NCBI GenBank assembly: GCA_026005075.1
Contig: BPKJ01000004.1
Location: forward strand, 255,501-319,500
Reading direction: 5' to 3'
From: Lysobacteraceae bacterium
GTDB lineage: Bacteria > Pseudomonadota > Gammaproteobacteria > Xanthomonadales > Xanthomonadaceae
Length of the DNA stretch: 64,000 nt
Numbering within the stretch: position 1 is the first letter of the stretch; each line of letters begins with the position of its first letter. Below are positions 1 through 64,000 of this stretch, piece after piece. The notes under the pieces are model-generated. The model was not told the DNA's origin, made no database searches, and saw only the letters and a list, made by a program, of their open reading frames with translations. A program made the translations under genes and the position numbers.

Positions 1-1
1 G

Positions 2-772
2 TTTCTCCAGCGCGAGGCCGTCAGGAGGCTGGGTACTCCATGCCAGCGGGTCAAGATGCGGGTGCGCACCCTGCGCGGCGGCGTATCGGGCGGCACGGTG
101 GCCAGCATGATGCAGGTCATCGAGGAGGTCCGGCGCGACCCCGCGCTCCGCCGCGAGCTCGCCAATCCCTATGCACTCTGCCCCGAGGACCGGCGGCCAT
201 CGGTCCGCCAGCCCGCAACGCGCGGCCCCGTGTTCGATACGGATTTCCAGTCCTGGACCGCGCCGTTCGTGATGGCCGCGATCAACACCCGCATCGTCCA
301 CCGCAGCCACGCCCTGTCGCACTGGCCCTGGGGCGAGGACTTTGCCTACGACGAGGCCATCCTGACCGGCCCCGGCCTGCGCGGCCGGCTCCGGGCCACG
401 GCGGTCACCGCCGGCCTTGCCGGATTCGCCATGGCCACCGCCCTGCCACCGACGCGCGGGCTTCTGCGGCGCTTCGTGGTGCCCAAGCCGGGTGAGGGGC
501 CGTCGCCGGAGGAGCAGGAACGCGGGCGCTTCGACCTGCGCTTCCTGGGCCGCACCGCGGACGGAGCGCGCCTGCGCGTCCGGGTCACCGGCGACCGCGA
601 CCCGGGCTACGGCTCGACCGCGAAGATGCTCGCCGAGGCGGCGGCGTGTCTGGCGCAGGACCTGTCCGATGCCGGCGCAGGCGGATTCTGGACACCTTCC
701 ACCCTGATGGGGGAGCGGCTGCTCGGGCGGCTGCGCGAGCACGCCGGCCTCACCTTCGAGCTGGAGGACTGA
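2..772 (+). CDS. Saccharopine dehydrogenase-like / trans-acting enoyl reductase family protein (5' truncated)
   Basis: The reading frame is already open at base 2, so the gene starts upstream of the window and about 256 residues of its C-terminal part are seen. The fragment begins inside the motif R-V-R-T-L-R-G-G-V-S-G-G-T, typical of the second half of saccharopine-dehydrogenase-like reductases (trans-acting enoyl reductase group). It ends with the family-like GFWTPSTLMGERL...G segment before the TGA. The NAD(P)-binding Rossmann domain would lie outside the window. These proteins are usually assigned to lipid or amino-acid oxidoreduction, but the substrate cannot be read from this part. A hydrophobic stretch in the middle (GLAGFAMATAL) fits the membrane-associated subgroup. 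Family is fairly sure, reaction is not. Confidence 0.8.
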   Translation, partial: FLQREAVRRLGTPCQRVKMRVRTLRGGVSGGTVASMMQVIEEVRRDPALRRELANPYALCPEDRRPSVRQPATRGPVFDTDFQSWTAPFVMAAINTRIVHRSHALSHWPWGEDFAYDEAILTGPGLRGRLRATAVTAGLAGFAMATALPPTRGLLRRFVVPKPGEGPSPEEQERGRFDLRFLGRTADGARLRVRVTGDRDPGYGSTAKMLAEAAACLAQDLSDAGAGGFWTPSTLMGERLLGRLREHAGLTFELED

Positions 773-796
773 CGGCGGGCGCCGCAACCCCGCTGG

Positions 797-802
797 TACA
801 AT
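797..802 (+). promoter_or_regulatory. Putative -10 element for the indolepyruvate oxidoreductase gene
   Basis: TACAAT preceded by TGG (extended -10 like), 32 bases before the ATG at 835. No convincing -35 at the proper distance. The short leader carries an AGGAA ribosome-binding sequence. Confidence 0.45.
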
Positions 803-834
803 GCGCGGTCTTTGCTCCAGCGCGCAGGAATCCG

Positions 835-3800
835 ATGGCCGCCGTCCCCGCCAGCTTCGACGCCGACTACACCCTCGAGGACAAGTACACCCGCAGCCAG
901 GGCCGGATCTACCTGTCCGGGGTGCAGGCTCTGGTCCGCCTGCCGCTGATGCAGCAGATGCGCGACCGCGCGGCCGGCCTGAACACCGCCGGCTTCATCT
1001 CCGGCTACCGGGGCAGCCCGCTGGGCGGCTTCGACCTCGAGCTGTGGCGGGCGCGCAAGCACCTCGACGCCAGCAACATCCGCTTCACCCCCGGCCTGAA
1101 CGAGGACCTCGGCGCGACCATGGTCTGGGGCACCCAGCAGGTCAACCTGTTCCCGGGCGCCAAGGTCGATGGCGTGTTCGCGATGTGGTACGGCAAGGGC
1201 CCCGGCGTCGACCGCTGCGGCGACGTGTTCAAGCACGCGAACGCGGCCGGCACCTCGCGCTTCGGCGGCGTCCTCGCCCTTGCCGCCGACGACCACGCCT
1301 GCCGCAGCTCCACCCTGCCGCACGGCTCGGAGCTGGAGTTCGTCAGCGCGATGATGCCCATCCTCAACCCGGCCGGGGTGCAGGACATCCTCGACATGGG
1401 CCTGCTCGGCTGGGCGATGAGCCGCTTCACCGGGCGCTGGGTCGGCTTCAAGACCATTGCCGAGACCGTCGAATCCTCGGCCAGCGTCAACGTCGATCCG
1501 CACCAGCTCGAGATCGTCGTGCCCGAGGACTTCGAGCTGCCGCCCGGCGGCCTCAACATCCGCTGGCCGGATCCGCCTCTCGAGCAGGAGATGCGCCTGC
1601 ACCAGTACGCGGTCAAGGCCGCCTGCGCCTTCGCCCGCGCCAATCGCATCGACCGCACCGTCATCGACTCGCCCCGCGCCCGGCTCGGCATCATCACCAC
1701 CGGCAAGAGCTACCTCGACGTGCTGCAAGCGCTGGAGTACCTCGGCCTGTCACGGAAGGCCTGCGAGGACATCGGCATCCGCGTCTACAAGGTCGGCATG
1801 ACCTGGCCGCTGGAGCCGATCGGCATCCGCGACTTCGCCCGCGGCCTCGAGGACATCATCGTGGTCGAGGAGAAACGCTCCTTCGTCGAGTCGCAGATGA
1901 AGGAACAGATGTACAACTGGGATCACGCCACCCGACCCAGCGTGATCGGCAAGTACGACGAAGCCGGCAACTGGATCCTGCCCAGCACCGGCGAGCTGAC
2001 CCCAGCGATGATCGCCAAGGTGATCGCCGCGCGCGTGCAGCGCTTCCACACCAGCGAGACCATCGAGCAGCGACTGAAGTGGATCGCCGCCAAGGAGGCC
2101 GAGCTCGCCATCCCACGCCCGGCCTTCCCGCGGGTACCGCACTACTGCTCGGGCTGCCCGCACAACACCTCGACGGTGGTCCCCGAAGGTTCGCGCGCGC
2201 TGGGCGGCATCGGCTGCCACTACATGGTCACGTGGATGGACCGCCGTACCGACACCTTCACCCAGATGGGCGGCGAGGGCGCGACCTGGTGCGGGCAGGC
2301 GCCCTTCACCGAAACCGCCCACGTGTTCCAGAACCTTGGCGACGGCACGTATTTCCATTCCGGCTCGCTGGCCATCCGCCAGGCGATCTCGGCCGGCGTC
2401 AACATCACCTACAAGATCCTCTACAACGACGCCGTGGCCATGACCGGCGGCCAGCCGGTGGACGGCACCCTGACCGTTCCCGACATCGCCTGGCAGGTCC
2501 GCGCCGAGGGCGTCGAGACCATCGTCGTGGTCAGCGACGACATCGCCAAGTGGAGCCGGCCGGAGATCTTCCCCCCGGGCGTCGAGTTCGAGCACCGCGA
2601 CAACCTCGATGCGGTGCAGAAGCGGCTGCGCGAGGTCAAGGGCGTGTCGGTGCTGATCTACGACCAGACCTGCGCCACCGAGAAGCGCCGGCGACGCAAG
2701 CGCGGCAAGCTGGAGGATCCGCCCAAGCGCGTGCTGATCAACTCGCTGGTCTGCGAGGGCTGCGGCGACTGCGGCAAGAAGAGCTTCTGCGTCTCGGTGC
2801 TGCCCAAGGAAACCGAGTTCGGGCGCAAGCGCGAGATCGACCAGAGCGCCTGCAACAAGGACTTCAGCTGCATCAAGGGCTTCTGCCCGAGCTTCGTGAC
2901 CGTCCACGGCGGCCGTCTGCGGCGCAGCAAGGGCGTCGACCCCGAGGCCCTGCTGGCGGAACTGCCCGAGCCGAGGCTGCCCGAGCTGAACCAGCCCTGG
3001 AACATCCTCATCACCGGCGTCGGCGGCACCGGCGTGGTCACCATCGGCGCCCTGCTCGGCATGGCCGGTCACCTCGAGGGCAAGGGTGCCACCGTGCTCG
3101 ACCAGACCGGGCTTGCGCAGAAGGGCGGCGCGGTGACCACGCATGTCCGCATCGCCCGCCAACCCGCGGACATCCATGCCGTCCGCATCGCCGCCGGCGA
3201 GGCCGATCTGGTTCTCGGCTGTGACATGGTGGTGGTCAACGACTACTGGTCCCTGTCCAAGATCCGCGCCGGGCGCACCCAGGTGGTGCTCAACACCTAC
3301 GAGGCCATGCCGGGCAGCTTCACCATGAACCCGGACCTGCGCTTCCCGCATGCCGGCATCGTCGCCGCGGTGCGCACCGCCCTCGGCGGGGCCGAGCCGC
3401 TGCAGATCGATGCCACCGAGATCGCCACACGCCTGCTCGGCGACTCGATCGCGACCAACCTGTTCATGCTCGGCTACGCCTGGCAGAAAGGGCTCGTCCC
3501 GCTCGGTCTTGCAGCGCTCATGCGGGCGGTGGAACTCAACGGCGCGGCGGTGGAGATGAACCGCAAGGCCTTCGCCTGGGGCCGGCTCGCCGCCGCCCGA
3601 CCCGACGCGGTGCTGCAGGCGGCAGGGCTGGGCGGCACCCCGGCCACCGAAGCGGTTCCGCTCCCGCTCGACGACACGCGCCTGTCGCGGTCGCTCGACG
3701 AGATGATCGCGCGCCGGGTCGATTTCCTGACCGACTACCAGAACGCCGCCTACGCCCAGCGCTACCGCACGCTGGTCGAGCGCGTCCGCGCGGTCGAGGC

Positions 3801-4344
3801 CGAACGCGTGCCCGGAAGCACCGCACTCACCGAGGCCGTCGCGCGCTACGCCTTCAAGCTGATGGCCTACAAGGACGAGTACGAGGTTGCACGGCTGCAC
3901 ACCAGCCCCGCCTTCCGGCGCCAGCTGGAGCAGACCTTCGAGGGCGATTTCCGCCTGCACTTCCACCTCGCCCCCCCGCTGCTGGCCCGGAAGGACGACG
4001 AAGGGCACCTGGTCAAGGCCGAGTACGGCGGCTGGGTCTACCACGCCTTCCGCCTGCTCGCGCGGCTGCGCTTCCTGCGCGGAACGGCGCTGGACGTGTT
4101 CGGCTACACGGCCGAGCGACGCATGGAGCGGCAGCTCATCGAGGACTACTTCCGCACCGTCGAGCACCTGCTCGAGCGACTGGCGCCGGAGAACGTGGCA
4201 CTTGCTGCCGAAATCGCTTCCATCCCCGAGGGAATCCGCGGCTACGGCCACGTCAAGGAAGCGCATCTGGCCGAGGCGAAGAAGAAGGAAGCCGAGCTGC
4301 TGCGCGCCTTCCAGCGCGGCGAGCCGAACAAGGCCGCGGCCTGA
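835..4344 (+). CDS. Indolepyruvate ferredoxin oxidoreductase, fused alpha/beta (IorA-IorB type)
   Basis: A 1169-residue fused thiamine-diphosphate 2-oxoacid:ferredoxin oxidoreductase, which oxidatively decarboxylates aryl pyruvates (from aromatic amino acids) to acyl-CoA. Domain order visible: pyrimidine-binding domain with SGYRGSPLGGFD (about residue 56); TPP-binding domain with YCSGCPHNTS (about 436), GIGCHYM and GGEGATWCGQAPF; a cysteine-rich segment with CEGCGDCGKKSFC (about 639) and CNKDFSCIKGFC (about 672) for 4Fe-4S clusters; the gamma domain with ITGVGGTGVVTIGALL (about 725); and a long C-terminal tail. The length fits the aerobic proteobacterial fused form. ATG 835 is chosen because the protein aligns from there with the family start and AGGAA precedes it; the frame is open further upstream but without homology-like sequence. 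It follows the reductase by 62 bases on the same strand. Confidence 0.93.
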   Translation: MAAVPASFDADYTLEDKYTRSQGRIYLSGVQALVRLPLMQQMRDRAAGLNTAGFISGYRGSPLGGFDLELWRARKHLDASNIRFTPGLNEDLGATMVWGTQQVNLFPGAKVDGVFAMWYGKGPGVDRCGDVFKHANAAGTSRFGGVLALAADDHACRSSTLPHGSELEFVSAMMPILNPAGVQDILDMGLLGWAMSRFTGRWVGFKTIAETVESSASVNVDPHQLEIVVPEDFELPPGGLNIRWPDPPLEQEMRLHQYAVKAACAFARANRIDRTVIDSPRARLGIITTGKSYLDVLQALEYLGLSRKACEDIGIRVYKVGMTWPLEPIGIRDFARGLEDIIVVEEKRSFVESQMKEQMYNWDHATRPSVIGKYDEAGNWILPSTGELTPAMIAKVIAARVQRFHTSETIEQRLKWIAAKEAELAIPRPAFPRVPHYCSGCPHNTSTVVPEGSRALGGIGCHYMVTWMDRRTDTFTQMGGEGATWCGQAPFTETAHVFQNLGDGTYFHSGSLAIRQAISAGVNITYKILYNDAVAMTGGQPVDGTLTVPDIAWQVRAEGVETIVVVSDDIAKWSRPEIFPPGVEFEHRDNLDAVQKRLREVKGVSVLIYDQTCATEKRRRRKRGKLEDPPKRVLINSLVCEGCGDCGKKSFCVSVLPKETEFGRKREIDQSACNKDFSCIKGFCPSFVTVHGGRLRRSKGVDPEALLAELPEPRLPELNQPWNILITGVGGTGVVTIGALLGMAGHLEGKGATVLDQTGLAQKGGAVTTHVRIARQPADIHAVRIAAGEADLVLGCDMVVVNDYWSLSKIRAGRTQVVLNTYEAMPGSFTMNPDLRFPHAGIVAAVRTALGGAEPLQIDATEIATRLLGDSIATNLFMLGYAWQKGLVPLGLAALMRAVELNGAAVEMNRKAFAWGRLAAARPDAVLQAAGLGGTPATEAVPLPLDDTRLSRSLDEMIARRVDFLTDYQNAAYAQRYRTLVERVRAVEAERVPGSTALTEAVARYAFKLMAYKDEYEVARLHTSPAFRRQLEQTFEGDFRLHFHLAPPLLARKDDEGHLVKAEYGGWVYHAFRLLARLRFLRGTALDVFGYTAERRMERQLIEDYFRTVEHLLERLAPENVALAAEIASIPEGIRGYGHVKEAHLAEAKKKEAELLRAFQRGEPNKAAA

Positions 4345-4474
4345 GGACGATCCGATCCGGGGGCGCCGCCTTGGCGCAGGAGTCGCCGACGCTACCCACC
4401 GGCGGCTCGATGCCGTCCTCGGCCTGCTGGATCCATCCGATGATCGGTTGCGTGGTGCATCCACGCTGGCGCAG

Positions 4475-4553
4475 GCCCGTCCTCTCTTGGGGACGGGCTC
4501 TGGCTGGCTTCGATCGGTCGGGTTCAGTGGGGGCAGGCCCCCTCGGCCTGCCC
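4475..4553. other. Two hairpins downstream of the indolepyruvate oxidoreductase gene
   Basis: First hairpin: GCCCGTCC (4475-4482) pairs with GGACGGGC (4491-4498). Second: GGGCAGGCC (4531-4539) pairs with GGCCTGCCC (4545-4553), a perfect 9-bp stem with a 5-base loop. Neither has a T-tract, so they are not classic intrinsic terminators, but they may end transcription or protect the 3' end. The 509-base interval 4345-4853 has no credible gene; the open frames across it are driven by GC content and the palindromes. Confidence 0.5.
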
Positions 4554-4595
4554 GTCGGCGCGGGAAGGCCCAGCGGTCGGCACACGGCCTGTCCG

Positions 4596-4758
4596 CCTAA
4601 GGAAGGTCTGAACAACGCCATCCAGGCGTTGTCAGCCCACGCCGAGTCCGGTACAGGCCCGGACTCGGCTCACACGCATCCATCACTTGTGCGATTGATG
4701 CGTGGCCGGCCCTCCATGGCCGGCAGGAACCTCTGATTTGATCAGAGGTTCCCTAAGG
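4596..4758. mobile_element. MITE-like palindromic element with five consecutive stem-loops
   Basis: The segment starts and ends with the same 7 bases, CCTAAGG (4596-4602 and 4752-4758). These lie in imperfect terminal inverted repeats: left CCTAAGGAAGGTCTGAAC, right end read in reverse CCTTAGGGAACCTCTGATC. Inside are hairpins in a row: CAACGCC/GGCGTTG (4613-4631), GCCGAGTCCG/CGGACTCGGC (4641-4669), CACGCATC/GATGCGTG (4673-4704), GCCGGCC/GGCCGGC (4705-4724), and GGAACCTCTGAT/ATCAGAGGTTCC (4726-4752, 12-bp stem, 3-base loop). It has no coding capacity. Size, ends and internal structure fit a non-autonomous miniature element or a REP/BIME-like unit. No second copy was noticed in this window, so mobility is inferred. 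Confidence 0.55.
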
Positions 4759-4853
4759 CCGCGCGGAGGCTGGAACCGGGGTCGGGCGTGGACGTACCAT
4801 CCGGCCTGCCGCCATCGGTTCCATCGCGGAAGCGCTGCCTTCGGAGGTGCGTC

Positions 4854-5483
4854 ATGTCCGGCCAGCCGTTCCTCGCCGCCTGGTTGGACCGGCTGCCGGT
4901 GCTGGAGGGCGGGCCGTTCCTCGCCTTCCTCGTCGGCAGCAGCCTTGGCGCGTGGTGGGTGGCCAGCCACGATTTCGTCCCCATCCTCGACCACCTCAAC
5001 CTCGCCTTTCACGAGGCCGGACATCTGTTTCTCGCCTGGGCGGGCGCGACGCTGCACGCCCTCGGCGGCACGCTGGGACAGTTCGTGTTCCCCACCCTCT
5101 GCGCGTTCCACTTTGCGCGGCGCGCGGCATGGCTGTCCGCCGCGGCCTGCGCCTTGTGGTGGCTGGAGAACCTCCGCTACACCGCGTTCTACGTCGCCGA
5201 CGCGCGCCGCCAGGCGCTGCCGCTGGTCGGCGGCGGCGAGCACGACTGGGCCTTCCTGCTCGGCCGCTGGGGACTGCTCGAACATGACCTCCGCATCGCC
5301 GCACTGCTGCGCGGCCTGTGCTGGCTCGGCTGGCTGGCGGTGACGGTGCTCGTCGTGCTGTGGTTCCGGCATGGACGACAGCGCGCCAGGGAACGCGCCG
5401 AGGCCGCCCGACGTCAGCGGATCATCGAGGAAGCAAGGCAGCGGGCGCGCCAGGGCACGCCGCCGTCGCAGGAGCGCCGCTGA
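4854..5483 (+). CDS. Membrane protein with HEAGH zinc-peptidase-like motif (M50-like)
   Basis: A 209-residue membrane protein. The motif FHEAGHLFLAW (H53, E54, H57) matches the HExxH zinc site of membrane-embedded metallopeptidases and is followed by ALGGTLGQFVFP, seen in small uncharacterised M50-like membrane proteins. Hydrophobic segments lie at about 20-36, 53-80, 85-105 and 153-178; the last 30 residues are a basic, Arg/Glu-rich cytoplasmic-type tail. Start ATG 4854 is set by a good SD (CGGAGG) 6 bases upstream, which makes the open frame from 4788 unnecessary. It lies alone, directly behind the palindromic element. Proteolytic activity is inferred from the motif only; a second ligand motif (NxxPxxxLDG of true S2P) was not seen, so it may be a non-canonical or inactive member. 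Confidence 0.75.
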   Translation: MSGQPFLAAWLDRLPVLEGGPFLAFLVGSSLGAWWVASHDFVPILDHLNLAFHEAGHLFLAWAGATLHALGGTLGQFVFPTLCAFHFARRAAWLSAAACALWWLENLRYTAFYVADARRQALPLVGGGEHDWAFLLGRWGLLEHDLRIAALLRGLCWLGWLAVTVLVVLWFRHGRQRARERAEAARRQRIIEEARQRARQGTPPSQERR

Positions 5484-5588
5484 GCCCGCCGCCTGCGGGG
5501 CGGCGCCGGATCCGCCGCAGGGCATCGACCGCGAAGCGGGGGTCAGGCAAGGCCCGACCCCCGACGCATGAAGCAAGCCAGAGCGCCC

Positions 5589-6224
5589 TCAATCCTTCTG
5601 CCGCACGAGGTCCCTGCTGGCCACCTCCGCCCGGCGCGCCTCGACCACTCCTTCGAGGTTGTCGAAGCGGCCGAGGTGCGTGCGCTCGCCACCCCTCAGC
5701 TCGTACAGGTCGCATTGACGCTGGGTGGGACAGACCTTCACGTAGGCGCTTTCGGCCCACGGGCCCGACCCGGACTGCCCGGCCACCTCCGCCCGACGCG
5801 CCTCGACCACTCCGTCGAGGTTGTCGAAGCTGCCAAGGTGGGTGCTCTCGCTGCCGCTCAGCTCGTACAGGTCGCATTGACGCTGGGTGGGACAGACCTT
5901 CACGTAGGCGCTTTCGGCCCACGGGCCCGCCTTCTGCGCCTGCTCGTATTGCCCAACGATCTGGCAGTTTCCGTCCTGGCAGCGCCATACCCAGCAAAGG
6001 CGGCCGTCGCAGGTCACGATGGTGCAGCCCTTGGTGCAATCATGAATGGGCTCCGCCAGGGCGGGGCGCGCCGGGCCCAGGGAGCCGGCAGCCAGCAGCA
6101 CGGCGGCGACCAGGCCAGAGGTCCAGGTCCGGGCCGGATTCAGGCTCCGGCGCACCCGTCCCGCCATGCGCCGGATGAGCGTCTTCATGGTCTTCATGGT
6201 CTTCATGGTCTTCATGGTCTTCAT
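5589..6224 (-). CDS. Secreted cysteine-rich protein with duplicated 54-residue module; start codons inside a 9-bp tandem repeat
   Basis: Unrecognised protein. Read from the first ATG of the repeat it is 211 residues and begins with five copies of Met-Lys-Thr, then a basic stretch and a hydrophobic core (SGLVAAVLLAAGSLG) ending in an Ala-x-Ala-like site (PALA, about residue 57), i.e. a signal peptide. The mature part opens with six cysteines within 25 residues (about 62-86), then two near-identical copies of a module containing GPWAESAYVKVCPTQRQCDL and FDNLxGVVEARRAEVA. All five ATGs are in frame, so each could initiate. The likely SD (AGGA) is only 2 bases before the first ATG but about 11 before the second, so initiation may prefer the second or a later one. 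The frame extends up to 6299 without a signal-peptide-like sequence. Function unknown; an exported, disulfide-bonded envelope protein is the inference. Confidence 0.7.
   Translation of the reverse strand: MKTMKTMKTMKTMKTLIRRMAGRVRRSLNPARTWTSGLVAAVLLAAGSLGPARPALAEPIHDCTKGCTIVTCDGRLCWVWRCQDGNCQIVGQYEQAQKAGPWAESAYVKVCPTQRQCDLYELSGSESTHLGSFDNLDGVVEARRAEVAGQSGSGPWAESAYVKVCPTQRQCDLYELRGGERTHLGRFDNLEGVVEARRAEVASRDLVRQKD
5620..5929. repeat. Tandem duplication of a ~148-bp coding module (162-bp period)
   Basis: Copies at 5620-5767 and 5782-5929, in the same orientation and nearly identical; the second half (about 5697-5767 vs 5859-5929) is essentially perfect. The 162-base period keeps the reading frame, giving a 54-residue repeat in the minus-strand protein. 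The near-identity indicates a recent duplication or gene conversion. Confidence 0.9.
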
Positions 6225-6225
6225 G
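6181..6225. repeat. Five-copy 9-bp tandem repeat (GTCTTCATG) carrying start codons
   Basis: Five perfect copies of GTCTTCATG in 45 bases; on the minus strand each unit reads ATG-AAG-ACC. Copy-number change would keep the frame but add or remove start codons and alter the SD-to-start distance of the minus-strand secreted protein. Confidence 0.95.
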
Positions 6226-6290
6226 GTCCTGTTGAGGCGTGTCGCCCCACGGCCACTTGCCCGCTCGCCAGAGTGGGACGGGCCCGGCGA

Positions 6291-6319
6291 TTGTGACACA
6301 CGGTTTCACCGTGCCACAA
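6291..6319. promoter_or_regulatory. Operator-like imperfect palindrome between divergent genes
   Basis: TTGTG (6291-6295) and CACAA (6315-6319) flank an inner perfect dyad CACGG-TTTCA-CCGTG (6299-6313). It lies about 70 bases upstream of the repeat-protein starts (minus) and 260 bases upstream of the thioesterase (plus). It could be a regulator-binding site or a small hairpin. The rest of 6320-6581 shows no gene. Confidence 0.4.
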
Positions 6320-6581
6320 CACCCCGGTTCATCCTTCTGCCAACACCCGCACCTTCACCATGGCTGCCGCGGAGCGAGCGCGGGGGCCTGTCGCGCCCGC
6401 CCTTGCAGTGCGCAGCGCAGCCATGGCGAGCCGGGCCTTGCCGGGTGTGCGCGCTGTGACCGCAAACGGGGGGTTGCGGTTCCACTATGGCCGGCAAGGT
6501 GGCGGGCAGCTCGGGCCGGGACGACGGCCGGGTCACGAAGCGGGCACAATGATCGCCCTAGTACCGAGAGGAGGTTCCGCC

Positions 6582-7063
6582 ATGCCAGGTCGAACCCGCG
6601 AGATCACCTTGCGGTTCCTCGCCGAACCGACCGACGTCAACTTCGGTGGCAAGATGTTCGGCGGCTCGGTGATGAAATGGATCGACCTTGCCGGGTACGC
6701 CTGCGCGACCGGCTGGTCCGGGCACTACTGCGTCACCGCCTACGTGGGCGGCATCCAGTTCGAGCGCCCGATCAGCATCGGCGCACTGGTCGAGACCCGC
6801 GCCCGCCTGCTGCTGACCGGGCGGACCAGCATGCACATTGCGGTCGACGTCTACAGCCGCCTTCCGACCGCTGCGGAGTGGGCGCGCACCACCCACTGCC
6901 TGACCGTGTTCGTGGCGGTGGACGAACAGGGCCGTCCGGTCTGCCGGTGCCGCCGTGGCAACCCGACACCCCCGAGGACCGCGCGCAGGCGGCCTACGCC
7001 GAGCGCATGAAGGCCCTGTCGCTGGAGGTCGAGGCCGAGCGCGCGCGGCTACGCCGGCCCTGA
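6582..7063 (+). CDS. Acyl-CoA thioesterase, YciA-like hotdog fold (apparent frameshift near 6940)
   Basis: Hydrolyses acyl-CoA thioesters. Start ATG 6582 follows GAGAGGAGG. The hotdog signature N-F-G-G-K-M-F-G-G-S-V-M-K-W-I-D sits at residues 20-35, with the Asp as expected catalytic residue, then the AYVGGIQFERPI strand. The frame carries homologous sequence to about residue 119 (VAVDEQGRPV). The expected C-terminus (LPVPPWQPDTPEDRAQAAYAERM..., ending at TGA 7061-7063) then continues in another frame. One missing base near 6940, or a short 8-bp duplication (CTGCCGGT), would explain this. Without the shift, translation would run on in a low-quality Arg-rich tail to 7010. It overlaps the convergent minus-strand gene by 15 bases. 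I treat it as a functional gene with a probable sequence error. Confidence 0.8.
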
Positions 7064-7258
7064 TTCCGGCGGCGGGGGCTGTGCCGCCTCGGGATGCCGG
7101 CGCAGCCAGGCGGCAAGCTGCTCCCGGTACCCCGCCAGCTGTTCGGCATAGGTATCGTGCACGCAGGGGTCGCAGCCGCTGTCGCAGCAGTCCCCGGGCA
7201 GCGGCGGCTCGGGAGGCACCGGGCGCGGATCGTCGACGGGATCGCTCGAGCGGCTCAT
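7049..7258 (-). CDS. Oxidoreductase-like N-terminal domain protein (small Cys-rich protein)
   Basis: A 69-residue protein with the compact motif PxPPxPPLPGDCCDSGCDPCV followed by HDTYAEQL, the signature of the Oxidored-like domain found as stand-alone small proteins in gammaproteobacteria (and at the N-terminus of some eukaryotic oxidoreductases). Four closely spaced cysteines suggest metal or Fe-S binding; the exact function is unknown. Its 3' end overlaps the convergent thioesterase gene by 15 bases. TAGAAT lies exactly 6 bases before the ATG and no SD is visible, so the mRNA is probably leaderless. Confidence 0.8.
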   Translation of the reverse strand: MSRSSDPVDDPRPVPPEPPLPGDCCDSGCDPCVHDTYAEQLAGYREQLAAWLRRHPEAAQPPPPESGPA

Positions 7259-7264
7259 GCGCCT

Positions 7265-7270
7265 ATTCTA
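7265..7270 (-). promoter_or_regulatory. -10 element TAGAAT of a probable leaderless promoter
   Basis: On the minus strand TAGAAT occupies 7270-7265, six bases before the ATG at 7258. The expected transcription start falls on or next to the start codon. A weak TTGCGC lies 19 bases further upstream. Confidence 0.55.
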
Positions 7271-7313
7271 GGCGGGCGAGCCTGAGCGCCGCGCAAGACA
7301 GGAAGACCGCCGC

Positions 7314-7832
7314 ATGCCCACGTGCCGCCTGCACGCCCTGCGCGCTGACATCACGACGCTGGCCGTCGATGCCATCGTCAACGCCGCCCATCCCTCCCTG
7401 CTGGGTGGCGGCGGCGTCGACGGGGCCATCCACCGCGCGGCCGGACCGCGCCTGCTCGAGGCCTGCCGGAAGCTGGGCGGCTGCCCGACCGGCGAGGCCA
7501 GGCTCACGCCCGCCTTCGAGCTCCCTGCGCGTTGGGTGATCCACACCGTGGGTCCGGTCTGGCAGGGCGGTGCGCAGGGCGAGGACGAGCTGCTCGCCGC
7601 GTGCTACCGCCGCTCGCTCGAGCTCGCCGCGACGATTGGCGCGCGCAGCATCGCCTTCCCCGCGATCAGCACCGGCGTGTACGGCTTTCCGCCCGAACGG
7701 GCGGCGCCGATCGCGGTCGCGGCGGTGCGCGCGGCACTGGCCAAGGCGCCGACGGTCGAGCAGGTCGTGTTCTGCTGCTTCTCGGAGGCCTCGCTGCGCC
7801 TGCACGAGATGGCCCTGGGCCGCTCCGGCTGA
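7314..7832 (+). CDS. Macrodomain protein (O-acetyl-ADP-ribose deacetylase family)
   Basis: A 172-residue single macrodomain that binds ADP-ribose and probably hydrolyses O-acetyl-ADP-ribose or protein ADP-ribose, like E. coli YmdB. Visible signatures: [18 protein letters not shown] with the catalytic-site Asn, the [14 protein letters not shown] loop (about residues 31-44), [10 protein letters not shown], and the diphosphate-binding loop [13 protein letters not shown] (about 116-128). Start ATG 7314 has an AGGAAG SD. It is divergent from the Oxidored-like gene and convergent with gspE, with the stop codons of both convergent genes in one hairpin. Confidence 0.93.
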
Positions 7833-7850
7833 GCCGCGGCCGGCTCAGCC
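7827..7850. terminator. Bidirectional hairpin formed by the stop codons of two convergent genes
   Basis: GGCTGAGCC (7827-7835) and GGCTCAGCC (7842-7850) form a perfect 9-bp stem with a 6-base loop. The TGA of the macrodomain gene (7830-7832) and the TGA of gspE on the other strand (7847-7845) are the two halves of the palindrome. No T-tract, so Rho-independent function is uncertain. Confidence 0.55.
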
Positions 7851-9338
7851 GTCCTCGCGGATCACGCGCAGCACCTCGTCCACCGAGGTGAGACCGTCGA
7901 CCAGCTTGCGCCAGCCGTCGTCGAGCATCGACGGCGTGCGCTGCCGCGCGAGCCGGACCAGTCCCGGCTCGCCGGTGCCATCGTGGATAGCCTGGCGCAT
8001 CGCCTCGTCGACCAGCACCAGCTCGTACAGCCCGGTACGGCCGCGGTAGCCGGCGTGGCGCGTGTTCGCCGCCTCGGCGCCCGGACGGTAGAACGTGACC
8101 CCGCGCGCCGCCTCCGCATCCCGCCCGAGCGCGGCCAGTTCGCTGGCGCTGGGCGCGTAGGGCTCGCGGGTGGCCGGGTCGAGCACGCGAACCAGACGCT
8201 GGGCCAGGACACCGAGCAGGGACGAGGAGAGCAGGAACGGCTCGATGCCCATGTCGCGCAGCCGGGTCACCGCGCCCACCGCCGAGTTGGTGTGCAGGGT
8301 GGAGAGCACGAGATGGCCGGTCAGCGAGGCCTGGACCGCGATTTCGGCGGTCTCGAGGTCGCGGATCTCGCCGACCATCACCACGTCCGGGTCCTGGCGC
8401 AGGATGGCGCGCAGGCCGCGCGCAAAGGTCATGTCGACCCTGGGGTTGACCTGGGTCTGGCCGATGCCGTCGAGGTAGTACTCGATCGGGTCCTCGACGG
8501 TGAGGATGTTGCGGGTGGCATCGTTGAGCCGGGTCAGTGCGGCGTAGAGGGTGGTGGTCTTGCCGCTGCCGGTGGGGCCGGTCACCAGCACGATCCCGTG
8601 CGGCCGGTGGATCAGGCGATCGACGTGGGCCAGGGTGTCGGCATCCATGCCGAGCTGGGCCAGGTCCAGCCGGCCGGCCTGCTTGTCGAGAAGACGCAGC
8701 ACCACACGTTCGCCGTGCCCGGCGGGAATGGTGGAGACACGCACGTCCACAGGCCTGCCGGCGATGCGCAGGCCGATCCGGCCGTCCTGCGGCAGGCGCT
8801 TTTCCGCGATGTCGAGGCGGGCCATGACCTTGAGCCGGGACACCACGGGCTGGGCCAGTGCGCGTTGCGGTGCCAGCACCTCGCGCAGCACGCCGTCGAT
8901 GCGAAAGCGCACCACGAGCCGGTTCTCGAAAGGCTCGATGTGGATGTCCGAGGCGTTCTCCTTGACCGCCTCGGTGAGCAGGGCGTTGATCAGCCGGATG
9001 ATCGGTGCATCGTCCTCGCTCTCCATCAGGTCCTGCGGTTCGGGCAGGGCCTCGGCGATCTCCGCCAGCGAGCCGCCCTCGTCGAGGTCGGCCGCCATCC
9101 GCCGCGCATCCTCGCCCCCGCCCTCGTAGATCTCGCGCAGCAGCCGCTCGAAGGCCGCGTCGTCGACGAACTCCACCGCCAGCTCGACGCCGAGATGCCG
9201 GCGCAGCTCGGCGAGGGTTTCGATGCGCGCATCGCGGCGGCAGGCCACCCGGACCCGGGCACCGTCGCCGTCCAGCACCGCCGCGCCCAGGCGGCGGGCG
9301 AAGCCGAAGCCGGGCCGTGCGGGGAGCGGGGCGTTCAT
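7845..9338 (-). CDS. gspE: Type II secretion system ATPase GspE
   Basis: A 497-residue cytoplasmic ATPase driving pseudopilus assembly. N1E/N2E-like region to about residue 130, then the AAA+ core: Walker [11 protein letters not shown] (254-263), Asp box TVEDPIEY (about 284), Walker [13 protein letters not shown] (about 316) and His box [13 protein letters not shown] (about 340). The C-terminal arm reads [12 protein letters not shown]. The zinc-binding tetracysteine module (two CxxC pairs) found in many GspE/PilB proteins is absent: the equivalent stretches read V-L-D-P-A-T-R-E and G-A-E-A-A-N-T-R. The start overlaps the gspD stop (shared 9335-9338), giving translational coupling. The gene order is gspC-gspD-gspE and no F-N genes follow, so the rest of the system must be elsewhere. 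Confidence 0.95.
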
Positions 9339-11350
9339 TCGCGCTCCACGCTGCCGGCAGGAGCCGCCGCGGAGGCCGGCGGCAGTGCCGGCAGCACCGG
9401 CTGCTCGTGCCGGTAGCGCAGCTCGCGGTTCTCGCGCAGCAGGATCTGCTCGCCCCGCAGGTAGTTGTACTTCTCGGAGGAGATGGCCTGCTCGGCAGCA
9501 GCGTCGCGCAGGATGGTCGGCCGCAGGAAGACCATCAGGTTGCGCTTGGCCCGGCTCGAGGAGCGCGACTTGAACAGGTTCCCGATCAGCGGCACGCGCG
9601 AAATGCCGGGCACGCCCTGGGTATTCTCCCGCGTCTCCTCCTGCTTCAGCCCACCCAGCACCAGCAGTCCGCCGTCGGCCACCATCACGCTGGTGCTCAG
9701 CTCGCGCTTGTTGGTGACGAGGTCGATCGCCCCGCTCACGTTGGGCGCCAGCGAACTGACCTCCTGCTTGAGATCGAGGCGGACCGCGTTGCCCTCGTTG
9801 ACGTGCGGGGTCACCGTGAGGATCAGGCCGACGTCCCGGCGGTCGATGGTCTGGAACGGGTTGCTGGGCTGGCTGACCCCGCCCTGCGTGGTGTTGGTGT
9901 ACTGCCCGGTCAGGAAGGGCACCTCCTGCACCACCGAGAACTTGGCTTCCTGGTGGTCGAGGGTGACCACGGACGGGCTGGAGAGGATGTTGGCGCGGCC
10001 GTCCCCGCGCAGGGCGCGGACCAGTGCCCCGACCTGGAACACGGTGACGTCCTCGCCGTTGGGCCCGAGCGGCAGGCTGATCCGACCGCCGAGGTAGCCG
10101 AGGTTCAGTCCGCCGCCGGACACCGCGCCGAGCGGGTTGGTCAGCGCCCCGACGATGCCGCCGCTGCCGCCGCTGCCGGGGAAGTTGGTGCCGCCGATGA
10201 CACCCGACTCCCCCGCACCGCCGTCGTAGTTCGTGGTCTGCCACTGGATGCCGAGCTCGTCGGCAAGATCGTCGCTGACCTCGGCGATCACCGCCTCGAC
10301 CAGCACCTGCGCACGACGCACGTCCAGCTGCCGGACCACCGCAGCCAGCTCGCGGAACACCGACGGGCTGGCGGTGATGACCAGGGCGTTGGTCTCCTCG
10401 TGGACCTGGATCGTGGCGGGCTTGGCCGCCTCGGTCTTGCTCGCGGTTCCGGTCAGGGTGTCGGCCACGCCCTCGAGGATCGGCACGAGGTCGGCCGCCT
10501 TGGCATAGCGCAGGTAGACGACCTGGGTGCTCTCGCCGCTCGACAGCGGGGTGTCGAGATGGGCGATCAGGGTGCGGTAGCGCAACCGCTGCGAGCGGTC
10601 TCCGGAAAGCAGGATCGAGTTCGTGCGGTCGTCCGCCACCAGCCTGAAGGTCGAGGCGGCGAGCGTGCCGGCGCCCGCGGCCCCTCCCTCCAGCGCCGAC
10701 AGGGTTCGTGCAACCTCGGCCGCCGCGGCATGCTGGAGTGGAATCACCTCGACCTCGGTGTCGGACTCCTTGTCGATCCGTGCGATCAGGGTCTCCAGCC
10801 GCTCGACGTTGCCGGCGCGGTCGGTGACCAGCAGGGAGTTGCTGCCGGGGTGGGCCTGCATGTGCCCCTGCTGCGGCATCAGCGGCCGCAGCAGCTCCAC
10901 CAGTTGCTGGGCCGGGACATGCCGCACCGGGATCAGGCGCGTGATCAGCTCGTCGCGGCCGCTGCTGGCCTGGGCCGGCGTGCCGCCGTCCTGCACGGCC
11001 ATCGCGTCGGGCAGGATCTTGACCATGTCCCCGCCGGCCGGCACCGCCGCGAAGCCGTGCACACGCAGCACCGAGAGGAAGGTCTGGTAGAGCTCCTCGC
11101 GGTTCATCGGCTTGCTGGAGATCACGGTGACCTTGCCATCGACCCGCGGATCGACGATGAAGCTCTTGCCGGTGATCTCGCTCACCGTCTGGATCAGCAC
11201 GCCGATGTCCGCGGCCTTGAGGTTGAGCGTGTGCCGCGCTTCGGTGGCGCCCCCGCCGGCCGGCGCCCCGCTCGCGGGCGGCTCCTGCGCCTGCACGGCC
11301 GCCACCGCGAGCGCGAGCGCGAGGACGAGACGAAGCGGCTTGATGGTCAT
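9335..11350 (-). CDS. gspD: Type II secretion system secretin GspD
   Basis: A 671-residue outer-membrane secretin. Signal peptide at 1-21 (hydrophobic core [10 protein letters not shown], cut after AVQA). Then the N0 domain ([20 protein letters not shown]), N1-N3 repeats (for example [16 protein letters not shown] and [15 protein letters not shown]), a Gly/Ser-rich linker around 390-410 ([13 protein letters not shown]), and the secretin pore domain with [10 protein letters not shown] and [14 protein letters not shown]. The C-terminal tail (about 625-671) is Leu/Arg-rich and may be the S-domain-like pilotin-binding end. It lies 24 bases downstream of gspC. Confidence 0.96.
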
Positions 11351-11374
11351 GGTCGAAACCCCGATCGAGAAGGA

Positions 11375-12292
11375 CTACAGACCGACGGTCAGGGTCTGCA
11401 CCCTGCCGTCGCGGCGGATGGTGAGCTGGAGCTGGCGGGCGGTCTGCAGCATGCGCATCAGCTCGGCTTCGCGCTGCGGGCCGTCCAGCGGGATGCCGTT
11501 GACCGCGGTGATGACATCGGTGCTGCGCAGGCCGGTGCGGGCGAGCAGGTCGGAATCGCGGCCCACGGTGAGACGCACGCCCGCGAAGCGGCCGTTCTCG
11601 AGCACGGGAATCACGCTGACCTCGCGCGCCAGCCGGGCCACGTCGGTGCCGGTGGCCTGGCGCAGCGACTCCAGCGAGGGCGCACCCAGCCCGAGGACCG
11701 GACTCACGAAGGGCTGCCCTGGACTTCCAGGCACCGGCGCGGCGGCGCCCGGCGCTGCCGGCCGCGCCGCCGACACCGGGGAGGCCGCCTCGCCCTCGCG
11801 CCGCGGCAGCAGGCTCAGCCCCTCGTCCATGCCGTCGCGGTGCAGCAGCACGCGGCCGGCATAGATCGCGGTCAGCACCGCGCCTCCCGGGAGCGTGTCA
11901 CCGACCCGGTAGGCCTCCTCGCGCCCGTCGGCGTCGGCGATGATGGCGATCCCGCCGTCGCTGCTGTCGAGGTTCAGCGTGCCGCGCAGCTGGAGCCGAA
12001 GTGCGGTCTCCGGCGCCTGCCGGGTGCGCTGGGCGAGGTTCTCCACGGCGCCCGCGCGGCCGAACAGGTGCCAGCGCGAGAGCGGCACGTCGGAGCCGCC
12101 CGCCGCGCGCGGAGCGAGGTCCGGGTCGGCGGCAACGCGCGGCTCGGGCAGCCTGGGACCGCCGAGAACCAGCACCAGCAAGCCCGCGCCGGACCACACC
12201 GCAACGGCCAGCGCCAGCGCCAGCAGCGCACGCGGCCACCATGGCGATTCGGCATGCAGCGAACGCGGCAGGTCCAGGAGGTACATTCGCAT
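11375..12292 (-). CDS. gspC: Type II secretion system inner-membrane protein GspC
   Basis: A 305-residue protein with a short cytoplasmic N-terminus, one membrane segment (about residues 20-42), a periplasmic homology region (about 75-150, with [19 protein letters not shown] and [21 protein letters not shown]), an Ala/Pro-rich linker, and a C-terminal PDZ domain (about 215-305, [19 protein letters not shown]). GspC connects GspD to the inner-membrane platform and contributes to substrate recognition. It is the first gene of the minus-strand operon. A TAGAGT hexamer at 12322-12317 could be its -10. The 189-base divergent interval with the HD-GYP gene holds both promoters. Confidence 0.92.
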
Positions 12293-12481
12293 GCTCGGAC
12301 AGGCTCGGGAGGCCGAACTCTAGCAGACTGCCCGGCCGGCCCGGAGCGGCCCCCGTCCGGCCATGTGCCGCCGCCTTCCGCCTTGCGGTGCGCGTGGGGC
12401 GACAGGCGGCCGGTGCCGATGCCCCGGCGCCCGCGCGGCGTGGCAAAGTAGAACCAGGTCACCGAGCAGGAGGAGCGCGCC

Positions 12482-13783
12482 ATGGCCCGAGCATCCCTGC
12501 CCCTGATCGAGGTCTCGCGCCTGCGCCCGGGGATGTACATCGTCCTCGAACTGGGCTGGCGGCGGCATCCCTTCCCCTTCAACAGCTTCACCCTGCGCGA
12601 CGAGGGCCAGATCCGGACCCTGCGCGAGCTCGGCCTGGCCCGGGTGCGCTACTGCCCGGAACGCAGCCGGGTCGAGCCGCTGCCTGTGCAGGATGCGCGG
12701 CAGGCGGCCGCCCCCGCGCCTCGCCCGGCCGACCGGCCCTCGCCCGCAGCGACGGTGCGGCCGGCACCTCTGGGCGCGCCCCCGCCACCCCCGGAGTCGC
12801 TTGCCAGGCCCGAGATCCGGCGCCTGCGGCAGCTCGAGGCCCGGCAGCAGGAAGCGGCGCGCATGCATCAGTCGCTGCTGCAGCGGATTGGTCCCGAACC
12901 GGAGCGCGCGGCCCAGCAACTGGCCCAGCTCGCCCAGCACATGATCGGCTGGCTGCCGGAGGACGGGCCGGCGGTGCTGCGACTGCTCGGCCCCGAAAGC
13001 GCCGAGATGCCCTCCGGGCACGAGATCAGCGTCGCCGCGCTGGCCCTCGCGCTCGGCAGGGACGCGGGACTGAGCGCGACCGAGCTGGGCCACCTGATCC
13101 AGGCCGCCCTGCTGCACGACGTCGGCAAGCAGCGCATCCCCAGCTTCCTGCACGAGGACCACGGCCGGCTGACCGAGTTCGAGCGCCGCACCTACCGCCA
13201 GCACGTGGCCTGGGGCGCCGAGGCGGCACGCCGGCTGGGGCTGGCTGGAGAAGTCGTCGAGGCGATCTGGCAGCACCACGAGCACGCCGACGGCAGCGGC
13301 TTTCCCAACGGACTGAAGCTGGACTGGATGACTCCGATCGGCCGCGTGCTGGCCCTGTGCAACCGCTACCACAACCTGGTCGCACCGCTGCACGCGGAAG
13401 CTGCGCTGACCCCGCATCAGGCCCTGCAACGGCTGTTCATGGAAGAGCAGGAGCACTTCGACCCGGAGCTGGTCGCCCGCCTGGTGCGGCTGCTCGGCGT
13501 CTACCCGCCCGGGACGCTGGTCGAGCTCAACGACCACCGCACCGCCCTCGTGGTCGCCACCCAGCCCGGACGGACGCGCGCCCCGGTGGTGCAGATCATC
13601 GAGTCCCCCGATCGTATCGAGGCCGGCCCCTGGCTCGCGCTGGAACCGGAGGGCGAGGTGACGGTGCTGCGCGGCCTGCGGCCCGCCGAGCTCAACCCCG
13701 CCTGGGCGGCACGTGCGCGCAGGCTGGCGCGCTGCGGCCTGACCCCCGAGCCCGAGTCCCGGGAAGACCGCCTCGCCGCCTGA
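12482..13783 (+). CDS. HD-GYP domain protein (c-di-GMP phosphodiesterase)
   Basis: A 433-residue cytoplasmic protein: N-terminal DUF3391-like part (IEVSRLRPGMYIVLELGW at the start), a Pro/Ala-rich linker (about 75-115), then an HD-GYP domain. Metal motif LLHDVGKQRIP is at about residues 210-220, QHVAWGAEAA follows, and the signature segment reads HHEHADGSGFP, so the GYP triad is GFP, a conservative change. The family hydrolyses c-di-GMP to pGpG/GMP. Start ATG 12482 follows a strong AGGAGGAG; a TAGAAC hexamer at 12449-12454 may be the -10. It precedes another c-di-GMP protein on the same strand. Confidence 0.9.
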   Translation: MARASLPLIEVSRLRPGMYIVLELGWRRHPFPFNSFTLRDEGQIRTLRELGLARVRYCPERSRVEPLPVQDARQAAAPAPRPADRPSPAATVRPAPLGAPPPPPESLARPEIRRLRQLEARQQEAARMHQSLLQRIGPEPERAAQQLAQLAQHMIGWLPEDGPAVLRLLGPESAEMPSGHEISVAALALALGRDAGLSATELGHLIQAALLHDVGKQRIPSFLHEDHGRLTEFERRTYRQHVAWGAEAARRLGLAGEVVEAIWQHHEHADGSGFPNGLKLDWMTPIGRVLALCNRYHNLVAPLHAEAALTPHQALQRLFMEEQEHFDPELVARLVRLLGVYPPGTLVELNDHRTALVVATQPGRTRAPVVQIIESPDRIEAGPWLALEPEGEVTVLRGLRPAELNPAWAARARRLARCGLTPEPESREDRLAA

Positions 13784-13936
13784 ACCCGGCGGCGCACCGC
13801 CCCGGGGTGGGATCCTCCCTCTCGACAAGGCCCTGCCGCGGGCTAGGATGGGAGCTGCCATGCCACGCCGGTTCGCGCCACACCCAGGGTTGCACGGGCG
13901 GTCTCCTCCACCGCGAAGACCGCAGGAGGGCTGCGC

Positions 13937-16900
13937 GTGAACCGCTCAGGGAACGGATCCAGCCCCACCGAGGCCGCAAGCCAGCCGGCGGTGCAGCTCC
14001 ACCCCGCCCGAACGCCTTCGCGCCGCGGCCGAGGCCCTCGCAAGGGACCTGCCCGCGCTCCTTCGCGGACGGCTCGGACAGCTGGGTGAGCAGGCGCAGC
14101 GGGCCCTCGACCCGGCCAGCCTGGACTTCGCCACCCGCTTCGGCGGCATGACCCTGCCCGAAGCGCGCGCCCGCCTGCAGCAGCTCTGGCCGTCCATCGC
14201 GCAGCGCGCAAGCGGTCTGCCCCTCTCGCCGGAGCAGCGAGGCCGACCCGCGCCGCGCAAGCTGCGCCTGGTCGAGGACGAGGAGATGCAGGTCTGGCTG
14301 GCGCGCTCGGAGGCCCTGCGCCGGGTGGAGCGGGAGGCCCGCGAGCCCTGGCATGCCCTGCAAGCCATGCTGGCCGAACTGCAGCCGCTCGGCCTCACGC
14401 CGCCCCTCGATCGCCTGTCCGCAGAGGGCCTGTTCGACGCCCTGCTCGAGGCCATGCGCGAGGCCGGTCTCGAAGCGCCGCTGCAGCAGCTGGTCATGCG
14501 TTGCGCGGCAAGGCCGAACGCGCTCGATCTGCCGGGCCTGTACCGGGAACTGGAGCGCACGCTGCGCCGCTGCGGGCTCGAGCCCGGCGCAGGCCGGACC
14601 GGCCGTGCACCGCTTTCCCCGGCCCGGCCGGACCCTCAGCCGTCCACACCGCAGGCGGCCGCCGCAGCCCTCGAGGAGCCGTCCTCGCCCACGCCATCGG
14701 TGGACCCCGGAGCGCGCCCGCCGGCCGGCACCTCCGCCGCCATCCCCGCCCGCAGCGCGCTGCAGACCGCCCACCGGCTCTGGTCGCTGAGCCCGACCGC
14801 ACTGCAGCCCCAGGCCCGGCCGGGCGAGGGGGTCGACGACCGCGTCCTCCAGGAGGCGGTGCAACAGGTCGTGCGCGAGGGTGCGACGCGCCGCTTCCGG
14901 GAGCGGCTGCTCGAGGTGTCTGCCGAGCGCTCGGGAGGCGTGTTGCGACCCGATCCGCGGCAGGCCGAGGCCCTCGAACTGCTGGGCCGGCTCCACGAGG
15001 CGCTGCACCAGGACCCGCTGCTGCCGACGCCCTTCCGCAGCTGGACGGCGCCGCTGATGGCGCCGCTCCTCGGCACGCAGCTCCGGCAGGAGGGGCTCGA
15101 CGAGGCCGGCGAGACCCTGCGTCGCCTGTTCGACGCGCTCGAGTTCGCCGCCACAATGTGCAGCCAGCGCGAGGACGCCACCACCCGGCGTCTGCGTGCC
15201 CAGGTCGACGCGATCGTGGAGCGGCTCGCCAACCAAACGTCGCTGGGCCCACCGGAGCTGGACGATGCGGTCGACGAGATCGACCGCCTGCTGCAACGGC
15301 ACCGCCAGGCGCGCAGCACGCTCGAGGAGCGGGTGGTCGAGGCCTGCCGGGGGCAGCAAACCCTCGTCGACGCCCGCCGCGCGGTCGATCAAGCCCTCAA
15401 CGAGCGCTTCGCGCAGCGCCCGCTCCCGGCCGCGCTGGCAACGATGCTGGACGGCCCGCTCTACGATCTCCTGGTCCTGACCGTGTTGCGCGAGGGTGGC
15501 GAAGGTCCGGGCTGGCAGCAGCGCCTCGCCGGCCTGGACCAGCTGCTGCACGCCGCGTGCCTCGATGATCCCGAGGCGCGCGTCCGCGGTGCCGAGGCGG
15601 CCTTGCAGGCGGTCCTGCCTGCGGAGGGTCTGGATGCCCTCGGCGCGGAGCTCGAGGGCCTGCGCAATGCGCTGGGCGACCGCCGGGGTGATGCGGAGCG
15701 CAGGATCTGGCCAGGCCGGCAGGCGCCGGCTCCGCCCACGCTCGACGCGACCGACCCCGCGGTGCAGACCCTGCGTCTGGTTCGTCCCGGGGACTGGTTT
15801 GCCTTCGACCTCGACCGCCCGGAGCCGCGGCTGCTCAAGCTTGCCTGGCACGCCGCCGACCGCCGTCGCTTCGTGTTCGTCAATCCGCTCGGGCACAAGG
15901 CGGAGGACCTCGAGGATCAGGCGCTGCTCGCCCTGTTGCGCGCCAAGCGGGCGCGGCTGCTCGAGGACGGCGCATCCACCGCGATCGAGCGCGCCTGGCG
16001 GCGCATGCTCGAGGGCCTGCACGACGAGCTTGCCATCCAGGCCTGCCACGACCCGCTGACCGGGCTGCCCAACCGCAAGGAACTGGAGCGGCGCCTGCAG
16101 GCCTGGGTGCGCGGGGCGGAGCGCCCACCCCTGGCCCTGCTCTGGGTGGCAGCCGACCGCCAGCGCGTGCTCAACCAGACCCTGGGCATGGAAGGCGGTG
16201 ACCAGGCGCTGCGTGCGCTTGCCGGTGTCCTCGAGGAAGCGGCGAGGGCGCACGGTGACGATGCAGCCTTCGCCGCGCGGGTGGCCGGCGACGAGTTCGT
16301 GCTGGTGCTGTCACGCTGCAACGCCGCCAGGGCCGAACAGGCCGCACACGGTCTGCACGCCAGGCTGGCGTCGATGGACCTGCACTGGCAGGACCGCCGC
16401 TACCGGCTTTCGGCGAGCGTGGGCATCGTGGTGGCGGACGAGGACTGCAGCGACCTCGAGGCCCTGCTCCGCGACGCAGAGAGCGCCTGCGGCGTGGCCA
16501 AGGAACTCGGTGGAGGGCGTTGCTACATCCACCGGGCCGACGACTTCCGCATCGCGCAGATGCGGGAGACCGTGGCCTGGCTGGGCCGCATCGAGGAATC
16601 CCTGGACCAGGGCCTGCTGGTGCTGTACGGGCAGCGTGCCCTGTCGCTCAGCGAGCGCGCGAGGTCCGGCCCGGAATACCTCGAGGTCCTGCTGCGCATG
16701 CGCGACGGCCACGGTGGGGTCACCTCGCCGCAGCACTTCGTCATCGCCGCCGAGCGCTACGGCCAGATCGCCGCGATCGACCACTTCGTGATCGAACAGC
16801 TCTGCCTGCACCTGATCGCCAGCGAGGCTTCGAGCCGGTTCCGTGTGGCCTTCAACCTCTCGGCCCACAACCTCGTCGACCGCGGCTTCGTCGATCGCAT

Positions 16901-17321
16901 GCTGGAGACCCTGCGCAAGCTGCCGCAGCCGGCGGGACAGATCGCCATCGAGCTGACCGAGACCGCGGCGATCCAGGACCTCGCGGCGGCCGCCGATGCG
17001 ATGCAGCGCCTGAGCGAGGCCGGTCTGACCCTGGTGCTCGACGACTTCGGCTCGGGCTGGGCGTCCTACAGCTACCTCAGCCGGCTTCCGGTGGACATCG
17101 TGAAGGTCGACGGCGCCTTCATCCGCGAGATCGCGCGCAATCCGCGCGACTTCGCCCTCGCCCGCTCGCTCAACGAGGTCGCGCACATGCTGGGCAAGCT
17201 CACCGTTGCCGAGCACGTCGAGGATGCGCAGACCCTGGAGCGGCTCCGCGAGATCGGCTTCGACTACGCGCAGGGCTACCTGCACGACACCCCGCGGCCC
17301 CTCACCGTGCACCTCGACTGA
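13937..17321 (+). CDS. DUF1631-GGDEF-EAL multidomain c-di-GMP protein (apparent frameshift near the start)
   Basis: From ATG 14148 the frame encodes 1057 residues: a long helical DUF1631-like region (to about 620), a GGDEF domain (DPLTGLPNR at about 634; active-site motif A-G-D-E-F in [11 protein letters not shown]), and an EAL domain with E-V-L-L-R, IELTETA, DDFGSG and KVDGAF, most metal ligands kept. Sequence with coding character continues upstream of 14148 ([20 protein letters not shown]) but without a start codon. A GTG at 13937 with AGGAGG 7 bases before it lies in another frame. Removing one C from the CCCC run at 14002-14005 joins both into M-N-R-S...[12 protein letters not shown] therefore place the true start at 13937. 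The annotated start without correction is 14148. Likely regulates biofilm or motility. Confidence 0.85.
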
Positions 17322-17407
17322 GGGCAGGTCCGCGCGGCCCCTGTCAAGCGTTTCCACACCGGCGGCGAGCGGCGACAATCGCCGCCCCCCTGACCGCCGT
17401 CCCAACG

Positions 17408-19704
17408 ATGTCCGATCCTGCCATCGAATCCCGCATCGCCCAGCGCATCGCCCTGGAAATCGACGCCCGGCCGGCACAGGTCGCCGCCGCGGTGGCCCTG
17501 CTGGACGGCGGAGCGACGGTGCCCTTCGTCGCCCGCTACCGCAAGGAGGCGACCGGCGGACTGGACGACACCCAGCTGCGCAAGCTGGAGGAGCGTCTTG
17601 CCTACCTGCGCGAGCTGGAGGCGCGCCGCGCGGCGATCCTGCAGTCGATCGCCGCGCAGGGAAAGCTCGACGCCGGCCTGCGCGCCAGCATCGAGGAGGC
17701 CGACAGCAAGGCCCGGCTCGAGGATCTCTACCTGCCCTACCGGCCCAGGCGCAGGACCCGGGCCCAGATCGCCCGCGAAGCCGGACTCGAACCGCTTGCC
17801 GAGGCCTTGCTCGCCGACCCCGGCCTCGACCCCGAACGGCAGGCCGCCGGCCATGTCGATGCCGCGCGCGGCGTGGCCGACGCGCGGGCCGCCCTCGACG
17901 GAGCGCGCGCCATCCTGCTCGAGCGCTGGTCCGAGGATGCCGACCTGCTCGGCGCGCTGCGCGACTGGCTGGGCCGCTGCGCGGTGGTCCGCACCCGCGT
18001 GGTCGAGGGCAAGCAGGACGAAGGCGCCAAGTACCGGGACTACTTCGACCACGCCGAGCCGTTGGCGAGGATTCCCTCGCACCGGCTGCTCGCGCTGCTC
18101 CGCGCCCGGCGCGAGGAGGTGGTGAGCCTGGAGGTGGAACCGGGCCCCGACCCCGAGGCCGGCCATGCCGAAGCCGAGGCGAGGATCTGCGCCCACGTCG
18201 GCATCGCCGACCGCGGACGGCCGGCCGACCGCTGGCTGCGCGAGGCGGTGCGGCTGTGCTGGAAAGCAAGGCTGCACCCCACCCTTGCGCTCGACCTCGT
18301 CGGCAGCGCACGCGAGCGCGCCGAGGCCGAGGCCATCGAGGTGTTCGCAGCCAACCTCAAGGACCTGCTGCTGGCGGCACCGGCGGGCGCACGCACCGTG
18401 CTGGGTCTGGACCCGGGGCTGCGCACCGGCGTCAAGGTCGCCGTGGTCGATCCGACCGGCAAGGTGCTCGACACCGCCACCGTCCACCCGCACGAGCCGC
18501 GCCGGCAGTGGGATGCCGCGATCGCCTGCCTGCACCAGCTCTGCGCCCGGCACGGGGTCGAGCTGGTCGCCATCGGCAACGGCACGGCCTCGAGGGAGAC
18601 CGAGCGCCTGGTGGACGAACTGATCCGCCGCCACCCCGAGCCGCGGCTGCAGAAGGTGGTGGTGAGCGAGGCCGGGGCCTCGGTCTACTCGGCCTCGGAA
18701 CTCGCCGCCCGCGAGCTCCCGGACCTCGACGTCTCGCTGCGTGGGGCGGTGTCGATCGCCCGCCGCCTGCAGGACCCGCTGGCCGAACTGGTGAAGATCG
18801 AGCCCAAGGCCATCGGGGTCGGGCAGTACCAGCACGACGTCAACCCCTTCGCCCTCGCCCGCGCGCTCGACGCCAAGGTCGAGGACTGCGTGAATGCGGT
18901 CGGGGTCGAGCTGAACACCGCCTCGGCCGCGCTGCTCGCCCGGGTTTCGGGGCTCAGCCCGCTGCTGGCCGAGAACATCGTCCGCCATCGCGACACCCAC
19001 GGCCCGTTCCGTTCGCGGCGCGCACTGCTCGACGTGCCGCGCCTCGGCGAGAAGACCTTCGAGCAATGCGCCGGCTTCCTGCGCATCCGTGACGGCGAGG
19101 AGCCGCTCGACGCCTCCGCCGTCCACCCCGAGGCCTATCCCGTGGTCGAGCGGATCGCCCGCGCCTGCGGCCGGCCGGTGCGCTCGCTGATCGGCGACAC
19201 CGCGCGGACTCCGCGAGATCCGCGCCGAGGACTTCACCGACGCCCGCTTCGGCCTGCCTACCGTGCGCGACATCCTGCGCGAGCTGGAGAAGCCGGGCCG
19301 CGACCCCCGCCCGGCGTTTCGCACCGCGCGCTTCGCCGAGGGCATCGAGACGCTCGCCGACCTGCGCCCGGGCATGGTGCTGGAGGGCGTGGTCACCAAC
19401 GTCGCCGCGTTCGGCGCCTTCGTCGACATCGGCGTGCACCAGGACGGGCTGATCCACGTCTCTGCCCTGGCCGACCGCTTCGTCCGCGACCCCCGCGAGG
19501 TGGTGCGGGTCGGCGACCTCGTCACCGTCCGCGTCCTCGAGGTCGATCTCGAACGACGCCGCATCGCGCTGAGCCGCCGCCTCGACGACGGTCCCGCCGC
19601 CGAAGCCTCCCGCAGCCGGAACGGGCCGCGCGGCAAGCCGCGCCCGGCCCGCCGCCCCCGGATCGACCCTGGCAGCGGCCTTCGCGCGGGCCCGCCGCGG
19701 CTGA
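17408..19704 (+). CDS. tex: Tex family S1 RNA-binding transcription accessory protein (two apparent frameshifts)
   Basis: Start ATG 17408. Tex N-terminal domain with [17 protein letters not shown] (about residue 38), YqgF/RNase-H-like core [16 protein letters not shown] (about 331), helix-hairpin-helix region [16 protein letters not shown], and a C-terminal S1 domain ([20 protein letters not shown]). The expected sequence is split over three frames. It shifts at GG 19206-19207 (T-A-R then [15 protein letters not shown]) and again at the CCCCC run 19655-19659, after which the typical Tex end [14 protein letters not shown] reaches TGA 19702-19704. One surplus base at each site restores about 764 residues, the usual Tex length. 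Both are probably sequencing errors. Binds nucleic acid; a role in transcription or RNA metabolism is known for the family. Confidence 0.88.
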
Positions 19705-19773
19705 TTCCCCACCGCCGCTTGGCGGCCCCCGCCCGAGCCGGCATCCTTGCCAGGCCGCTCCAGGAAGGCCCCC

Positions 19774-21444
19774 ATGGACAGCACCCGCAACATCGCCGTG
19801 GCCCTGAGCGAAATGGCCCGCCAACAGCCCGAGACGGTGGCCATCCGCTGCCCCAGCGGCCGCGATGCGCAGGGTCGGCGGCGCTGGGACCGCTGCCTGA
19901 CCTACGCCGAGCTCGACCGGCGCAGCGACGCGATCGCACGCGGCCTGCTCGCCTGCGGCTTCGCACGCGGCGAGCGCTGCGCGCTGATGGTCCGCCCCGG
20001 CCCGGAGCTCTTTGCGCTGATGTTCGCGCTGTTCAAGGCCGGCATCGTGCCGGTGCTGATCGACCCGGGCATCGGTCGGCGCGCCCTCGGGCAGTGCCTT
20101 GCCGAGGCTGCACCGAGCGGCTTCATCGGCATTCCGCTCGCCCACGCCGCCCGCCTTCTGCTGGGCTGGGCGCGGGCATCGGTACGGCGCACGGTGACGG
20201 TGGGACGGATCGCCCCCTGGGGCGGACTTCGGCTCGATCAGGTCGAGGCCATGGGCCGCGAGCGGCGCGACCCCCTGTGCATCGGGGACGCCGACGACCT
20301 GGCGGCCATCCTGTTCACCTCCGGCTCGACCGGCCCGCCCAAGGGCGTGTGCTACCGCCACCGCCATTTCCGGGCCCAGGTGGACATGCTGCGTGAGGCC
20401 TTCGGCATCGAACCCGGCGGTGTTGACCTGCCCACCTTCCCGCCCTTCGCCCTGTTCGACCCCGCACTGGGCCTGACCTCGGTGATCCCGGACATGGACC
20501 CGACGCGGCCGGCCAAGGCCGACCCTGCGGGTCTGGTCGAGGCGATCGAGCGGCACGGGATCGTGCAGATGTTCGGCTCGCCCGCCCTGCTCGACGTGCT
20601 CGGCCGCCACGGCGTGGCCCATGGCGTCAAGCTCTCCAGCCTGCGCCGGGTGACCTCGGCGGGCGCGCCGGTGCGCTTCGACATCGTCGCGCGGATGCAG
20701 CGCATCCTGCCGCCCGAGGCGCGGATCTGGACGCCCTACGGCGCCACCGAGTGCCTGCCGGTGGCGGTGATCGAGGGCCGTGAACTGGCGGAGACGCGGA
20801 TCGCCACCGAGGCCGGGGCCGGCACCTGTGTCGGGCGGCCGCTTGCCCGGAACCTCGTGCGTCTGATCGCCATCACCGATGCCCCGATCGCCGACTGGAG
20901 CGAGACCCGCCCGGTCGCGCCCGGCGAAGTGGGCGAGATCACGGTCACCGGCCCGAGCACGACCGACCGCTATCACAACCGCCCCGATGCCGACGCCGCG
21001 GCCAAGATCCGCGAGCGCCTGCCGGACGGGACGGTTCGCATCGTGCACCGGATGGGCGACCTCGGCTGGCTCGACGACCACGGCCGGCTGTGGTTCTGCG
21101 GTCGCAAGGCGCAGCGGGTGGAGACCGCGGAGGGCACGCTCCACACCGAACAGGTCGAGCCGGTGTTCAACCGCCACCCTGCGGTGCGGCGCTGCGCGCT
21201 GGTCGGCGTCGGCACCCGACCCAACCAGCGCCCGGTGCTGGTCGTGGAACCGGAAGGCCGGCCTGGGCGGCGCGAGCGGGCCCGACTGACCGCAGCCCTG
21301 TTCGAACTCGGTCGCCAGCACGCCCATACCCGGCGGATCCGCGACATCCTGTTTCACCCCGCGCTTCCGGTCGACATCCGTCACAACGCCAAGATCGACC
21401 GCGAGCACCTGGCCGCGTGGGCGGCGCGAAGGCTGCGCCGATGA
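19774..21444 (+). CDS. oleC: OleC, olefin beta-lactone synthetase (acyl-CoA-synthetase superfamily)
   Basis: A 556-residue adenylate-forming enzyme. P-loop [19 protein letters not shown] at about residues 178-196, YGATE at about 321, and the OleC-characteristic segment [19 protein letters not shown]. OleC converts the 2-alkyl-3-hydroxyacid made by OleA and OleD into a beta-lactone, which OleB decarboxylates to a long-chain cis-olefin. Start ATG 19774 has an AGGAAGG SD. The stop overlaps the next gene as ATGA (21441-21444). oleA and oleB are not in the window. Recognition rests on the conserved segment and the oleD neighbour. Confidence 0.92.
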
Positions 21445-21893
21445 GCGCGATCGCCGCGCACCTCGAAGCGCTCTTCCGGAGCGCCTGCTACCGCATCCGG
21501 CTGGACGAGGACTGGCACGAGACCTTCGTCGGGCAGCGTTCCTCGCCCGTCGCGGCCTGGCTGGCCCGGCACGGCTTCGATCGCGCCAGCCTGATCAGCG
21601 CCCGCAACCCGCAAGGCCGCCCGCTCGGCGAGGAGGACAACCGCCGCCGCGAACGGGCCCTGCGGCAGCGCCTCGAGGCGCTCGGACTGCAGACCCTCGC
21701 CGCCGAGGGTGCGGCCCCGGACCGCCGTTTCGTCGAACCCAGCCTGTGGGTTCCGGGCCTCGGCGGCGAGGCCTGCCGCCTGCTGATGAGGGACTTCGAC
21801 CAGCTGGCCTGGGTTGAGTACGATGCCCTGGGTCTGGCGCGCCTGTGCTGGACCCATGAGACGGAGGAGCAGCAGCCATGCGGGCAGCAGTGA
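21441..21893 (+). CDS. DUF3293 family protein between oleC and oleD
   Basis: A 150-residue soluble protein. The segment GFDRASLISARNPQGRPLGEEDN followed later by EPSLWVPGLGGE and an acidic/aromatic C-terminus fits DUF3293, a family without assigned function. It starts inside the oleC stop (ATGA) and its end overlaps the oleD start by 16 bases, so it is translated from the same mRNA. The tight packing suggests that it is co-expressed with the olefin enzymes, but a direct role is not shown. Confidence 0.75.
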   Translation: MSAIAAHLEALFRSACYRIRLDEDWHETFVGQRSSPVAAWLARHGFDRASLISARNPQGRPLGEEDNRRRERALRQRLEALGLQTLAAEGAAPDRRFVEPSLWVPGLGGEACRLLMRDFDQLAWVEYDALGLARLCWTHETEEQQPCGQQ

Positions 21894-22879
21894 CGGGAGG
21901 CGGCGGCTTTCTCGGCCAGGCCCTGTGCCAGGCCCTGGTCGAGCGCGGCCACACGGTGCGCAGCCTCGCACGCGGCACCTACCGGCCGCTGGCCGCGCTC
22001 GGCGTCGAGCAGGTCCAGGTCGACATCAGCGACTTCACCGGCCTCGCCGAGGCGCTGCGCGAGGTCGACGTGGTCTTCCACGTCGCCGCCAAGGCCGGCA
22101 TCTGGGGGGACTTCCGCGACTACTTCGACACCAACGTCCGCGGTACCCGCAACGTGATCGCGGCATGCCGGCTGAACCGGGTGCGCACCCTGATCCACAC
22201 CTCCACCCCCAGCGTCGCCCACCGCGGAACGATCGCCGTCGAAGGCCTGTCGGCCGAGCAGGCGCCGCTGGCGACCCGCTTCAAGGCGATCTACCCCGCC
22301 ACCAAGTGCGTGGCCGAGCAGGCCGTGCTGGAGGCGAACGGCCCGGAGCTCGCCACCGTCGCCCTGCGTCCGCGCCTGATCTGGGGACCGGGCGACAACC
22401 ATCTTCTGCCACGTCTGGTCGAGCGCGCGCGCAGCGGCCGGCTGCGCCTGATCGGCGACGGCAGCGCGCGCATCGATACCACCTACATCGACAATGCCGT
22501 GGCGGCCCACCTCGCTGCCTTCGACGCCCTGCACGAACGCCCCGGTGCCCGCTGCGCGGGCAAGGCCTACTTCATCTCCAACGGTGAACCCAAGCCGGTC
22601 GCCGATGTCATCAACAGCCTGCTGCGCGCCGCCGGCGCGCCGATGGCCGACCGGCTGATGCCCTTCCGCCTCGCATGGTGGATGGGCGCCGTCTGCGAGC
22701 GCGCGTGGCGCTGGCTGCCCCTGTCCGGCGAACCGCCGATGACCCGGTTCCTCGCCGAGCAGCTCTCGACCCCGCACTGGTACGACATCGGCCCGGCCCG
22801 CGCCGACCTCGGCTACCAGCCTAAGGTCAGCTTCCTCGAAGGCCTCAAGCGCCTCGGTGAGAGCCTGCGCCAGGGCTGA
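21878..22879 (+). CDS. oleD: OleD, NAD(P)H-dependent 2-alkyl-3-oxoacid reductase
   Basis: A 333-residue extended short-chain dehydrogenase. Nucleotide-binding loop VTGGGGFLGQAL at residues 5-16, TSTPSVAH with the active-site Ser region (about 109-115), and the catalytic Y139-P-A-T-K143 pair. The sequence AKAGIWGDFRDYFDTNVRGT matches OleD of the Xanthomonas/Stenotrophomonas pathway. It reduces the 2-alkyl-3-ketoacid made by OleA to the 3-hydroxy acid that OleC uses. It overlaps the DUF3293 gene. GGAGGAG about 9 bases upstream is a good SD inside that gene. Confidence 0.92.
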   Translation: MRAAVTGGGGFLGQALCQALVERGHTVRSLARGTYRPLAALGVEQVQVDISDFTGLAEALREVDVVFHVAAKAGIWGDFRDYFDTNVRGTRNVIAACRLNRVRTLIHTSTPSVAHRGTIAVEGLSAEQAPLATRFKAIYPATKCVAEQAVLEANGPELATVALRPRLIWGPGDNHLLPRLVERARSGRLRLIGDGSARIDTTYIDNAVAAHLAAFDALHERPGARCAGKAYFISNGEPKPVADVINSLLRAAGAPMADRLMPFRLAWWMGAVCERAWRWLPLSGEPPMTRFLAEQLSTPHWYDIGPARADLGYQPKVSFLEGLKRLGESLRQG

Positions 22880-22934
22880 GCGCGGGATCGGTCCGAGGGG
22901 CTTCGCAACTCCAGCAGCCCAATGCAGCCGGGAG

Positions 22935-22971
22935 TCCACCTCGATGCCTGCGCTCCGCGCAACGAGGTGGA
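22935..22971. other. Hairpin in the oleD downstream interval
   Basis: TCCACCTCG (22935-22943) pairs with CGAGGTGGA (22963-22971), a 9-bp perfect stem with a 19-base loop, 55 bases after oleD and 59 bases before the next ATG. A second weaker pair ACTCC/GGAGT (22908-22935) abuts it. No T-tract. Could end the ole mRNA or shape the leader of the next gene. Confidence 0.4.
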
Positions 22972-23030
22972 ACGCCGTGCCGAGATCGGCTAGCCTGCCC
23001 GGCGCGCAACCAACAAAAGGGAGGACGATC

Positions 23031-23534
23031 ATGCGCATGAAACCGCTTGCGACCGCCGCGCTTGCGATGCTGTTCGCCGCCTCGGCGTCGATGGCAAGGG
23101 AGGATCACCCCTACAACCGGTTCGAGCCGGCCAGCTTCGACGAGCAACGTGAGGCCATCCTCGATGCGCTGCGCGACGACCGCTATCGCGAGATCGGCGA
23201 GGACGCACGCAGGCAGGTTCTGGAGGCCCTCGACCGGATCGGGCAGCGGCTGGAGAAGGTCGATTCGGTGGATGAGCTGGACAAGGACAGCAAGGTTGCG
23301 CTCTTCAACGATCAGGAGCTGATCAACGCGCTGCTGACCCAGGCCGCCGAGGACAGCCGCCTGATCTGCCGGCGCGAGCAGAAGGTCGGCAGCCACCGCC
23401 GCACCACCCACTGTCTGACCGTGGCCGAGCGCCGCCGCCAGATGGAAAACAGCCAGGAGGATCTGCGCAGGATCCAGGGCAGCGGCATCATGCCGCGCGA
23501 GGATGCCCGCATCGGCGGCCGCCCAGGAGGCTGA
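23031..23534 (+). CDS. Small exported protein of unknown function
   Basis: A 167-residue protein beginning MRMKPLATAALAMLFAASASMA, a clear signal peptide with cleavage after residue 22. The mature part is charged and helical (FDEQREAILDALRDDRYREI, ARRQVLEALDRI), with two cysteines in the second half (LICRREQ and THCLTV) that could form a disulfide. No known domain recognised. SD GGGAGG lies 5 bases before the ATG, which decides the start against the open upstream frame. Periplasmic localisation is inferred. Confidence 0.75.
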   Translation: MRMKPLATAALAMLFAASASMAREDHPYNRFEPASFDEQREAILDALRDDRYREIGEDARRQVLEALDRIGQRLEKVDSVDELDKDSKVALFNDQELINALLTQAAEDSRLICRREQKVGSHRRTTHCLTVAERRRQMENSQEDLRRIQGSGIMPREDARIGGRPGG

Positions 23535-23607
23535 TTCACGGCGCACACCCGTGTCCCCGGGACGGCCGCATCGTCCCGGGGCGCGTGCAGCAAGCCTTGC
23601 GGCGGCC

Positions 23608-23613
23608 GATAAT
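23608..23613 (+). promoter_or_regulatory. -10 element GATAAT of a probable leaderless queF promoter
   Basis: GATAAT ends exactly six bases before the queF ATG (23620); no SD lies between. No good -35 is visible. Confidence 0.5.
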
Positions 23614-23619
23614 GGTGGG

Positions 23620-24441
23620 ATGACCGCGTCCACGCCCGCCGACTGCGAACTCGGCCGTCCCAGCACCTACCCCGAGCGCCACGACCCCTCGCGCCTGTTC
23701 CCGATCCCGCGCGCCAAGGCGCGTGCCGACCTGCCGCTGGCGGGCGTGCCGCTGCACGGCGTCGACCTCTGGAACGCGTGGGAGCTCTCGTGGCTGGACC
23801 CACGGGGCGTACCGCGGGTCGGCATCGCAGAGATCCGGGTTCCGGCCGATTCGCCGCGGCTGATCGAGTCGAAGTCGCTCAAGCTCTACCTCAATGGCTT
23901 CAACCAGGAGCCGCTGCCCGATGCCGAGGCGGCGGCCGATCGCATCGCCACCGATCTCTCGCGCGCCGCAGGCGCGGCGGTCCTGGTGCGCATCCGGCCG
24001 CTCGAGCAGGCCCCGGGCGTGGGCGAGCTGGAGGGCGATTGCATCGATGCGGTGGAGACGGTCCTCGACCACTACGGCCCGCCGCAGGCCAGCGCCTTGC
24101 GCATCCTCCCGGAACCGGCCGAGGAGACCCTGGTCTCGCACCTGTTCAAGTCCAACTGCCCGGTGACCGGGCAGCCCGACTGGGCCAGCGTGCAGATCCG
24201 CTACCGCGGCCCCCGGCTCGACCGCGCCTCCCTGCTCCGCTATCTGGTCGGGTTCCGGCGCCACACCGGCTTTCACGAGCACTGCGTGGAGCGGATCTTT
24301 GCCGACCTCTGGCACACCGTGCAGCCCGAGCGGCTGTCGGTCTACGCCCGCTTCACGCGGCGCGGCGGCATCGACATCAACCCCTTCCGCAGCAGCGTGC
24401 CGGGCGAGGCGCCGGCCAATCCGCGCCTTGCCCGGCAGTAG
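23620..24441 (+). CDS. queF: NADPH-dependent 7-cyano-7-deazaguanine reductase QueF (long form)
   Basis: A 273-residue enzyme that reduces preQ0 to preQ1 in queuosine biosynthesis, of the E. coli-like two-domain length. Visible: the NADPH-binding motif ESKSLKLYLNGFNQ (about residues 83-97), the catalytic Cys in SNCPVTGQPDWAS (about 180) with the nearby Asp, RHTGFHEHCVERIF, and the C-terminal GGIDINPFRS. The neighbour on the right is convergent (6-base gap to an lpxL-like gene). Probably monocistronic and leaderless. Confidence 0.95.
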   Translation: MTASTPADCELGRPSTYPERHDPSRLFPIPRAKARADLPLAGVPLHGVDLWNAWELSWLDPRGVPRVGIAEIRVPADSPRLIESKSLKLYLNGFNQEPLPDAEAAADRIATDLSRAAGAAVLVRIRPLEQAPGVGELEGDCIDAVETVLDHYGPPQASALRILPEPAEETLVSHLFKSNCPVTGQPDWASVQIRYRGPRLDRASLLRYLVGFRRHTGFHEHCVERIFADLWHTVQPERLSVYARFTRRGGIDINPFRSSVPGEAPANPRLARQ

Positions 24442-24447
24442 CGGGCG

Positions 24448-25356
24448 CTAGCGGTAGAGGGCCTGCGCGCCGGGAGGCCGGCGCTTGAAACGCTTGTGCA
24501 GCCACAGGTACTGCGCAGGCGCCTCGCGGACCATCGCCTCGATGGCCGCGTTCACGCGGGCGGTGTCGGCCTGCGCGTCGTCGGTGGGGAACGGCTCCAG
24601 CGGCGGCGCGAGGCGAATCAGGTAGCGATCTCCTTCGCGGCGATGGAAGAAGGGCACCACGGCCGCGCCGGTGAGCCTGGCCAGCTGGTGGGTGGCGGTG
24701 ATGCTGGCCGCGGGCAGCCCGAAGAACGGCGCGAACACGCTGTCCTTGCCGCGCATGTCCTGATCCGGCGCGTACCAGAGCACGCCACCCTGGCGCAGAT
24801 GGCGCACCGCCGCGCGCAGCTCGTCGCGGGTGAACATGGCGGTGGCGTAGCGCAAGCGCCCCTTGCGCACCGCCCACTCCATCGGCGCGGTGGCGTGCGG
24901 CCGGTACATGCCGGCAACCGGCAGCCGATCGCACAGCAGCCGGCCGCAGATCTCGAGCGTCGTGAAGTGGCCGGATACCAGCAGCACGCCGCGCCCACGG
25001 GCGAGCAGCTCGAGCACCGGCCCAAGGCCCTCGATCCGGGTCCGGCCGCGCATCGGTCCGACCCCGCCCCACCAGGCCCGCAGGAACTCGAACAGGCCGA
25101 TGCCCAGCTCGCGGAAGTGCTGCGCGAGCAGACCTGCGCGCGCGGCCTCGCCGAGTTCCGGAAAGCACAGCTCGAGGTTCCGCGCTGCCACCCTGCGCCG
25201 ACCCGGCAGCAGCCATGGCAGCAGCAGGCCCAGCACGACGCCGAGGCGGCGCTGGAGCGGCCAGGGCAGGTGCGCGAGCAGCCAGCCCGCACCCACTCCC
25301 AGCCAGACCGGCAGGTGACGGGGATGCAGCGGGGGACGGTCGGGCGCGGCGGGCAT
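24448..25356 (-). CDS. Lipid A biosynthesis acyltransferase, LpxL/HtrB-like
   Basis: A 302-residue inner-membrane acyltransferase that adds a secondary acyl chain to Kdo2-lipid IVA. An N-terminal hydrophobic anchor (about 16-50), then the HX4E catalytic motif H130-F-T-T-L-E135 in LLVSGHFTTLE, the substrate segment YRPHATAPMEWAV, and the PDQDMRGKDSVFAPFFG block characteristic of the family. ATG 25356 is chosen because the extra upstream codons (open to 25425) run into the divergent promoter and are not family-like. Divergent from waaA, the enzyme that makes its substrate. Confidence 0.92.
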   Translation of the reverse strand: MPAAPDRPPLHPRHLPVWLGVGAGWLLAHLPWPLQRRLGVVLGLLLPWLLPGRRRVAARNLELCFPELGEAARAGLLAQHFRELGIGLFEFLRAWWGGVGPMRGRTRIEGLGPVLELLARGRGVLLVSGHFTTLEICGRLLCDRLPVAGMYRPHATAPMEWAVRKGRLRYATAMFTRDELRAAVRHLRQGGVLWYAPDQDMRGKDSVFAPFFGLPAASITATHQLARLTGAAVVPFFHRREGDRYLIRLAPPLEPFPTDDAQADTARVNAAIEAMVREAPAQYLWLHKRFKRRPPGAQALYR

Positions 25357-25380
25357 CGGCAGAGCGGACGCGGGCCGGCC

Positions 25381-25409
25381 AGTGTAGTCAAGCCGGCGTG
25401 CGATGTCGC
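25381..25409 (-). promoter_or_regulatory. Putative promoter of the lpxL-like gene
   Basis: On the minus strand GCGACA (25409-25404), a 17-base spacer, and TACACT (25386-25381), followed 24 bases later by the ATG at 25356. It lies in the 94-base divergent region with waaA. Confidence 0.5.
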
Positions 25410-25450
25410 CACGGCGGTCGCGCACGGGTCCGATCCAGTATCCTTCCGCG

Positions 25451-26746
25451 ATGCCGCCGCTGCCCCTGCGCCACCGCCTGATGCGGGCGCTCTACACCCT
25501 CACCATGTATCTGGTCACGCCGGTGATCCTCTACCGCCTGGCCGCGCGAGGGCTGCGCCTGCGCGGCTACTTCCGGCGCTGGCTGGAGCGTTTCGGGCAT
25601 TTCAACGGGCCGGAGCAGCCGGGGGCGGTCTGGGTGCACGCGGTCTCGGTGGGCGAGGTCAATGCCGCGGCGCCGCTGGTCGATGCACTGCGAAAACGCT
25701 ACGCCCAGCGTCGCATGGTGGTGACGACGGTCACCCCGACCGGATCGGACCGCGTCCGCCAGCTCTGGGGCGAGCAGGTCTTCCACGTCTACCTGCCCTA
25801 CGACCTGCCGGCAGCGGTGCGGCGCTTTCTCGATCGCATCCGCCCGGCCATCGCGGTGATCATGGAAACCGAGATCTGGCCCAATCTCTACTTCGAGTGC
25901 GACCGGCGCGGAATTCCGATCGTGCTGGCCAACGCGCGGCTGTCGGAGAAGTCGCTGCGCGGCTACGGGCCGGCCCGACCCCTGGCCAGCGCTGCCGCGC
26001 AGCGGATCCATGTGGTCGCCGCCCAGTCGAGGGCCGATGCCGAGCGCTTCCTCGAGCTCGGCGTGGACCCCTCCAGGGTCGAGGTGGTCGGCAACCTCAA
26101 GTTCGACCAGCGCCTTCCGGAGGGCATCCGCGACGAGGCCGCGCGAAGACGCGAGGCCTGGGGCGCGCAACGGCCGGTGTGGATCGCGGCGAGCACGCAT
26201 GAAGGCGAGGAGTGGCCCGTGATCGAGGCCCATGCCCGCATCCTCCGCCGCTTCCCGGATGCCCTCCTGCTGGTCGCGCCGCGGCATCCGGAGCGCTTCA
26301 GGCCGATGACCCAGCTCTGCCGCGGCCATGGCTTTGCCACCGCCACCCGCAGCGAGGAGAGGCTGCCAGGCAGGTCCACCCAATGCTTCGTGATCGACTC
26401 GCTGGGCGAGCTGGTGTCCTTCCTCGCCTGCGCCGATGTCGCCTTCGTCGGGGGCAGCCTCGATCCGATCGGCGGTCACAACGTGCTCGAACCTGCCGCG
26501 CTGGGTGTGCCGGTACTGGTCGGCCCCCATACCTTCAACTTCACCGAGGCCACCGACCTCCTGCTCGACCGCAAGGCGGCGCTCCGCATCCACGATACCC
26601 AGTCGCTCGCGCAGGCGGTCCAGCAGCTGCTGGCCAATGCCGAACGGCGCGCCGAGATGGGCCACAACGCCGCTGCGGCCGTGGCCAGCGAGCGGGGGGC
26701 GCTGGAGAGGACGCTGCGGCGGATCGAAGCCCTGCTCGACCCTTGA
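25451..26746 (+). CDS. waaA: 3-deoxy-D-manno-octulosonic acid transferase (Kdo transferase)
   Basis: A 431-residue inner-membrane GT-B glycosyltransferase that attaches Kdo to lipid IVA. Membrane anchor at the N-terminus (YLVTPVILYRL), VHAVSVGEVNAAAPL with the catalytic-base Glu (about residue 71), METEIWPNL (about 137), ANARLSEKS, the nucleotide-sugar region VVGNLKFDQ, and GGSLDPIGGHNVLEPA (about 337). Length and motifs are complete. Start ATG 25451 gives the usual short N-terminus. Adjacent divergent lpxL-like gene means that two consecutive lipid A steps share one regulatory gap. Confidence 0.96.
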   Translation: MPPLPLRHRLMRALYTLTMYLVTPVILYRLAARGLRLRGYFRRWLERFGHFNGPEQPGAVWVHAVSVGEVNAAAPLVDALRKRYAQRRMVVTTVTPTGSDRVRQLWGEQVFHVYLPYDLPAAVRRFLDRIRPAIAVIMETEIWPNLYFECDRRGIPIVLANARLSEKSLRGYGPARPLASAAAQRIHVVAAQSRADAERFLELGVDPSRVEVVGNLKFDQRLPEGIRDEAARRREAWGAQRPVWIAASTHEGEEWPVIEAHARILRRFPDALLLVAPRHPERFRPMTQLCRGHGFATATRSEERLPGRSTQCFVIDSLGELVSFLACADVAFVGGSLDPIGGHNVLEPAALGVPVLVGPHTFNFTEATDLLLDRKAALRIHDTQSLAQAVQQLLANAERRAEMGHNAAAAVASERGALERTLRRIEALLDP

Positions 26747-26759
26747 GGAGGACGCCGGA

Positions 26760-27435
26760 TCAGCCCACCACCGTCTGCTGCTGCAGGCAGGACAGCGTGT
26801 AGGCCTGCAGCAGCGCGCGGTCGGCGCGCGCAACCCCCGCGAAGGCCACGCCCACCCGCGCCTTGTCCGGGTTTACGCCACGCCCGCTGTGGCAGATCCT
26901 GCCCTTGAGTTCCAAGCGGATGCTCGACGCCGTCGAAGGGCAGCAGCAGGCCGATCTGCACCTCGTCCCCGTGCCTGCCAGCCGGACCCTCGAACTCCAG
27001 CATCGCCCCGGCATGGCTGAGATCGAGGACCTGCGCATCGACCGTCGCACCGTTCTGGCTGCGGACACGGGCCGCCAGCGCGGTCGCCACCCGCAGTGCG
27101 CTGCGCACCTGACGCGCCTCGATCCGCGAAGGCCAGGCGAGGAGGACGTAGGCGAAGGGCACGCTGAAGCTGCCCAGCACGCGCGTGGGGAAGCGGAAGT
27201 CGTACTGCCCGGTGAAGCCGCGGATTTCCAGCGCCGCACCGTCCCGCCATTCCGCGCCGGCCTCGCCCTCGTGCAACGGCACCACCATCAGGCCCTTGCC
27301 CTCGATGGCCGCGCAGAAACGGGCCTCGGTCGGCATCCCGGTGCCGTCGCCCGCTGCGGCCTGCACGAACATGCCCGGGCGCAAGCCGAGCTCGCGCAAG
27401 CTCAAGCTCCGGGAAACAGGCGGTTCTGCGCTCAT
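26760..27435 (-). CDS. YcgR-like flagellar brake protein with PilZ domain (apparent frameshift)
   Basis: Starts at ATG 27435 (MSAEPPVSRSLSLRELGL). The N-terminal YcgR-type domain (GMFVQAAAGDG..., FTGQYDFRFPTRVLGSF) is followed by the PilZ domain with the D-L-S-H-A-G box (AQVLDLSHAGAMLEF). The family binds c-di-GMP and slows flagellar rotation. After VQIGLLLPFDGVEHPL the protein continues in another frame as LELKGRICHSGRGVNPDKARVGVAF to the stop at 26760. One surplus base in the AA pair at 26914-26915 explains it. The classical RxxxR motif before the D-x-S-x-x-G box is only partly matched (RVRSQ). Convergent with waaA. Confidence 0.8.
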
Positions 27436-27506
27436 GGTCTGGCTCCTGCACGGATCGCGACACCAAGGCCCAAAGATACGCCACCGCCGCGGGCGGGCAA
27501 GCTCTC

Positions 27507-28142
27507 TCAGCCCCCACAGTGGCGCTGCACCAGCCTGCCGAGGCGCTCGGCCTCGGCCTCGGCCCGGCGTTGCGCATCGCCGATGCGGTTCCATGCCTCG
27601 CGCCGTGCTGCGTTCCGCTGGCTGCGGTACGCCTTGCAGGCGAGGGGGGCGGGAAGCGGCGCGCAGAGGTCCTCGATCAGGACCTCCCGCCGCGTGTCGC
27701 CGCCGGCCTCGCGCACGATGCGCCCTCCCCGCGCAAAGCGCCCAAGATCGCTTCCGGCCACCACCCAGTAGGGCACATAGCGGGGCCGCGGATCGTCCTG
27801 GGCCGCGTAGCGCCGTCGCCCCTCGTGATCCACGCATTCCCAGAGCGGCGGTGGATCGATGGCCGGCGGTTGCGGTTCGGCCACCGTGGCCACGGGCGCA
27901 TCGGCGGCGGGCGCCTCCTTCGGCGCCCCGTCTCGCGCCTCCGGCACCGGCGCGGGCGGGACCGCGATCGATCGCCGCGCCTGCTCCGCGCCCGGCGGAC
28001 AGGGCCGGTCCTGCAAGGCCAGCCGGCCCTTGGCGTCGACGCAACGAAACACCTCGACGCGTTCTCCGCCTGCGCTCGCCGGACGCGCGCCGGAAGCGGC
28101 TAAGCTGAGCCCCAGGCCCACCGCAGCGAGGATCCTGCCCAT
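27507..28142 (-). CDS. DUF4124-like secreted protein
   Basis: A 211-residue exported protein. Signal peptide [24 protein letters not shown] (cleavage about residue 24), then FRCVDAKGRLALQDRPCPPG, the DUF4124 pattern (aromatic-Arg-Cys-Val-Asp, then Gln-Asp-x-Pro-Cys). A Pro/Ala-rich linker follows (about 60-100), then a second similar block WECVDHEGRRRYAAQDDPRP, and a C-terminal helical, Arg-rich part ending in Cys (RHCGG). Function unknown. Start ATG 28142 has GGAAGG closely upstream. The start codon overlaps that of the divergent amidohydrolase gene (CATG 28140-28143). Confidence 0.75.
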   Translation of the reverse strand: MGRILAAVGLGLSLAASGARPASAGGERVEVFRCVDAKGRLALQDRPCPPGAEQARRSIAVPPAPVPEARDGAPKEAPAADAPVATVAEPQPPAIDPPPLWECVDHEGRRRYAAQDDPRPRYVPYWVVAGSDLGRFARGGRIVREAGGDTRREVLIEDLCAPLPAPLACKAYRSQRNAARREAWNRIGDAQRRAEAEAERLGRLVQRHCGG

Positions 28143-29715
28143 GTCCTTCCACCGCGCCACCATGCGGCGATTGTGCGCCCTTGCCGCCCTTGCCGTCGCC
28201 ACCACGGCCGGCGCCGCGATCCCCCCTGCACCCGAGCGGGACGAGGGCGAGGGGCCGTTTCCGCGCCTGATCCTGCGTGACGTGATGGTCGTCGACGGCA
28301 CCGGAGCACCGCCCTTCGGCCCCGCCGACCTGGTGATCGAGGGCAACACCATCGCCACGATCCGCGCCGCCAGCCAGGGCGGCCAGCGCCCCGAGGCCGG
28401 CGAGGGCGGTCGCACCTTGCAGCTGGCCGGGCACTACGTGCTGCCCGGGCTGGTCGACATGCACGGCCACATCGGCGGCGAGGAGCAGGGGGTGCCGGCC
28501 GAGTACGTGTACAAGCTTTGGCTGGCGCACGGCATCACCAGCGTCCGTGATCCCGGCTGCGGCAACGGGCTGGACTGGTGCGTGTCCGAGATGCGCCGCA
28601 GCGAGCGCAACCGGATCGCGGCACCCAGGATCTTTCCTTACGTCTTCTTCGGGGCCGGACGCGAGACGCCGATCTCGACCCCGGAGGAGGCACGCGACTG
28701 GGTCCGCACGGTCGCCCGGCGCGGGGCGCTGGGCATGAAGTGCTTCGGCGCCCGGCCGGATCTCCTCGAGGCCGCGTTCGAGGAACTCGCGAGGCTCGGC
28801 CTGCGCTCGGCCTGCCACCACGCCCAGCTGGATGTCGCCCGGGTCAACGTGCTCACCACGGCGCGCTGGGGCCTGACCACCGTCGAGCACTGGTACGGCC
28901 TGCCGGAGGCGCTGCTGGCCGAGCGCACCGTGCAGGACTATCCCGCCGACTACAACTATCTCGACGAGCAGCACCGGTTTGCCCAGGCCGGCCGCCTGTG
29001 GGCGCAGACCGCCCGCCGCGGCAGCCCCCGCTACGAGGCCGTGATCGGTGAGCTGCTGGAACGTGGCGTGGTGCTCGATCCGACGTTCAACATCTATGCC
29101 GCCACCCGCGATGTCATGCGCGAACGCGAGGCCGAATGGCACGAGACCTACACCTGGCCTGCCCTGTGGGAGTTCTTCACGCCCAGTCGCACGCGCCACG
29201 GCAGTTTCTTCTTCGACTGGGGCACCGAGGAGGAGCTCGCCTGGCGCGAGAACTACCGGCTCTGGATGGCCTTCGTCAACGACTTCAAGAACCGCGGCGG
29301 CAAGGTCACGGTCGGCTCCGACTCGGGCTACATCTACAAGGTCTACGGCTTTGGCACGATCCATGAGCTCGAGATGCTGCGGGAAGCCGGGTTTCATCCG
29401 CTCGAGGTGATCCGCGCGGCCACCCTGCACGGCGCCGAGGCGCTGGGTGCGGCGGACCGCATCGGCAGCATCGAGCGCGGCAAGCGTGCCGACCTGCTGA
29501 TCGTCCGCGGCAATCCGCTGGCCAACCTCAAGCTGCTCTACGCGACCGGCCATCCGCGGCTCGGCGCGGACGGCACGGTGGAACGGGTCGGCGGCGTCGC
29601 CTACACGATCAAGGACGGCATCCTCTACGACGCGCAGGCCCTGCGGGCCGAGGTGGCCGCCATGGTCGCCGCCGAGAAACGCCGGCGCGGGTGGACCCGA
29701 CTGCCGCGCCATTGA
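28141..29715 (+). CDS. Exported amidohydrolase-family metalloenzyme
   Basis: A 524-residue enzyme with signal peptide ([18 protein letters not shown], starting at residue 8 of this start). The amidohydrolase core has [13 protein letters not shown] (metal H-x-H at about 106), [18 protein letters not shown] (a Lys in the position of the usual carboxylated or metal-bridging residue), SACHHAQLD (His at about 222), TVEHWYG (His at about 246) and VGSDSGY (metal Asp at about 397). It resembles imidazolonepropionase/prolidase-like periplasmic amidohydrolases. The substrate is unknown. ATG 28141 has GAGGA 8 bases upstream; ATG 28162 is an alternative start that gives a more typical signal peptide. Confidence 0.85.
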
Positions 29716-29756
29716 ACCCTTCACGACACGACGTCCTCCCGAGCCGCAGGGCCGAC

Positions 29757-31487
29757 ATGCACGATCTCTCCCTCGCCGAACAGGCCAGCACGCTGATCCG
29801 CGACGGCTTTGCGGACTACCACGCCCGCTTCGCCGCGATCACCCGGCGCGCACGGCGTCGCTTCGAGGAGCGCGACTGGGCGGCGGCGCGCAGCGATGCG
29901 GTCGAGCGCATCGAACTCTATGACCGCTGCATCCGGGAGACCACGGAACGGCTTGCGGCGCTGCTCGGCCCGCACCGCACCGACCGCGATCTCTGGCGCG
30001 CCATCCGCAACGGCTACGCCGCACTGGTGGCCGACCTGATCGATCAGGAGCTGTACAAGACCTTCTTCAACACCCTGTCGCGGCGAACCCACCGCATCCG
30101 CGGCGTGGACCCGGAGATCGAGTTCGTCGCCCTCGACATCGAGCCGACCGACCGCATCACCGAGCCGGTGGCGAGGCACGCCTACGCGGCCGCCTCGTCG
30201 CTGGAGAGGACGCTGCGGACGCTGCTCGAGGACTACCGCTTCGACGTGCCCTACGCCCACCCCGAACGCTGCGCCGCCCGCCTCGCCAGGGCGCTGGAGG
30301 CGCAGCTCGCCGAGTGGGGCGAGCAGCCGGTGGTGGCGCTGGAGATGCTGCAGACCGTGTTCTACCGCGAGCGCCGCGCCTACCTCGTGGGCCGGGTCTT
30401 CGGCGAGAAGCGGTTCGCGCCCTGCGTGATCGCCCTGGTCAACTCCGAGCAGGGGATTCGCGCCGATGCGCTGCTGACCCGGCGCGAGCACATCGCCGTG
30501 CTGTTCGGCTACACCCGCAGCTATTTCCACGCCGACCTTCCCACCGTCGGCGATGCGGTGGTGTTCCTGCGCACCCTGCTCCCGCGCAAGCCGGTGGACG
30601 AGCTCTACACCGTCCTTGGCCGGGCCAAGCAGGGCAAGACCGAGCGCTACCGGCATTTCTTCCGCCACCTCGGCCATGCCCGCGACGAGCACTTCGTCCA
30701 CGCCGAGGGCGAGCGCGGCATGGTGATGCTGGTCTTCACGCTGCCGTCCTACCCGCTGGTCTTCAAGCTGATCCGTGACCGTTTCGCCTACCCGAAGAAC
30801 GTCGCCCGCGAGGAGGTCGAGGCCAAGTACCGTCTCGTCTTCCACCATGACCGCGTCGGTCGCCTCGTGGACGCCCAGGAGTTCCGTTTCCTGCGCTTCC
30901 GCAAGGCCCAGTTCGAGCCGGCGCTGCTGCAGGAGCTGATCGAGGGATGCCGGGCGAGTGTCCTCGACGAGGGCGAGGATCTGGTCATCACCCACTGTTA
31001 CGTCGAGCGTCGCCTGCGTCCGCTCAACCTCTACATCCGGGAGGTGGGCACCGAGGATGCGATCCGCGCCGTGATCGACTACGGGCAGGCGATCAAGGAC
31101 CTCGCCCGCAGCAACATCTTCCCCGGCGATCTGCTGCTGAAGAACTTCGGTATCTCGCGCACGGGACGGGCGATCTTCTACGACTACGACGAGCTGTGCC
31201 TGGTCACCGACTGCCGGTTCCGGACCATGCCCGCTCCGCGCAGCGAGGACGAGGAACTGCACCACGGAGCCTGGTTCCACGTCGGCGAGAACGACGTCTT
31301 TCCCGAGCAGTTTCCGCGCTTCCTCGGCCTCGCCCCGCACCTCCTGCAGGCGCTGATGGAGGCCCATGGCGAGATCTTCGACGTGCGCTGGTGGCGCGAG
31401 GTGCAGGAGCGCCTGCACAGCGGAGGCTATGCCGACATCCCCCCCTACTACGACGACCTCCGGCTTGCGGAGGACGCGCTGCCGTAG
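29757..31487 (+). CDS. aceK: Isocitrate dehydrogenase kinase/phosphatase
   Basis: A 576-residue bifunctional enzyme (family length about 578) that phosphorylates and dephosphorylates isocitrate dehydrogenase, directing carbon into the glyoxylate shunt on acetate or fatty acids. Regulatory half to about 310 ([28 protein letters not shown]), then the kinase/phosphatase half: [31 protein letters not shown] with the ATP-binding Lys, [11 protein letters not shown] with the catalytic Asp, and FYDYDELC with the metal Asp. The aceA/aceB genes are not nearby; the acs gene at 46086 fits the same metabolism. Confidence 0.96.
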
Positions 31488-31531
31488 ACGACCGTTCCCG
31501 CCGGTGCTTCCGGCGGCCTGGTGCTGCCGGT

Positions 31532-31559
31532 TTGCCCTGGCCCGCGCGCCCGGCATAAT
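31532..31559 (+). promoter_or_regulatory. Putative promoter of the CorB-type transporter gene
   Basis: TTGCCC (31532-31537), 16-base spacer, CATAAT (31554-31559), 67 bases before the ATG at 31627. Confidence 0.45.
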
Positions 31560-31626
31560 CGTCCGTCCATCCCTGCCTGCACGAGGGCCCCCTGACCGCG
31601 CCCTTCCCGGCGTCGCGGTCGCCACC

Positions 31627-32904
31627 ATGAACGACCTGCCTCTAGGCCTGCTGTTCGGCGCCCTTTTCGTCCTGCTGTGCTGCTCGGCGTTCTTCTCCGG
31701 CTCCGAGACGGCGCTGATGGCGCTCAACCGCTACCGGCTCCTGCATCTTGCCCGCGAGGGCCACCGCGGCGCGCAGCTGGCGATGCGACTGCTGCAGCAG
31801 CCCGACCGCCTGATCGGGCTCATCCTCCTCGGCAACAACTTCGTCAACATCCTCGCCTCGGCGCTGGCGACGCTGGCCTTCGTGCGCATCGCCGGCGAGA
31901 GCGGCGTGCTGGTGGCCACGGTGGTGATGACCGTGGTGGTCCTGATCTTCGCCGAGGTCGCGCCCAAGACGCTGGCAGCCTTCCGGCCCGAACGCATCGC
32001 CCTGCCCGCCAGCCATGTGCTCTGGCCGCTGCTGCAGCTGCTCTACCCGCTGGTCAGGGTGATCAACCTCCTCGCCTCCGGCGTGCTGCGGCTGCTCGGG
32101 CATCGCGGCGGCAAGCCTGCCGAGGAGGCCCTCGGCCCGGAGGAGCTTCGCACCCTGCTCGAGGAAGGCGGCCCGCTGCTGCCCGAGCGCCACCGCAAGA
32201 TGCTCCTCAACCTGCTTGCCCTCGAGGAAGCCCGGGTCGAGGACATCATGGTGCCGCGCAACGAGATTCGCAGCATCGACCTCGACCTTCCCCCCGCGCA
32301 GCTGCGCCAGGAGCTGGCGCAGTTCCCCTACGGTCGCGCGGTGGTGCACCGGGGAGGCATCGACAACGTGCTCGGCATCCTCAACCTGCGCAGCCTGCTG
32401 TCCCTGGAGCGCCCCGGCGAACTGGATGCGCGGGCCATCGAGGCCCGCCTGCGCAAGCCCTATTTCGTGCCCGAGGGCACGCGGCTCACCCAGCAGCTGA
32501 TGGAGTTCCAGCGCCAGCAGCGGCGCTCGGGCCTGGTGGTCGACGAGTACGGCGACATCGTCGGCCTGATCACCCTGGCCGACATCCTCGAGGAAATCGT
32601 CGGCGAGTTCACCAGCGCCCCCTCGCACAGCATCCGCAGGATCGAACGGCTGCCCGATGGCAGCGTGCTGGTGGACGGGCGCATCTCCCTGCACAGCCTC
32701 AACCGCCGCATGGGCTGGGAACTGCCGACCGACTCGGCCAACACGCTGTCCGGGTTGATCGTCGAGCAGCTGGAAAGCCTGCCCGCCCCCGGACAGCAGG
32801 CGATCGTGTGCGGCCTTTCGATGCGCTTCGAGACGGTCGAGGACAACGTGGTCCGTCTGGTCCGGATCGAGCCGCCGCCCCGCACGGGCGGGGACACCGA
32901 TTGA
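31627..32904 (+). CDS. CNNM/CorB-type (HlyC/CorC family) membrane transporter
   Basis: A 425-residue protein: DUF21/CNNM membrane domain with three to four segments (about 5-27, 58-80, 90-112, 130-150) and FFSGSETALMALNRYRLLHL and GNNFVNILASALAT motifs; two CBS domains (about 195-320, VEDIMVPRNEI and GLVVDEYGDIVGLITLADIL); and the C-terminal CorC_HlyC domain (about 340-420, GRISLHSLNRRMGWELPT). The family handles Mg2+/Co2+ efflux or balance. Start ATG 31627 fits the family. No strong SD is seen. Confidence 0.92.
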   Translation: MNDLPLGLLFGALFVLLCCSAFFSGSETALMALNRYRLLHLAREGHRGAQLAMRLLQQPDRLIGLILLGNNFVNILASALATLAFVRIAGESGVLVATVVMTVVVLIFAEVAPKTLAAFRPERIALPASHVLWPLLQLLYPLVRVINLLASGVLRLLGHRGGKPAEEALGPEELRTLLEEGGPLLPERHRKMLLNLLALEEARVEDIMVPRNEIRSIDLDLPPAQLRQELAQFPYGRAVVHRGGIDNVLGILNLRSLLSLERPGELDARAIEARLRKPYFVPEGTRLTQQLMEFQRQQRRSGLVVDEYGDIVGLITLADILEEIVGEFTSAPSHSIRRIERLPDGSVLVDGRISLHSLNRRMGWELPTDSANTLSGLIVEQLESLPAPGQQAIVCGLSMRFETVEDNVVRLVRIEPPPRTGGDTD

Positions 32905-32929
32905 GCAGGCCATGACCCGGAAAAGAACA

Positions 32930-32960
32930 ACCCCGCCGGTGAGGGGGGCACCGGCGGGGT
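32930..32960 (+). terminator. Strong hairpin after the CorB-type gene
   Basis: ACCCCGCCGGTG (32930-32941) pairs with CACCGGCGGGGT (32949-32960), a 12-bp perfect stem with loop AGGGGGG. The downstream tract is G-rich, not T-rich, so termination without Rho is doubtful. Confidence 0.5.
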
Positions 32961-33136
32961 CGGGGGGGCCGGGACACGGCAGGGGAGGACCGTTGTCCCG
33001 ATAGATTCACTCTTTAGGGGGGGAGGAGTGAATCCGCGGACGGCGTTGCACCGTCCACGCGGATAGACTAGCGGCGTGGCCGGAAAGTTCAGTGACGCAG
33101 TTCCGGTTTGCGCCGCTGGATTCACTGCGCATTCAG

Positions 33137-33174
33137 CCCTGAAAGCCGCTTGGCACAAGGCTTTCAGGGTTTTT
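33137..33174 (+). terminator. Rho-independent terminator
   Basis: CCCTGAAAGCC (33137-33147) and GGCTTTCAGGG (33159-33169) form an 11-bp perfect stem with an 11-base loop, followed by TTTTT (33170-33174). It is the best classical terminator in the window. It ends plus-strand transcription 233 bases after the CorB-type gene; the convergent esterase gene ends 3 bases beyond. Confidence 0.9.
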
Positions 33175-33176
33175 CC

Positions 33177-33935
33177 CTAAGCTTGCGCCGGACCTTCCGT
33201 CAGTCTCGCCACGAGCTCGCCGGCCCAGTCGGCGCAGGCGGCCGCCCCGGGGTGGAATCCGTCCGCGGCGAATGCCTCCGGAGCGGGGGTGAGGGCGATA
33301 GGCAAGTGCCGGGACGGGGGCCACATGGCCAGCACGCCGGCCGCCACCGCATCGAGCTGGGCGGCGCGCAGACCGAGCCAGTGCCGCAGCGGGGGCGGCA
33401 GGAGCGGAAAGCACTGCAAGGGCGGGATCCCCACATGCAGCAGCAAGGCCTGCGGCGACCAGTGCCTGAGGTCCGCGCACAGGGCTTGCAGATCCCGCCG
33501 GAAACGGGACCGGGGCCGCAGCCCGGTGACATCGTTGACGCCGAGGCTGAGCAGCACCAGATCCGCCGGCTCGAGCTCGTCGCGCAGGCCGCGGAAGGCG
33601 CGGTGCACGGCCTCGGCATCCGCGCCGTTGCGACCGATCGCCCGCCAGCGCACGCGGCGGCCCTGGCGCGCGGCCAGCTCGCGGGCCAGCGCACCCGGCA
33701 ACGCCCGCTCGAGCCGGTCCACGCCGACGCCGGCGACGATGGAGTCCCCCAGCGCCAGAAGGCGCAGGATCGGCCCCGTCCCGACCTCGCCCCGGTCCGC
33801 TCCGGCCGCCGGCTCGAACCTCGGCGCGCGCCGGCGCACGCGGATGCCCTGGATCGCCACCAGCGGCAATCCCGCCCAGAACAGCAGCGAGCGCGGATCC
33901 CAGCGCCGCCCCTGCGCTGCGCCCTGCGTGTTCAC
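33177..33935 (-). CDS. SGNH/GDSL-type hydrolase
   Basis: A 252-residue esterase/lipase-like protein. Block I ALGDSIVAGVGV (GDS at about 63-65), block II-like Gly in NGADAEA, block III SLGVNDVTGL (G-x-N-D), and block V DGFHPGAAA with the catalytic Asp and His. A hydrophobic N-terminal stretch (SLLFWAGLPLVAIQG, about 17-30) suggests a membrane anchor or signal. The GTG start (33935) overlaps the prlC stop as GTGA, so the two genes are translationally coupled. It ends 3 bases from the T-tract of the terminator. Confidence 0.88.
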   Translation of the reverse strand: MNTQGAAQGRRWDPRSLLFWAGLPLVAIQGIRVRRRAPRFEPAAGADRGEVGTGPILRLLALGDSIVAGVGVDRLERALPGALARELAARQGRRVRWRAIGRNGADAEAVHRAFRGLRDELEPADLVLLSLGVNDVTGLRPRSRFRRDLQALCADLRHWSPQALLLHVGIPPLQCFPLLPPPLRHWLGLRAAQLDAVAAGVLAMWPPSRHLPIALTPAPEAFAADGFHPGAAACADWAGELVARLTEGPAQA

Positions 33936-35977
33936 GCAAGCAGCCCGTAGCTGCGCAGGAGGGCGCGGGCGTCGGGCTCCCGCCCGCGGAAGGCGACGAA
34001 GCTCTCCAGCGCCGGGCGCGAGCCGCCGACCGCCAGGATCTCGCGACGGAAGCGCTGGCCGGTCGCGGCGTCGAACAGTCCGGCCTCCTCGAAGGCAGCG
34101 AAGGCATCGGCGCTGAGCACCTCGGCCCAGAGGTAGCTGTAGTAGCCGGCCGCGTAGCCGCCCGAGAACACGTGGGTGAAGGCATGTGGAAACCGGTGCC
34201 ACGCCGGGGGCTGCACCACCGCGACCTCGGCGCGGACCTCGTCGAGCAGCTCCAGCGCCCGCGCTCCACGGGCCGGGTCGTACTCGAGGTGGAGGCGAAA
34301 ATCGAACAGCGCGAACTCCAGCTGCCGGACCAGGAACAGGCCGGCATGGAAGTGCCGTGCGGCCAGCATGCGGGCGAACAGTTCCTCGGGCAGCGGCTGG
34401 CCGGTGTCGACGTGGCGGGCGAACAGGTCGAGGCTGGGCCGCTGCCAGCAGAAGTTCTCCATGAACTGGCTCGGCAGCTCGACCGCGTCCCACTCGACGC
34501 CGTGGATGCCGGCCACCCCCGGCCAGTCGACCTCGGTCAGCATGTGATGCAGCCCGTGCCCGAACTCGTGGAACAGCGTGATCACGTCGTCGTGCGTGAG
34601 CAGCGCCGGACGGCCGGCGGCCGCGGGCGGGAAGTTGCAGGTGAGGAAGGCCACCGGGAGCTGGCCCCGCTCGGCGAAGCGCGAGCGGCACACGTCCATC
34701 CACGCTCCGCCACGCTTGCCCGCACGTGCGCGGTGGTCGAGGTAGAAACCGGCGCGCACCGTGCCGTCGGGATCGACCACGTCGTAGAAGACCACCTCGG
34801 GATCCCAAACATCGACCCCCGGGCGCTCGCGGAAGCCCACCCCCAGCACCCTGCCGGCGATCGCGAACAGGCCATCGAGCACGGCGGGCAGGGGAAAGTA
34901 GGGCTTGAGATCCTCCTCGCTGAAGCGGAAACGCTGGTGGCGCAGGCGCTCGGCGGCGAACGCGATGTCCCAGGGCGCAAGATCGTCGATGCCCAGCTCC
35001 GCGGCGGCGAAGTCGCGCAGCTCGGCGAGCTCCCGCTGCGCCACCGGACGCGCCCGCGCGGCGAGTTCGCGCAGGAAGCCGAGCACGCGCTCGGGCGAGC
35101 CGGCCATGCGGTCGTCGAGGGCGAGCTCGGCGGCGTTGGCAAAGCCGAGCAGGCGCGCGGCCTCGTGCCGCAACGCGAGGATGCGCTCGATCCGAGCCGA
35201 GTTGTCGAAGCGGCCGGCCTGCGGTCCCTGGTCCGAGGCCCGGGTGTGGTAGGCGGTGTAGACCTCCTCGCGCAGGCGCCGGTCCTCGGCGTGGGTGAGG
35301 ATGGCCTGCACCGCAGGCCCCTTGAGGGTGGCGAGGTGTCCGGACTGGCCGCGTTCGGCCGCCATCGCGGCCAGCAGTTCGCGCGCGGACCGCGGCAGGC
35401 CGGATAGTTCCTCCTCCGCGAGCGGCCGGGTCCATGCATCGGTCGCGTCCAGCACCGCCTCCTCGAAGGCGGTGGCGAGCGCCGACAGCTCGCTCTGGAT
35501 GGCGCGGAACCGCTCGCGCGCCGCGCCCTCGAGCGCAACGCCGGCGTGCTGGAAATCCCGCAGCCGGTCGAGCACGAGGCTCTGGCGGGCACGGTCGAGC
35601 CGTTCGAAATCGGCGGCCTCGCGCACCGCCCGCACCTTGGCGTGCAGCGCCCGGTTCTGCCCGAGCTCGGTATGGAACTCGGTCAGCGCCTGCTCGCCCC
35701 GCGCATGGACCTCGCGGAGCTCCGGACTGTCCTTGACCGCGTGCAGGTGGGACACCGGCGCCCAGCTCCGCGCGATCGCATCCTCGACCCGCTCCAGCGG
35801 CGCGATGACCGTATCGAAACCGGCCGGGACGGCATCCCCGGAGAGGCGCTGCACTTCCTGCCGCGCCTCGTGCAGGCGCAGCTCCAGGGCGGGCAGCACG
35901 TGTTCGGGACGGATCCTCGAGAAGGCGGGAAGCCGTGCATCCTCCAGCAGCGGATTGGTCGTGTGCGGGTCGATCAT
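33932..35977 (-). CDS. prlC: Oligopeptidase A (M3 metallopeptidase)
   Basis: A 681-residue cytoplasmic zinc endopeptidase that degrades oligopeptides, including cleaved signal peptides. Thermolysin-like motif TLFHEFGHGLHHML at about residue 465 (HEFGH), upstream block PVAFLTCNFPPAAAGRPAL, the EWDAVELPSQFMENFCW segment with the third metal ligand (Glu), and the C-terminal GYAAGYYSYLWAEVLSAD. The N-terminus NPLLEDARLPAFSRIRPEHV matches OpdA. ATG 35977 is chosen over the longer frame (to 36016), which lacks family similarity. Overlaps the SGNH gene by 4 bases. Confidence 0.95.
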   Translation of the reverse strand: MIDPHTTNPLLEDARLPAFSRIRPEHVLPALELRLHEARQEVQRLSGDAVPAGFDTVIAPLERVEDAIARSWAPVSHLHAVKDSPELREVHARGEQALTEFHTELGQNRALHAKVRAVREAADFERLDRARQSLVLDRLRDFQHAGVALEGAARERFRAIQSELSALATAFEEAVLDATDAWTRPLAEEELSGLPRSARELLAAMAAERGQSGHLATLKGPAVQAILTHAEDRRLREEVYTAYHTRASDQGPQAGRFDNSARIERILALRHEAARLLGFANAAELALDDRMAGSPERVLGFLRELAARARPVAQRELAELRDFAAAELGIDDLAPWDIAFAAERLRHQRFRFSEEDLKPYFPLPAVLDGLFAIAGRVLGVGFRERPGVDVWDPEVVFYDVVDPDGTVRAGFYLDHRARAGKRGGAWMDVCRSRFAERGQLPVAFLTCNFPPAAAGRPALLTHDDVITLFHEFGHGLHHMLTEVDWPGVAGIHGVEWDAVELPSQFMENFCWQRPSLDLFARHVDTGQPLPEELFARMLAARHFHAGLFLVRQLEFALFDFRLHLEYDPARGARALELLDEVRAEVAVVQPPAWHRFPHAFTHVFSGGYAAGYYSYLWAEVLSADAFAAFEEAGLFDAATGQRFRREILAVGGSRPALESFVAFRGREPDARALLRSYGLLA

Positions 35978-36071
35978 CCTGGTTTCATGGGCCGTGAAGG
36001 GGCACCAAGGATGCAACCGAAGCGACCCCGAGGGCTACACTGGACCGCACCCCATCGGGAGGAATCAGGGC

Positions 36072-37821
36072 ATGAGCGGCTTCGGCGAGCGGGTCCGTCG
36101 CAAGGTGCTCGAAGCCCTGTCCGAGCAACCGCTGTTCGCGGACATGCCGCCGCCCGCGCTGGAAGCCCTGGCCGACCAGATCGAGTGGTTCGCCCTGGGT
36201 GGGGGACGCCTGCTGTTCGAGCAGGGCGAGGACTCCGACGGCATGTATCTGCTGGTCCACGGGCGCCTCGGCGCGAGCCGGCGGCAGCCGGACGGCAGCC
36301 TGCGCCAGCTCGGCACCATCGGACCGGGGGAGACCGTCGGCGAGACCGGGCTGCTCGCCAGCCAGCCCCGCAACGCGCGGGTGGTGGCCCTGCGCGACTG
36401 CGAGCTGCTGTACCTGCCCCGACGCGGCTTCGAGGAACTGGCCCGCCGCCACCCGGAGGTCGTGCTTCGCCTCGCGCAGATGGCGCTGCGACGGAGCTAC
36501 GCCAGCACGGCGCAGAACGAGCGCCTGGCCTGCTTTGCGCTGGTTCCCGGCCACGCCGGGGTGGATGCCGCCGACTTTGCGCGAAGGTTCATGGCGGCGC
36601 TCGGCGGCGACGGGCGGATCGAGCTCATCGACGCTGCCCGTGGCCGGGATCGTCCCTCGTCCTGGTTTGCCGTCTGCGAGGCAGCCTGCCGGCACCTCGT
36701 CTACGTCGGCGACGAGGATCCGGTCTGGCGGGAACGCTGCATCCGCCAGAGCGACTGCGTGCTGGTGCTCGCCGATGCCCGGCGCCCGGCCGAGCTCTGC
36801 CCGCCGCTGCCGCTGCCGCGCCACGACCCCGCCTTGCCGGTGCACCTCGTCCTGCTGCAGGAAGGGGATCCTCGGCCGGGGCGCACCGCGGCCTGGCTGG
36901 AGCGGCTGCCCCAGGGACGCGCCCACCACCACGTCCGTACCGATGCGGACATCGCCCGGCTGGTGCGCAGGCTGACCCAGAAGGGGTGTCGGCCTGGTGC
37001 TCTCCGGGGGCGGAGCACGTGGCTTCGCCCACCTCGGCGTGATCCGCGCGCTGCGCGAGCACGGCTGGACCTTCGACTACGTCGGCGGCACCAGCATCGG
37101 CGCCATCATCGGCGCCGGCATCGCCTGCGATTGGGACGATGCGACCCTGCACGAGGTCTACCGGCGTGCCTTCGTCCTCACCAACCCGCTGTCCGACTGG
37201 ACCCTGCCGCTGGTCGCCCTGCGCTCGGGACGCAGCGTCGTGCGCAGGCTGCGCGAGGCGTTCGGGGAGCGCGACATCGAGGACCTGCCGCTGCCCTTCT
37301 TCTGTGTCTCCAGCAACCTCACCGAGGGTGCGGTCGAGGTCCACGAGCGGGGCCTGCTCTGGCGGGCGCTGCGCGCCAGCAGCGCCATCCCCGGCATCCT
37401 GCCCCCGCTCTTCCACGACGGTCAGGTGCTGGTCGACGGCGGCCTGATCGACAACCTGCCGGTCGCGCCCATGCGCCAGCGCGTCTCCGGCCCCATCGTC
37501 GCCAGCGACGTCGGCGGCGAGTACCGCCTGCCGGCCCCGTTCGACGAGGATCATGGCCCGCCCTGGTGGAAGCTCCTGCCGGAACTCTTCGGCCCCCGCC
37601 GGCGGCCCGGCATCATGCAGATCCTGCTGCGCTCGGGCATGGTCAACTCCGCGCTGAGCACGCAGCGTGCCCGCAAGCTGTGCCGGATGCTGTTCATGCC
37701 GCCGCTGGAGGGCATCGAGCTGCTCGACTGGAGCGGCTTCGAGCGTGCCGTGCAGGCAGGGTACGAATACGCCTGCCGCCGCCTCGAGGGCGTGCCTCCA
37801 CCGGGATTGAACGACGACTGA
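36072..37821 (+). CDS. NTE-like patatin phospholipase with cyclic-nucleotide-binding domain (apparent frameshift)
   Basis: The first part (from ATG 36072, SD GGGAGGA) carries a cNMP-binding domain (LFADMPPPALEALADQIEW, LLFEQGEDSDGMYLLVHGRL, PGETVGETGLLASQPRNARV) and an NTE-type linker region (PLPLPRHDPALPVHLVLLQ). It shifts frame at the GGGG run 36983-36986. The patatin domain follows in frame from GVGLVLSGGGARGFAHLGV, with oxyanion loop GGGARG, nucleophile elbow G-T-S-I-G, and the catalytic Asp in VDGGLIDNLPV. Removing one G fuses both parts into about 582 residues, the size of bacterial NTE-like lysophospholipases. Probably membrane-associated phospholipid deacylation. A TACACT hexamer at 36036-36041 may be the -10. 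Confidence 0.85.
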
Positions 37822-37963
37822 ACCGGTTGCGGTGAACGCGGGCACGCGGAGCCGGTCGACGCGATCATGGCAGGCCGCACGGCCCGCCCTGCGGGAACGA
37901 ATCCCCGGCAACGGGGTCGCAAGGCGGCCAAGGCCCCCGTTCGCTGCCCGAGGTAAGCCCCGC

Positions 37964-38983
37964 ATGTCCCCACCGATCCGCGTCCTGCTGCCCATGCTGC
38001 TGGTGCTGGCGGCCCTCGCCGCGTTGAGCCTCGTGCTCGGCCAGCCCCTGCTCGCCGCGTTCCAGGCCACCCCCTGGTTCAACGGCCTGATCCTGGCCGT
38101 GTTCGCCCTCGGCGTCCTGGTCAACCTGCGCGGGGTGCTCCGCCTGCAGGGCGAGGTGCGGTGGATCGAGGCGTTCCGCCGCGCGAACCCCGAGCGGCCG
38201 CCGCCGGTGCAGCCGGTCCTGCTCTCGCCCATGGCGCGCCTGCTCTCGCAGGGCCAGCGGCGGCCGCAGTCGCTGTCCACGGCCTCGATGCGTTCGCTGC
38301 TCGACAGCGTCTACCTGCGCCTCGAGGAACAGCGCGACCTCTCCCGCTACCTGATCGGCCTGCTGATCTTCCTCGGCCTGCTGGGGACGTTCTGGGGCCT
38401 GCTGATGACCATCGCGGCGGTCTCCGACATCATCGCCGGGCTGTCGGCAGGCAGCGACGCGCTGGCGATGTTCGAAACCCTGAAATCGCGCCTGCGCGAG
38501 CCGCTGTCGGGCATGTCCACCAGCTTCTCGACCTCGCTGTTCGGTCTTGCCGGCTCGCTGGTCCTCGGCCTGCTCGACCTGTTCGCCGCCCGCGCCTCGA
38601 ACCGGTTCTACTCGGAACTGGAAGACTGGCTGTCCGGGATGACCCGGCTGTCCTCCGCCGGTGCACCGGGTGCGGAAGGCGAGACCTCGGTGCCGGCCTA
38701 CGTGCAGGCGCTGCTCGAGCAGACCGCCGATGGCCTCGAGCGCATGCAGCGCGCACTGGTGGAGAGCGACCGTGAGCGCAGGGCCGGGGCCGAACAGCTG
38801 GCCGAGCTGGGCACGCAGATCGCGCGGCTGGCCGAGGCGCAGACCGAGCTGCGCACGACCCTGAAGGCGCTGGCCGCCGGCGAGAACGGGATCAGCGAGG
38901 AGCTCCGCGCGGAGTTCCGCCTGTTGTCCCGGACCCTTGCCCACGCCCTCGACGGTGCCTCGGCGAGGACCTCCGGACGATGA
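37964..38983 (+). CDS. MotA/TolQ/ExbB-like proton-channel protein
   Basis: A 339-residue inner-membrane protein. Two hydrophobic segments at the N-terminus (about 4-29 and 40-62), then a cytoplasmic loop, then two more (about 125-155 and 180-215) with YLIGLLIFLGLLGTFWGLL and STSFSTSLFGLAGSLVLGLL, the TolQ/ExbB/MotA signature. The last about 120 residues form an Ala/Glu/Arg-rich coiled-coil tail (ALLEQTADGLERMQRALV, EQLAELGTQIARLAE) that is not part of MotA or TolQ. It overlaps the next gene by ATGA. It is not the flagellar MotA, which is at 52063. Likely one half of a proton-driven stator complex of unknown task. Confidence 0.85.
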   Translation: MSPPIRVLLPMLLVLAALAALSLVLGQPLLAAFQATPWFNGLILAVFALGVLVNLRGVLRLQGEVRWIEAFRRANPERPPPVQPVLLSPMARLLSQGQRRPQSLSTASMRSLLDSVYLRLEEQRDLSRYLIGLLIFLGLLGTFWGLLMTIAAVSDIIAGLSAGSDALAMFETLKSRLREPLSGMSTSFSTSLFGLAGSLVLGLLDLFAARASNRFYSELEDWLSGMTRLSSAGAPGAEGETSVPAYVQALLEQTADGLERMQRALVESDRERRAGAEQLAELGTQIARLAEAQTELRTTLKALAAGENGISEELRAEFRLLSRTLAHALDGASARTSGR

Positions 38984-40089
38984 GCACGCTGGCCGCCCGC
39001 CGGCGTCGGCCGGTCGACTTCTGGCCCGGCTTCGTCGATGCACTCAGCGCCCTGCTGATGGTGCTGGTGTTCCTGCTCATGGTCTTCACCGTCGGCCAGT
39101 TCGTGCTCAGCGACGCGCTCAGCGGGCGCGATCGTGCGCTGGAGCGGCTGGGCGCCGAACTGGCCGAACTCGGCCGGCTGCTGTCGATGGAACGCGAGGC
39201 CAAGGCGGCGGCGCGGCAACGCGGCGAGGAGCTCGCGGCCTCGCTGGCCTCGGTCACCGCCGAGCGCGATGGCCTGCAGACCGAGCTTGCACAGACCCGC
39301 GCCGAACGGGACGCCCGGCACGCCGAGGCGACGAGGCTCGCAGCCGATCTCGCGGCGCTCGGCGAGCTCAAGCGCCAGCTCGAGGCCGAGGTCGCCCAGC
39401 GGCTCGCCGAACTCGAGTCGACCCGGGAGAAGCTGACCGTGCAGACCGAGCTCTCGGCCCGCTCGGCCGCCCAGGTGGAGCTGCTCAACCGTCAGCTGGC
39501 GGCCCTGCGCCAGCAGCTCGACGAGGTGGCCGCGGCGCTCGAGCTGCAACGGCGGGAGGTGGCCGAGCGCGATCGCCGGATCGAGGACCTCGGGCGCCAG
39601 CTCAACCTCGCGCTGGCCGACAAGGTCAGCGAACTCGCCCGCTACCGTTCCGACTTCTTCGGCCGGCTGCGCCAGATCCTCGGCGACCGCGAGGACATCG
39701 TCATCGTCGGCGACCGCTTCGTCGTGCCGGCGGAGCTGCTCTTCCCGTCCGGCTCCGCGGAGCTGCAGCCCGAGGCCCGCGCCCGCCTCGACCGGCTCGC
39801 GCAGACCCTGCGCGAGGTGGTGGCGGAGATCCCGTCCAGCATCGACTGGGTGTTGCGCATCGACGGCCACACCGACCGGCGACCGATCCACACCGACCGC
39901 TTTCCGAGCAATTGGGAGCTGTCCACCGCGCGGGCGGTCGCCATCGTCAAGCACCTCGTCACCGCCGGGATTCCGCCGCAGCGGCTCGCAGCCACCGGGT
40001 TCGGCGAGTTCCACCCGCTCGACCCCGGCGCGGACGAGGCGGCGCTCGCGCGCAACCGGCGCATCGAGATCCAGCTCACCAACCGCTGA
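38980..40089 (+). CDS. MotB/OmpA-like protein with long coiled coil, partner of the TolQ-like channel
   Basis: A 369-residue protein. One N-terminal membrane helix (about 18-40) with a conserved Asp in FWPGFVDALSALLMVLV, equivalent to the proton-binding Asp of MotB; a continuous coiled coil (about 45-225, rich in Glu/Arg/Leu/Ala); then an OmpA-like peptidoglycan-binding domain (about 240-369) with LLFPSGSAELQPEARARLD, RIDGHTDRRPI, NWELSTARAVAIVKHL and NRRIEIQL. Flagellar MotB lacks such a long coiled coil. Start ATG overlaps the preceding stop (38980-38983). Family is sure, function not. Confidence 0.88.
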   Translation: MSTLAARRRRPVDFWPGFVDALSALLMVLVFLLMVFTVGQFVLSDALSGRDRALERLGAELAELGRLLSMEREAKAAARQRGEELAASLASVTAERDGLQTELAQTRAERDARHAEATRLAADLAALGELKRQLEAEVAQRLAELESTREKLTVQTELSARSAAQVELLNRQLAALRQQLDEVAAALELQRREVAERDRRIEDLGRQLNLALADKVSELARYRSDFFGRLRQILGDREDIVIVGDRFVVPAELLFPSGSAELQPEARARLDRLAQTLREVVAEIPSSIDWVLRIDGHTDRRPIHTDRFPSNWELSTARAVAIVKHLVTAGIPPQRLAATGFGEFHPLDPGADEAALARNRRIEIQLTNR

Positions 40090-40134
40090 ACCGCCCATGC
40101 GCAGCCGCCCCGCACCCGCCCAAGGTTCACGCCC

Positions 40135-40500
40135 ATGAGCCTGCTCGGCGCCTGTCTGCTCGTCCTCGGCGGGCTGCTGGTCGTCGCCAACCTGGCCTGG
40201 TCGGCCCTCGCCGTGACCGCGCACCGGCTGCGTGAGGGCCGCCTTCCGGATCGCCTGCCGCTGGGCATTCCCCTTTTGGGGACCGCCTGCCTGCTGCTCG
40301 GCTGGACCACCTGCCCGCTGCCGGCACCGCTGGGCCTCGGGGTGGCCCTGCTCGCCCTGCTCGACTCCGGCGGACCGCTCGCCCTGCTCGCGGATGCGCT
40401 GCTGTACCGCCGACGGACGGCGGGCGGCGCGGGGCATGCCGCCCCGGCGAGGCTCGCCCAGGGGCGTGCCGGCCGACGGCCGGCGGGGAGGACTGGGTAG
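40135..40500 (+). CDS. Small hydrophobic membrane protein
   Basis: A 121-residue protein with about three hydrophobic segments (MSLLGACLLVLGGLLVVANL; LPLGIPLLGTACLLLGW; PLGLGVALLALLDSGGPLALLADALLY) and a basic Arg/Ala/Gly tail. Unrecognised. It lies 45 bases after the MotB/OmpA-like gene and ends 9 bases before uvrD. Its TAG stop (40498-40500) is the first half of the TAGAAT -10 hexamer of uvrD. SD is weak. Probably co-transcribed with the stator-like pair. Real-gene status is likely because the hydrophobic pattern is consistent over the whole length. Confidence 0.6.
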   Translation: MSLLGACLLVLGGLLVVANLAWSALAVTAHRLREGRLPDRLPLGIPLLGTACLLLGWTTCPLPAPLGLGVALLALLDSGGPLALLADALLYRRRTAGGAGHAAPARLAQGRAGRRPAGRTG

Positions 40501-40503
40501 AAT
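40498..40503 (+). promoter_or_regulatory. -10 element TAGAAT of a probable leaderless uvrD promoter
   Basis: TAGAAT ends six bases before the uvrD ATG (40510); no SD in between. The first three bases are the stop codon of the upstream membrane protein. Confidence 0.55.
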
Positions 40504-40509
40504 CCGGGC

Positions 40510-42660
40510 ATGGATGTCTCCCACCTGCTCGACGGTCTCAATCCGGCCCAGCGCGAGGCGGTCACCACCGAGCCCGGAGCCACGCTGGTGCTGGCCGGCG
40601 CCGGATCGGGCAAGACCCGGGTGCTGATCCACCGGATCGGCTGGCTGACCGAGGTCCTGAACGTGCCGCCCCACGGCGTGCTCGCCGTCACCTTCACCAA
40701 CAAGGCGGCCGGCGAGATGCGCCAGCGCCTCGCGCGGCTGACCGGCCGCATGCCTGCCGGCATGTGGGTCGGCACCTTCCATGGCCTCGCCCACCGGCTG
40801 CTGCGCCTGCACTGGCGGGACGCGGGTCTGCCCGAGAGCTTCCAGATCCTCGACGCCGATGACCAGCTGCGGCTGCTCAAGCGCGTGATCGCGGCCATGG
40901 GCCTCGACGAGACCCGCTTCGCGCCGCGTCAGGCAGCGTGGTTCATCAACCAGCACAAGGACGAGGGGCGCAGGCCGCAGCACCTGCAGGCGCAGGACCC
41001 GATCGGACAGACCTTCGTGCGCATCTACGCCGAGTACCAGTCCGCCTGCGAGCGCTCCGGGCTGGTCGACTTCGCCGAGCTGCTGCTGCGCGCCCACGAG
41101 ACCTGGCTGCGCCATCCGGAACTGCTGGCGCACTACCGGCAACGCTTCGGGCACCTGCTGGTGGACGAGTTCCAGGACACCAACCGCATCCAGTACGCCT
41201 TCATCCGCCTGCTCGCCGGGGAGACCGGCAAGGTGTTCGTGGTCGGCGACGACGACCAGGCCATCTACGGCTGGCGCGGCGCGCGGGTGGAGAACATCCA
41301 GGAGTTCCTCCGCGATTTCCCCGCCGCAAGGACCCTGCGTCTGGAGCAGAACTACCGCAGTACCGGCACCATCCTCGCCGCCGCCAACGCGGTGATCGAC
41401 CACAATCCCGACCGCCTCGGCAAGCGGCTCTGGACCGCGGGCGGCGACGGCGATCCGATCCGCGTGTACGCGGCCAGCAGCGAGGTCGACGAGGCCAGCT
41501 TCGTGGTCGCGAGCATCCGCGAGTGGATCGATCGCGGCGGACGGCCCGGCGAGTGCGCCATCCTCTACCGCAGCAATGCCCAGTCACGCGCCTTCGAGGA
41601 GGCACTCCTTGCCGCCCGGATCGACTACCGCATCCACGGCGGCCTGCGCTTCTTCGAGCGCGCCGAGATCAAGGACGCGCTGGCCTACCTGCGGCTGCTG
41701 GCAAGCCGGGCCGACGATGCCGCCTTCGAGCGCGCCGTCAACACCCCGCCCCGCGGCATCGGCGCCCGCACCCTGGAGCGTCTGCGCGATCTGGCCCGCC
41801 GGCTCGGGGCCCCGCTCTGGGACACCACTCTGCAGGCGCTGGCCGGGGAGGATCTCGCGCCGCGCGCGCGCGGCGCGCTGCGCGCCTTCATCGAGCTGAT
41901 CGAAGGCCTCGACCGGGACACCCGGGACCTCGCCCTCGCCGAGCGGATCGACCGGGTGATCGGCGCGAGCGGGCTGCGCACGCACTACCAGAACCTCTCG
42001 ACGGGCGCCATCGACTCCAAGGTCGAGAACCTCGATGAGCTGGTCAGTGTCGCCACCCGCTTCGTGACCGGCGAAGAGGACGCGGGAATGCCCGAGCTGG
42101 TCGCCTTTCTGGGGCATGCCGCGCTGGAGGCCGGCGAAACCCAGGTCGGGGACGGCGAGGATGGGGTGCAGCTGATGACCCTGCACGCGGCCAAGGGCCT
42201 CGAGTTCCCGCTGGTGTTCCTGGTCGGCCTCGAGGAGGGCATGTTCCCCAGCCACCGCGCGATCGAGACCAGCGGCCGGGTCGACGAGGAGCGACGACTT
42301 GCCTACGTCGGCATCACCCGTGCCCGCGAGCAGCTCGTGCTGTGCTGGGCCGAGGCCCGGCGCCTGCACGGCAGCGTGCACTACGGCCAGCCCTCGCGCT
42401 TCCTCAAGGAAATCCCGCCCGATCTGTTGCACGAGTTGCGCCCGAAGCGCGTCGCCGGCGGGGCACCGGTCGCGACCGCGGCCGCGCGCGCCGAGGACTG
42501 CGGATGGCGCCTCGGCGATCGGGTACGGCACATGAACTTCGGCCTGGGCACCATCGTCGATGCCGAGGGCAGCGGCAGCCATGCCCGGGTCCAGGTCCGC
42601 TTCGACGAGGCCGGCCCGAAGTGGCTGGTGCTCAGCTTCGCCAACCTCAGGCCGGCCTGA
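40510..42660 (+). CDS. uvrD: DNA helicase II UvrD
   Basis: A 716-residue superfamily 1A 3'-5' helicase of nucleotide-excision and mismatch repair. Q-motif LNPAQREAV, Walker A AGAGSGKTR (29-37), motif Ia TFTNKAAGEMRQRL, motif II DEFQDTN (about 219), motif III GDDDQAIYGWRGA (about 247), motif IV QNYRS, motif V LMTLHAAKGLEFPLV (about 555), and motif VI YVGITRAREQL (about 600). The C-terminal 40 residues (MNFGLGTIVDAEGSGSHARV) form the Tudor-like domain. All helicase motifs intact. The start is the first ATG after TAGAAT. Confidence 0.97.
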   Translation: MDVSHLLDGLNPAQREAVTTEPGATLVLAGAGSGKTRVLIHRIGWLTEVLNVPPHGVLAVTFTNKAAGEMRQRLARLTGRMPAGMWVGTFHGLAHRLLRLHWRDAGLPESFQILDADDQLRLLKRVIAAMGLDETRFAPRQAAWFINQHKDEGRRPQHLQAQDPIGQTFVRIYAEYQSACERSGLVDFAELLLRAHETWLRHPELLAHYRQRFGHLLVDEFQDTNRIQYAFIRLLAGETGKVFVVGDDDQAIYGWRGARVENIQEFLRDFPAARTLRLEQNYRSTGTILAAANAVIDHNPDRLGKRLWTAGGDGDPIRVYAASSEVDEASFVVASIREWIDRGGRPGECAILYRSNAQSRAFEEALLAARIDYRIHGGLRFFERAEIKDALAYLRLLASRADDAAFERAVNTPPRGIGARTLERLRDLARRLGAPLWDTTLQALAGEDLAPRARGALRAFIELIEGLDRDTRDLALAERIDRVIGASGLRTHYQNLSTGAIDSKVENLDELVSVATRFVTGEEDAGMPELVAFLGHAALEAGETQVGDGEDGVQLMTLHAAKGLEFPLVFLVGLEEGMFPSHRAIETSGRVDEERRLAYVGITRAREQLVLCWAEARRLHGSVHYGQPSRFLKEIPPDLLHELRPKRVAGGAPVATAAARAEDCGWRLGDRVRHMNFGLGTIVDAEGSGSHARVQVRFDEAGPKWLVLSFANLRPA

Positions 42661-42686
42661 TCCGGCCACCCGGCGCTCGTGCTCCG

Positions 42687-43127
42687 CTAGTGGCCGCCCG
42701 CCGGCGGCGGAACGAGCAGCACCGGGCAGCTGCAGTGCTGCGGCAGGCGATGCGCCACCGAGCCCACCAGCACGCTGGCAAGGTTGGATCGTCCCTTGGT
42801 GCCGAGCGCGACCAGATCGGCGCCCAGCTCCTGCGCGTAGTCGGCGATGCAGGAGGCCGCCGGTCCGACCAGGACCCGCTTGCTCGCCGGCAGGCCCGAG
42901 GCGCGGACCCGCTCCCAGGACTCGGCCAGATCGCGTTCCCCCAGCTGCAGGAGCAGCGGCCCGTCCATGCCCGCGGTGATGCCGAAGGCATCGGCGTGAA
43001 CGATGGGCTGCTGCACGTTGACCAGCGCCAGCTCGTGCGAGCCCCCCCACTGACCGGCCAGACGCAGCACCGTCTCCAGCGCATGCAGCGCCGAGGCGCT
43101 GCCGTCGATCGCGACGACGATCTTCAT
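42687..43127 (-). CDS. Universal stress protein (UspA family)
   Basis: A 146-residue single UspA domain. Begins MKIVVAIDGSASALHAL with the nucleotide-binding Asp, and ends with the ATP-binding signature LGTKGRSNLASVLVGSVAH (G-x2-G-x9-G-S) then CPVLLVPPP. So it is an ATP-binding-type Usp. Start ATG 43127 has a GGAGG SD. It is convergent with uvrD (26-base gap) and divergent from yceD (165-base gap with the yceD promoter). Confidence 0.92.
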   Translation of the reverse strand: MKIVVAIDGSASALHALETVLRLAGQWGGSHELALVNVQQPIVHADAFGITAGMDGPLLLQLGERDLAESWERVRASGLPASKRVLVGPAASCIADYAQELGADLVALGTKGRSNLASVLVGSVAHRLPQHCSCPVLLVPPPAGGH

Positions 43128-43253
43128 GTTCCCTCCACGACCTGCATCGAGAAACTCCATCATGCCAGCCCGGCGGCCGCCGCTGCAGGCCGGGCAGCGG
43201 TCCGGCCGCGGGCGACCCAGCGGCGCTCCCGGCCACCACGGCCTGGGCACGCC

Positions 43254-43283
43254 TTGACCGTAAAACCCGCCGCACCGTACACT
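43254..43283 (+). promoter_or_regulatory. Sigma-70-type promoter of yceD-rpmF
   Basis: TTGACC (43254-43259), 18-base spacer, TACACT (43278-43283). The ATG is nine bases further (43293), so the leader is at most a few bases. The best -35/-10 pair seen in the window. Confidence 0.75.
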
Positions 43284-43292
43284 GCCGCTCTT

Positions 43293-43802
43293 ATGTCTGC
43301 CGACCTGCCGGATTCGTTGGACGCATGGCGCGCGGTGACCGCGCGGCGCGTGTTCGACGGCACGGCGGCGCTGTCGTCCTTCTCCCGCCTTCGGGACAGC
43401 CTGGCCGACACCGAGGGCACGTGCCGGTACCGGCTGGTGTTCGGGCTGGACGAGCTCGACCATCCCATGGTCGAGGTCGAGGCCGACACCGAGCTGCCGC
43501 TGGTCTGCCAGCGCAGCCTGGAGCGCTTCCTGCTCCGGGTGTCGGTACGGCAGCGGCTGGGACTGCTGCGCAGGGAGGAGGACGAGACGATGCTGCCTCC
43601 CGGCGTCGAGCCGGTGCTGGTCGGAGCGGACGGCAAGCTGGCACCGCTGGATCTGATCGAGGACGAGCTGATCCTCGCCCTGCCGGTGGTGCCGCTCGCG
43701 CCGGATACCGGCGCCCTGACCCCCGATACGGCGCCCGCAAGGACGCAGGACCGGGACAACCCGTTTGCGGCGCTGGCCGCGCTCAAGAAACCACCGACCT
43801 GA
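43293..43802 (+). CDS. yceD: YceD/DUF177 family protein (large ribosomal RNA accumulation)
   Basis: A 169-residue soluble protein. RVFDGTAALSSFSRLRDSL, RYRLVFGLDELDHPMVEVEA, LPLVCQRSLERFLL (the CxR segment) and EDELILALPVVPLAP match the YceD family. In E. coli YceD is needed for 23S rRNA accumulation and is co-transcribed with rpmF. Here rpmF follows after 21 bases. The end (FAALAALKKPPT) resembles the usual NPFAVLAxLK finish. Confidence 0.93.
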   Translation: MSADLPDSLDAWRAVTARRVFDGTAALSSFSRLRDSLADTEGTCRYRLVFGLDELDHPMVEVEADTELPLVCQRSLERFLLRVSVRQRLGLLRREEDETMLPPGVEPVLVGADGKLAPLDLIEDELILALPVVPLAPDTGALTPDTAPARTQDRDNPFAALAALKKPPT

Positions 43803-43823
43803 AGCTTTACCTGGAGATCCGCC

Positions 43824-44024
43824 ATGGCCGTTCAGAAAAGCCGCAAGACCCCCTCCAAGCGTGGCATGCGCCGCTCCCACGACGCCCTCACCGCCAAGCA
43901 GCTGTCGACCGATCCGACCAGCGGGGAGACCCACCTGCGCCACCATGTCACCAAGGACGGTTACTACCGTGGCCGCAAGGTGATCGACACCAAGGCCGCG
44001 CAGATCGACCTCGACGAGGCCTGA
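43824..44024 (+). CDS. rpmF: 50S ribosomal protein L32
   Basis: A 66-residue protein, [20 protein letters not shown] at the start, with [18 protein letters not shown] after it. Complete and of normal length. The zinc-binding cysteines of some L32 forms are absent (Cys-free form). SD-like GGAG lies 9 bases upstream. Confidence 0.98.
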
Positions 44025-44039
44025 CCGGCCCGCGCACGG

Positions 44040-44061
44040 CAAAGCGCCCGCCCACGCTTTG
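44040..44061 (+). other. Hairpin between rpmF and fabH
   Basis: CAAAGCG (44040-44046) pairs with CGCTTTG (44055-44061), loop of 8. The stem can extend with flanking GG/TGCC. No T-tract; possible attenuator or RNA-processing site between the ribosomal and fatty-acid genes. Confidence 0.4.
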
Positions 44062-44144
44062 GGTGCCGGCGGCTGCCTCCGTCGGCCCTGCGGGATGGGG
44101 GCGCGTCCGACCGCATCGATCCCTGCCCCGAGGAGCCCGGCATC

Positions 44145-45119
44145 ATGGCCACCCCCTTCGCGCGAATCCTGGGCACTGGCAGCTACCTTCCCGAGAAGGT
44201 GCTGACCAACCATGACCTGGCGGCCCGGGTCGATACCAGCGATGCCTGGATCCGCGAGCGCACGGGCATCGCCCAACGTCATGTCGCGGCGGAAGGCGAG
44301 ACCACCGGCGACCTCGCGTTCGAGGCGGCCACCCGCGCCCTCGAGGCAGCCGGTGTCCGTGCTTCCGACCTGGACCTCATCGTCCTCGGCACCACCACGC
44401 CGGACCTGATCTTCCCCTCCACCGCCTGCCTGCTCCAGCATCGCCTTGGCGCCAACGGCTGTGCGGCCTTCGACGTCAACGCCGCGTGCTCGGGCTTCAT
44501 CTACGGCCTCGGGATCGCCAACCAGTTCATCCGCGCCGGCAGCGTCCGGACGGCCCTCGTGGTCGGCGCAGAGACCCTGACCCGCATGCTGGACTGGGAC
44601 GACCGCAGCACCTGCGTGCTGTTCGGCGATGGCGCCGGCGCGGTGGTGCTGCGCGCCGACACCGAGCCGGGCGTGCTCTCCACCCACATGCATGCGGACG
44701 GCGGCTACAAGGAACTGCTCTACAACCCGGTCGGCGTCTCGGCCGGTTTCCGTGACGAGAAGAACCACGGCGTCCGCGTGCTGATGGCGGGCAACGAGGT
44801 CTTCAAGGTGGCGGTCAAGACGCTGGATGCGGTGGTCGAGGAGACCCTGCAGGCCAACCGCCTCGAGAAATCGGCCATCGACTGGCTCATTCCGCACCAG
44901 GCCAACCTGCGCATCATCTCGGCCACGGCCAAGCGGCTCGGCCTGCCGATGGAGCGCGTCGTCGTGACCGTGGATCGCCACGGCAACACCTCCGCGGCCT
45001 CGGTGCCGCTGGCGCTCGACGAGGGCATCCGCTCCGGAAAGGTGCAGCGCGGCGAACTGCTGCTGCTGGAGGCCTTCGGCGGCGGTTTCACCTGGGGCTC
45101 GGCGCTGCTGCGCTACTGA
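44145..45119 (+). CDS. fabH: Beta-ketoacyl-ACP synthase III
   Basis: A 324-residue thiolase-fold enzyme that condenses acetyl-CoA with malonyl-ACP to start fatty-acid synthesis. Catalytic Cys115 in [11 protein letters not shown], His in [11 protein letters not shown] (about 251), Asn in [15 protein letters not shown] (about 281), and the glycine-rich end [18 protein letters not shown]. Start ATG 44145 with SD GAGGAG. It follows rpmF directly without plsX, and fabD/fabG/acpP do not follow; the next gene is an ion channel. I considered OleA, but residues and length fit FabH. Confidence 0.96.
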
Positions 45120-45162
45120 GCCCCGGCACACGGGGATGCTGGCAGGTCCGCCGCCAAGCGCG

Positions 45163-45168
45163 GACAAT
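45163..45168 (+). promoter_or_regulatory. -10 element GACAAT of a probable leaderless K+ channel promoter
   Basis: GACAAT ends six bases before the ATG at 45175; no SD is visible. Confidence 0.45.
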
Positions 45169-45174
45169 GGCGGC

Positions 45175-46085
45175 ATGCCAAGGCGCGTTCCTGCCACTGC
45201 CCCGACCGAGCTGGAGCCGCGATTCGAACCGGCGAGCCAGCAAGGCTGGCGCCGCCACGCCTTCGAGGTGATCTTCCACCATCACCAGGGCGCGGCCCGC
45301 ACCTTCGACGTCGGCCTGATCGTCGCCATCGTGCTCAGCGTGCTGGTCGTGGTCCTCGATTCGGAACCCGAGCTCCATGCCCGTCACCGCGATCTGTTCT
45401 ATGCCCTCGAGTGGGGCTTCACCCTGCTTTTCACGGTCGAGTACGCGGTTCGCCTCGCGGTGCTGAAGCACCCCCTGCGCTATGCGCGCAGCTTCTTCGG
45501 TGTGGTCGATCTGCTGTCGATCCTCCCGACCTGGCTCTCGCTGCTGTTCAGCGGCACGCAGTACCTCCTGGTCGTGCGCATCCTGCGGCTGCTGCGCATC
45601 TTCCGGGTCCTCAAGCTGGTGCGCTACCTCGACGAGGCCGGCGTCCTGCTGCGCTCGCTCCAGCGCTCGCGGCGCAAGGTGCTGGTGTTCGTCTTCGCGG
45701 TCCTCACCCTGGTGGTGATCTTCGGCGCGATCATGTTCCAGATCGAAGGGCCCGAGCGCGGCTTCACCAGCATTCCGGTGGGCATGTACTGGGCCATCGT
45801 CACGATGGCGACCGTCGGCTACGGCGACCTCACGCCCCAGACCCCGCTCGGCCAGTTCGTCACCTCGGTGCTGATCCTGATCGGCTACGGCATCATCGCC
45901 GTGCCCACCGGCATCTACACCACCGAACTGGCCCATACCCTGCGCGAGGAGCAGCGCGACCGCCGCCAGTGCGGGCAATGCGGACTGGGCGATCACGAGC
46001 GCGACGCGGCCTTCTGCCGCAACTGCGGCCGGATGCTGCCCGGGAAGGCCGACAAGGACGGCGCGGCGGGCGATCCCGCGCGATC

Positions 46086-46089
<4 letters not shown>
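45175..46089 (+). CDS. Voltage-gated K+ channel-like protein with C-terminal zinc ribbon
   Basis: A 304-residue ion-channel protein with S1-S4 voltage-sensor-like segments (about 44-155; S4 with regular Arg in [16 protein letters not shown]), pore helix and selectivity filter [10 protein letters not shown] (about 212-220), and S6 (about 228-250). After a basic linker it ends in [20 protein letters not shown], a four-cysteine zinc ribbon-like module (about 264-284), so a soluble sensor or regulatory part is appended. It overlaps the stop of the convergent acs gene by 4 bases. Confidence 0.9.
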
Positions 46090-48035
<1,946 letters not shown>

Positions 48036-48078
48036 GCCCTGCCCCCTGTCGTTCGCATCACGCCACGCCCGCCTCCGC

Positions 48079-48336
48079 TCAGCGCCGGATGGCGTTGAGC
48101 AGGGCGAGCAGCACCACTGCACCCACGACGGCCTGCAGCACGCTCCCCAGCAGCCCACCGGTGATCGAGATACCGGCCAGGGCCAGCAGCCAGCCCCCGA
48201 GGAAGGCGCCGAGCACGCCGACCAGGAGGTTGCCCAGCAGCCCCCGGCGGCCGCGGCCGACCAGAAGACCGGCCAGCCATCCGGCGACCAGCCCCACCAG
48301 CAGCAGGACGAGCAGCGAGGCGAGCGAGACGTTCAT
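48079..48336 (-). CDS. GlsB/YeaQ/YmgE family membrane protein
   Basis: An 85-residue protein with three hydrophobic helices ([60 protein letters not shown]) and the Gly-rich family pattern GxxAGWLAGxLxxGxxxGxxxNxxVGxxGA. Family members are stress-induced small membrane proteins. The start overlaps the stop of the upstream gene (48333-48336). It lies 43 bases upstream of acs on the same strand, so may be co-expressed. Confidence 0.85.
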
Positions 48337-48620
48337 GCCTGCTCCGCCCGATCCCTGGTGTCGTCCGCCTGCGTCTCGCGCGGCGCCGCCGCGGCTCCGG
48401 CCGCCTCGCGCTCACGGCGCAACCGCTCGCGCTCCAGCACCGGGTTGAGTCCAAGTCCGCCCTGCGAGCGCGCCTGGATGCGGGCCGAGACCAGCGTCAG
48501 CGCACCGGCCAGCGAGAAGCCGAGCGTGCCGAGCAGCATCAGCAAGGCCAGCCCCATCGACATGGTCTGCATGGCGACGGCAAGGCAACCCAGAGCGAGT
48601 GCGAAGAAGATCCAGGGCAT
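48333..48620 (-). CDS. Small two-helix membrane protein of unknown function
   Basis: A 95-residue protein: two hydrophobic segments (PWIFFALALGCLAVAMQTM and LALLMLLGTLGFSLAGALTLVS) and a charged, Arg/Glu-rich cytoplasmic tail (VLERERLRREREAAGAAAAP). No family recognised. Start ATG 48620 follows the TAGAAT promoter by about 29 bases. It couples to the YeaQ-type gene by ATGA overlap. Confidence 0.65.
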   Translation of the reverse strand: MPWIFFALALGCLAVAMQTMSMGLALLMLLGTLGFSLAGALTLVSARIQARSQGGLGLNPVLERERLRREREAAGAAAAPRETQADDTRDRAEQA

Positions 48621-48649
48621 GGGGAGATCCGCAACAGGGCCAGAGCCCG

Positions 48650-48655
48650 ATTCTA
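48650..48655 (-). promoter_or_regulatory. Putative -10 TAGAAT for the small-membrane-protein operon
   Basis: TAGAAT on the minus strand (48655-48650), 29 bases before the ATG at 48620. No clear -35. Confidence 0.4.
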
Positions 48656-48672
48656 GTCCGCTCGAGGCCCGC

Positions 48673-50109
48673 TCACAGCACCGGGGAGAACAGACGCGCC
48701 ACCGCCTCGACCAGACGGCGCAGCGGTCCGATCCGGCGCGGCAGCGTGACCGGCCGGCTGCGCTCCAGATCGGCTTCGATCCGCCCGGCCAGCCCGGCGA
48801 CGAAGCCGCGGTCGTAGACGGCCAGGGCGGCCTCGAAATTGAGACGGAAGCTGCGTGGATCGAAGTTCGCGGTACCGAGGATGGCCAGGTCCTGATCGAC
48901 CAGAAGCAGCTTGGCGTGCAGCATCGAGGGCAGGTACTGCCAGATCCGTACGCCCTGCGCGAGCAGCTCGTCGAAGTAGGAGCGACCAGCATGGTCCACC
49001 AGCCGCGCGTCCGACCGGCGTGGCACCAGCAGCCGCACGTCCACCCCGCGCAGGGCGGCATTGCCGAGGGCGAGCAGCGCGGCCTCGCCCGGGATGAAGT
49101 AGGGCGTGACCAGCCACACCCGTTCGCGGGCATCGTGGATGGCCTGCACGAAGGCGCGGTGGATCACCTCGAGCTCGCTGTCCGGCCCGGAGGCCAGCAA
49201 CTGGACCGGCACCGGCCCGCAAGGCAGGTCCGGGAACAGCGCCCGCTCGGGGAGGGTGCGGCGGGTCGCGTACAGCCAGTCCTCCGCGAACAGGGACTGC
49301 AGCCAGCCCACCGCCAGCCCCTCGAGACGCAGGTGGTAGTCGTGCCAGGCCCTGGGATGGTGGCGGGCATCGACCTGCCGGCACAGGTTGATGCCACCCA
49401 GGAACCCGACCCGGCCGTCGATCACCGCCAGCTTGCGATGGGTGCGCAGGTTGAGCAGCGGCCGCAGCAGGCGGGCGCGGAAGGGGTGGAAGAAGGCCAC
49501 CTCGCCTCCTGCCTGCCGCAAGGGCCGGAGGAAGCGCCGCCCGACCCTCGGCGAGCCCAGCGCATCCACCAGCAAGCGCACCCGGACCCCGCGTCGCGCG
49601 GCGGCGACCAGCGTATCGCGCACGCGGGTTCCCACCGCGTCCGGTTCGAGGATGTAGTACTCGAGGTGGATGTGATCGACCGCGGCCTCGAGGGCCTCGA
49701 TCAGCGCATCGAGCTTGCGGGAACCGCCCACCAGCAGGTCCAGGCGGGTGGCGCTGGTCACCGGCATGCCGGTGGCGTTGCGGACCAGGTCGGCCAGCCC
49801 TCGCTTGCGTCGCGGCAGGCCCTCGTGCGCTCCCGGATCGCCCCTGGCCCGCTCGGCCTGCAGGCGTCGCAGCCGCTTCCTGCGCAGCCTCTGCCGTCGG
49901 ATCTTCTGCGGCCCGAGGAAGAAATACACCACGAAGCCCAGCAGCGGCAGCCACGCGAGGGTCAGGATCCAGGCCAGGGTGGACAGCGGGGAGCGCTTCT
50001 GCAGGACGATCCAGACCGACAGCACCAGCAGGTACAGGCTCCAGGCCAGGGCAAGATGCTGCTGCAGCCACTCCGGCAGCACGCCGGACCACCCCGCCAT
50101 CATGGGCAT
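48673..50109 (-). CDS. cls: Cardiolipin synthase, ClsA-type (phospholipase D family)
   Basis: A 478-residue inner-membrane enzyme that makes cardiolipin from two phosphatidylglycerols. Two N-terminal membrane segments (about 15-35 and 45-62, WILTLAWLPLLGFVVYFFLG), then two HKD motifs: HRKLAVIDGRVGFLGGIN (about 224) and HAKLLLVDQDLAILGTANFD (about 397). A TTG 18 bases upstream (50127) is open but the ATG at 50109 (MPMMAGW) fits better; the SD is weak. It has a basic patch RRQRLRRKRLRRLQ after the membrane part. Divergent from the hydrolase gene. Confidence 0.93.
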   Translation of the reverse strand: MPMMAGWSGVLPEWLQQHLALAWSLYLLVLSVWIVLQKRSPLSTLAWILTLAWLPLLGFVVYFFLGPQKIRRQRLRRKRLRRLQAERARGDPGAHEGLPRRKRGLADLVRNATGMPVTSATRLDLLVGGSRKLDALIEALEAAVDHIHLEYYILEPDAVGTRVRDTLVAAARRGVRVRLLVDALGSPRVGRRFLRPLRQAGGEVAFFHPFRARLLRPLLNLRTHRKLAVIDGRVGFLGGINLCRQVDARHHPRAWHDYHLRLEGLAVGWLQSLFAEDWLYATRRTLPERALFPDLPCGPVPVQLLASGPDSELEVIHRAFVQAIHDARERVWLVTPYFIPGEAALLALGNAALRGVDVRLLVPRRSDARLVDHAGRSYFDELLAQGVRIWQYLPSMLHAKLLLVDQDLAILGTANFDPRSFRLNFEAALAVYDRGFVAGLAGRIEADLERSRPVTLPRRIGPLRRLVEAVARLFSPVL

Positions 50110-50168
50110 GGCCCTTCGCCCTGCCAACCGGGCCTGCTAGGCTGGCCGCGCGCGCGCGGAGGCATGCG

Positions 50169-51059
50169 ATGACGTGGGTGGACGTCCAGGACAACCGGAT
50201 CCGGGTGCGTGGCTATGGGCGGGGAACACCGGTCCTGCTGCTCCATGGGCTGGGTTCGAGCGGGGCGGACTGGGCGTTCCAGATTACACCGCTGGCCTCG
50301 CACTTCCACGTGCTGGCCGCCGACCTTCCCGGCTGCGGCGAATCCCCGGCCCTGTCGGTGCACGCAAGCATCGGCGCCTTCGCCGCACTGCTCTGGCAAG
50401 TGCTGGACCGTCTGCACTGCGCGCGGCCCATGCTGGTCGGGTTCTCGCTGGGCGGGGCGGTGGCCCTGGAGATGGCCCTGCAAAGGCCCGAGTCCTGCCA
50501 GCGCCTCGTGACCATCAACAGCCTGCCCAGCTACCGGGTCGATCACTGGCGCAAGGCCCTGGAGCTGCATGCCCAGCTTGCGATGGTGCGCGTGCTGGGC
50601 CTGCCGCGCACCGCCCGCATCGTTGCACGCAGGCTGTTTCCGCACCCCTGGCAGGCGCCCATGCGGGCCCGCGTCGAGAAGGTGGTCGGGGAGCAGAATG
50701 CCGACGCCTATCTGCGCCTGGCCCGTGCCCTCGCCGCATGGTGTGCCGCGGACCGGATCCAGCACCTGCGCTGCCCGATGCTGATGCTCGCCGGCGAGCA
50801 CGACTACACCGGCATCGAGGAGAAGCGGCGCTGGGCCGGTAGGCTCGGCGCGCAGTTCCGCCTCGTCGAGGGCTCGGGCCACGGCACCCCCTTCGATGCC
50901 ATCGAGGATTGCAACCGCGCCCTGCTCGCCTTCCTGGCCGGCGGCGAGGCCCCCGAGGGCCTGCGCGCCGATCCGCCGGAGGCGGCGCCCGCCGCAGCCC
51001 CGCGCTTGCCGCCCGAGGTCCCGCTCGGACTTGGGCGGCCTGCCGACCTGTTCGCCTGA
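50169..51059 (+). CDS. Alpha/beta-fold hydrolase
   Basis: A 296-residue enzyme. HGLGSSGADWAFQI oxyanion region (about 26-40), the nucleophile elbow GFSLGGAVALEM (Ser about residue 93), acid residue in LAGEHDYTG (about 217), and the histidine in EGSGHGTPFDA (about 238). The C-terminal 45 residues are Pro/Ala-rich and lack domain character. The catalytic Ser rules out the Asp-nucleophile of OleB. Substrate unknown. A TAGGCT hexamer and a GGAGG lie shortly upstream of the ATG. Confidence 0.88.
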   Translation: MTWVDVQDNRIRVRGYGRGTPVLLLHGLGSSGADWAFQITPLASHFHVLAADLPGCGESPALSVHASIGAFAALLWQVLDRLHCARPMLVGFSLGGAVALEMALQRPESCQRLVTINSLPSYRVDHWRKALELHAQLAMVRVLGLPRTARIVARRLFPHPWQAPMRARVEKVVGEQNADAYLRLARALAAWCAADRIQHLRCPMLMLAGEHDYTGIEEKRRWAGRLGAQFRLVEGSGHGTPFDAIEDCNRALLAFLAGGEAPEGLRADPPEAAPAAAPRLPPEVPLGLGRPADLFA

Positions 51060-51091
51060 TCCCCCTGCCTGCCCGCCAATGGAGCATTGTG

Positions 51092-51587
51092 ATGTCCGCA
51101 CCGCCGACGACCGTCCGCCCCGCGAGCCACCACGACCTTCCACCCCTGGTCGCCTTCGCCTGCGCCATGGCCCGGGAAACCGAGGGCAAGCAGCTCGATC
51201 CCGATGTGGTCCGCGCCGGCATACGGGCCGTGCTCGACGCGCCGTTCCCGCGGACGCTATCTGGTCGCCTGCCGCGGCGACGAGCCGGTCGGTGCGCTGA
51301 TGCTCACCTACGAGTGGAGCGACTGGCGCTGCGGCGACTGGTGGTGGATCCAGTCGGTCTACGTGGCGCCTGCGGCCCGCCGCAGCGGCGTGTTCTCGGC
51401 CCTCTACCGGGAGGTCCGCCGCCAGGCGGCCTCACGCGCCGATGTCTGCGGCATCCGCCTCTACGTGGAGCAGGACAACCGCATCGCCCAGCGCACCTAT
51501 CTGGCGCTCGGCATGCGCGACGCCTCCTACCGGGTCATGGAGGAGGCCTTCGCCTGGGCCGAGGCGCGGGTGGGGAAAAACACCTGA
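51092..51587 (+). CDS. GNAT family acetyltransferase (apparent frameshift)
   Basis: N-terminal half MSAPPTTVRPASHHDLPPLV... is in one frame from ATG 51092 (SD GGAG). After VRAGIRAVLDAPF it continues in another frame with GRYLVACRGDEPVGALMLTYEWSD, then IQSVYVAPAARRSGVFSALY (the acetyl-CoA-binding V-x-P-x-x-R-x-x-G-V motif) and VCGIRLYVEQDNRIAQRTYLALGM. One surplus C in the CCC run 51247-51249 restores about 164 residues. Substrate unknown. Without correction only the C-terminal part (51204-51587) would be called. Confidence 0.8.
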
Positions 51588-51666
51588 GCGCTGGCCGGAC
51601 CGCCGAACCCGACGGTATGCTTGGTGCCCTTGCGGCAACGGGCCGCTGCTTCCAACGGAGGCCGAC

Positions 51667-52008
51667 ATGCTCGACCAGGACGACGACAGCGCCCTGCTGC
51701 GGCGCCAGAAGCAGTTCCTGCAGCAGGTCGAATTCGAGCTGCGCCGGATCAACCGCCGCATCATCCACGAGCACATCCCCGAGCTGAACCGTGACCGCTT
51801 CGTGGCCCTGGCCGGCTTCGTGGCGGAGATCCGCTCGCGCTACCTGCGCGCCGCGCTCGCGCTGTCCGCGTTCAGGCCCGGCAGCGCCGAGGCCGAGGAT
51901 GCTTTGGCCGCGCTGGAGAGGGAGCGCCGCTCCTTCGAGGAGTGCGTCGCCGCCTTCGCGGCGCTGGAGCGCGCCATCGAGCAGGGCTATGTCGACATCC
52001 AGCGCTGA
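51667..52008 (+). CDS. Helical protein of unknown function upstream of motA
   Basis: A 113-residue soluble, mostly alpha-helical protein (RRQKQFLQQVEFELRRINRR, AEAEDALAALERERRSFEEC, FAALERAIEQGYVDIQR). No domain recognised. It is 54 bases before motA, same strand, so could be co-transcribed with the stator genes. A TATGCT hexamer upstream (51614-51619) may be the -10 of the unit. Not identified; role in motility is only inferred from position. Confidence 0.65.
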   Translation: MLDQDDDSALLRRQKQFLQQVEFELRRINRRIIHEHIPELNRDRFVALAGFVAEIRSRYLRAALALSAFRPGSAEAEDALAALERERRSFEECVAAFAALERAIEQGYVDIQR

Positions 52009-52062
52009 CAGCCGGACCGCAGACAAGGGTCCGCGGACTGAAACCGAAGGAGGAAGCCGTCC

Positions 52063-52917
52063 ATGATGGTGATCATCGGCTGGGTGGTGGTGATGGCCGC
52101 AGTCTTCGGCGGCTTCGTCATCTCCGGCGGCCACATCGGGGCGCTGGTCCACCCCGTCAAGCTGATGATGATCGTCGGCGCGGCGGTGGGCGCCTTCATC
52201 GCCGGCTGCACGCCGGCCACGCTCAAGGCGGTCCTGCGCAGTGCTCCCGGTGCGTTCAAGGGCCCGAAGTACACCAAGGCCATGAACACCGACATCCTCT
52301 GCCTGCTCTATGACCTCCTGAACAAGGCGCGCAAGGAAGGCATGATCGCCATCGAGGCCGAGATCGAGAACCCCGAGGGCAGCGCGATCTTCGGCAAGTA
52401 CCCGAATGTGGTGGCCGACCACCACCTCATCGAGTTCATCTGTGACTACCTGCGCATGATGGTCTCGGGCTCGATGGACCCGAACGACCTCGAGGACCTG
52501 ATGAACGCGGAGATCGAGACCCACCATCAGGAAGGCCACCTCCCGATCTCGATGATGACCAAGCTCGGCGACTCCATGCCGGCCTTCGGCATCGTCGCTG
52601 CGGTGATGGGCATCGTGATCACCATGGGCTCGCTCAACGAGCCGCCCGAGGTTCTCGGCCACATGATCGGCGCGGCGCTGGTGGGCGCCTTCGTCGGCAT
52701 CCTGTTCGGCTACGCCATCGTCGGCCCGATCCCTTCCGGCATGGAGCAGAAGCTCACGGAGTCCTCCAAGGCCTTCGAGTGCGTCAAGGAGGTCCTGCTC
52801 GCCAGCCTCTCCGGGGCCTCGCCGGCGGTGGCGGTCGAATACGGCCGCAAGGTCCTTTTCTACGACGTGCGCCCCTCGTTCCAGGAACTGGAAGCCGCGA
52901 TCAAGGGCCAGCGCTGA
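52063..52917 (+). CDS. motA: Flagellar motor stator protein MotA
   Basis: A 284-residue inner-membrane protein with four membrane segments (about 3-22, 30-48, 170-192 and 200-222). The cytoplasmic loop includes the charged residues that contact FliG (RKEGMIAIEAEIENPEGS, with the conserved Arg90/Glu98 neighbourhood). PAFGIVAAVMGIVITMG and GAALVGAFVGILFGYAIVGPI are the typical TM3/TM4. Start ATG 52063 follows GGAGGAA. Forms the H+ channel with MotB. Confidence 0.96.
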   Translation: MMVIIGWVVVMAAVFGGFVISGGHIGALVHPVKLMMIVGAAVGAFIAGCTPATLKAVLRSAPGAFKGPKYTKAMNTDILCLLYDLLNKARKEGMIAIEAEIENPEGSAIFGKYPNVVADHHLIEFICDYLRMMVSGSMDPNDLEDLMNAEIETHHQEGHLPISMMTKLGDSMPAFGIVAAVMGIVITMGSLNEPPEVLGHMIGAALVGAFVGILFGYAIVGPIPSGMEQKLTESSKAFECVKEVLLASLSGASPAVAVEYGRKVLFYDVRPSFQELEAAIKGQR

Positions 52918-52938
52918 CCGCGCGCAGGAGCCGGGAGC

Positions 52939-53913
52939 ATGGCGAAGAACGACCAGCCGGTCATCATCAAGAAGGTCAAGAAGGTGTCCGGGCACGGCGG
53001 ACACCACGGCGGCGCGTGGAAAATCGCCTATGCCGACTTCGTGACCGCGATGATGGCCTTCTTCCTGCTCATGTGGCTGCTGGCGGTGGCCGACCAGGAC
53101 GTCAAGCGTGGCATCGCCGACTACTTCAACAATCCGCCGGTGCGCCTTTCTCTGATGGGTGGCAAGGCGGTCGGCGAACAGACCCGGCCGCTGCCCGGTG
53201 GCGGCGAGGATCTGTCCCGCAAGGAAGGCGAGAAGCGTCGCGGCAGCGATGCCAGTCCCACTGACCCGATCAAGGCGAAGGAGGCCGCACGGCAGGCCGA
53301 GCGCGAGGCTCTGGAGAAGCTCAAGGAGCGGATCGCCGCCGCGATCGACCAGATTCCCTCGCTGCAGCCGTACAAGGGCCAGCTGCTGCTCGACCTGACG
53401 TCCGAGGGTCTGCGGATCCAGGTCGTCGACCAGGAAAGCCGGCCGATGTTCGACCAGGGTCGCACGCAGCTCAAGCCCTACGCCGCCGAGATCCTCCGCG
53501 AGCTCGCCAAGCTCATCAACGCCACCGAGAACAAGATCAGCATCTCCGGGCACACCGATGCCACCGCCTTCGTCGGCGGTGAGGCGGGCTACAGCAACTG
53601 GGAGCTTTCCAACGACCGCGCCAACGCCGCGCGCCGCGCGCTGGTCGCCGGCGGACTGGACCCCAAGCGGGTGATGCGCGTGGTGGGGCTGGCCGATACC
53701 GTGCCGCTCGACCGCGAGAACCCCGAGAACCCGCAGAACCGTCGCATCTCGATCGTGGTCATGAACAAGGACCTCGAGAAGGCGATCAGCGCCGGCGAGG
53801 GCGAAGTCCATGGCGCCGGCGCCGACGAGGGCGAAGGTGCGGCGGCGGAGGCCACCGAACCGGCGCCAGACACGGCGAACGGCGCCGCGGACGAGCACGC
53901 TCCCGGCGGATGA
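52939..53913 (+). CDS. motB: Flagellar motor stator protein MotB
   Basis: A 324-residue protein: N-terminal KKVKKVSGHGGHHGGAWKIA, the membrane helix YADFVTAMMAFFLLMWLLAV with the proton-accepting Asp33, a plug/linker region, and an OmpA-like peptidoglycan-binding domain (about 145-285, SISGHTDATAF, NWELSNDRANAARRALV, NRRISIVV). The C-terminal tail is Ala/Glu/Asp-rich. 21 bases after motA. The stop overlaps the start of the following methyltransferase-like gene by 4 bases (ATGA). Confidence 0.96.
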   Translation: MAKNDQPVIIKKVKKVSGHGGHHGGAWKIAYADFVTAMMAFFLLMWLLAVADQDVKRGIADYFNNPPVRLSLMGGKAVGEQTRPLPGGGEDLSRKEGEKRRGSDASPTDPIKAKEAARQAEREALEKLKERIAAAIDQIPSLQPYKGQLLLDLTSEGLRIQVVDQESRPMFDQGRTQLKPYAAEILRELAKLINATENKISISGHTDATAFVGGEAGYSNWELSNDRANAARRALVAGGLDPKRVMRVVGLADTVPLDRENPENPQNRRISIVVMNKDLEKAISAGEGEVHGAGADEGEGAAAEATEPAPDTANGAADEHAPGG

Positions 53914-54686
53914 GCCCGCCCGCCCCATGGTCGCTGCTGGCACGCGCCCTCGCCTGCCAGGTGGCCGGGGCGCTGGCTGCCCTGGCCGTCCATCAGGCGG
54001 GGTGGCTGCATGGCTGGCCGCTGCTCGGCATCGCCTCGCTGGGCGCAGGGTTTTGTGCATGGCGGATGCGGCTGCCGCGCTGGTGGTGGGTGATCGGCGC
54101 GGCGTTCCCACCCGCAGCCGCAGGGGTTGCAGCCCTGCAGCTTCCCGCCGAGTGGTTCGCCGCAGCCCTCGTGGCCAGCCTGCTCCTGTTCGGTACGGTC
54201 ATGGCCAGCCGGGTGCCGCTGTGGCTGAGCGGGAGGCGCGCGCGCGATGCGTTGACCGGATTGCTGGACGAACTGTTTCCGGAGCGAAGCGACCTTCGCG
54301 CGATCGACCTTGGCGGCGGGCTGGGCGGCCTGCTGCTGACCCTGTGGCGCAGCGGTCGATGCCGGCACTGCGCCGGCATCGAATGGGCGCCGCTGCCCTA
54401 CCTCGTCGGCGGGTTGCGCCTGCGGCTGGCCGGTTTTCCGGGCACATGGCGCTTCGGGAGCCTGTGGCGGGTCGATCTTGGCGAGTACGACCTCGTCTAT
54501 GCCTTCCTCTCGCCGGCCGCGATGCCCCGGCTGTGGGACAAGGCGGCCCGCGAGATGCGTGCGGGTAGCTGGCTGATCAGCTACCGCTTCGCCGTTCCCG
54601 GCGTTCCGCCCGACCGCCGGCGGGCGGTGGGCGACGACCCCGAGGACGCCCTGCTGCTGTGGCGCATGCCCAGGCAGCGACGCTGA
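53910..54686 (+). CDS. Membrane-anchored class I SAM-dependent methyltransferase-like protein
   Basis: A 258-residue protein: three or four hydrophobic segments in the first 110 residues (SLLARALACQVAGALAALAV, WVIGAAFPPAAAGVAALQL, FAAALVASLLLFGTVMAS), then a soluble methyltransferase fold with motif I AIDLGGGLGGLLL (about 130-142), motif II-like CAGIEWAPLPYL, and LGEYDLVYAFLSPAAMPRLW. Methyl acceptor unknown. It overlaps motB by ATGA, so is translated after motAB. Confidence 0.75.
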   Translation: MSPPAPWSLLARALACQVAGALAALAVHQAGWLHGWPLLGIASLGAGFCAWRMRLPRWWWVIGAAFPPAAAGVAALQLPAEWFAAALVASLLLFGTVMASRVPLWLSGRRARDALTGLLDELFPERSDLRAIDLGGGLGGLLLTLWRSGRCRHCAGIEWAPLPYLVGGLRLRLAGFPGTWRFGSLWRVDLGEYDLVYAFLSPAAMPRLWDKAAREMRAGSWLISYRFAVPGVPPDRRRAVGDDPEDALLLWRMPRQRR

Positions 54687-54706
54687 AGCCGCAGCGGACC
54701 TCAGCG
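54681..54706. terminator. Small hairpin built from two convergent stop codons
   Basis: CGCTGA (54681-54686, TGA stop of the methyltransferase gene) pairs with TCAGCG (54701-54706, TGA stop of the minus-strand gene), loop 14 bases. Similar arrangement to 7827-7850. Confidence 0.4.
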
Positions 54707-55585
54707 CTCGGCGGCGCGCTCCACCGGCAGGGAGCTCGGACCCGCACGCTCCAGCTGCTCGCGAGGCCGTCCACCCTCGACCAGTCCCACCCGCTGCACC
54801 GGCACACCATGCGCGGCGAGGATCGCCACCAGCTGCTCCAGCGCCGCGCGGTAGGCACGGAAGCTGCCTTCTGCGCCCAGCGCTTGCCAGGCCGTCTCGT
54901 CGGCCTCGATCACGCGCACCCGTCCACGCTCCTGCACCGCTGTCAGCCCGTCGGGCCGTTCCAGCCATTCCAGCGTGGCGGGCGCGAGCAGTGCGGCCTC
55001 GACCAGACGCCAGGCATCGGCCAGCCCGAAATGCTCGTACTGGGCACAGGTGAGCGCGCACAGATCATGCAGACTCAGGTAACGCACGTGCTCCAGCGCC
55101 AGTCCAAAGGCCTCGCCCGCTTCGAGCGCCGTCTCCGCCGAGGCCATCCCGGTCTCGAGCAGATCACGCTCCATGCACTGCGCGACCGCATCGACCTGCT
55201 CGGCCGGCCCGACGAGCGTGAACGGGAGCAGGCGCAAGGCGCCCTGCGCGAAGGCGGGGTCGGGCTGCAGCGCGGGCACCGGCATCCGGCCTTCGCAACC
55301 CCCCACCGCGATCACCCTGCCTCCGGCGCGACCGGGCGTCCCCTCGGCAAGGGCCGCCAGGGCCGCGTGCACCGGCCAGCCCGGCCGCAAGAGCTCGGCC
55401 GGATCGAACAGCGCGGCGGCAAACACGCCATCGAGCGCCTCGGCGCCCGGCAGCAAGCACGCCAGATCGCGGGCCATGCCCGCTGCGAGACGCTCGGCCG
55501 CCTCACGGCCGATCACCCACCGTGGGCCACCCCCGGGTCCGACCTCCAGGGCAAGGGCACCAAAACAGTGCATGCGGCTCGACAC
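54701..55585 (-). CDS. Conserved-looking protein of unknown function
   Basis: A 294-residue soluble protein, mostly helical with a beta-rich start (MHCFGALALEVG...GGGPRWVIG). Alternating Gly/Ala/Leu; three cysteines at GGCEGRMPV, VAQCMERDL and LCALTCAQYEHF. No known motif recognised. The GTG start at 55585 has AGGAG 8 bases upstream; the internal ATG 55573 is the alternative. It is divergent from the LpxL-superfamily gene (72-base gap). Function not assigned. Confidence 0.6.
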   Translation of the reverse strand: MSSRMHCFGALALEVGPGGGPRWVIGREAAERLAAGMARDLACLLPGAEALDGVFAAALFDPAELLRPGWPVHAALAALAEGTPGRAGGRVIAVGGCEGRMPVPALQPDPAFAQGALRLLPFTLVGPAEQVDAVAQCMERDLLETGMASAETALEAGEAFGLALEHVRYLSLHDLCALTCAQYEHFGLADAWRLVEAALLAPATLEWLERPDGLTAVQERGRVRVIEADETAWQALGAEGSFRAYRAALEQLVAILAAHGVPVQRVGLVEGGRPREQLERAGPSSLPVERAAER

Positions 55586-55657
55586 GGACGGCTCTCCTGA
55601 TGCTGCGACAGGGCGGGTACAGTATCAGCCCGTCCCCTCCTCGTCCCGGTTCCCGCC

Positions 55658-56545
55658 ATGGCTGTGTTCCGCTGGCTGGCGGTCGAGATCCGCTGCCTTC
55701 TCGAACTCTACCTGCTGCCCGGCCTCTGCGTGGTCCTGCCCTGGTCGCTGGGCTACCGCTGGCTGCGCCTGTGCGCCCGCTGGGGCTGGCTGTTCGGGCC
55801 CGAATGGCGGGCGGCCCTCGCACAGGCCCGGCAATGGATCGATGTCGGCGAAGAGGCGCGTTGGGCCCACGCCTACCGCACCTGCCGGCTGGTCGATCAT
55901 GCCGATTTCTGGCTGTCGCGTACCCGCTCGCGGCGTTGGCTGGCACGCCATGTGGACGTGCTGGGGAACTGGCCGCGGACGGACGCCGCCGCGGTCGGCG
56001 TGTTCTTCCACTGGTGCGCGGGGATGTGGGCCGTGCGCGCGCTGCACGCCGCAGGCCCTTCGGCGGCGGTGCTGGCAGGGCGTTTCAGCAGGCGCTCCAT
56101 GGGCGCGTCCTGGCTGGCCTACCTCTACGGCCACCTGCGCCTTGCCGAACTGGCGCGGGCCGGCGGCCGCCCGCTGATCTTCGCGCCCGGTTCGGTACGG
56201 CAGGCGCGGGCCGAACTTGCGGCGGGCAACTGGGTGATCGGCACACCGGACGTGCCGCCCACCGAGACCCGACTGGCCCGCCCGGTGCGTCTCTGGGGGC
56301 GGCCGGCGCGCTTCACCGAGGGATTGCTGCGCATCGCCCGCGAGGCAGGCGTGCCGGTCGTGGTGTTCACGCTCGGCCTCGATCTTGCGAGCGGCCGCCG
56401 TGACCTGCGCATCGAAGGGCCGCTCGACCCGCAGGATCCGGCCCTGCTGCAGCGCATCGCCAGCCAGTGGGAGGCGCTGATCCGGGAGAAACCCTGGGGC
56501 TTCACGCTCTGGCCCATGATGCCGGCCTATTTCACCGAGGACTGA
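55658..56545 (+). CDS. LpxL/HtrB-superfamily (LABLAT) acyltransferase-like protein, catalytic acid replaced
   Basis: A 295-residue protein with N-terminal membrane anchor (LLELYLLPGLCVVLPWSLGY). The region corresponding to the HX4D/E motif reads GVFFHWCAGMWAV (His about 118), so the acid at position 5 is Met. Other superfamily features are present: GRFSRRSMGASWLAYLYGHL, LIFAPGSVRQARAEL, GIP-like VVVFTLGLDL, WGFTLWPMMPAYF. Probably lipid-related; activity may be changed or lost, unlike the LpxL-like enzyme at 24448. A TACAGT hexamer about 40 bases upstream may be the -10. Confidence 0.72.
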   Translation: MAVFRWLAVEIRCLLELYLLPGLCVVLPWSLGYRWLRLCARWGWLFGPEWRAALAQARQWIDVGEEARWAHAYRTCRLVDHADFWLSRTRSRRWLARHVDVLGNWPRTDAAAVGVFFHWCAGMWAVRALHAAGPSAAVLAGRFSRRSMGASWLAYLYGHLRLAELARAGGRPLIFAPGSVRQARAELAAGNWVIGTPDVPPTETRLARPVRLWGRPARFTEGLLRIAREAGVPVVVFTLGLDLASGRRDLRIEGPLDPQDPALLQRIASQWEALIREKPWGFTLWPMMPAYFTED

Positions 56546-56644
56546 ACGCCAGGACCCGGTGCGTTGCGCGTGGCGATGACCGGCCGCAGCGGGCGTCCGC
56601 TCGCGCTATGATCGGGGCCTGATCCGAAGCCGAGCCTGCGAGCA

Positions 56645-57931
56645 ATGAAGAAAGCCCGCCCAGCGCGTCCGGTCGCCGTCCTCGGCGGCGTGCGCATCCC
56701 CTTCTGCCGCAACAACACCGCCTACGCCGACGTCGGCAACCTCGGCATGTCGATCCGCACCCTCGGCGCCCTCGTCGAGCGTTTCGGCCTGCATGGGGCG
56801 CAGCTGGGCGAGGTGGCCCTGGGCGCGGTGCTCAAGCACGCCTCGGACTGGAATCTGGGCCGCGAGGCCACGCTGTCCTCGGGGCTCTCGCCGCTCACCC
56901 CCGGCATCACCATGCAGCGTGCCTGCGGCACCAGCCTCGATACGGTCATCGCGGTGGCCAACAAGATCGCGCTGGGGCAGATCGAGGCTGGCATCGGCGG
57001 TGGTTCCGACACGACTTCCGATGTGCCGATCGCGGTCAGCAAGCGTTTCCGTCGCCGTCTGCTCGACCTCAACCGCGCACGCACCGCGGCCGAGCGGCTT
57101 GCGGCCCTGAAGGGCTTTTCCCCACGTGAGCTTGTGCCGGAGTTCCCCGGGGTCACCGAGCCGCGTACCGGAAAGAGCATGGGCGAGCACTGCGAGAAGA
57201 TGGCACGGGAATGGCAAATCTCCCGCGCCGACCAGGACCGGCTCGCCTGCGAGTCCCACCACAAGGCCGCGGCCGCCTACGAGCGCGGCTTCTATGCCGA
57301 CCTCGTGGTCCCGTTCCGTGGCGTGCAGCGCGACAACATCCTGCGTCCGGACACTTCGGTGGAGAAGCTCGCGGCGCTGAAGCCCGCCTTCGATCGCACC
57401 TCCGGGCAGGGGACGCTGACCGCCGGCAACTCCACCCCGCTGACCGACGGCGCCTCCGCGGCGCTGCTGGCCTCCGAGGACTGGGCGAAGGAGCGCGGGC
57501 TTCCCATCCAGGCATGGCTGGTCGATGCCCAGGTCGCGGCAGTGGATTTCGTCCACGGTGAAGGCCTGCTGATGGCGCCGGCCTGGGCCGTGGCGCAGCT
57601 GCTCCGGCGCAACGGTCTGAGCCTGCAGGATTTCAACTTCTACGAGATCCACGAGGCCTTCGCCGCGCAGGTGCTGTGCACGCTCAAGGCCTGGGAGGAC
57701 GAGACCTTCTGCCGCGAGCGTCTGGGCTGGGACGGTGCGTTGGGCCCGATCGACCGTGCCCGTCTGAACGTGGTCGGATCCTCGCTGGCGCTGGGTCACC
57801 CGTTTGCCGCCACCGGAGCACGCATCGTGGCCACGGCGGCCAAGCTGCTGGCCGAGAAGGGCAAGGGGCGGGCACTGATCTCGATCTGCACCGCCGGCGG
57901 CATGGGCGTGGCGGCCATTCTCGAGCGCTGA
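56645..57931 (+). CDS. Acetyl-CoA C-acyltransferase (thiolase, FadI-like)
   Basis: A 428-residue degradative thiolase. Nucleophilic Cys in MQRACGTSLDTV (about residue 94), the NxHEAF His in YEIHEAFAAQVL (about 337), GHPFAATGARI (His), and the second Cys in CTAGGMGVAAIL (about 415). Substrate range not readable; length and the QRACGTSLDT block resemble the FadI type of fatty-acid beta-oxidation. A TATGAT hexamer at 56607-56612 may be the -10. Convergent with hemY. Confidence 0.93.
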   Translation: MKKARPARPVAVLGGVRIPFCRNNTAYADVGNLGMSIRTLGALVERFGLHGAQLGEVALGAVLKHASDWNLGREATLSSGLSPLTPGITMQRACGTSLDTVIAVANKIALGQIEAGIGGGSDTTSDVPIAVSKRFRRRLLDLNRARTAAERLAALKGFSPRELVPEFPGVTEPRTGKSMGEHCEKMAREWQISRADQDRLACESHHKAAAAYERGFYADLVVPFRGVQRDNILRPDTSVEKLAALKPAFDRTSGQGTLTAGNSTPLTDGASAALLASEDWAKERGLPIQAWLVDAQVAAVDFVHGEGLLMAPAWAVAQLLRRNGLSLQDFNFYEIHEAFAAQVLCTLKAWEDETFCRERLGWDGALGPIDRARLNVVGSSLALGHPFAATGARIVATAAKLLAEKGKGRALISICTAGGMGVAAILER

Positions 57932-57959
57932 ACGCCGGGGCCCTGGATCGCATCGACCC

Positions 57960-59207
57960 TCAGAGCGTGCGCTGACCGGGCAGCTGCGGCAACCCCATGC
58001 TGCTGCGCTGCTCGGAGACGACCTCCTCCTCCGGCGCACGGAGCAGGGCACGCAGCGGCTCCACCGCCTCCCCACGCGCCGCGCGCAGGGCGTTCCGGTA
58101 GGCCTGCTGGGCACGCGAGGCATCGCCTCGATCGGCATGCAGGTCGCCCAGCGCCTCCCAGGCCTCGACCGGCCGGGCGTCGAGCGCACCGCGCAGGAAG
58201 GCCTCCGCCTTGCCCCACAGCTGCTCGCGATGGCAGAGCCGGCCAAGTGCCAGCAGCAGACCCGGACGCTGCGGTCGCGCCTCCAGCCAGCGCTCGGCAT
58301 GGCGGATCGCCTGGCTTGGCACCTCGTGCTCGAGGCGCCCCCACCACACCGCGAGCCCGTCCTCGTCGTGCCGGTCCAGCACGCGCAGCAGTTCCCTCGC
58401 CGCCAGCGCATCCCGACCGTGACGGCGGGCCGCGGCGGCCAGCGCCTCCAGCACCGAGGGCTGAGCTCGCAGGCGCGATGGCATCGCCGCCCAGGCCGCA
58501 TCGAGCGCCTCTGGCGCTACGGCCTGTTGCAGCGCGGCGACCGCGATTTCGACCTCGATGGCCGCGACCGGCACGCCCTCCCGCTCGCAGGCGCGACGCA
58601 GTCGATGCATCTCCGCCAACGCTTCCACGGCACGGCCGCAGGCCAGAAGGCAGCGTGCGCGCAGGATCCATGCCGCGGGACCCGCCGTCTTGCCGGGCTC
58701 GCCCAGCCTGTGCAGTGCCTGCTCGGGATCCCCCGCGCGCAGCAGCGCCTCGGCCGCGAGCAGACGTGCCAGCGAGGGCGGCCGGTCCAGCGCTTCGAGG
58801 TGATGCCCGATGGCGGCAGCATCCTCGCGGTCGCGTGCACACTCCAGCGCCAGCAGCAGCGCCGCCGGCCGCTGCACCGGATCCCCTGCCGCACGCAGCA
58901 GCTGCCGCTCCGCCCTGGCGAGGCGGCCCTCGCGACGCAGCACGACGCCCTCGGCCAGCCTCGCCCTGGCGCGTGACCTGCGCCGCCTGCGCCACCAGCG
59001 GAAGGGTCCGCGGAGCAGCAGGACCAGGACGCCGACCGCGACCCATGCCAGCACCAGCAGGGCCAGCACCACGGCCAGGCTGGCCTCGATGGACCAGCCG
59101 CGGAAGGTGATCAGCACGTAGCCGGGGTCGACCGCCAGGCGATTCCAGGCCAGGGCACCGGCAAGGCCGAGCGCAAGGGCGGCCAGCAGGAGAAGAAAGG
59201 CTCTCAC
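57960..59207 (-). CDS. hemY: HemY-like heme-biosynthesis-associated TPR protein
   Basis: A 415-residue inner-membrane protein. Two membrane segments at the N-terminus (about 4-22 and 42-66; [24 protein letters not shown] matches the HemY N-terminal domain), an Arg-rich stretch, then TPR-like helices ([41 protein letters not shown]). In Proteobacteria this gene sits with hemX/hemD and is linked to late heme synthesis; it is not protoporphyrinogen oxidase of the same name. Overlaps hemX by 4 bases (59204-59207). Confidence 0.9.
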
Positions 59208-60295
59208 GGCTGTTCGATCCGCAGCTCCGGCGGGGCCGGGGGTGCACCGCGCCCGGTCGCGAGGGTCGCCCGCATGGCACGCAGCTCGCGCAGCGTCACC
59301 CCGAGCTCCACGCCATCGACCCGCAGCGGCTGGCGGATGGCCTCGTCGAGGATCTGGACCGCCGCGGTCACCGCGGTGGCATCGGGATCGAACAGCTCCC
59401 GGATCTGCTCCCGAGCGTGCCGGAGCTGGTGCCGCCAGCCATCCTCGTCACCGGTTTCCAGCGCCGCCAACGCCAGCTCGAGGCTCAGCTCGAGGCTGGC
59501 CCGGCGGGTGGCCCGCTCGATGGGCGAGAGCAGCAGGTCGGCCTCGCTCAGCCGACGCACCCTGATCAGGGGCTCGAGCAGCTTCAGCAGTCCCGAAGGG
59601 GACTCGGCCTGCATCTCGGACTCGCGCCACGGCAGGCTGGACACGAGTTCGATCAGTCCGGTGATCTGCTGGCGCAGCGCCGGGCGCGGGTCCGGCCCGA
59701 GCTCGGCGAGCGCCTGGCGCTCGGCCTCGAGCGGCGCACGCAGCGCGGCATAGGCCGGATGGTCGATGCGTGCGAGCAATGCCGCGGCATGCTCCAGGGC
59801 ACGTGCCGCCGCGGCGTGGTCGGCCAGCAGCTCGCCCCGCAGTCGCGCCTGCTCGAGGAGGAGCTCGAGATCGTCGAGCTGCAGCTCCAGCCGGCCCTCC
59901 TCGCGCATCTGGCTCAAGGCCGAGACCGCATCCTCGATGCGGCGGCTCCGCTCGGCCAGGCCCAGCAGTTCCTCGCGGGCCACCGCAAGGCCCGCGGATT
60001 GCTGGCCCATGCGTGCCTCGATCTGACGCTGGCGCTCCCTGGCGCCGTCGAGCTCCCGGTCCAGGGCCTCGATGCGGGCGCGCAGCGACTCGAGCTCGAG
60101 CTGCCATTCCGCCTGCGCGCGGTCCGGCTGCGCATCCCATGGCTTCAGCTTCCAGAGCACGGCCGCCGCCGCGCCCGAAACCAGCAGGACCAGCAGGACC
60201 CATGGCCAGACGCGGCGACCCCGCGTGGCGGGCTGCGGGTCGACGGGGACGGAGGCTGGCTGGTCTTGCTCGGACGGTTCCGGAGTCTCGTTCAC
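59204..60295 (-). CDS. hemX: HemX-like protein (uroporphyrinogen-III C-methyltransferase-like membrane protein)
   Basis: A 363-residue protein: disordered acidic/Pro-rich N-terminus, one membrane helix (about 31-49, [20 protein letters not shown]), coiled coil (about 60-115), and a periplasmic helical domain with [20 protein letters not shown] and [23 protein letters not shown], characteristic of HemX. Catalytic methyltransferase motifs are absent. Its role is structural and not settled. Between hemD (36 bases upstream) and hemY. Confidence 0.9.
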
Positions 60296-60331
60296 AACAT
60301 CCCGGGGAAGGTTGGCGATGCAGGCTTCATG

Positions 60332-61081
60332 CTACCGGAAGCCCCGATGCTTGGCATGTCGAAGCGTGGCATCCAGCATCGCCGCCGGGCGCGCCGAGGC
60401 GGCGACGGCGACCACCTCGAGCCCGGCGGCTTGCCCCGCCTGCGCAAGGCGCGCGCTGGCCACCACCGCCGGCCAGCCGCGCACGGTGGCGAGGAACCCC
60501 GGGCCCGCCGCCGCGAGGGCCTCGGCGCTGCTCACCCAGACCAGGCGTGGCCCCGGCAGGGCCGCGAGCTGCGCGCACCGCGCCGGCGGGCAAGGGCGGG
60601 GCCGGCGGCGGTAGACCTCGAGCCGATGCACCTGCGCCCCGCGCCGCTGCAACTCCCGCTCCAGCAGGCCACGCCCGCCCTCGCCCGTCGCCAGCACCAC
60701 CTCGGCAGGGCGCTGCAACGGCGGCAAGGCCAGCAGGCCCTCGCTGTCCTGCTGCGCACGCGGATGGATCGCCCTGCCCAGGCCGGCACGCAGCAAGCGC
60801 GCTGCGGTGCCTGCGCCAACCGCCAGCAGCCGTACCGGCAGCGGCCGCGGCCTCAGCCAGCGCGCCAATCCGCGAACGGCGTTGGGGCTGGTCACCACCC
60901 AAAGCGGGCAGGCAAGGGCCTGGGAGGCGAGCACCTCCGCCGGGCGCTTCCACTCGATGCACCACGGTGCCACGCAGTGCAACCGCGCTCCCTGATGCGC
61001 CAGCGAGCGCCTGAGCGAGCTCGCCTCCGCCGCAGGTCGCAGCACGACCACCTGCCAGCCACGCAGCAGATCACCAGCCAT
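60332..61081 (-). CDS. hemD: Uroporphyrinogen-III synthase
   Basis: A 249-residue cytoplasmic enzyme that closes hydroxymethylbilane to uroporphyrinogen III. Low-conservation family: visible [21 protein letters not shown] at the start, [18 protein letters not shown] (the S-x-N-A-V motif), [33 protein letters not shown], and VYRRRP. First gene of hemD-hemX-hemY; hemC is not present in the window. The SD is weak. Confidence 0.9.
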
Positions 61082-61117
61082 CGCGATCGCCTGCCACCCG
61101 CATCCTCGGGATTGCGT

Positions 61118-61146
61118 ACGATAGCGCCCCGAACCCGCGCTCCCAA
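61118..61146 (-). promoter_or_regulatory. Putative promoter of hemD-hemX-hemY
   Basis: Minus strand: TTGGGA (61146-61141), 17-base spacer, TATCGT (61123-61118); ATG 36 bases further. On the plus strand the overlapping TACGAT (61117-61122) could serve the divergent gene at 61164. Confidence 0.55.
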
Positions 61147-61163
61147 CCTGACAGGCCACCGGG

Positions 61164-61640
61164 ATGCAGCCGATCCATCTCATGGACTCCGCGATCGAGG
61201 CGCTCGAGCGCCGCATGTCGGCCATGCCGCCGGTGGCGGCGATGCAGGTCCGGGTCGAGGGCCTTGCCGAGCACGGCGGCCTCTGCCTGCATGCCCCGCT
61301 CGCCGCCAACGTCAACGACAAGGGCTGCGCCTTCGGGGGCAGCCTCGCCGGACTGATGACCCTCGCCTGCTGGGGCAGCGTGACGCTGGCCCTGGAGCGT
61401 GCCGGACTCGGCGCCGCCGAGGTCTTCGTCCAGGACAGCTCGATCGAGTACCTCACGCCGCTGTACGAGGACCTGCGCGCAGAGGCCCGGCTGGAGCCGG
61501 GCCAGGACTGGACGGGGCTGGTTCGTGCGTTTCGCGAGCGTGGCAGGGCGCGGGCACGGCTCGCGGCGAGCATCCGGAGTCGCGACGGAACGCTTGCCGC
61601 CCGGCTAGACGGGCGTTTCGTCGCGCTCGCAAGGAGCTAG
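61164..61640 (+). CDS. YiiD C-terminal-type (hotdog) thioesterase-like protein
   Basis: A 158-residue protein with a hotdog fold of the YiiD_C type: [20 protein letters not shown] and [19 protein letters not shown] at about 52-90, and [20 protein letters not shown]. Probably acts on acyl thioesters; substrate unknown. Followed by mutM after 8 bases, and divergent from hemD. Confidence 0.83.
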
Positions 61641-61648
61641 TTCCCACC

Positions 61649-62461
61649 ATGCCCGAGCTGCCGGAGGTCGAGACGGTCCGCCGCGGCATCGAGCCCCACC
61701 TCGTGGGGCGCCGGGTGAAGGCGGTGCGGGCCCGTCGTGCCGACCTGCGCTGGCCGATCCCCGTGCAGGACCTGCAGGCGCTCCGCGGCCAGACCATCCA
61801 TGCGGTGCGCCGGCGCGCCAAGTACCTGCTGCTCGATTCGGCAGCGGGCACCGTGATCCTGCACCTCGGCATGTCCGGCACCCTGCGCGTGCTGCCCGCG
61901 GACTGCCCCCCAGGCCCGCACGATCACGCCGATCTGGTGCTCGACGACGGTTCCTGCCTGCGCCTGAACGACCCACGGCGCTTTGGCTGTCTGCTCTGGC
62001 AGGCCGCAGGTGGGGAGCACCCGTTGCTGGCCGGGCTGGGGCCCGAGCCGCTCGGCCCGGATTTCGACGGCGCCTACCTGTTTGCGCGATCCCGCCACAG
62101 GCGTGGGCCGGTCAAGGCTTTCCTGATGGATCAGACCGTCGTGGTCGGGGTGGGCAACATCTATGCCGCCGAGGCCCTGTTCGCCGCAGGGATCGACCCA
62201 CGCCGCGCCGCGGGCCGGGTCGGCCTTTCGCGTTACGAGGCACTGGCCTGCGCGGTGCGCGGCATCCTCGGCCAGGCCATCGAACGGGGCGGCACGACCC
62301 TGCGCGACTTCCTCGCCCCGGACGGCGCGCCCGGCTACTTCGAGCAGGAACTGAACGTCTACGGCCGCGCAGGTCAGCCGTGCCGGCGCTGCGGATCGAC
62401 CCTGCGCTCCCTGGCGCTGGCACAGCGATCCACGGTGTTTTGTCCGCGCTGCCAGCACTGA
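61649..62461 (+). CDS. mutM: Formamidopyrimidine-DNA glycosylase (Fpg)
   Basis: A 270-residue base-excision repair enzyme for 8-oxoguanine. Begins [10 protein letters not shown] with the catalytic Pro2 and Glu3, the conserved Lys in RRRAKYLLL (about 58), [39 protein letters not shown], and the C-terminal zinc finger C-R-R-C-G...FCPRC. Length normal. Translation begins shortly after the thioesterase-like gene. Confidence 0.97.
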
Positions 62462-62600
62462 TGGCTGCGGCCAGCACGAACGCGGGATCCGCGCTCGTGC
62501 TGGCGCCCAGCGGGCTCAGCCCGTATCGTGCAGGGTGCGCGGTCGGCCTGCGTGCAGGAAGGCCGCTGCATACTGGTGTTTCTTCTCGACAGGTCTTTTC

Positions 62601-63812
62601 ATGAACGCATCGCTCTACCAGTGGCTCACCCAGGGTTGGATGGGCAGCCACTGGCTGGTCCTCCTCGTCACCTTCGTGGTGATGGCCCAGGCCACCATCC
62701 TCTCGGTCACCCTCTACCTGCACCGCTGCCAGGCGCACCGCGGGGTCGAGCTTCATCCTCTCGTCAGCCACCCGATGCGGTTCTGGCTGTGGCTGACCAC
62801 GGCGATGGTGACCCGCGAGTGGGTCGCCATCCACCGCAAGCACCACGCCCACTGCGAGACGCCCGAGGATCCGCACAGCCCGCAGGTCCATGGCATCGGC
62901 AAGGTCGTGTTCCAGGGCGTCAAGCTCTACCAGAAAGCCAGCGACGACGCCTCCATCATGGAGAAGTACGGCGCGGGAACGCCCGACGACTGGCTCGAGC
63001 GCAAGGTCTACGCAAGGGTGCCTTCGCTTGGCCCCGCGCTGCTGCTGATCGCCGAGGTCGCGGCCTTCGGCGTCCTCGGCATCACCTTCTGGGCGCTGCA
63101 GATGCTGGTGATTCCGGTGCTCGCCGCGGGCATCGTCAACGGCCTCGGCCACTGGTGGGGCTACCGCAACTTCGAAACCGACGATCGCGCGACCAACCTC
63201 ACGCCCTGGGGCCTGCTCATCGGCGGCGAGGAACTGCACAACAACCATCACGCGTTCCCCAGTTCCGCGCGGTTTGCGCTGCGCCGTTTCGAGTTCGACA
63301 TCGGCTGGGCCGTGCTCCAGGCGCTGCAGAAGCTCGGGCTGGCGCGCGTGCGCCGGGTGGCACCACGGCTCGACATCCGTCCCAATCTCCCGGCCGCGGA
63401 CCTCGACACCCTGCGTGCGCTCATGGTCTGCCGCTACAAGGTGATGACCGACTATTTCCGCTACGTCACCCTGCCGACGCTGCGCGAGGAGGCCTCCGCC
63501 GCGGGAAGGAGCCTGCGCTCGGTGCCGCGCAGGCTGCGCAAGGCGCTTGCCGACGGCGGCCATTGGCTCGACCAGGACGGCCGTGAGCGCTTTGCACAGT
63601 GGCTGCAGGACCATCCTCAGCTGGCCCAGGTTCTGGACCTCCGCGCCCGTCTGCGTGCCATCCACGAGCTCTCGGGTCGCGGCGCCGAGGCCATGCTCGC
63701 GGCGCTGCAGCAATGGTGTGCAGAAGCCGAGGCATCGGGCAACCGAGCGCTCAAGGAGTTTGCCGCGCGGCTGAAGGGCTACGCGCTGGTGCCCTCACCG
63801 GCCCGCGCCTGA
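62601..63812 (+). CDS. Fatty acid desaturase (delta-9, membrane di-iron type)
   Basis: A 403-residue membrane protein with the three histidine boxes HRCQAH (41-46), HRKHH (78-82) and HNNHH (about 213-217), which bind the di-iron centre, and TMs around 18-40, 58-72, 140-172. The C-terminal 130 residues (about 270-403) are helical and extend past the usual desaturase domain. Introduces double bonds in acyl chains. A CATACT hexamer about 27 bases upstream and AGG 7 bases upstream of the ATG fit as -10 and SD. Confidence 0.93.
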   Translation: MNASLYQWLTQGWMGSHWLVLLVTFVVMAQATILSVTLYLHRCQAHRGVELHPLVSHPMRFWLWLTTAMVTREWVAIHRKHHAHCETPEDPHSPQVHGIGKVVFQGVKLYQKASDDASIMEKYGAGTPDDWLERKVYARVPSLGPALLLIAEVAAFGVLGITFWALQMLVIPVLAAGIVNGLGHWWGYRNFETDDRATNLTPWGLLIGGEELHNNHHAFPSSARFALRRFEFDIGWAVLQALQKLGLARVRRVAPRLDIRPNLPAADLDTLRALMVCRYKVMTDYFRYVTLPTLREEASAAGRSLRSVPRRLRKALADGGHWLDQDGRERFAQWLQDHPQLAQVLDLRARLRAIHELSGRGAEAMLAALQQWCAEAEASGNRALKEFAARLKGYALVPSPARA

Positions 63813-63822
63813 GGCGTCCCGC

Positions 63823-64000
63823 TTGCGCTCCCGCCGGGCGACTGCGCGGGCAGGTGCCGGGCTGGGCCTGCTCGCCGCGCTGGCGGTGCTGAGCCCCGGT
63901 CCGGCACGGCCTGGCGCGGATCGGCAAGCCGCCTACTTCGCCCTCCTCGACCGCGATGCGAGCGGCTTCGTGGAGCTGGACGAGTACCTCGCCTACCTGC
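63823..64000 (+). CDS. Secreted EF-hand protein (3' truncated by window end)
   Basis: From the TTG at 63823 (SD GAGG 8 bases upstream, overlapping the desaturase stop region) the frame encodes an Arg-rich n-region, a hydrophobic core (GLGLLAALAVLSPG) and a likely signal cleavage near ARPGA, then an EF-hand loop D-R-D-A-S-G-F-V-E-L-D-E-Y. The gene runs off the window. Ca2+ binding is inferred from the loop; the rest of the protein is not seen. Confidence 0.6.
   Translation, partial: MRSRRATARAGAGLGLLAALAVLSPGPARPGADRQAAYFALLDRDASGFVELDEYLAYL

Follow-up and report, generated by a model that had tools for sequence, protein, structure and literature searches.

An unannotated gene in the window, the 64,000-nucleotide stretch of Lysobacteraceae bacterium DNA analyzed here, begins with a tandem array of a 9-bp unit that contains the start codon itself. 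This in-frame multiplication of the start region is a real and uncommon feature, which is present three times in one genome, apparently of recent origin and probably with one copying event between the genes concerned.

The array lies at positions 6181..6225 of the window on the minus strand and consists of (ATGAAGACC)x4 followed by ATGAAGACG, which together encode Met-Lys-Thr five times, with the first ATG (ATG1) at 6224-6222; on the plus strand it reads as five exact GTCTTCATG units over 6181-6225. Tandem Repeats Finder placed it at 6181-6228 (period 9, 5.3 copies, 100% matches, score 96) and ranked it second among the tandem repeats of the window, behind a 162-bp duplication inside the same gene. 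A probe of two units (18 bases) matched the window five times with up to three mismatches, compared with 0.03 matches expected. The five perfect units and five in-frame ATGs at a minus-strand gene start that the original prediction had described were therefore all recovered (5 of 5 exact), and its claim that a change in copy number would keep the reading frame agrees with a 9-bp unit standing in frame at the gene start. In this analysis, we defined a start-codon tandem array as a unit that contains ATG, has a length that is a multiple of three, and lies in frame at the start of a real gene, and the window array is such a case. Like the contingency loci built on simple sequence repeats (SSRs), it is a short tandem repeat with perfect units placed where a gene begins, but it does not share their switching of frame by copy number, because the 9-bp unit keeps the frame. 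The idea that the array is a side effect of GAAGAC sites was rejected; these numbered 170 against 118 expected from base composition, from which nothing follows.

The gene itself occupies 5589..6224 on the minus strand (the frame runs 6224..5589), and its product of 211 aa reads MKTMKTMKTMKTMKTLIRRMAGRVRRSLNPARTWTSGLVAAVLLAAGSLGPARPALA, followed by a Cys-rich body. The rest of the signal-peptide-like region (LIRRMAGRVRRSLNPARTWTSGLVAAVLLAAGSLGPARPALA) spans 6054..6179, and the product looks exported, as had been predicted; signal peptides were judged by eye here and throughout. After the array, the GC contents at codon positions 1, 2, and 3 were 0.69, 0.53, and 0.86, a coding-like pattern that, in conjunction with homologues in 5 of 148 other genomes of the family, indicates a real gene. 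The protein had no Pfam match above the cut-off (best E 0.019), no NCBIfam match, and no match in plasmids. A coat-protein identity, suggested by one weak match to a solved structure (E 0.049), was not believed. By reading frames the gene stands alone: upstream of it a thioesterase-like frame starts on the other strand, and downstream a membrane-protein-like frame ends on the other strand, both named by eye. A plasmid DNA search matched three records, each covering 8% of the query, at its thioesterase end; one of them is annotated as an acyl-CoA thioesterase. A neighbor search that covered the stretches L151 and L152, from the L052 homologue and a third G025 match, found nothing. In the region of about 6900-7063 (plus strand), the thioesterase-like frame from 6582 ends early and by eye the thioesterase-like sequence seems to continue in another frame, so that this neighbor may be frameshifted or misassembled. 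The window gene is also repeat-rich at a second scale, with the in-frame 162-bp tandem duplication at 5619..5929 on the minus strand (1.9 copies, 93% matches), of which the four homologues in alignment A1 match at most one copy. Its leader (minus strand, about 6060-6170) contains RRSLN, and an Arg lies close to where cleavage is presumed to occur, features reminiscent of Tat leaders; the homologues look Sec-like.

A search of the whole assembly for two exact units returned exactly three (ATGAAGACC)n arrays, namely the window array (C4:261.7 kb), a second at C4:242,853-242,906, and a third at C1:288,277-288,312, with about four to six units each. The pattern ATGN6 with at least four ATGs recovered the same three arrays and nothing else. 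All three lie in the Met-Lys-Thr (MKT) frame and open three different unannotated proteins, whose N-termini all resemble signal peptides; the two proteins outside the window begin MKTMKTMKTMKTMKTMKTNVLRMAGLASLGGLLLLGAPLGAVQAAG and MKTMKTMKTMKTMKAMKLLAFAPVLAVALGGPEVRAAG, both with signal-peptide-like leaders, and, like the window protein, they matched nothing above the cut-off in Pfam and nothing in NCBIfam. The last units have decayed in two of the three arrays (ACG in one; GCC, then CTC in the other). With up to three mismatches allowed, six further places appeared in the genome, each with two or three mismatches, compared with two control matches, and these six were taken as chance. In a sample that combined the window with 18 stretches, each of 20 kb (416.5 kb non-masked, 14.7% of the genome), the window array was the only perfect tandem array with a period of 4-60, at least three copies, and at least 24 bp. 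Two features near the other arrays were also recorded. Two near-identical copies of an intergenic element with self-complementary parts (L013, about 4000-4166, minus strand) lie between the MKTx6 gene and a gene that by eye resembles a tyrosine recombinase, and upstream of the C1 array gene lies an IS3-like transposase fragment (by eye; L012, about 4181-4300), and thus the C1 array gene may lie in a disturbed region.

Homologous genes start without the array. Four of the five homologues of the window protein had readable starts (MRQHLFVV, MFRTIQCC, MCNKILAK, and MKSIFVSM; the exception was L052), all of them short ordinary leaders, and in alignment A1 the window protein carries 25-33 extra residues before the hydrophobic core, an extension absent from the four homologues. 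For the C1 protein, starts were read for two of the three G025 matches (27 and 33% identical), and these were MKNSQHG and MRFGLHH, again without an array; a match in G001 (a 1188-aa frame) was left out of the homologue count. The protein of the C4:242.9-kb gene had no homologue in 59 relatives. Because these six starts from two proteins all lack it, the array looks like a lineage-specific gain. Three exact units were found nowhere in the same 59 relatives, three of them from the same genus, and arrays were accordingly rejected as an ordinary feature of the relatives.

Single copies of the unit in the same genome served as controls. ATGAAGACC occurs 49 times in the genome, 14 of them in arrays, and all of the 35 single sites were examined. 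Reading frame, composition, and sequence identify at least five of them as gene starts, with two more (L192 and L208) less sure. Ribosomal protein L13 and alaS (alanyl-tRNA synthetase) start in this way, both with Pfam matches above the cut-off, as does a probable mdh (malate dehydrogenase; Pfam E 2.2e-5 with 45 aa of the protein, slightly short of the family cut-off); for two others, read as an aminotransferase and a permease, the fragments searched gave no Pfam match. A second unit was present at none of these five to seven gene starts, and none of the products looks secreted. The window gene alone started with MKT among 249 genes whose starts were assigned heuristically from open reading frame, codon composition, and Shine-Dalgarno (SD) sequence, without a gene finder.

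The three-unit 27-mer occurred in only eight stretches of a collection of 84,980 genomes, so that a common bacterial repeat was rejected, and in none of viral_contigs. Six of the eight read His-Glu-Asp (HED) in the longer frame (L022, L023, L024, L026, L027, and L028; Candidatus Venteria, Marinomonas sargassi, and others); the arrays of our genome are not of this kind, in which HED lies in a long coding frame. In Luteolibacter marinus (L029), five units start a 615-aa protein in which a leader is followed by DUF3604; there is no upstream in-frame start, no SD was seen, and the 9 nt ahead of the first ATG agree with the unit at 8 positions. The last case, a contig of a Bacteroidetes MAG (L025, 1-1062), begins inside (ATGAAGACC)4 at its very end, in frame with a 354-aa endonuclease/exonuclease/phosphatase protein (Exo_endo_phos, E 2.2e-15) with a hydrophobic leader; because the contig begins in the array and other Met codons lie nearer the leader, it is no more than a possible further start array. 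In a survey of the class (369 genomes), ATGMRNNNN arrays were present in 26 genomes, 25 besides our own, and inspection of one locus in each of these 25 yielded one credible start array. It is in G499, where ATGAAGCCT x7 encodes Met-Lys-Pro seven times at the apparent start of a PAS/GAF protein without an evident signal peptide. One of eight other genomes of the genus (G809) has an orthologue, 65% identical, which near its start reads MPPRKPMKPRKP, an imperfect 9-bp near-repeat, and this suggests that the G499 array grew in place. With start arrays in L. marinus and G499 as well, the formation of such arrays appears to be a rare recurrent event.

Other loci of the surveys differed in placement. 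An apparent Met-Asn-Ser (MNS) start array at kdsD of G674 was rejected, since comparison with G797 identified it as the C-terminal Asp-Glu-Leu tail of the gene upstream; in both genomes (L112/L155 in G674, L156 in G797) a 9-bp Asp-Glu-Leu array ends the gene before kdsD, and in G674 it reaches the kdsD start. The family survey covered 19 loci from 17 of at least 96 other matching genomes, picked for perfect-looking units. In G333 (L154/L099), an array of Met-Pro-Leu/Met-Ala-Leu x8 falls within the hydrophobic core of an alpha/beta hydrolase leader (PAF-AH_p_II match), where it extends the h-region and not the n-region, and in G114 (L094), 13 ATG-containing 9-mers, nearly all ATGGAACGG, lie within a longer frame.

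We addressed which ATG could serve as the start by locating SD sequences and upstream start codons. In the window gene, a weak SD-like AGGA (6227..6230, minus strand; -4.0 kcal/mol) stops 2 nt short of ATG1 and 11 nt short of ATG2, and the earlier remark that it is too close to the first ATG and well placed for the second roughly holds, the distance to ATG2 being workable though long. The C1 gene has AGGAG ending 13 nt before ATG1 (-6.6), and the C4:242.9-kb gene has GAGGG ending 8 nt before ATG1 (-6.4). From ATG3 onward, SD pairing is just -0.3, with the exception of the final ATG in the C1 array (-2.6, but at a distance of 1 nt). In-frame alternatives upstream are a GTG 25 codons before the window array, without an evident SD, and GTG, TTG, and GTG at 12, 13, and 18 codons before the C1 array; between the C4:242.9-kb array and the preceding stop, there is no in-frame ATG, GTG, or TTG. 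Thus, all three genes are most simply read as starting inside their arrays, a reading that is forced for the C4:242.9-kb gene, and upstream GTG or TTG starts are possible for the other two. The predicted openness of the region from -18 to +15 was 0.39-0.61 for the array ATGs, compared with a median of 0.35 for 248 other starts (60th-99th percentile). Tuning would fit such predicted openness but is not demonstrated by it; an A-rich unit in a genome of 69% GC would give the same without selection.

The ATGs could be incidental if the array belonged to the other frame (His-Glu-Asp) or to a neighboring gene and the true start lay elsewhere. The six HED loci in other genomes, the Asp-Glu-Leu tail that mimicked a start array in G674, and the GTG and TTG codons preceding the window and C1 arrays speak for such a reading. 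However, a GC minimum at codon position 2 appears just in the MKT frame in all three genes, less clear-cut in the C1 gene (0.74/0.52/0.75); the MKT frame is the long open one, the HED frames close at +182, +95, and +470, and the third frame has a TGA in every unit. No earlier start codon is present in frame in the C4:242.9-kb gene. We consider it very improbable that the array has another owner or that the true start lies elsewhere. A more serious alternative is descent of the arrays from one another, in which the arrayed 5' end of one gene was copied onto other accessory genes by 5'-end duplication or by template switching at the repeat. The identical unit occurs at three loci while ATGAAGACC starts are otherwise rare, and the window and C4:242.9-kb genes, on the same strand and 18.8 kb apart, agree after the array at 15 of 22 bases (p 0.00045) and 22 of 36 bases (p 0.00055), with pairs of the 249 start-aligned heuristic genes as the null; the length compared was not fixed beforehand, and p ranged from 0.0002 to 0.037 over 12-60 bases. 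These shared bases suggest copying, and on sequence grounds a common origin of the two 5' ends is likely, not proven. The C1 gene, however, has no similarity after the array to the other array genes, and local alignment of the flanks, with 300 bp on the upstream and 500-600 bp on the downstream side, placed no pair above shuffles (p 0.12-0.78). For all three arrays together, spread of one start cassette is a possibility that we hold only tentatively. In three of the five start arrays, the 9 nt ahead of the first ATG are similar to the unit (8, 8, and 6 of 9 positions, against 5 and 3 in the remaining two). Among 172 ATG starts of the sample, two had at least six unit-like bases there, and one of these two is apparently the array of the window; such bases could be decayed edge units or a natural near-repeat of SD and ATG at a 9-base pitch.

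It has also been suggested that copy number tunes expression or export, and a selected rheostat of this kind would act through added starts, opening of the mRNA, and the charge of the n-region. All three arrays are on exported-type genes, none of the other five to seven genes with the same start carries one, the array region is predicted to be open, and each unit adds one Lys. However, the claim that SD spacing would shift with copy number found no support, as the distance from the SD to ATG1 and ATG2 in a tandem array is constant whatever the number of units. Of the expected changes in start number and n-region, the added Lys stands, whereas the later ATGs lack a usable SD; the SD layout also differs among all three genes, and the three-unit probe is missing from all 59 relatives. 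What is left of the tuning claim is an in-frame start array on an exported-type protein with Lys added to its n-region; tuning by copy number is thus a hypothesis, and a rheostat maintained by selection seems to us unlikely. We consider it somewhat probable instead that slippage multiplied the first three codons in frame and that accessory exported-type genes tolerate the resulting array. Slippage during DNA copying would multiply ATG AAG ACC in frame at the start of such a gene, and duplication of a 5' end probably carried the array to a second gene at least once. As the start codon lies inside the 9-bp unit, each gain or loss of a unit keeps both the start and the frame, and a gain would merely lengthen the Lys-rich n-region of the signal peptide, a tolerant part; essential and cytosolic genes with the identical first nine bases would not retain expansions of this kind. 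The most likely start of translation is ATG1 or ATG2, as set by the upstream SD, with the later ATGs read mainly as internal Met, and the A-rich, weakly folded repeat may leave the initiation region open in this GC-rich genome. Three arrays of one unit in a genome where ATGAAGACC starts are rare are hard to account for by plain independent slippage. Against the slippage reading we also count that the shared post-array bases cover two of the three arrays at most, that the C1 flanks show nothing, that GTG or TTG codons precede the window and C1 arrays in frame, and that no SD was seen in L. marinus. A bolder proposal joins these elements: a small family of start minisatellites, spread inside one genome by 5'-end copying, would give newly acquired exported proteins a mutable leader, a frame-neutral rheostat of translation and export that would have evolved separately in the unrelated bacteria Luteolibacter and G499. 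We consider this quite improbable; if it were true, the number of minisatellite units would set the charge of the n-region and the count of open starts.

Repeat-driven variation in bacteria has been discussed mostly as on/off frame switching or as promoter spacing. A review agrees with this emphasis (PMC4235727), and reports on repeats of 6-9 nt were described as rare in another paper (PMC4692102). No paper on start-codon tandem arrays was among the literature matches listed, and the string MKTMKTMKT occurred in 0 of 5.39 million main texts searched. With regard to internal starts, AGGAG was described as slightly in excess before ORF-internal AUGs, with a preliminary indication that many of these are in-frame sites close to the 5' end (PMC6107199). 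A unit made of the start codon plus two codons isolates the effects of n-region length, charge, and multiple starts, because its multiplication shifts no frame and mainly lengthens the leader, and the three natural arrays in one genome, together with single-copy controls that have the identical nine bases, provide a ready comparison.

Among known systems, the lic2A-type contingency loci of Haemophilus influenzae likewise combine a 5' tandem repeat with several possible starts and potential differential expression; as a review describes them, however, the initiation codons precede the repeat, in different frames, and a change in copy number alters the frame (PMC4235727), whereas here an in-frame 9-bp unit holds the start. 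The TAACTGA repeats of marine Beggiatoaceae are also short direct repeats beside starts genome-wide, with a proposed translational role, but they are 7 bp long, mostly intergenic, and upstream of the start, in 169 sets (PMC4679880), compared with three translated sets of 9 bp in our genome. In-frame coding repeats, in the account given in the same review (PMC4235727), likewise have triplet-multiple units that add amino acids without switching expression, whereas the arrays described here sit at the very start and include the initiator. The G499 array also places a 9-bp ATG-containing unit at an apparent gene start, with other codons and without an evident signal peptide. The DUF3604 gene of L. 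marinus is a further likeness, where the identical unit, also five times, starts a protein with a signal-peptide-like N-terminus, although the protein and the organism are different and no SD was found.
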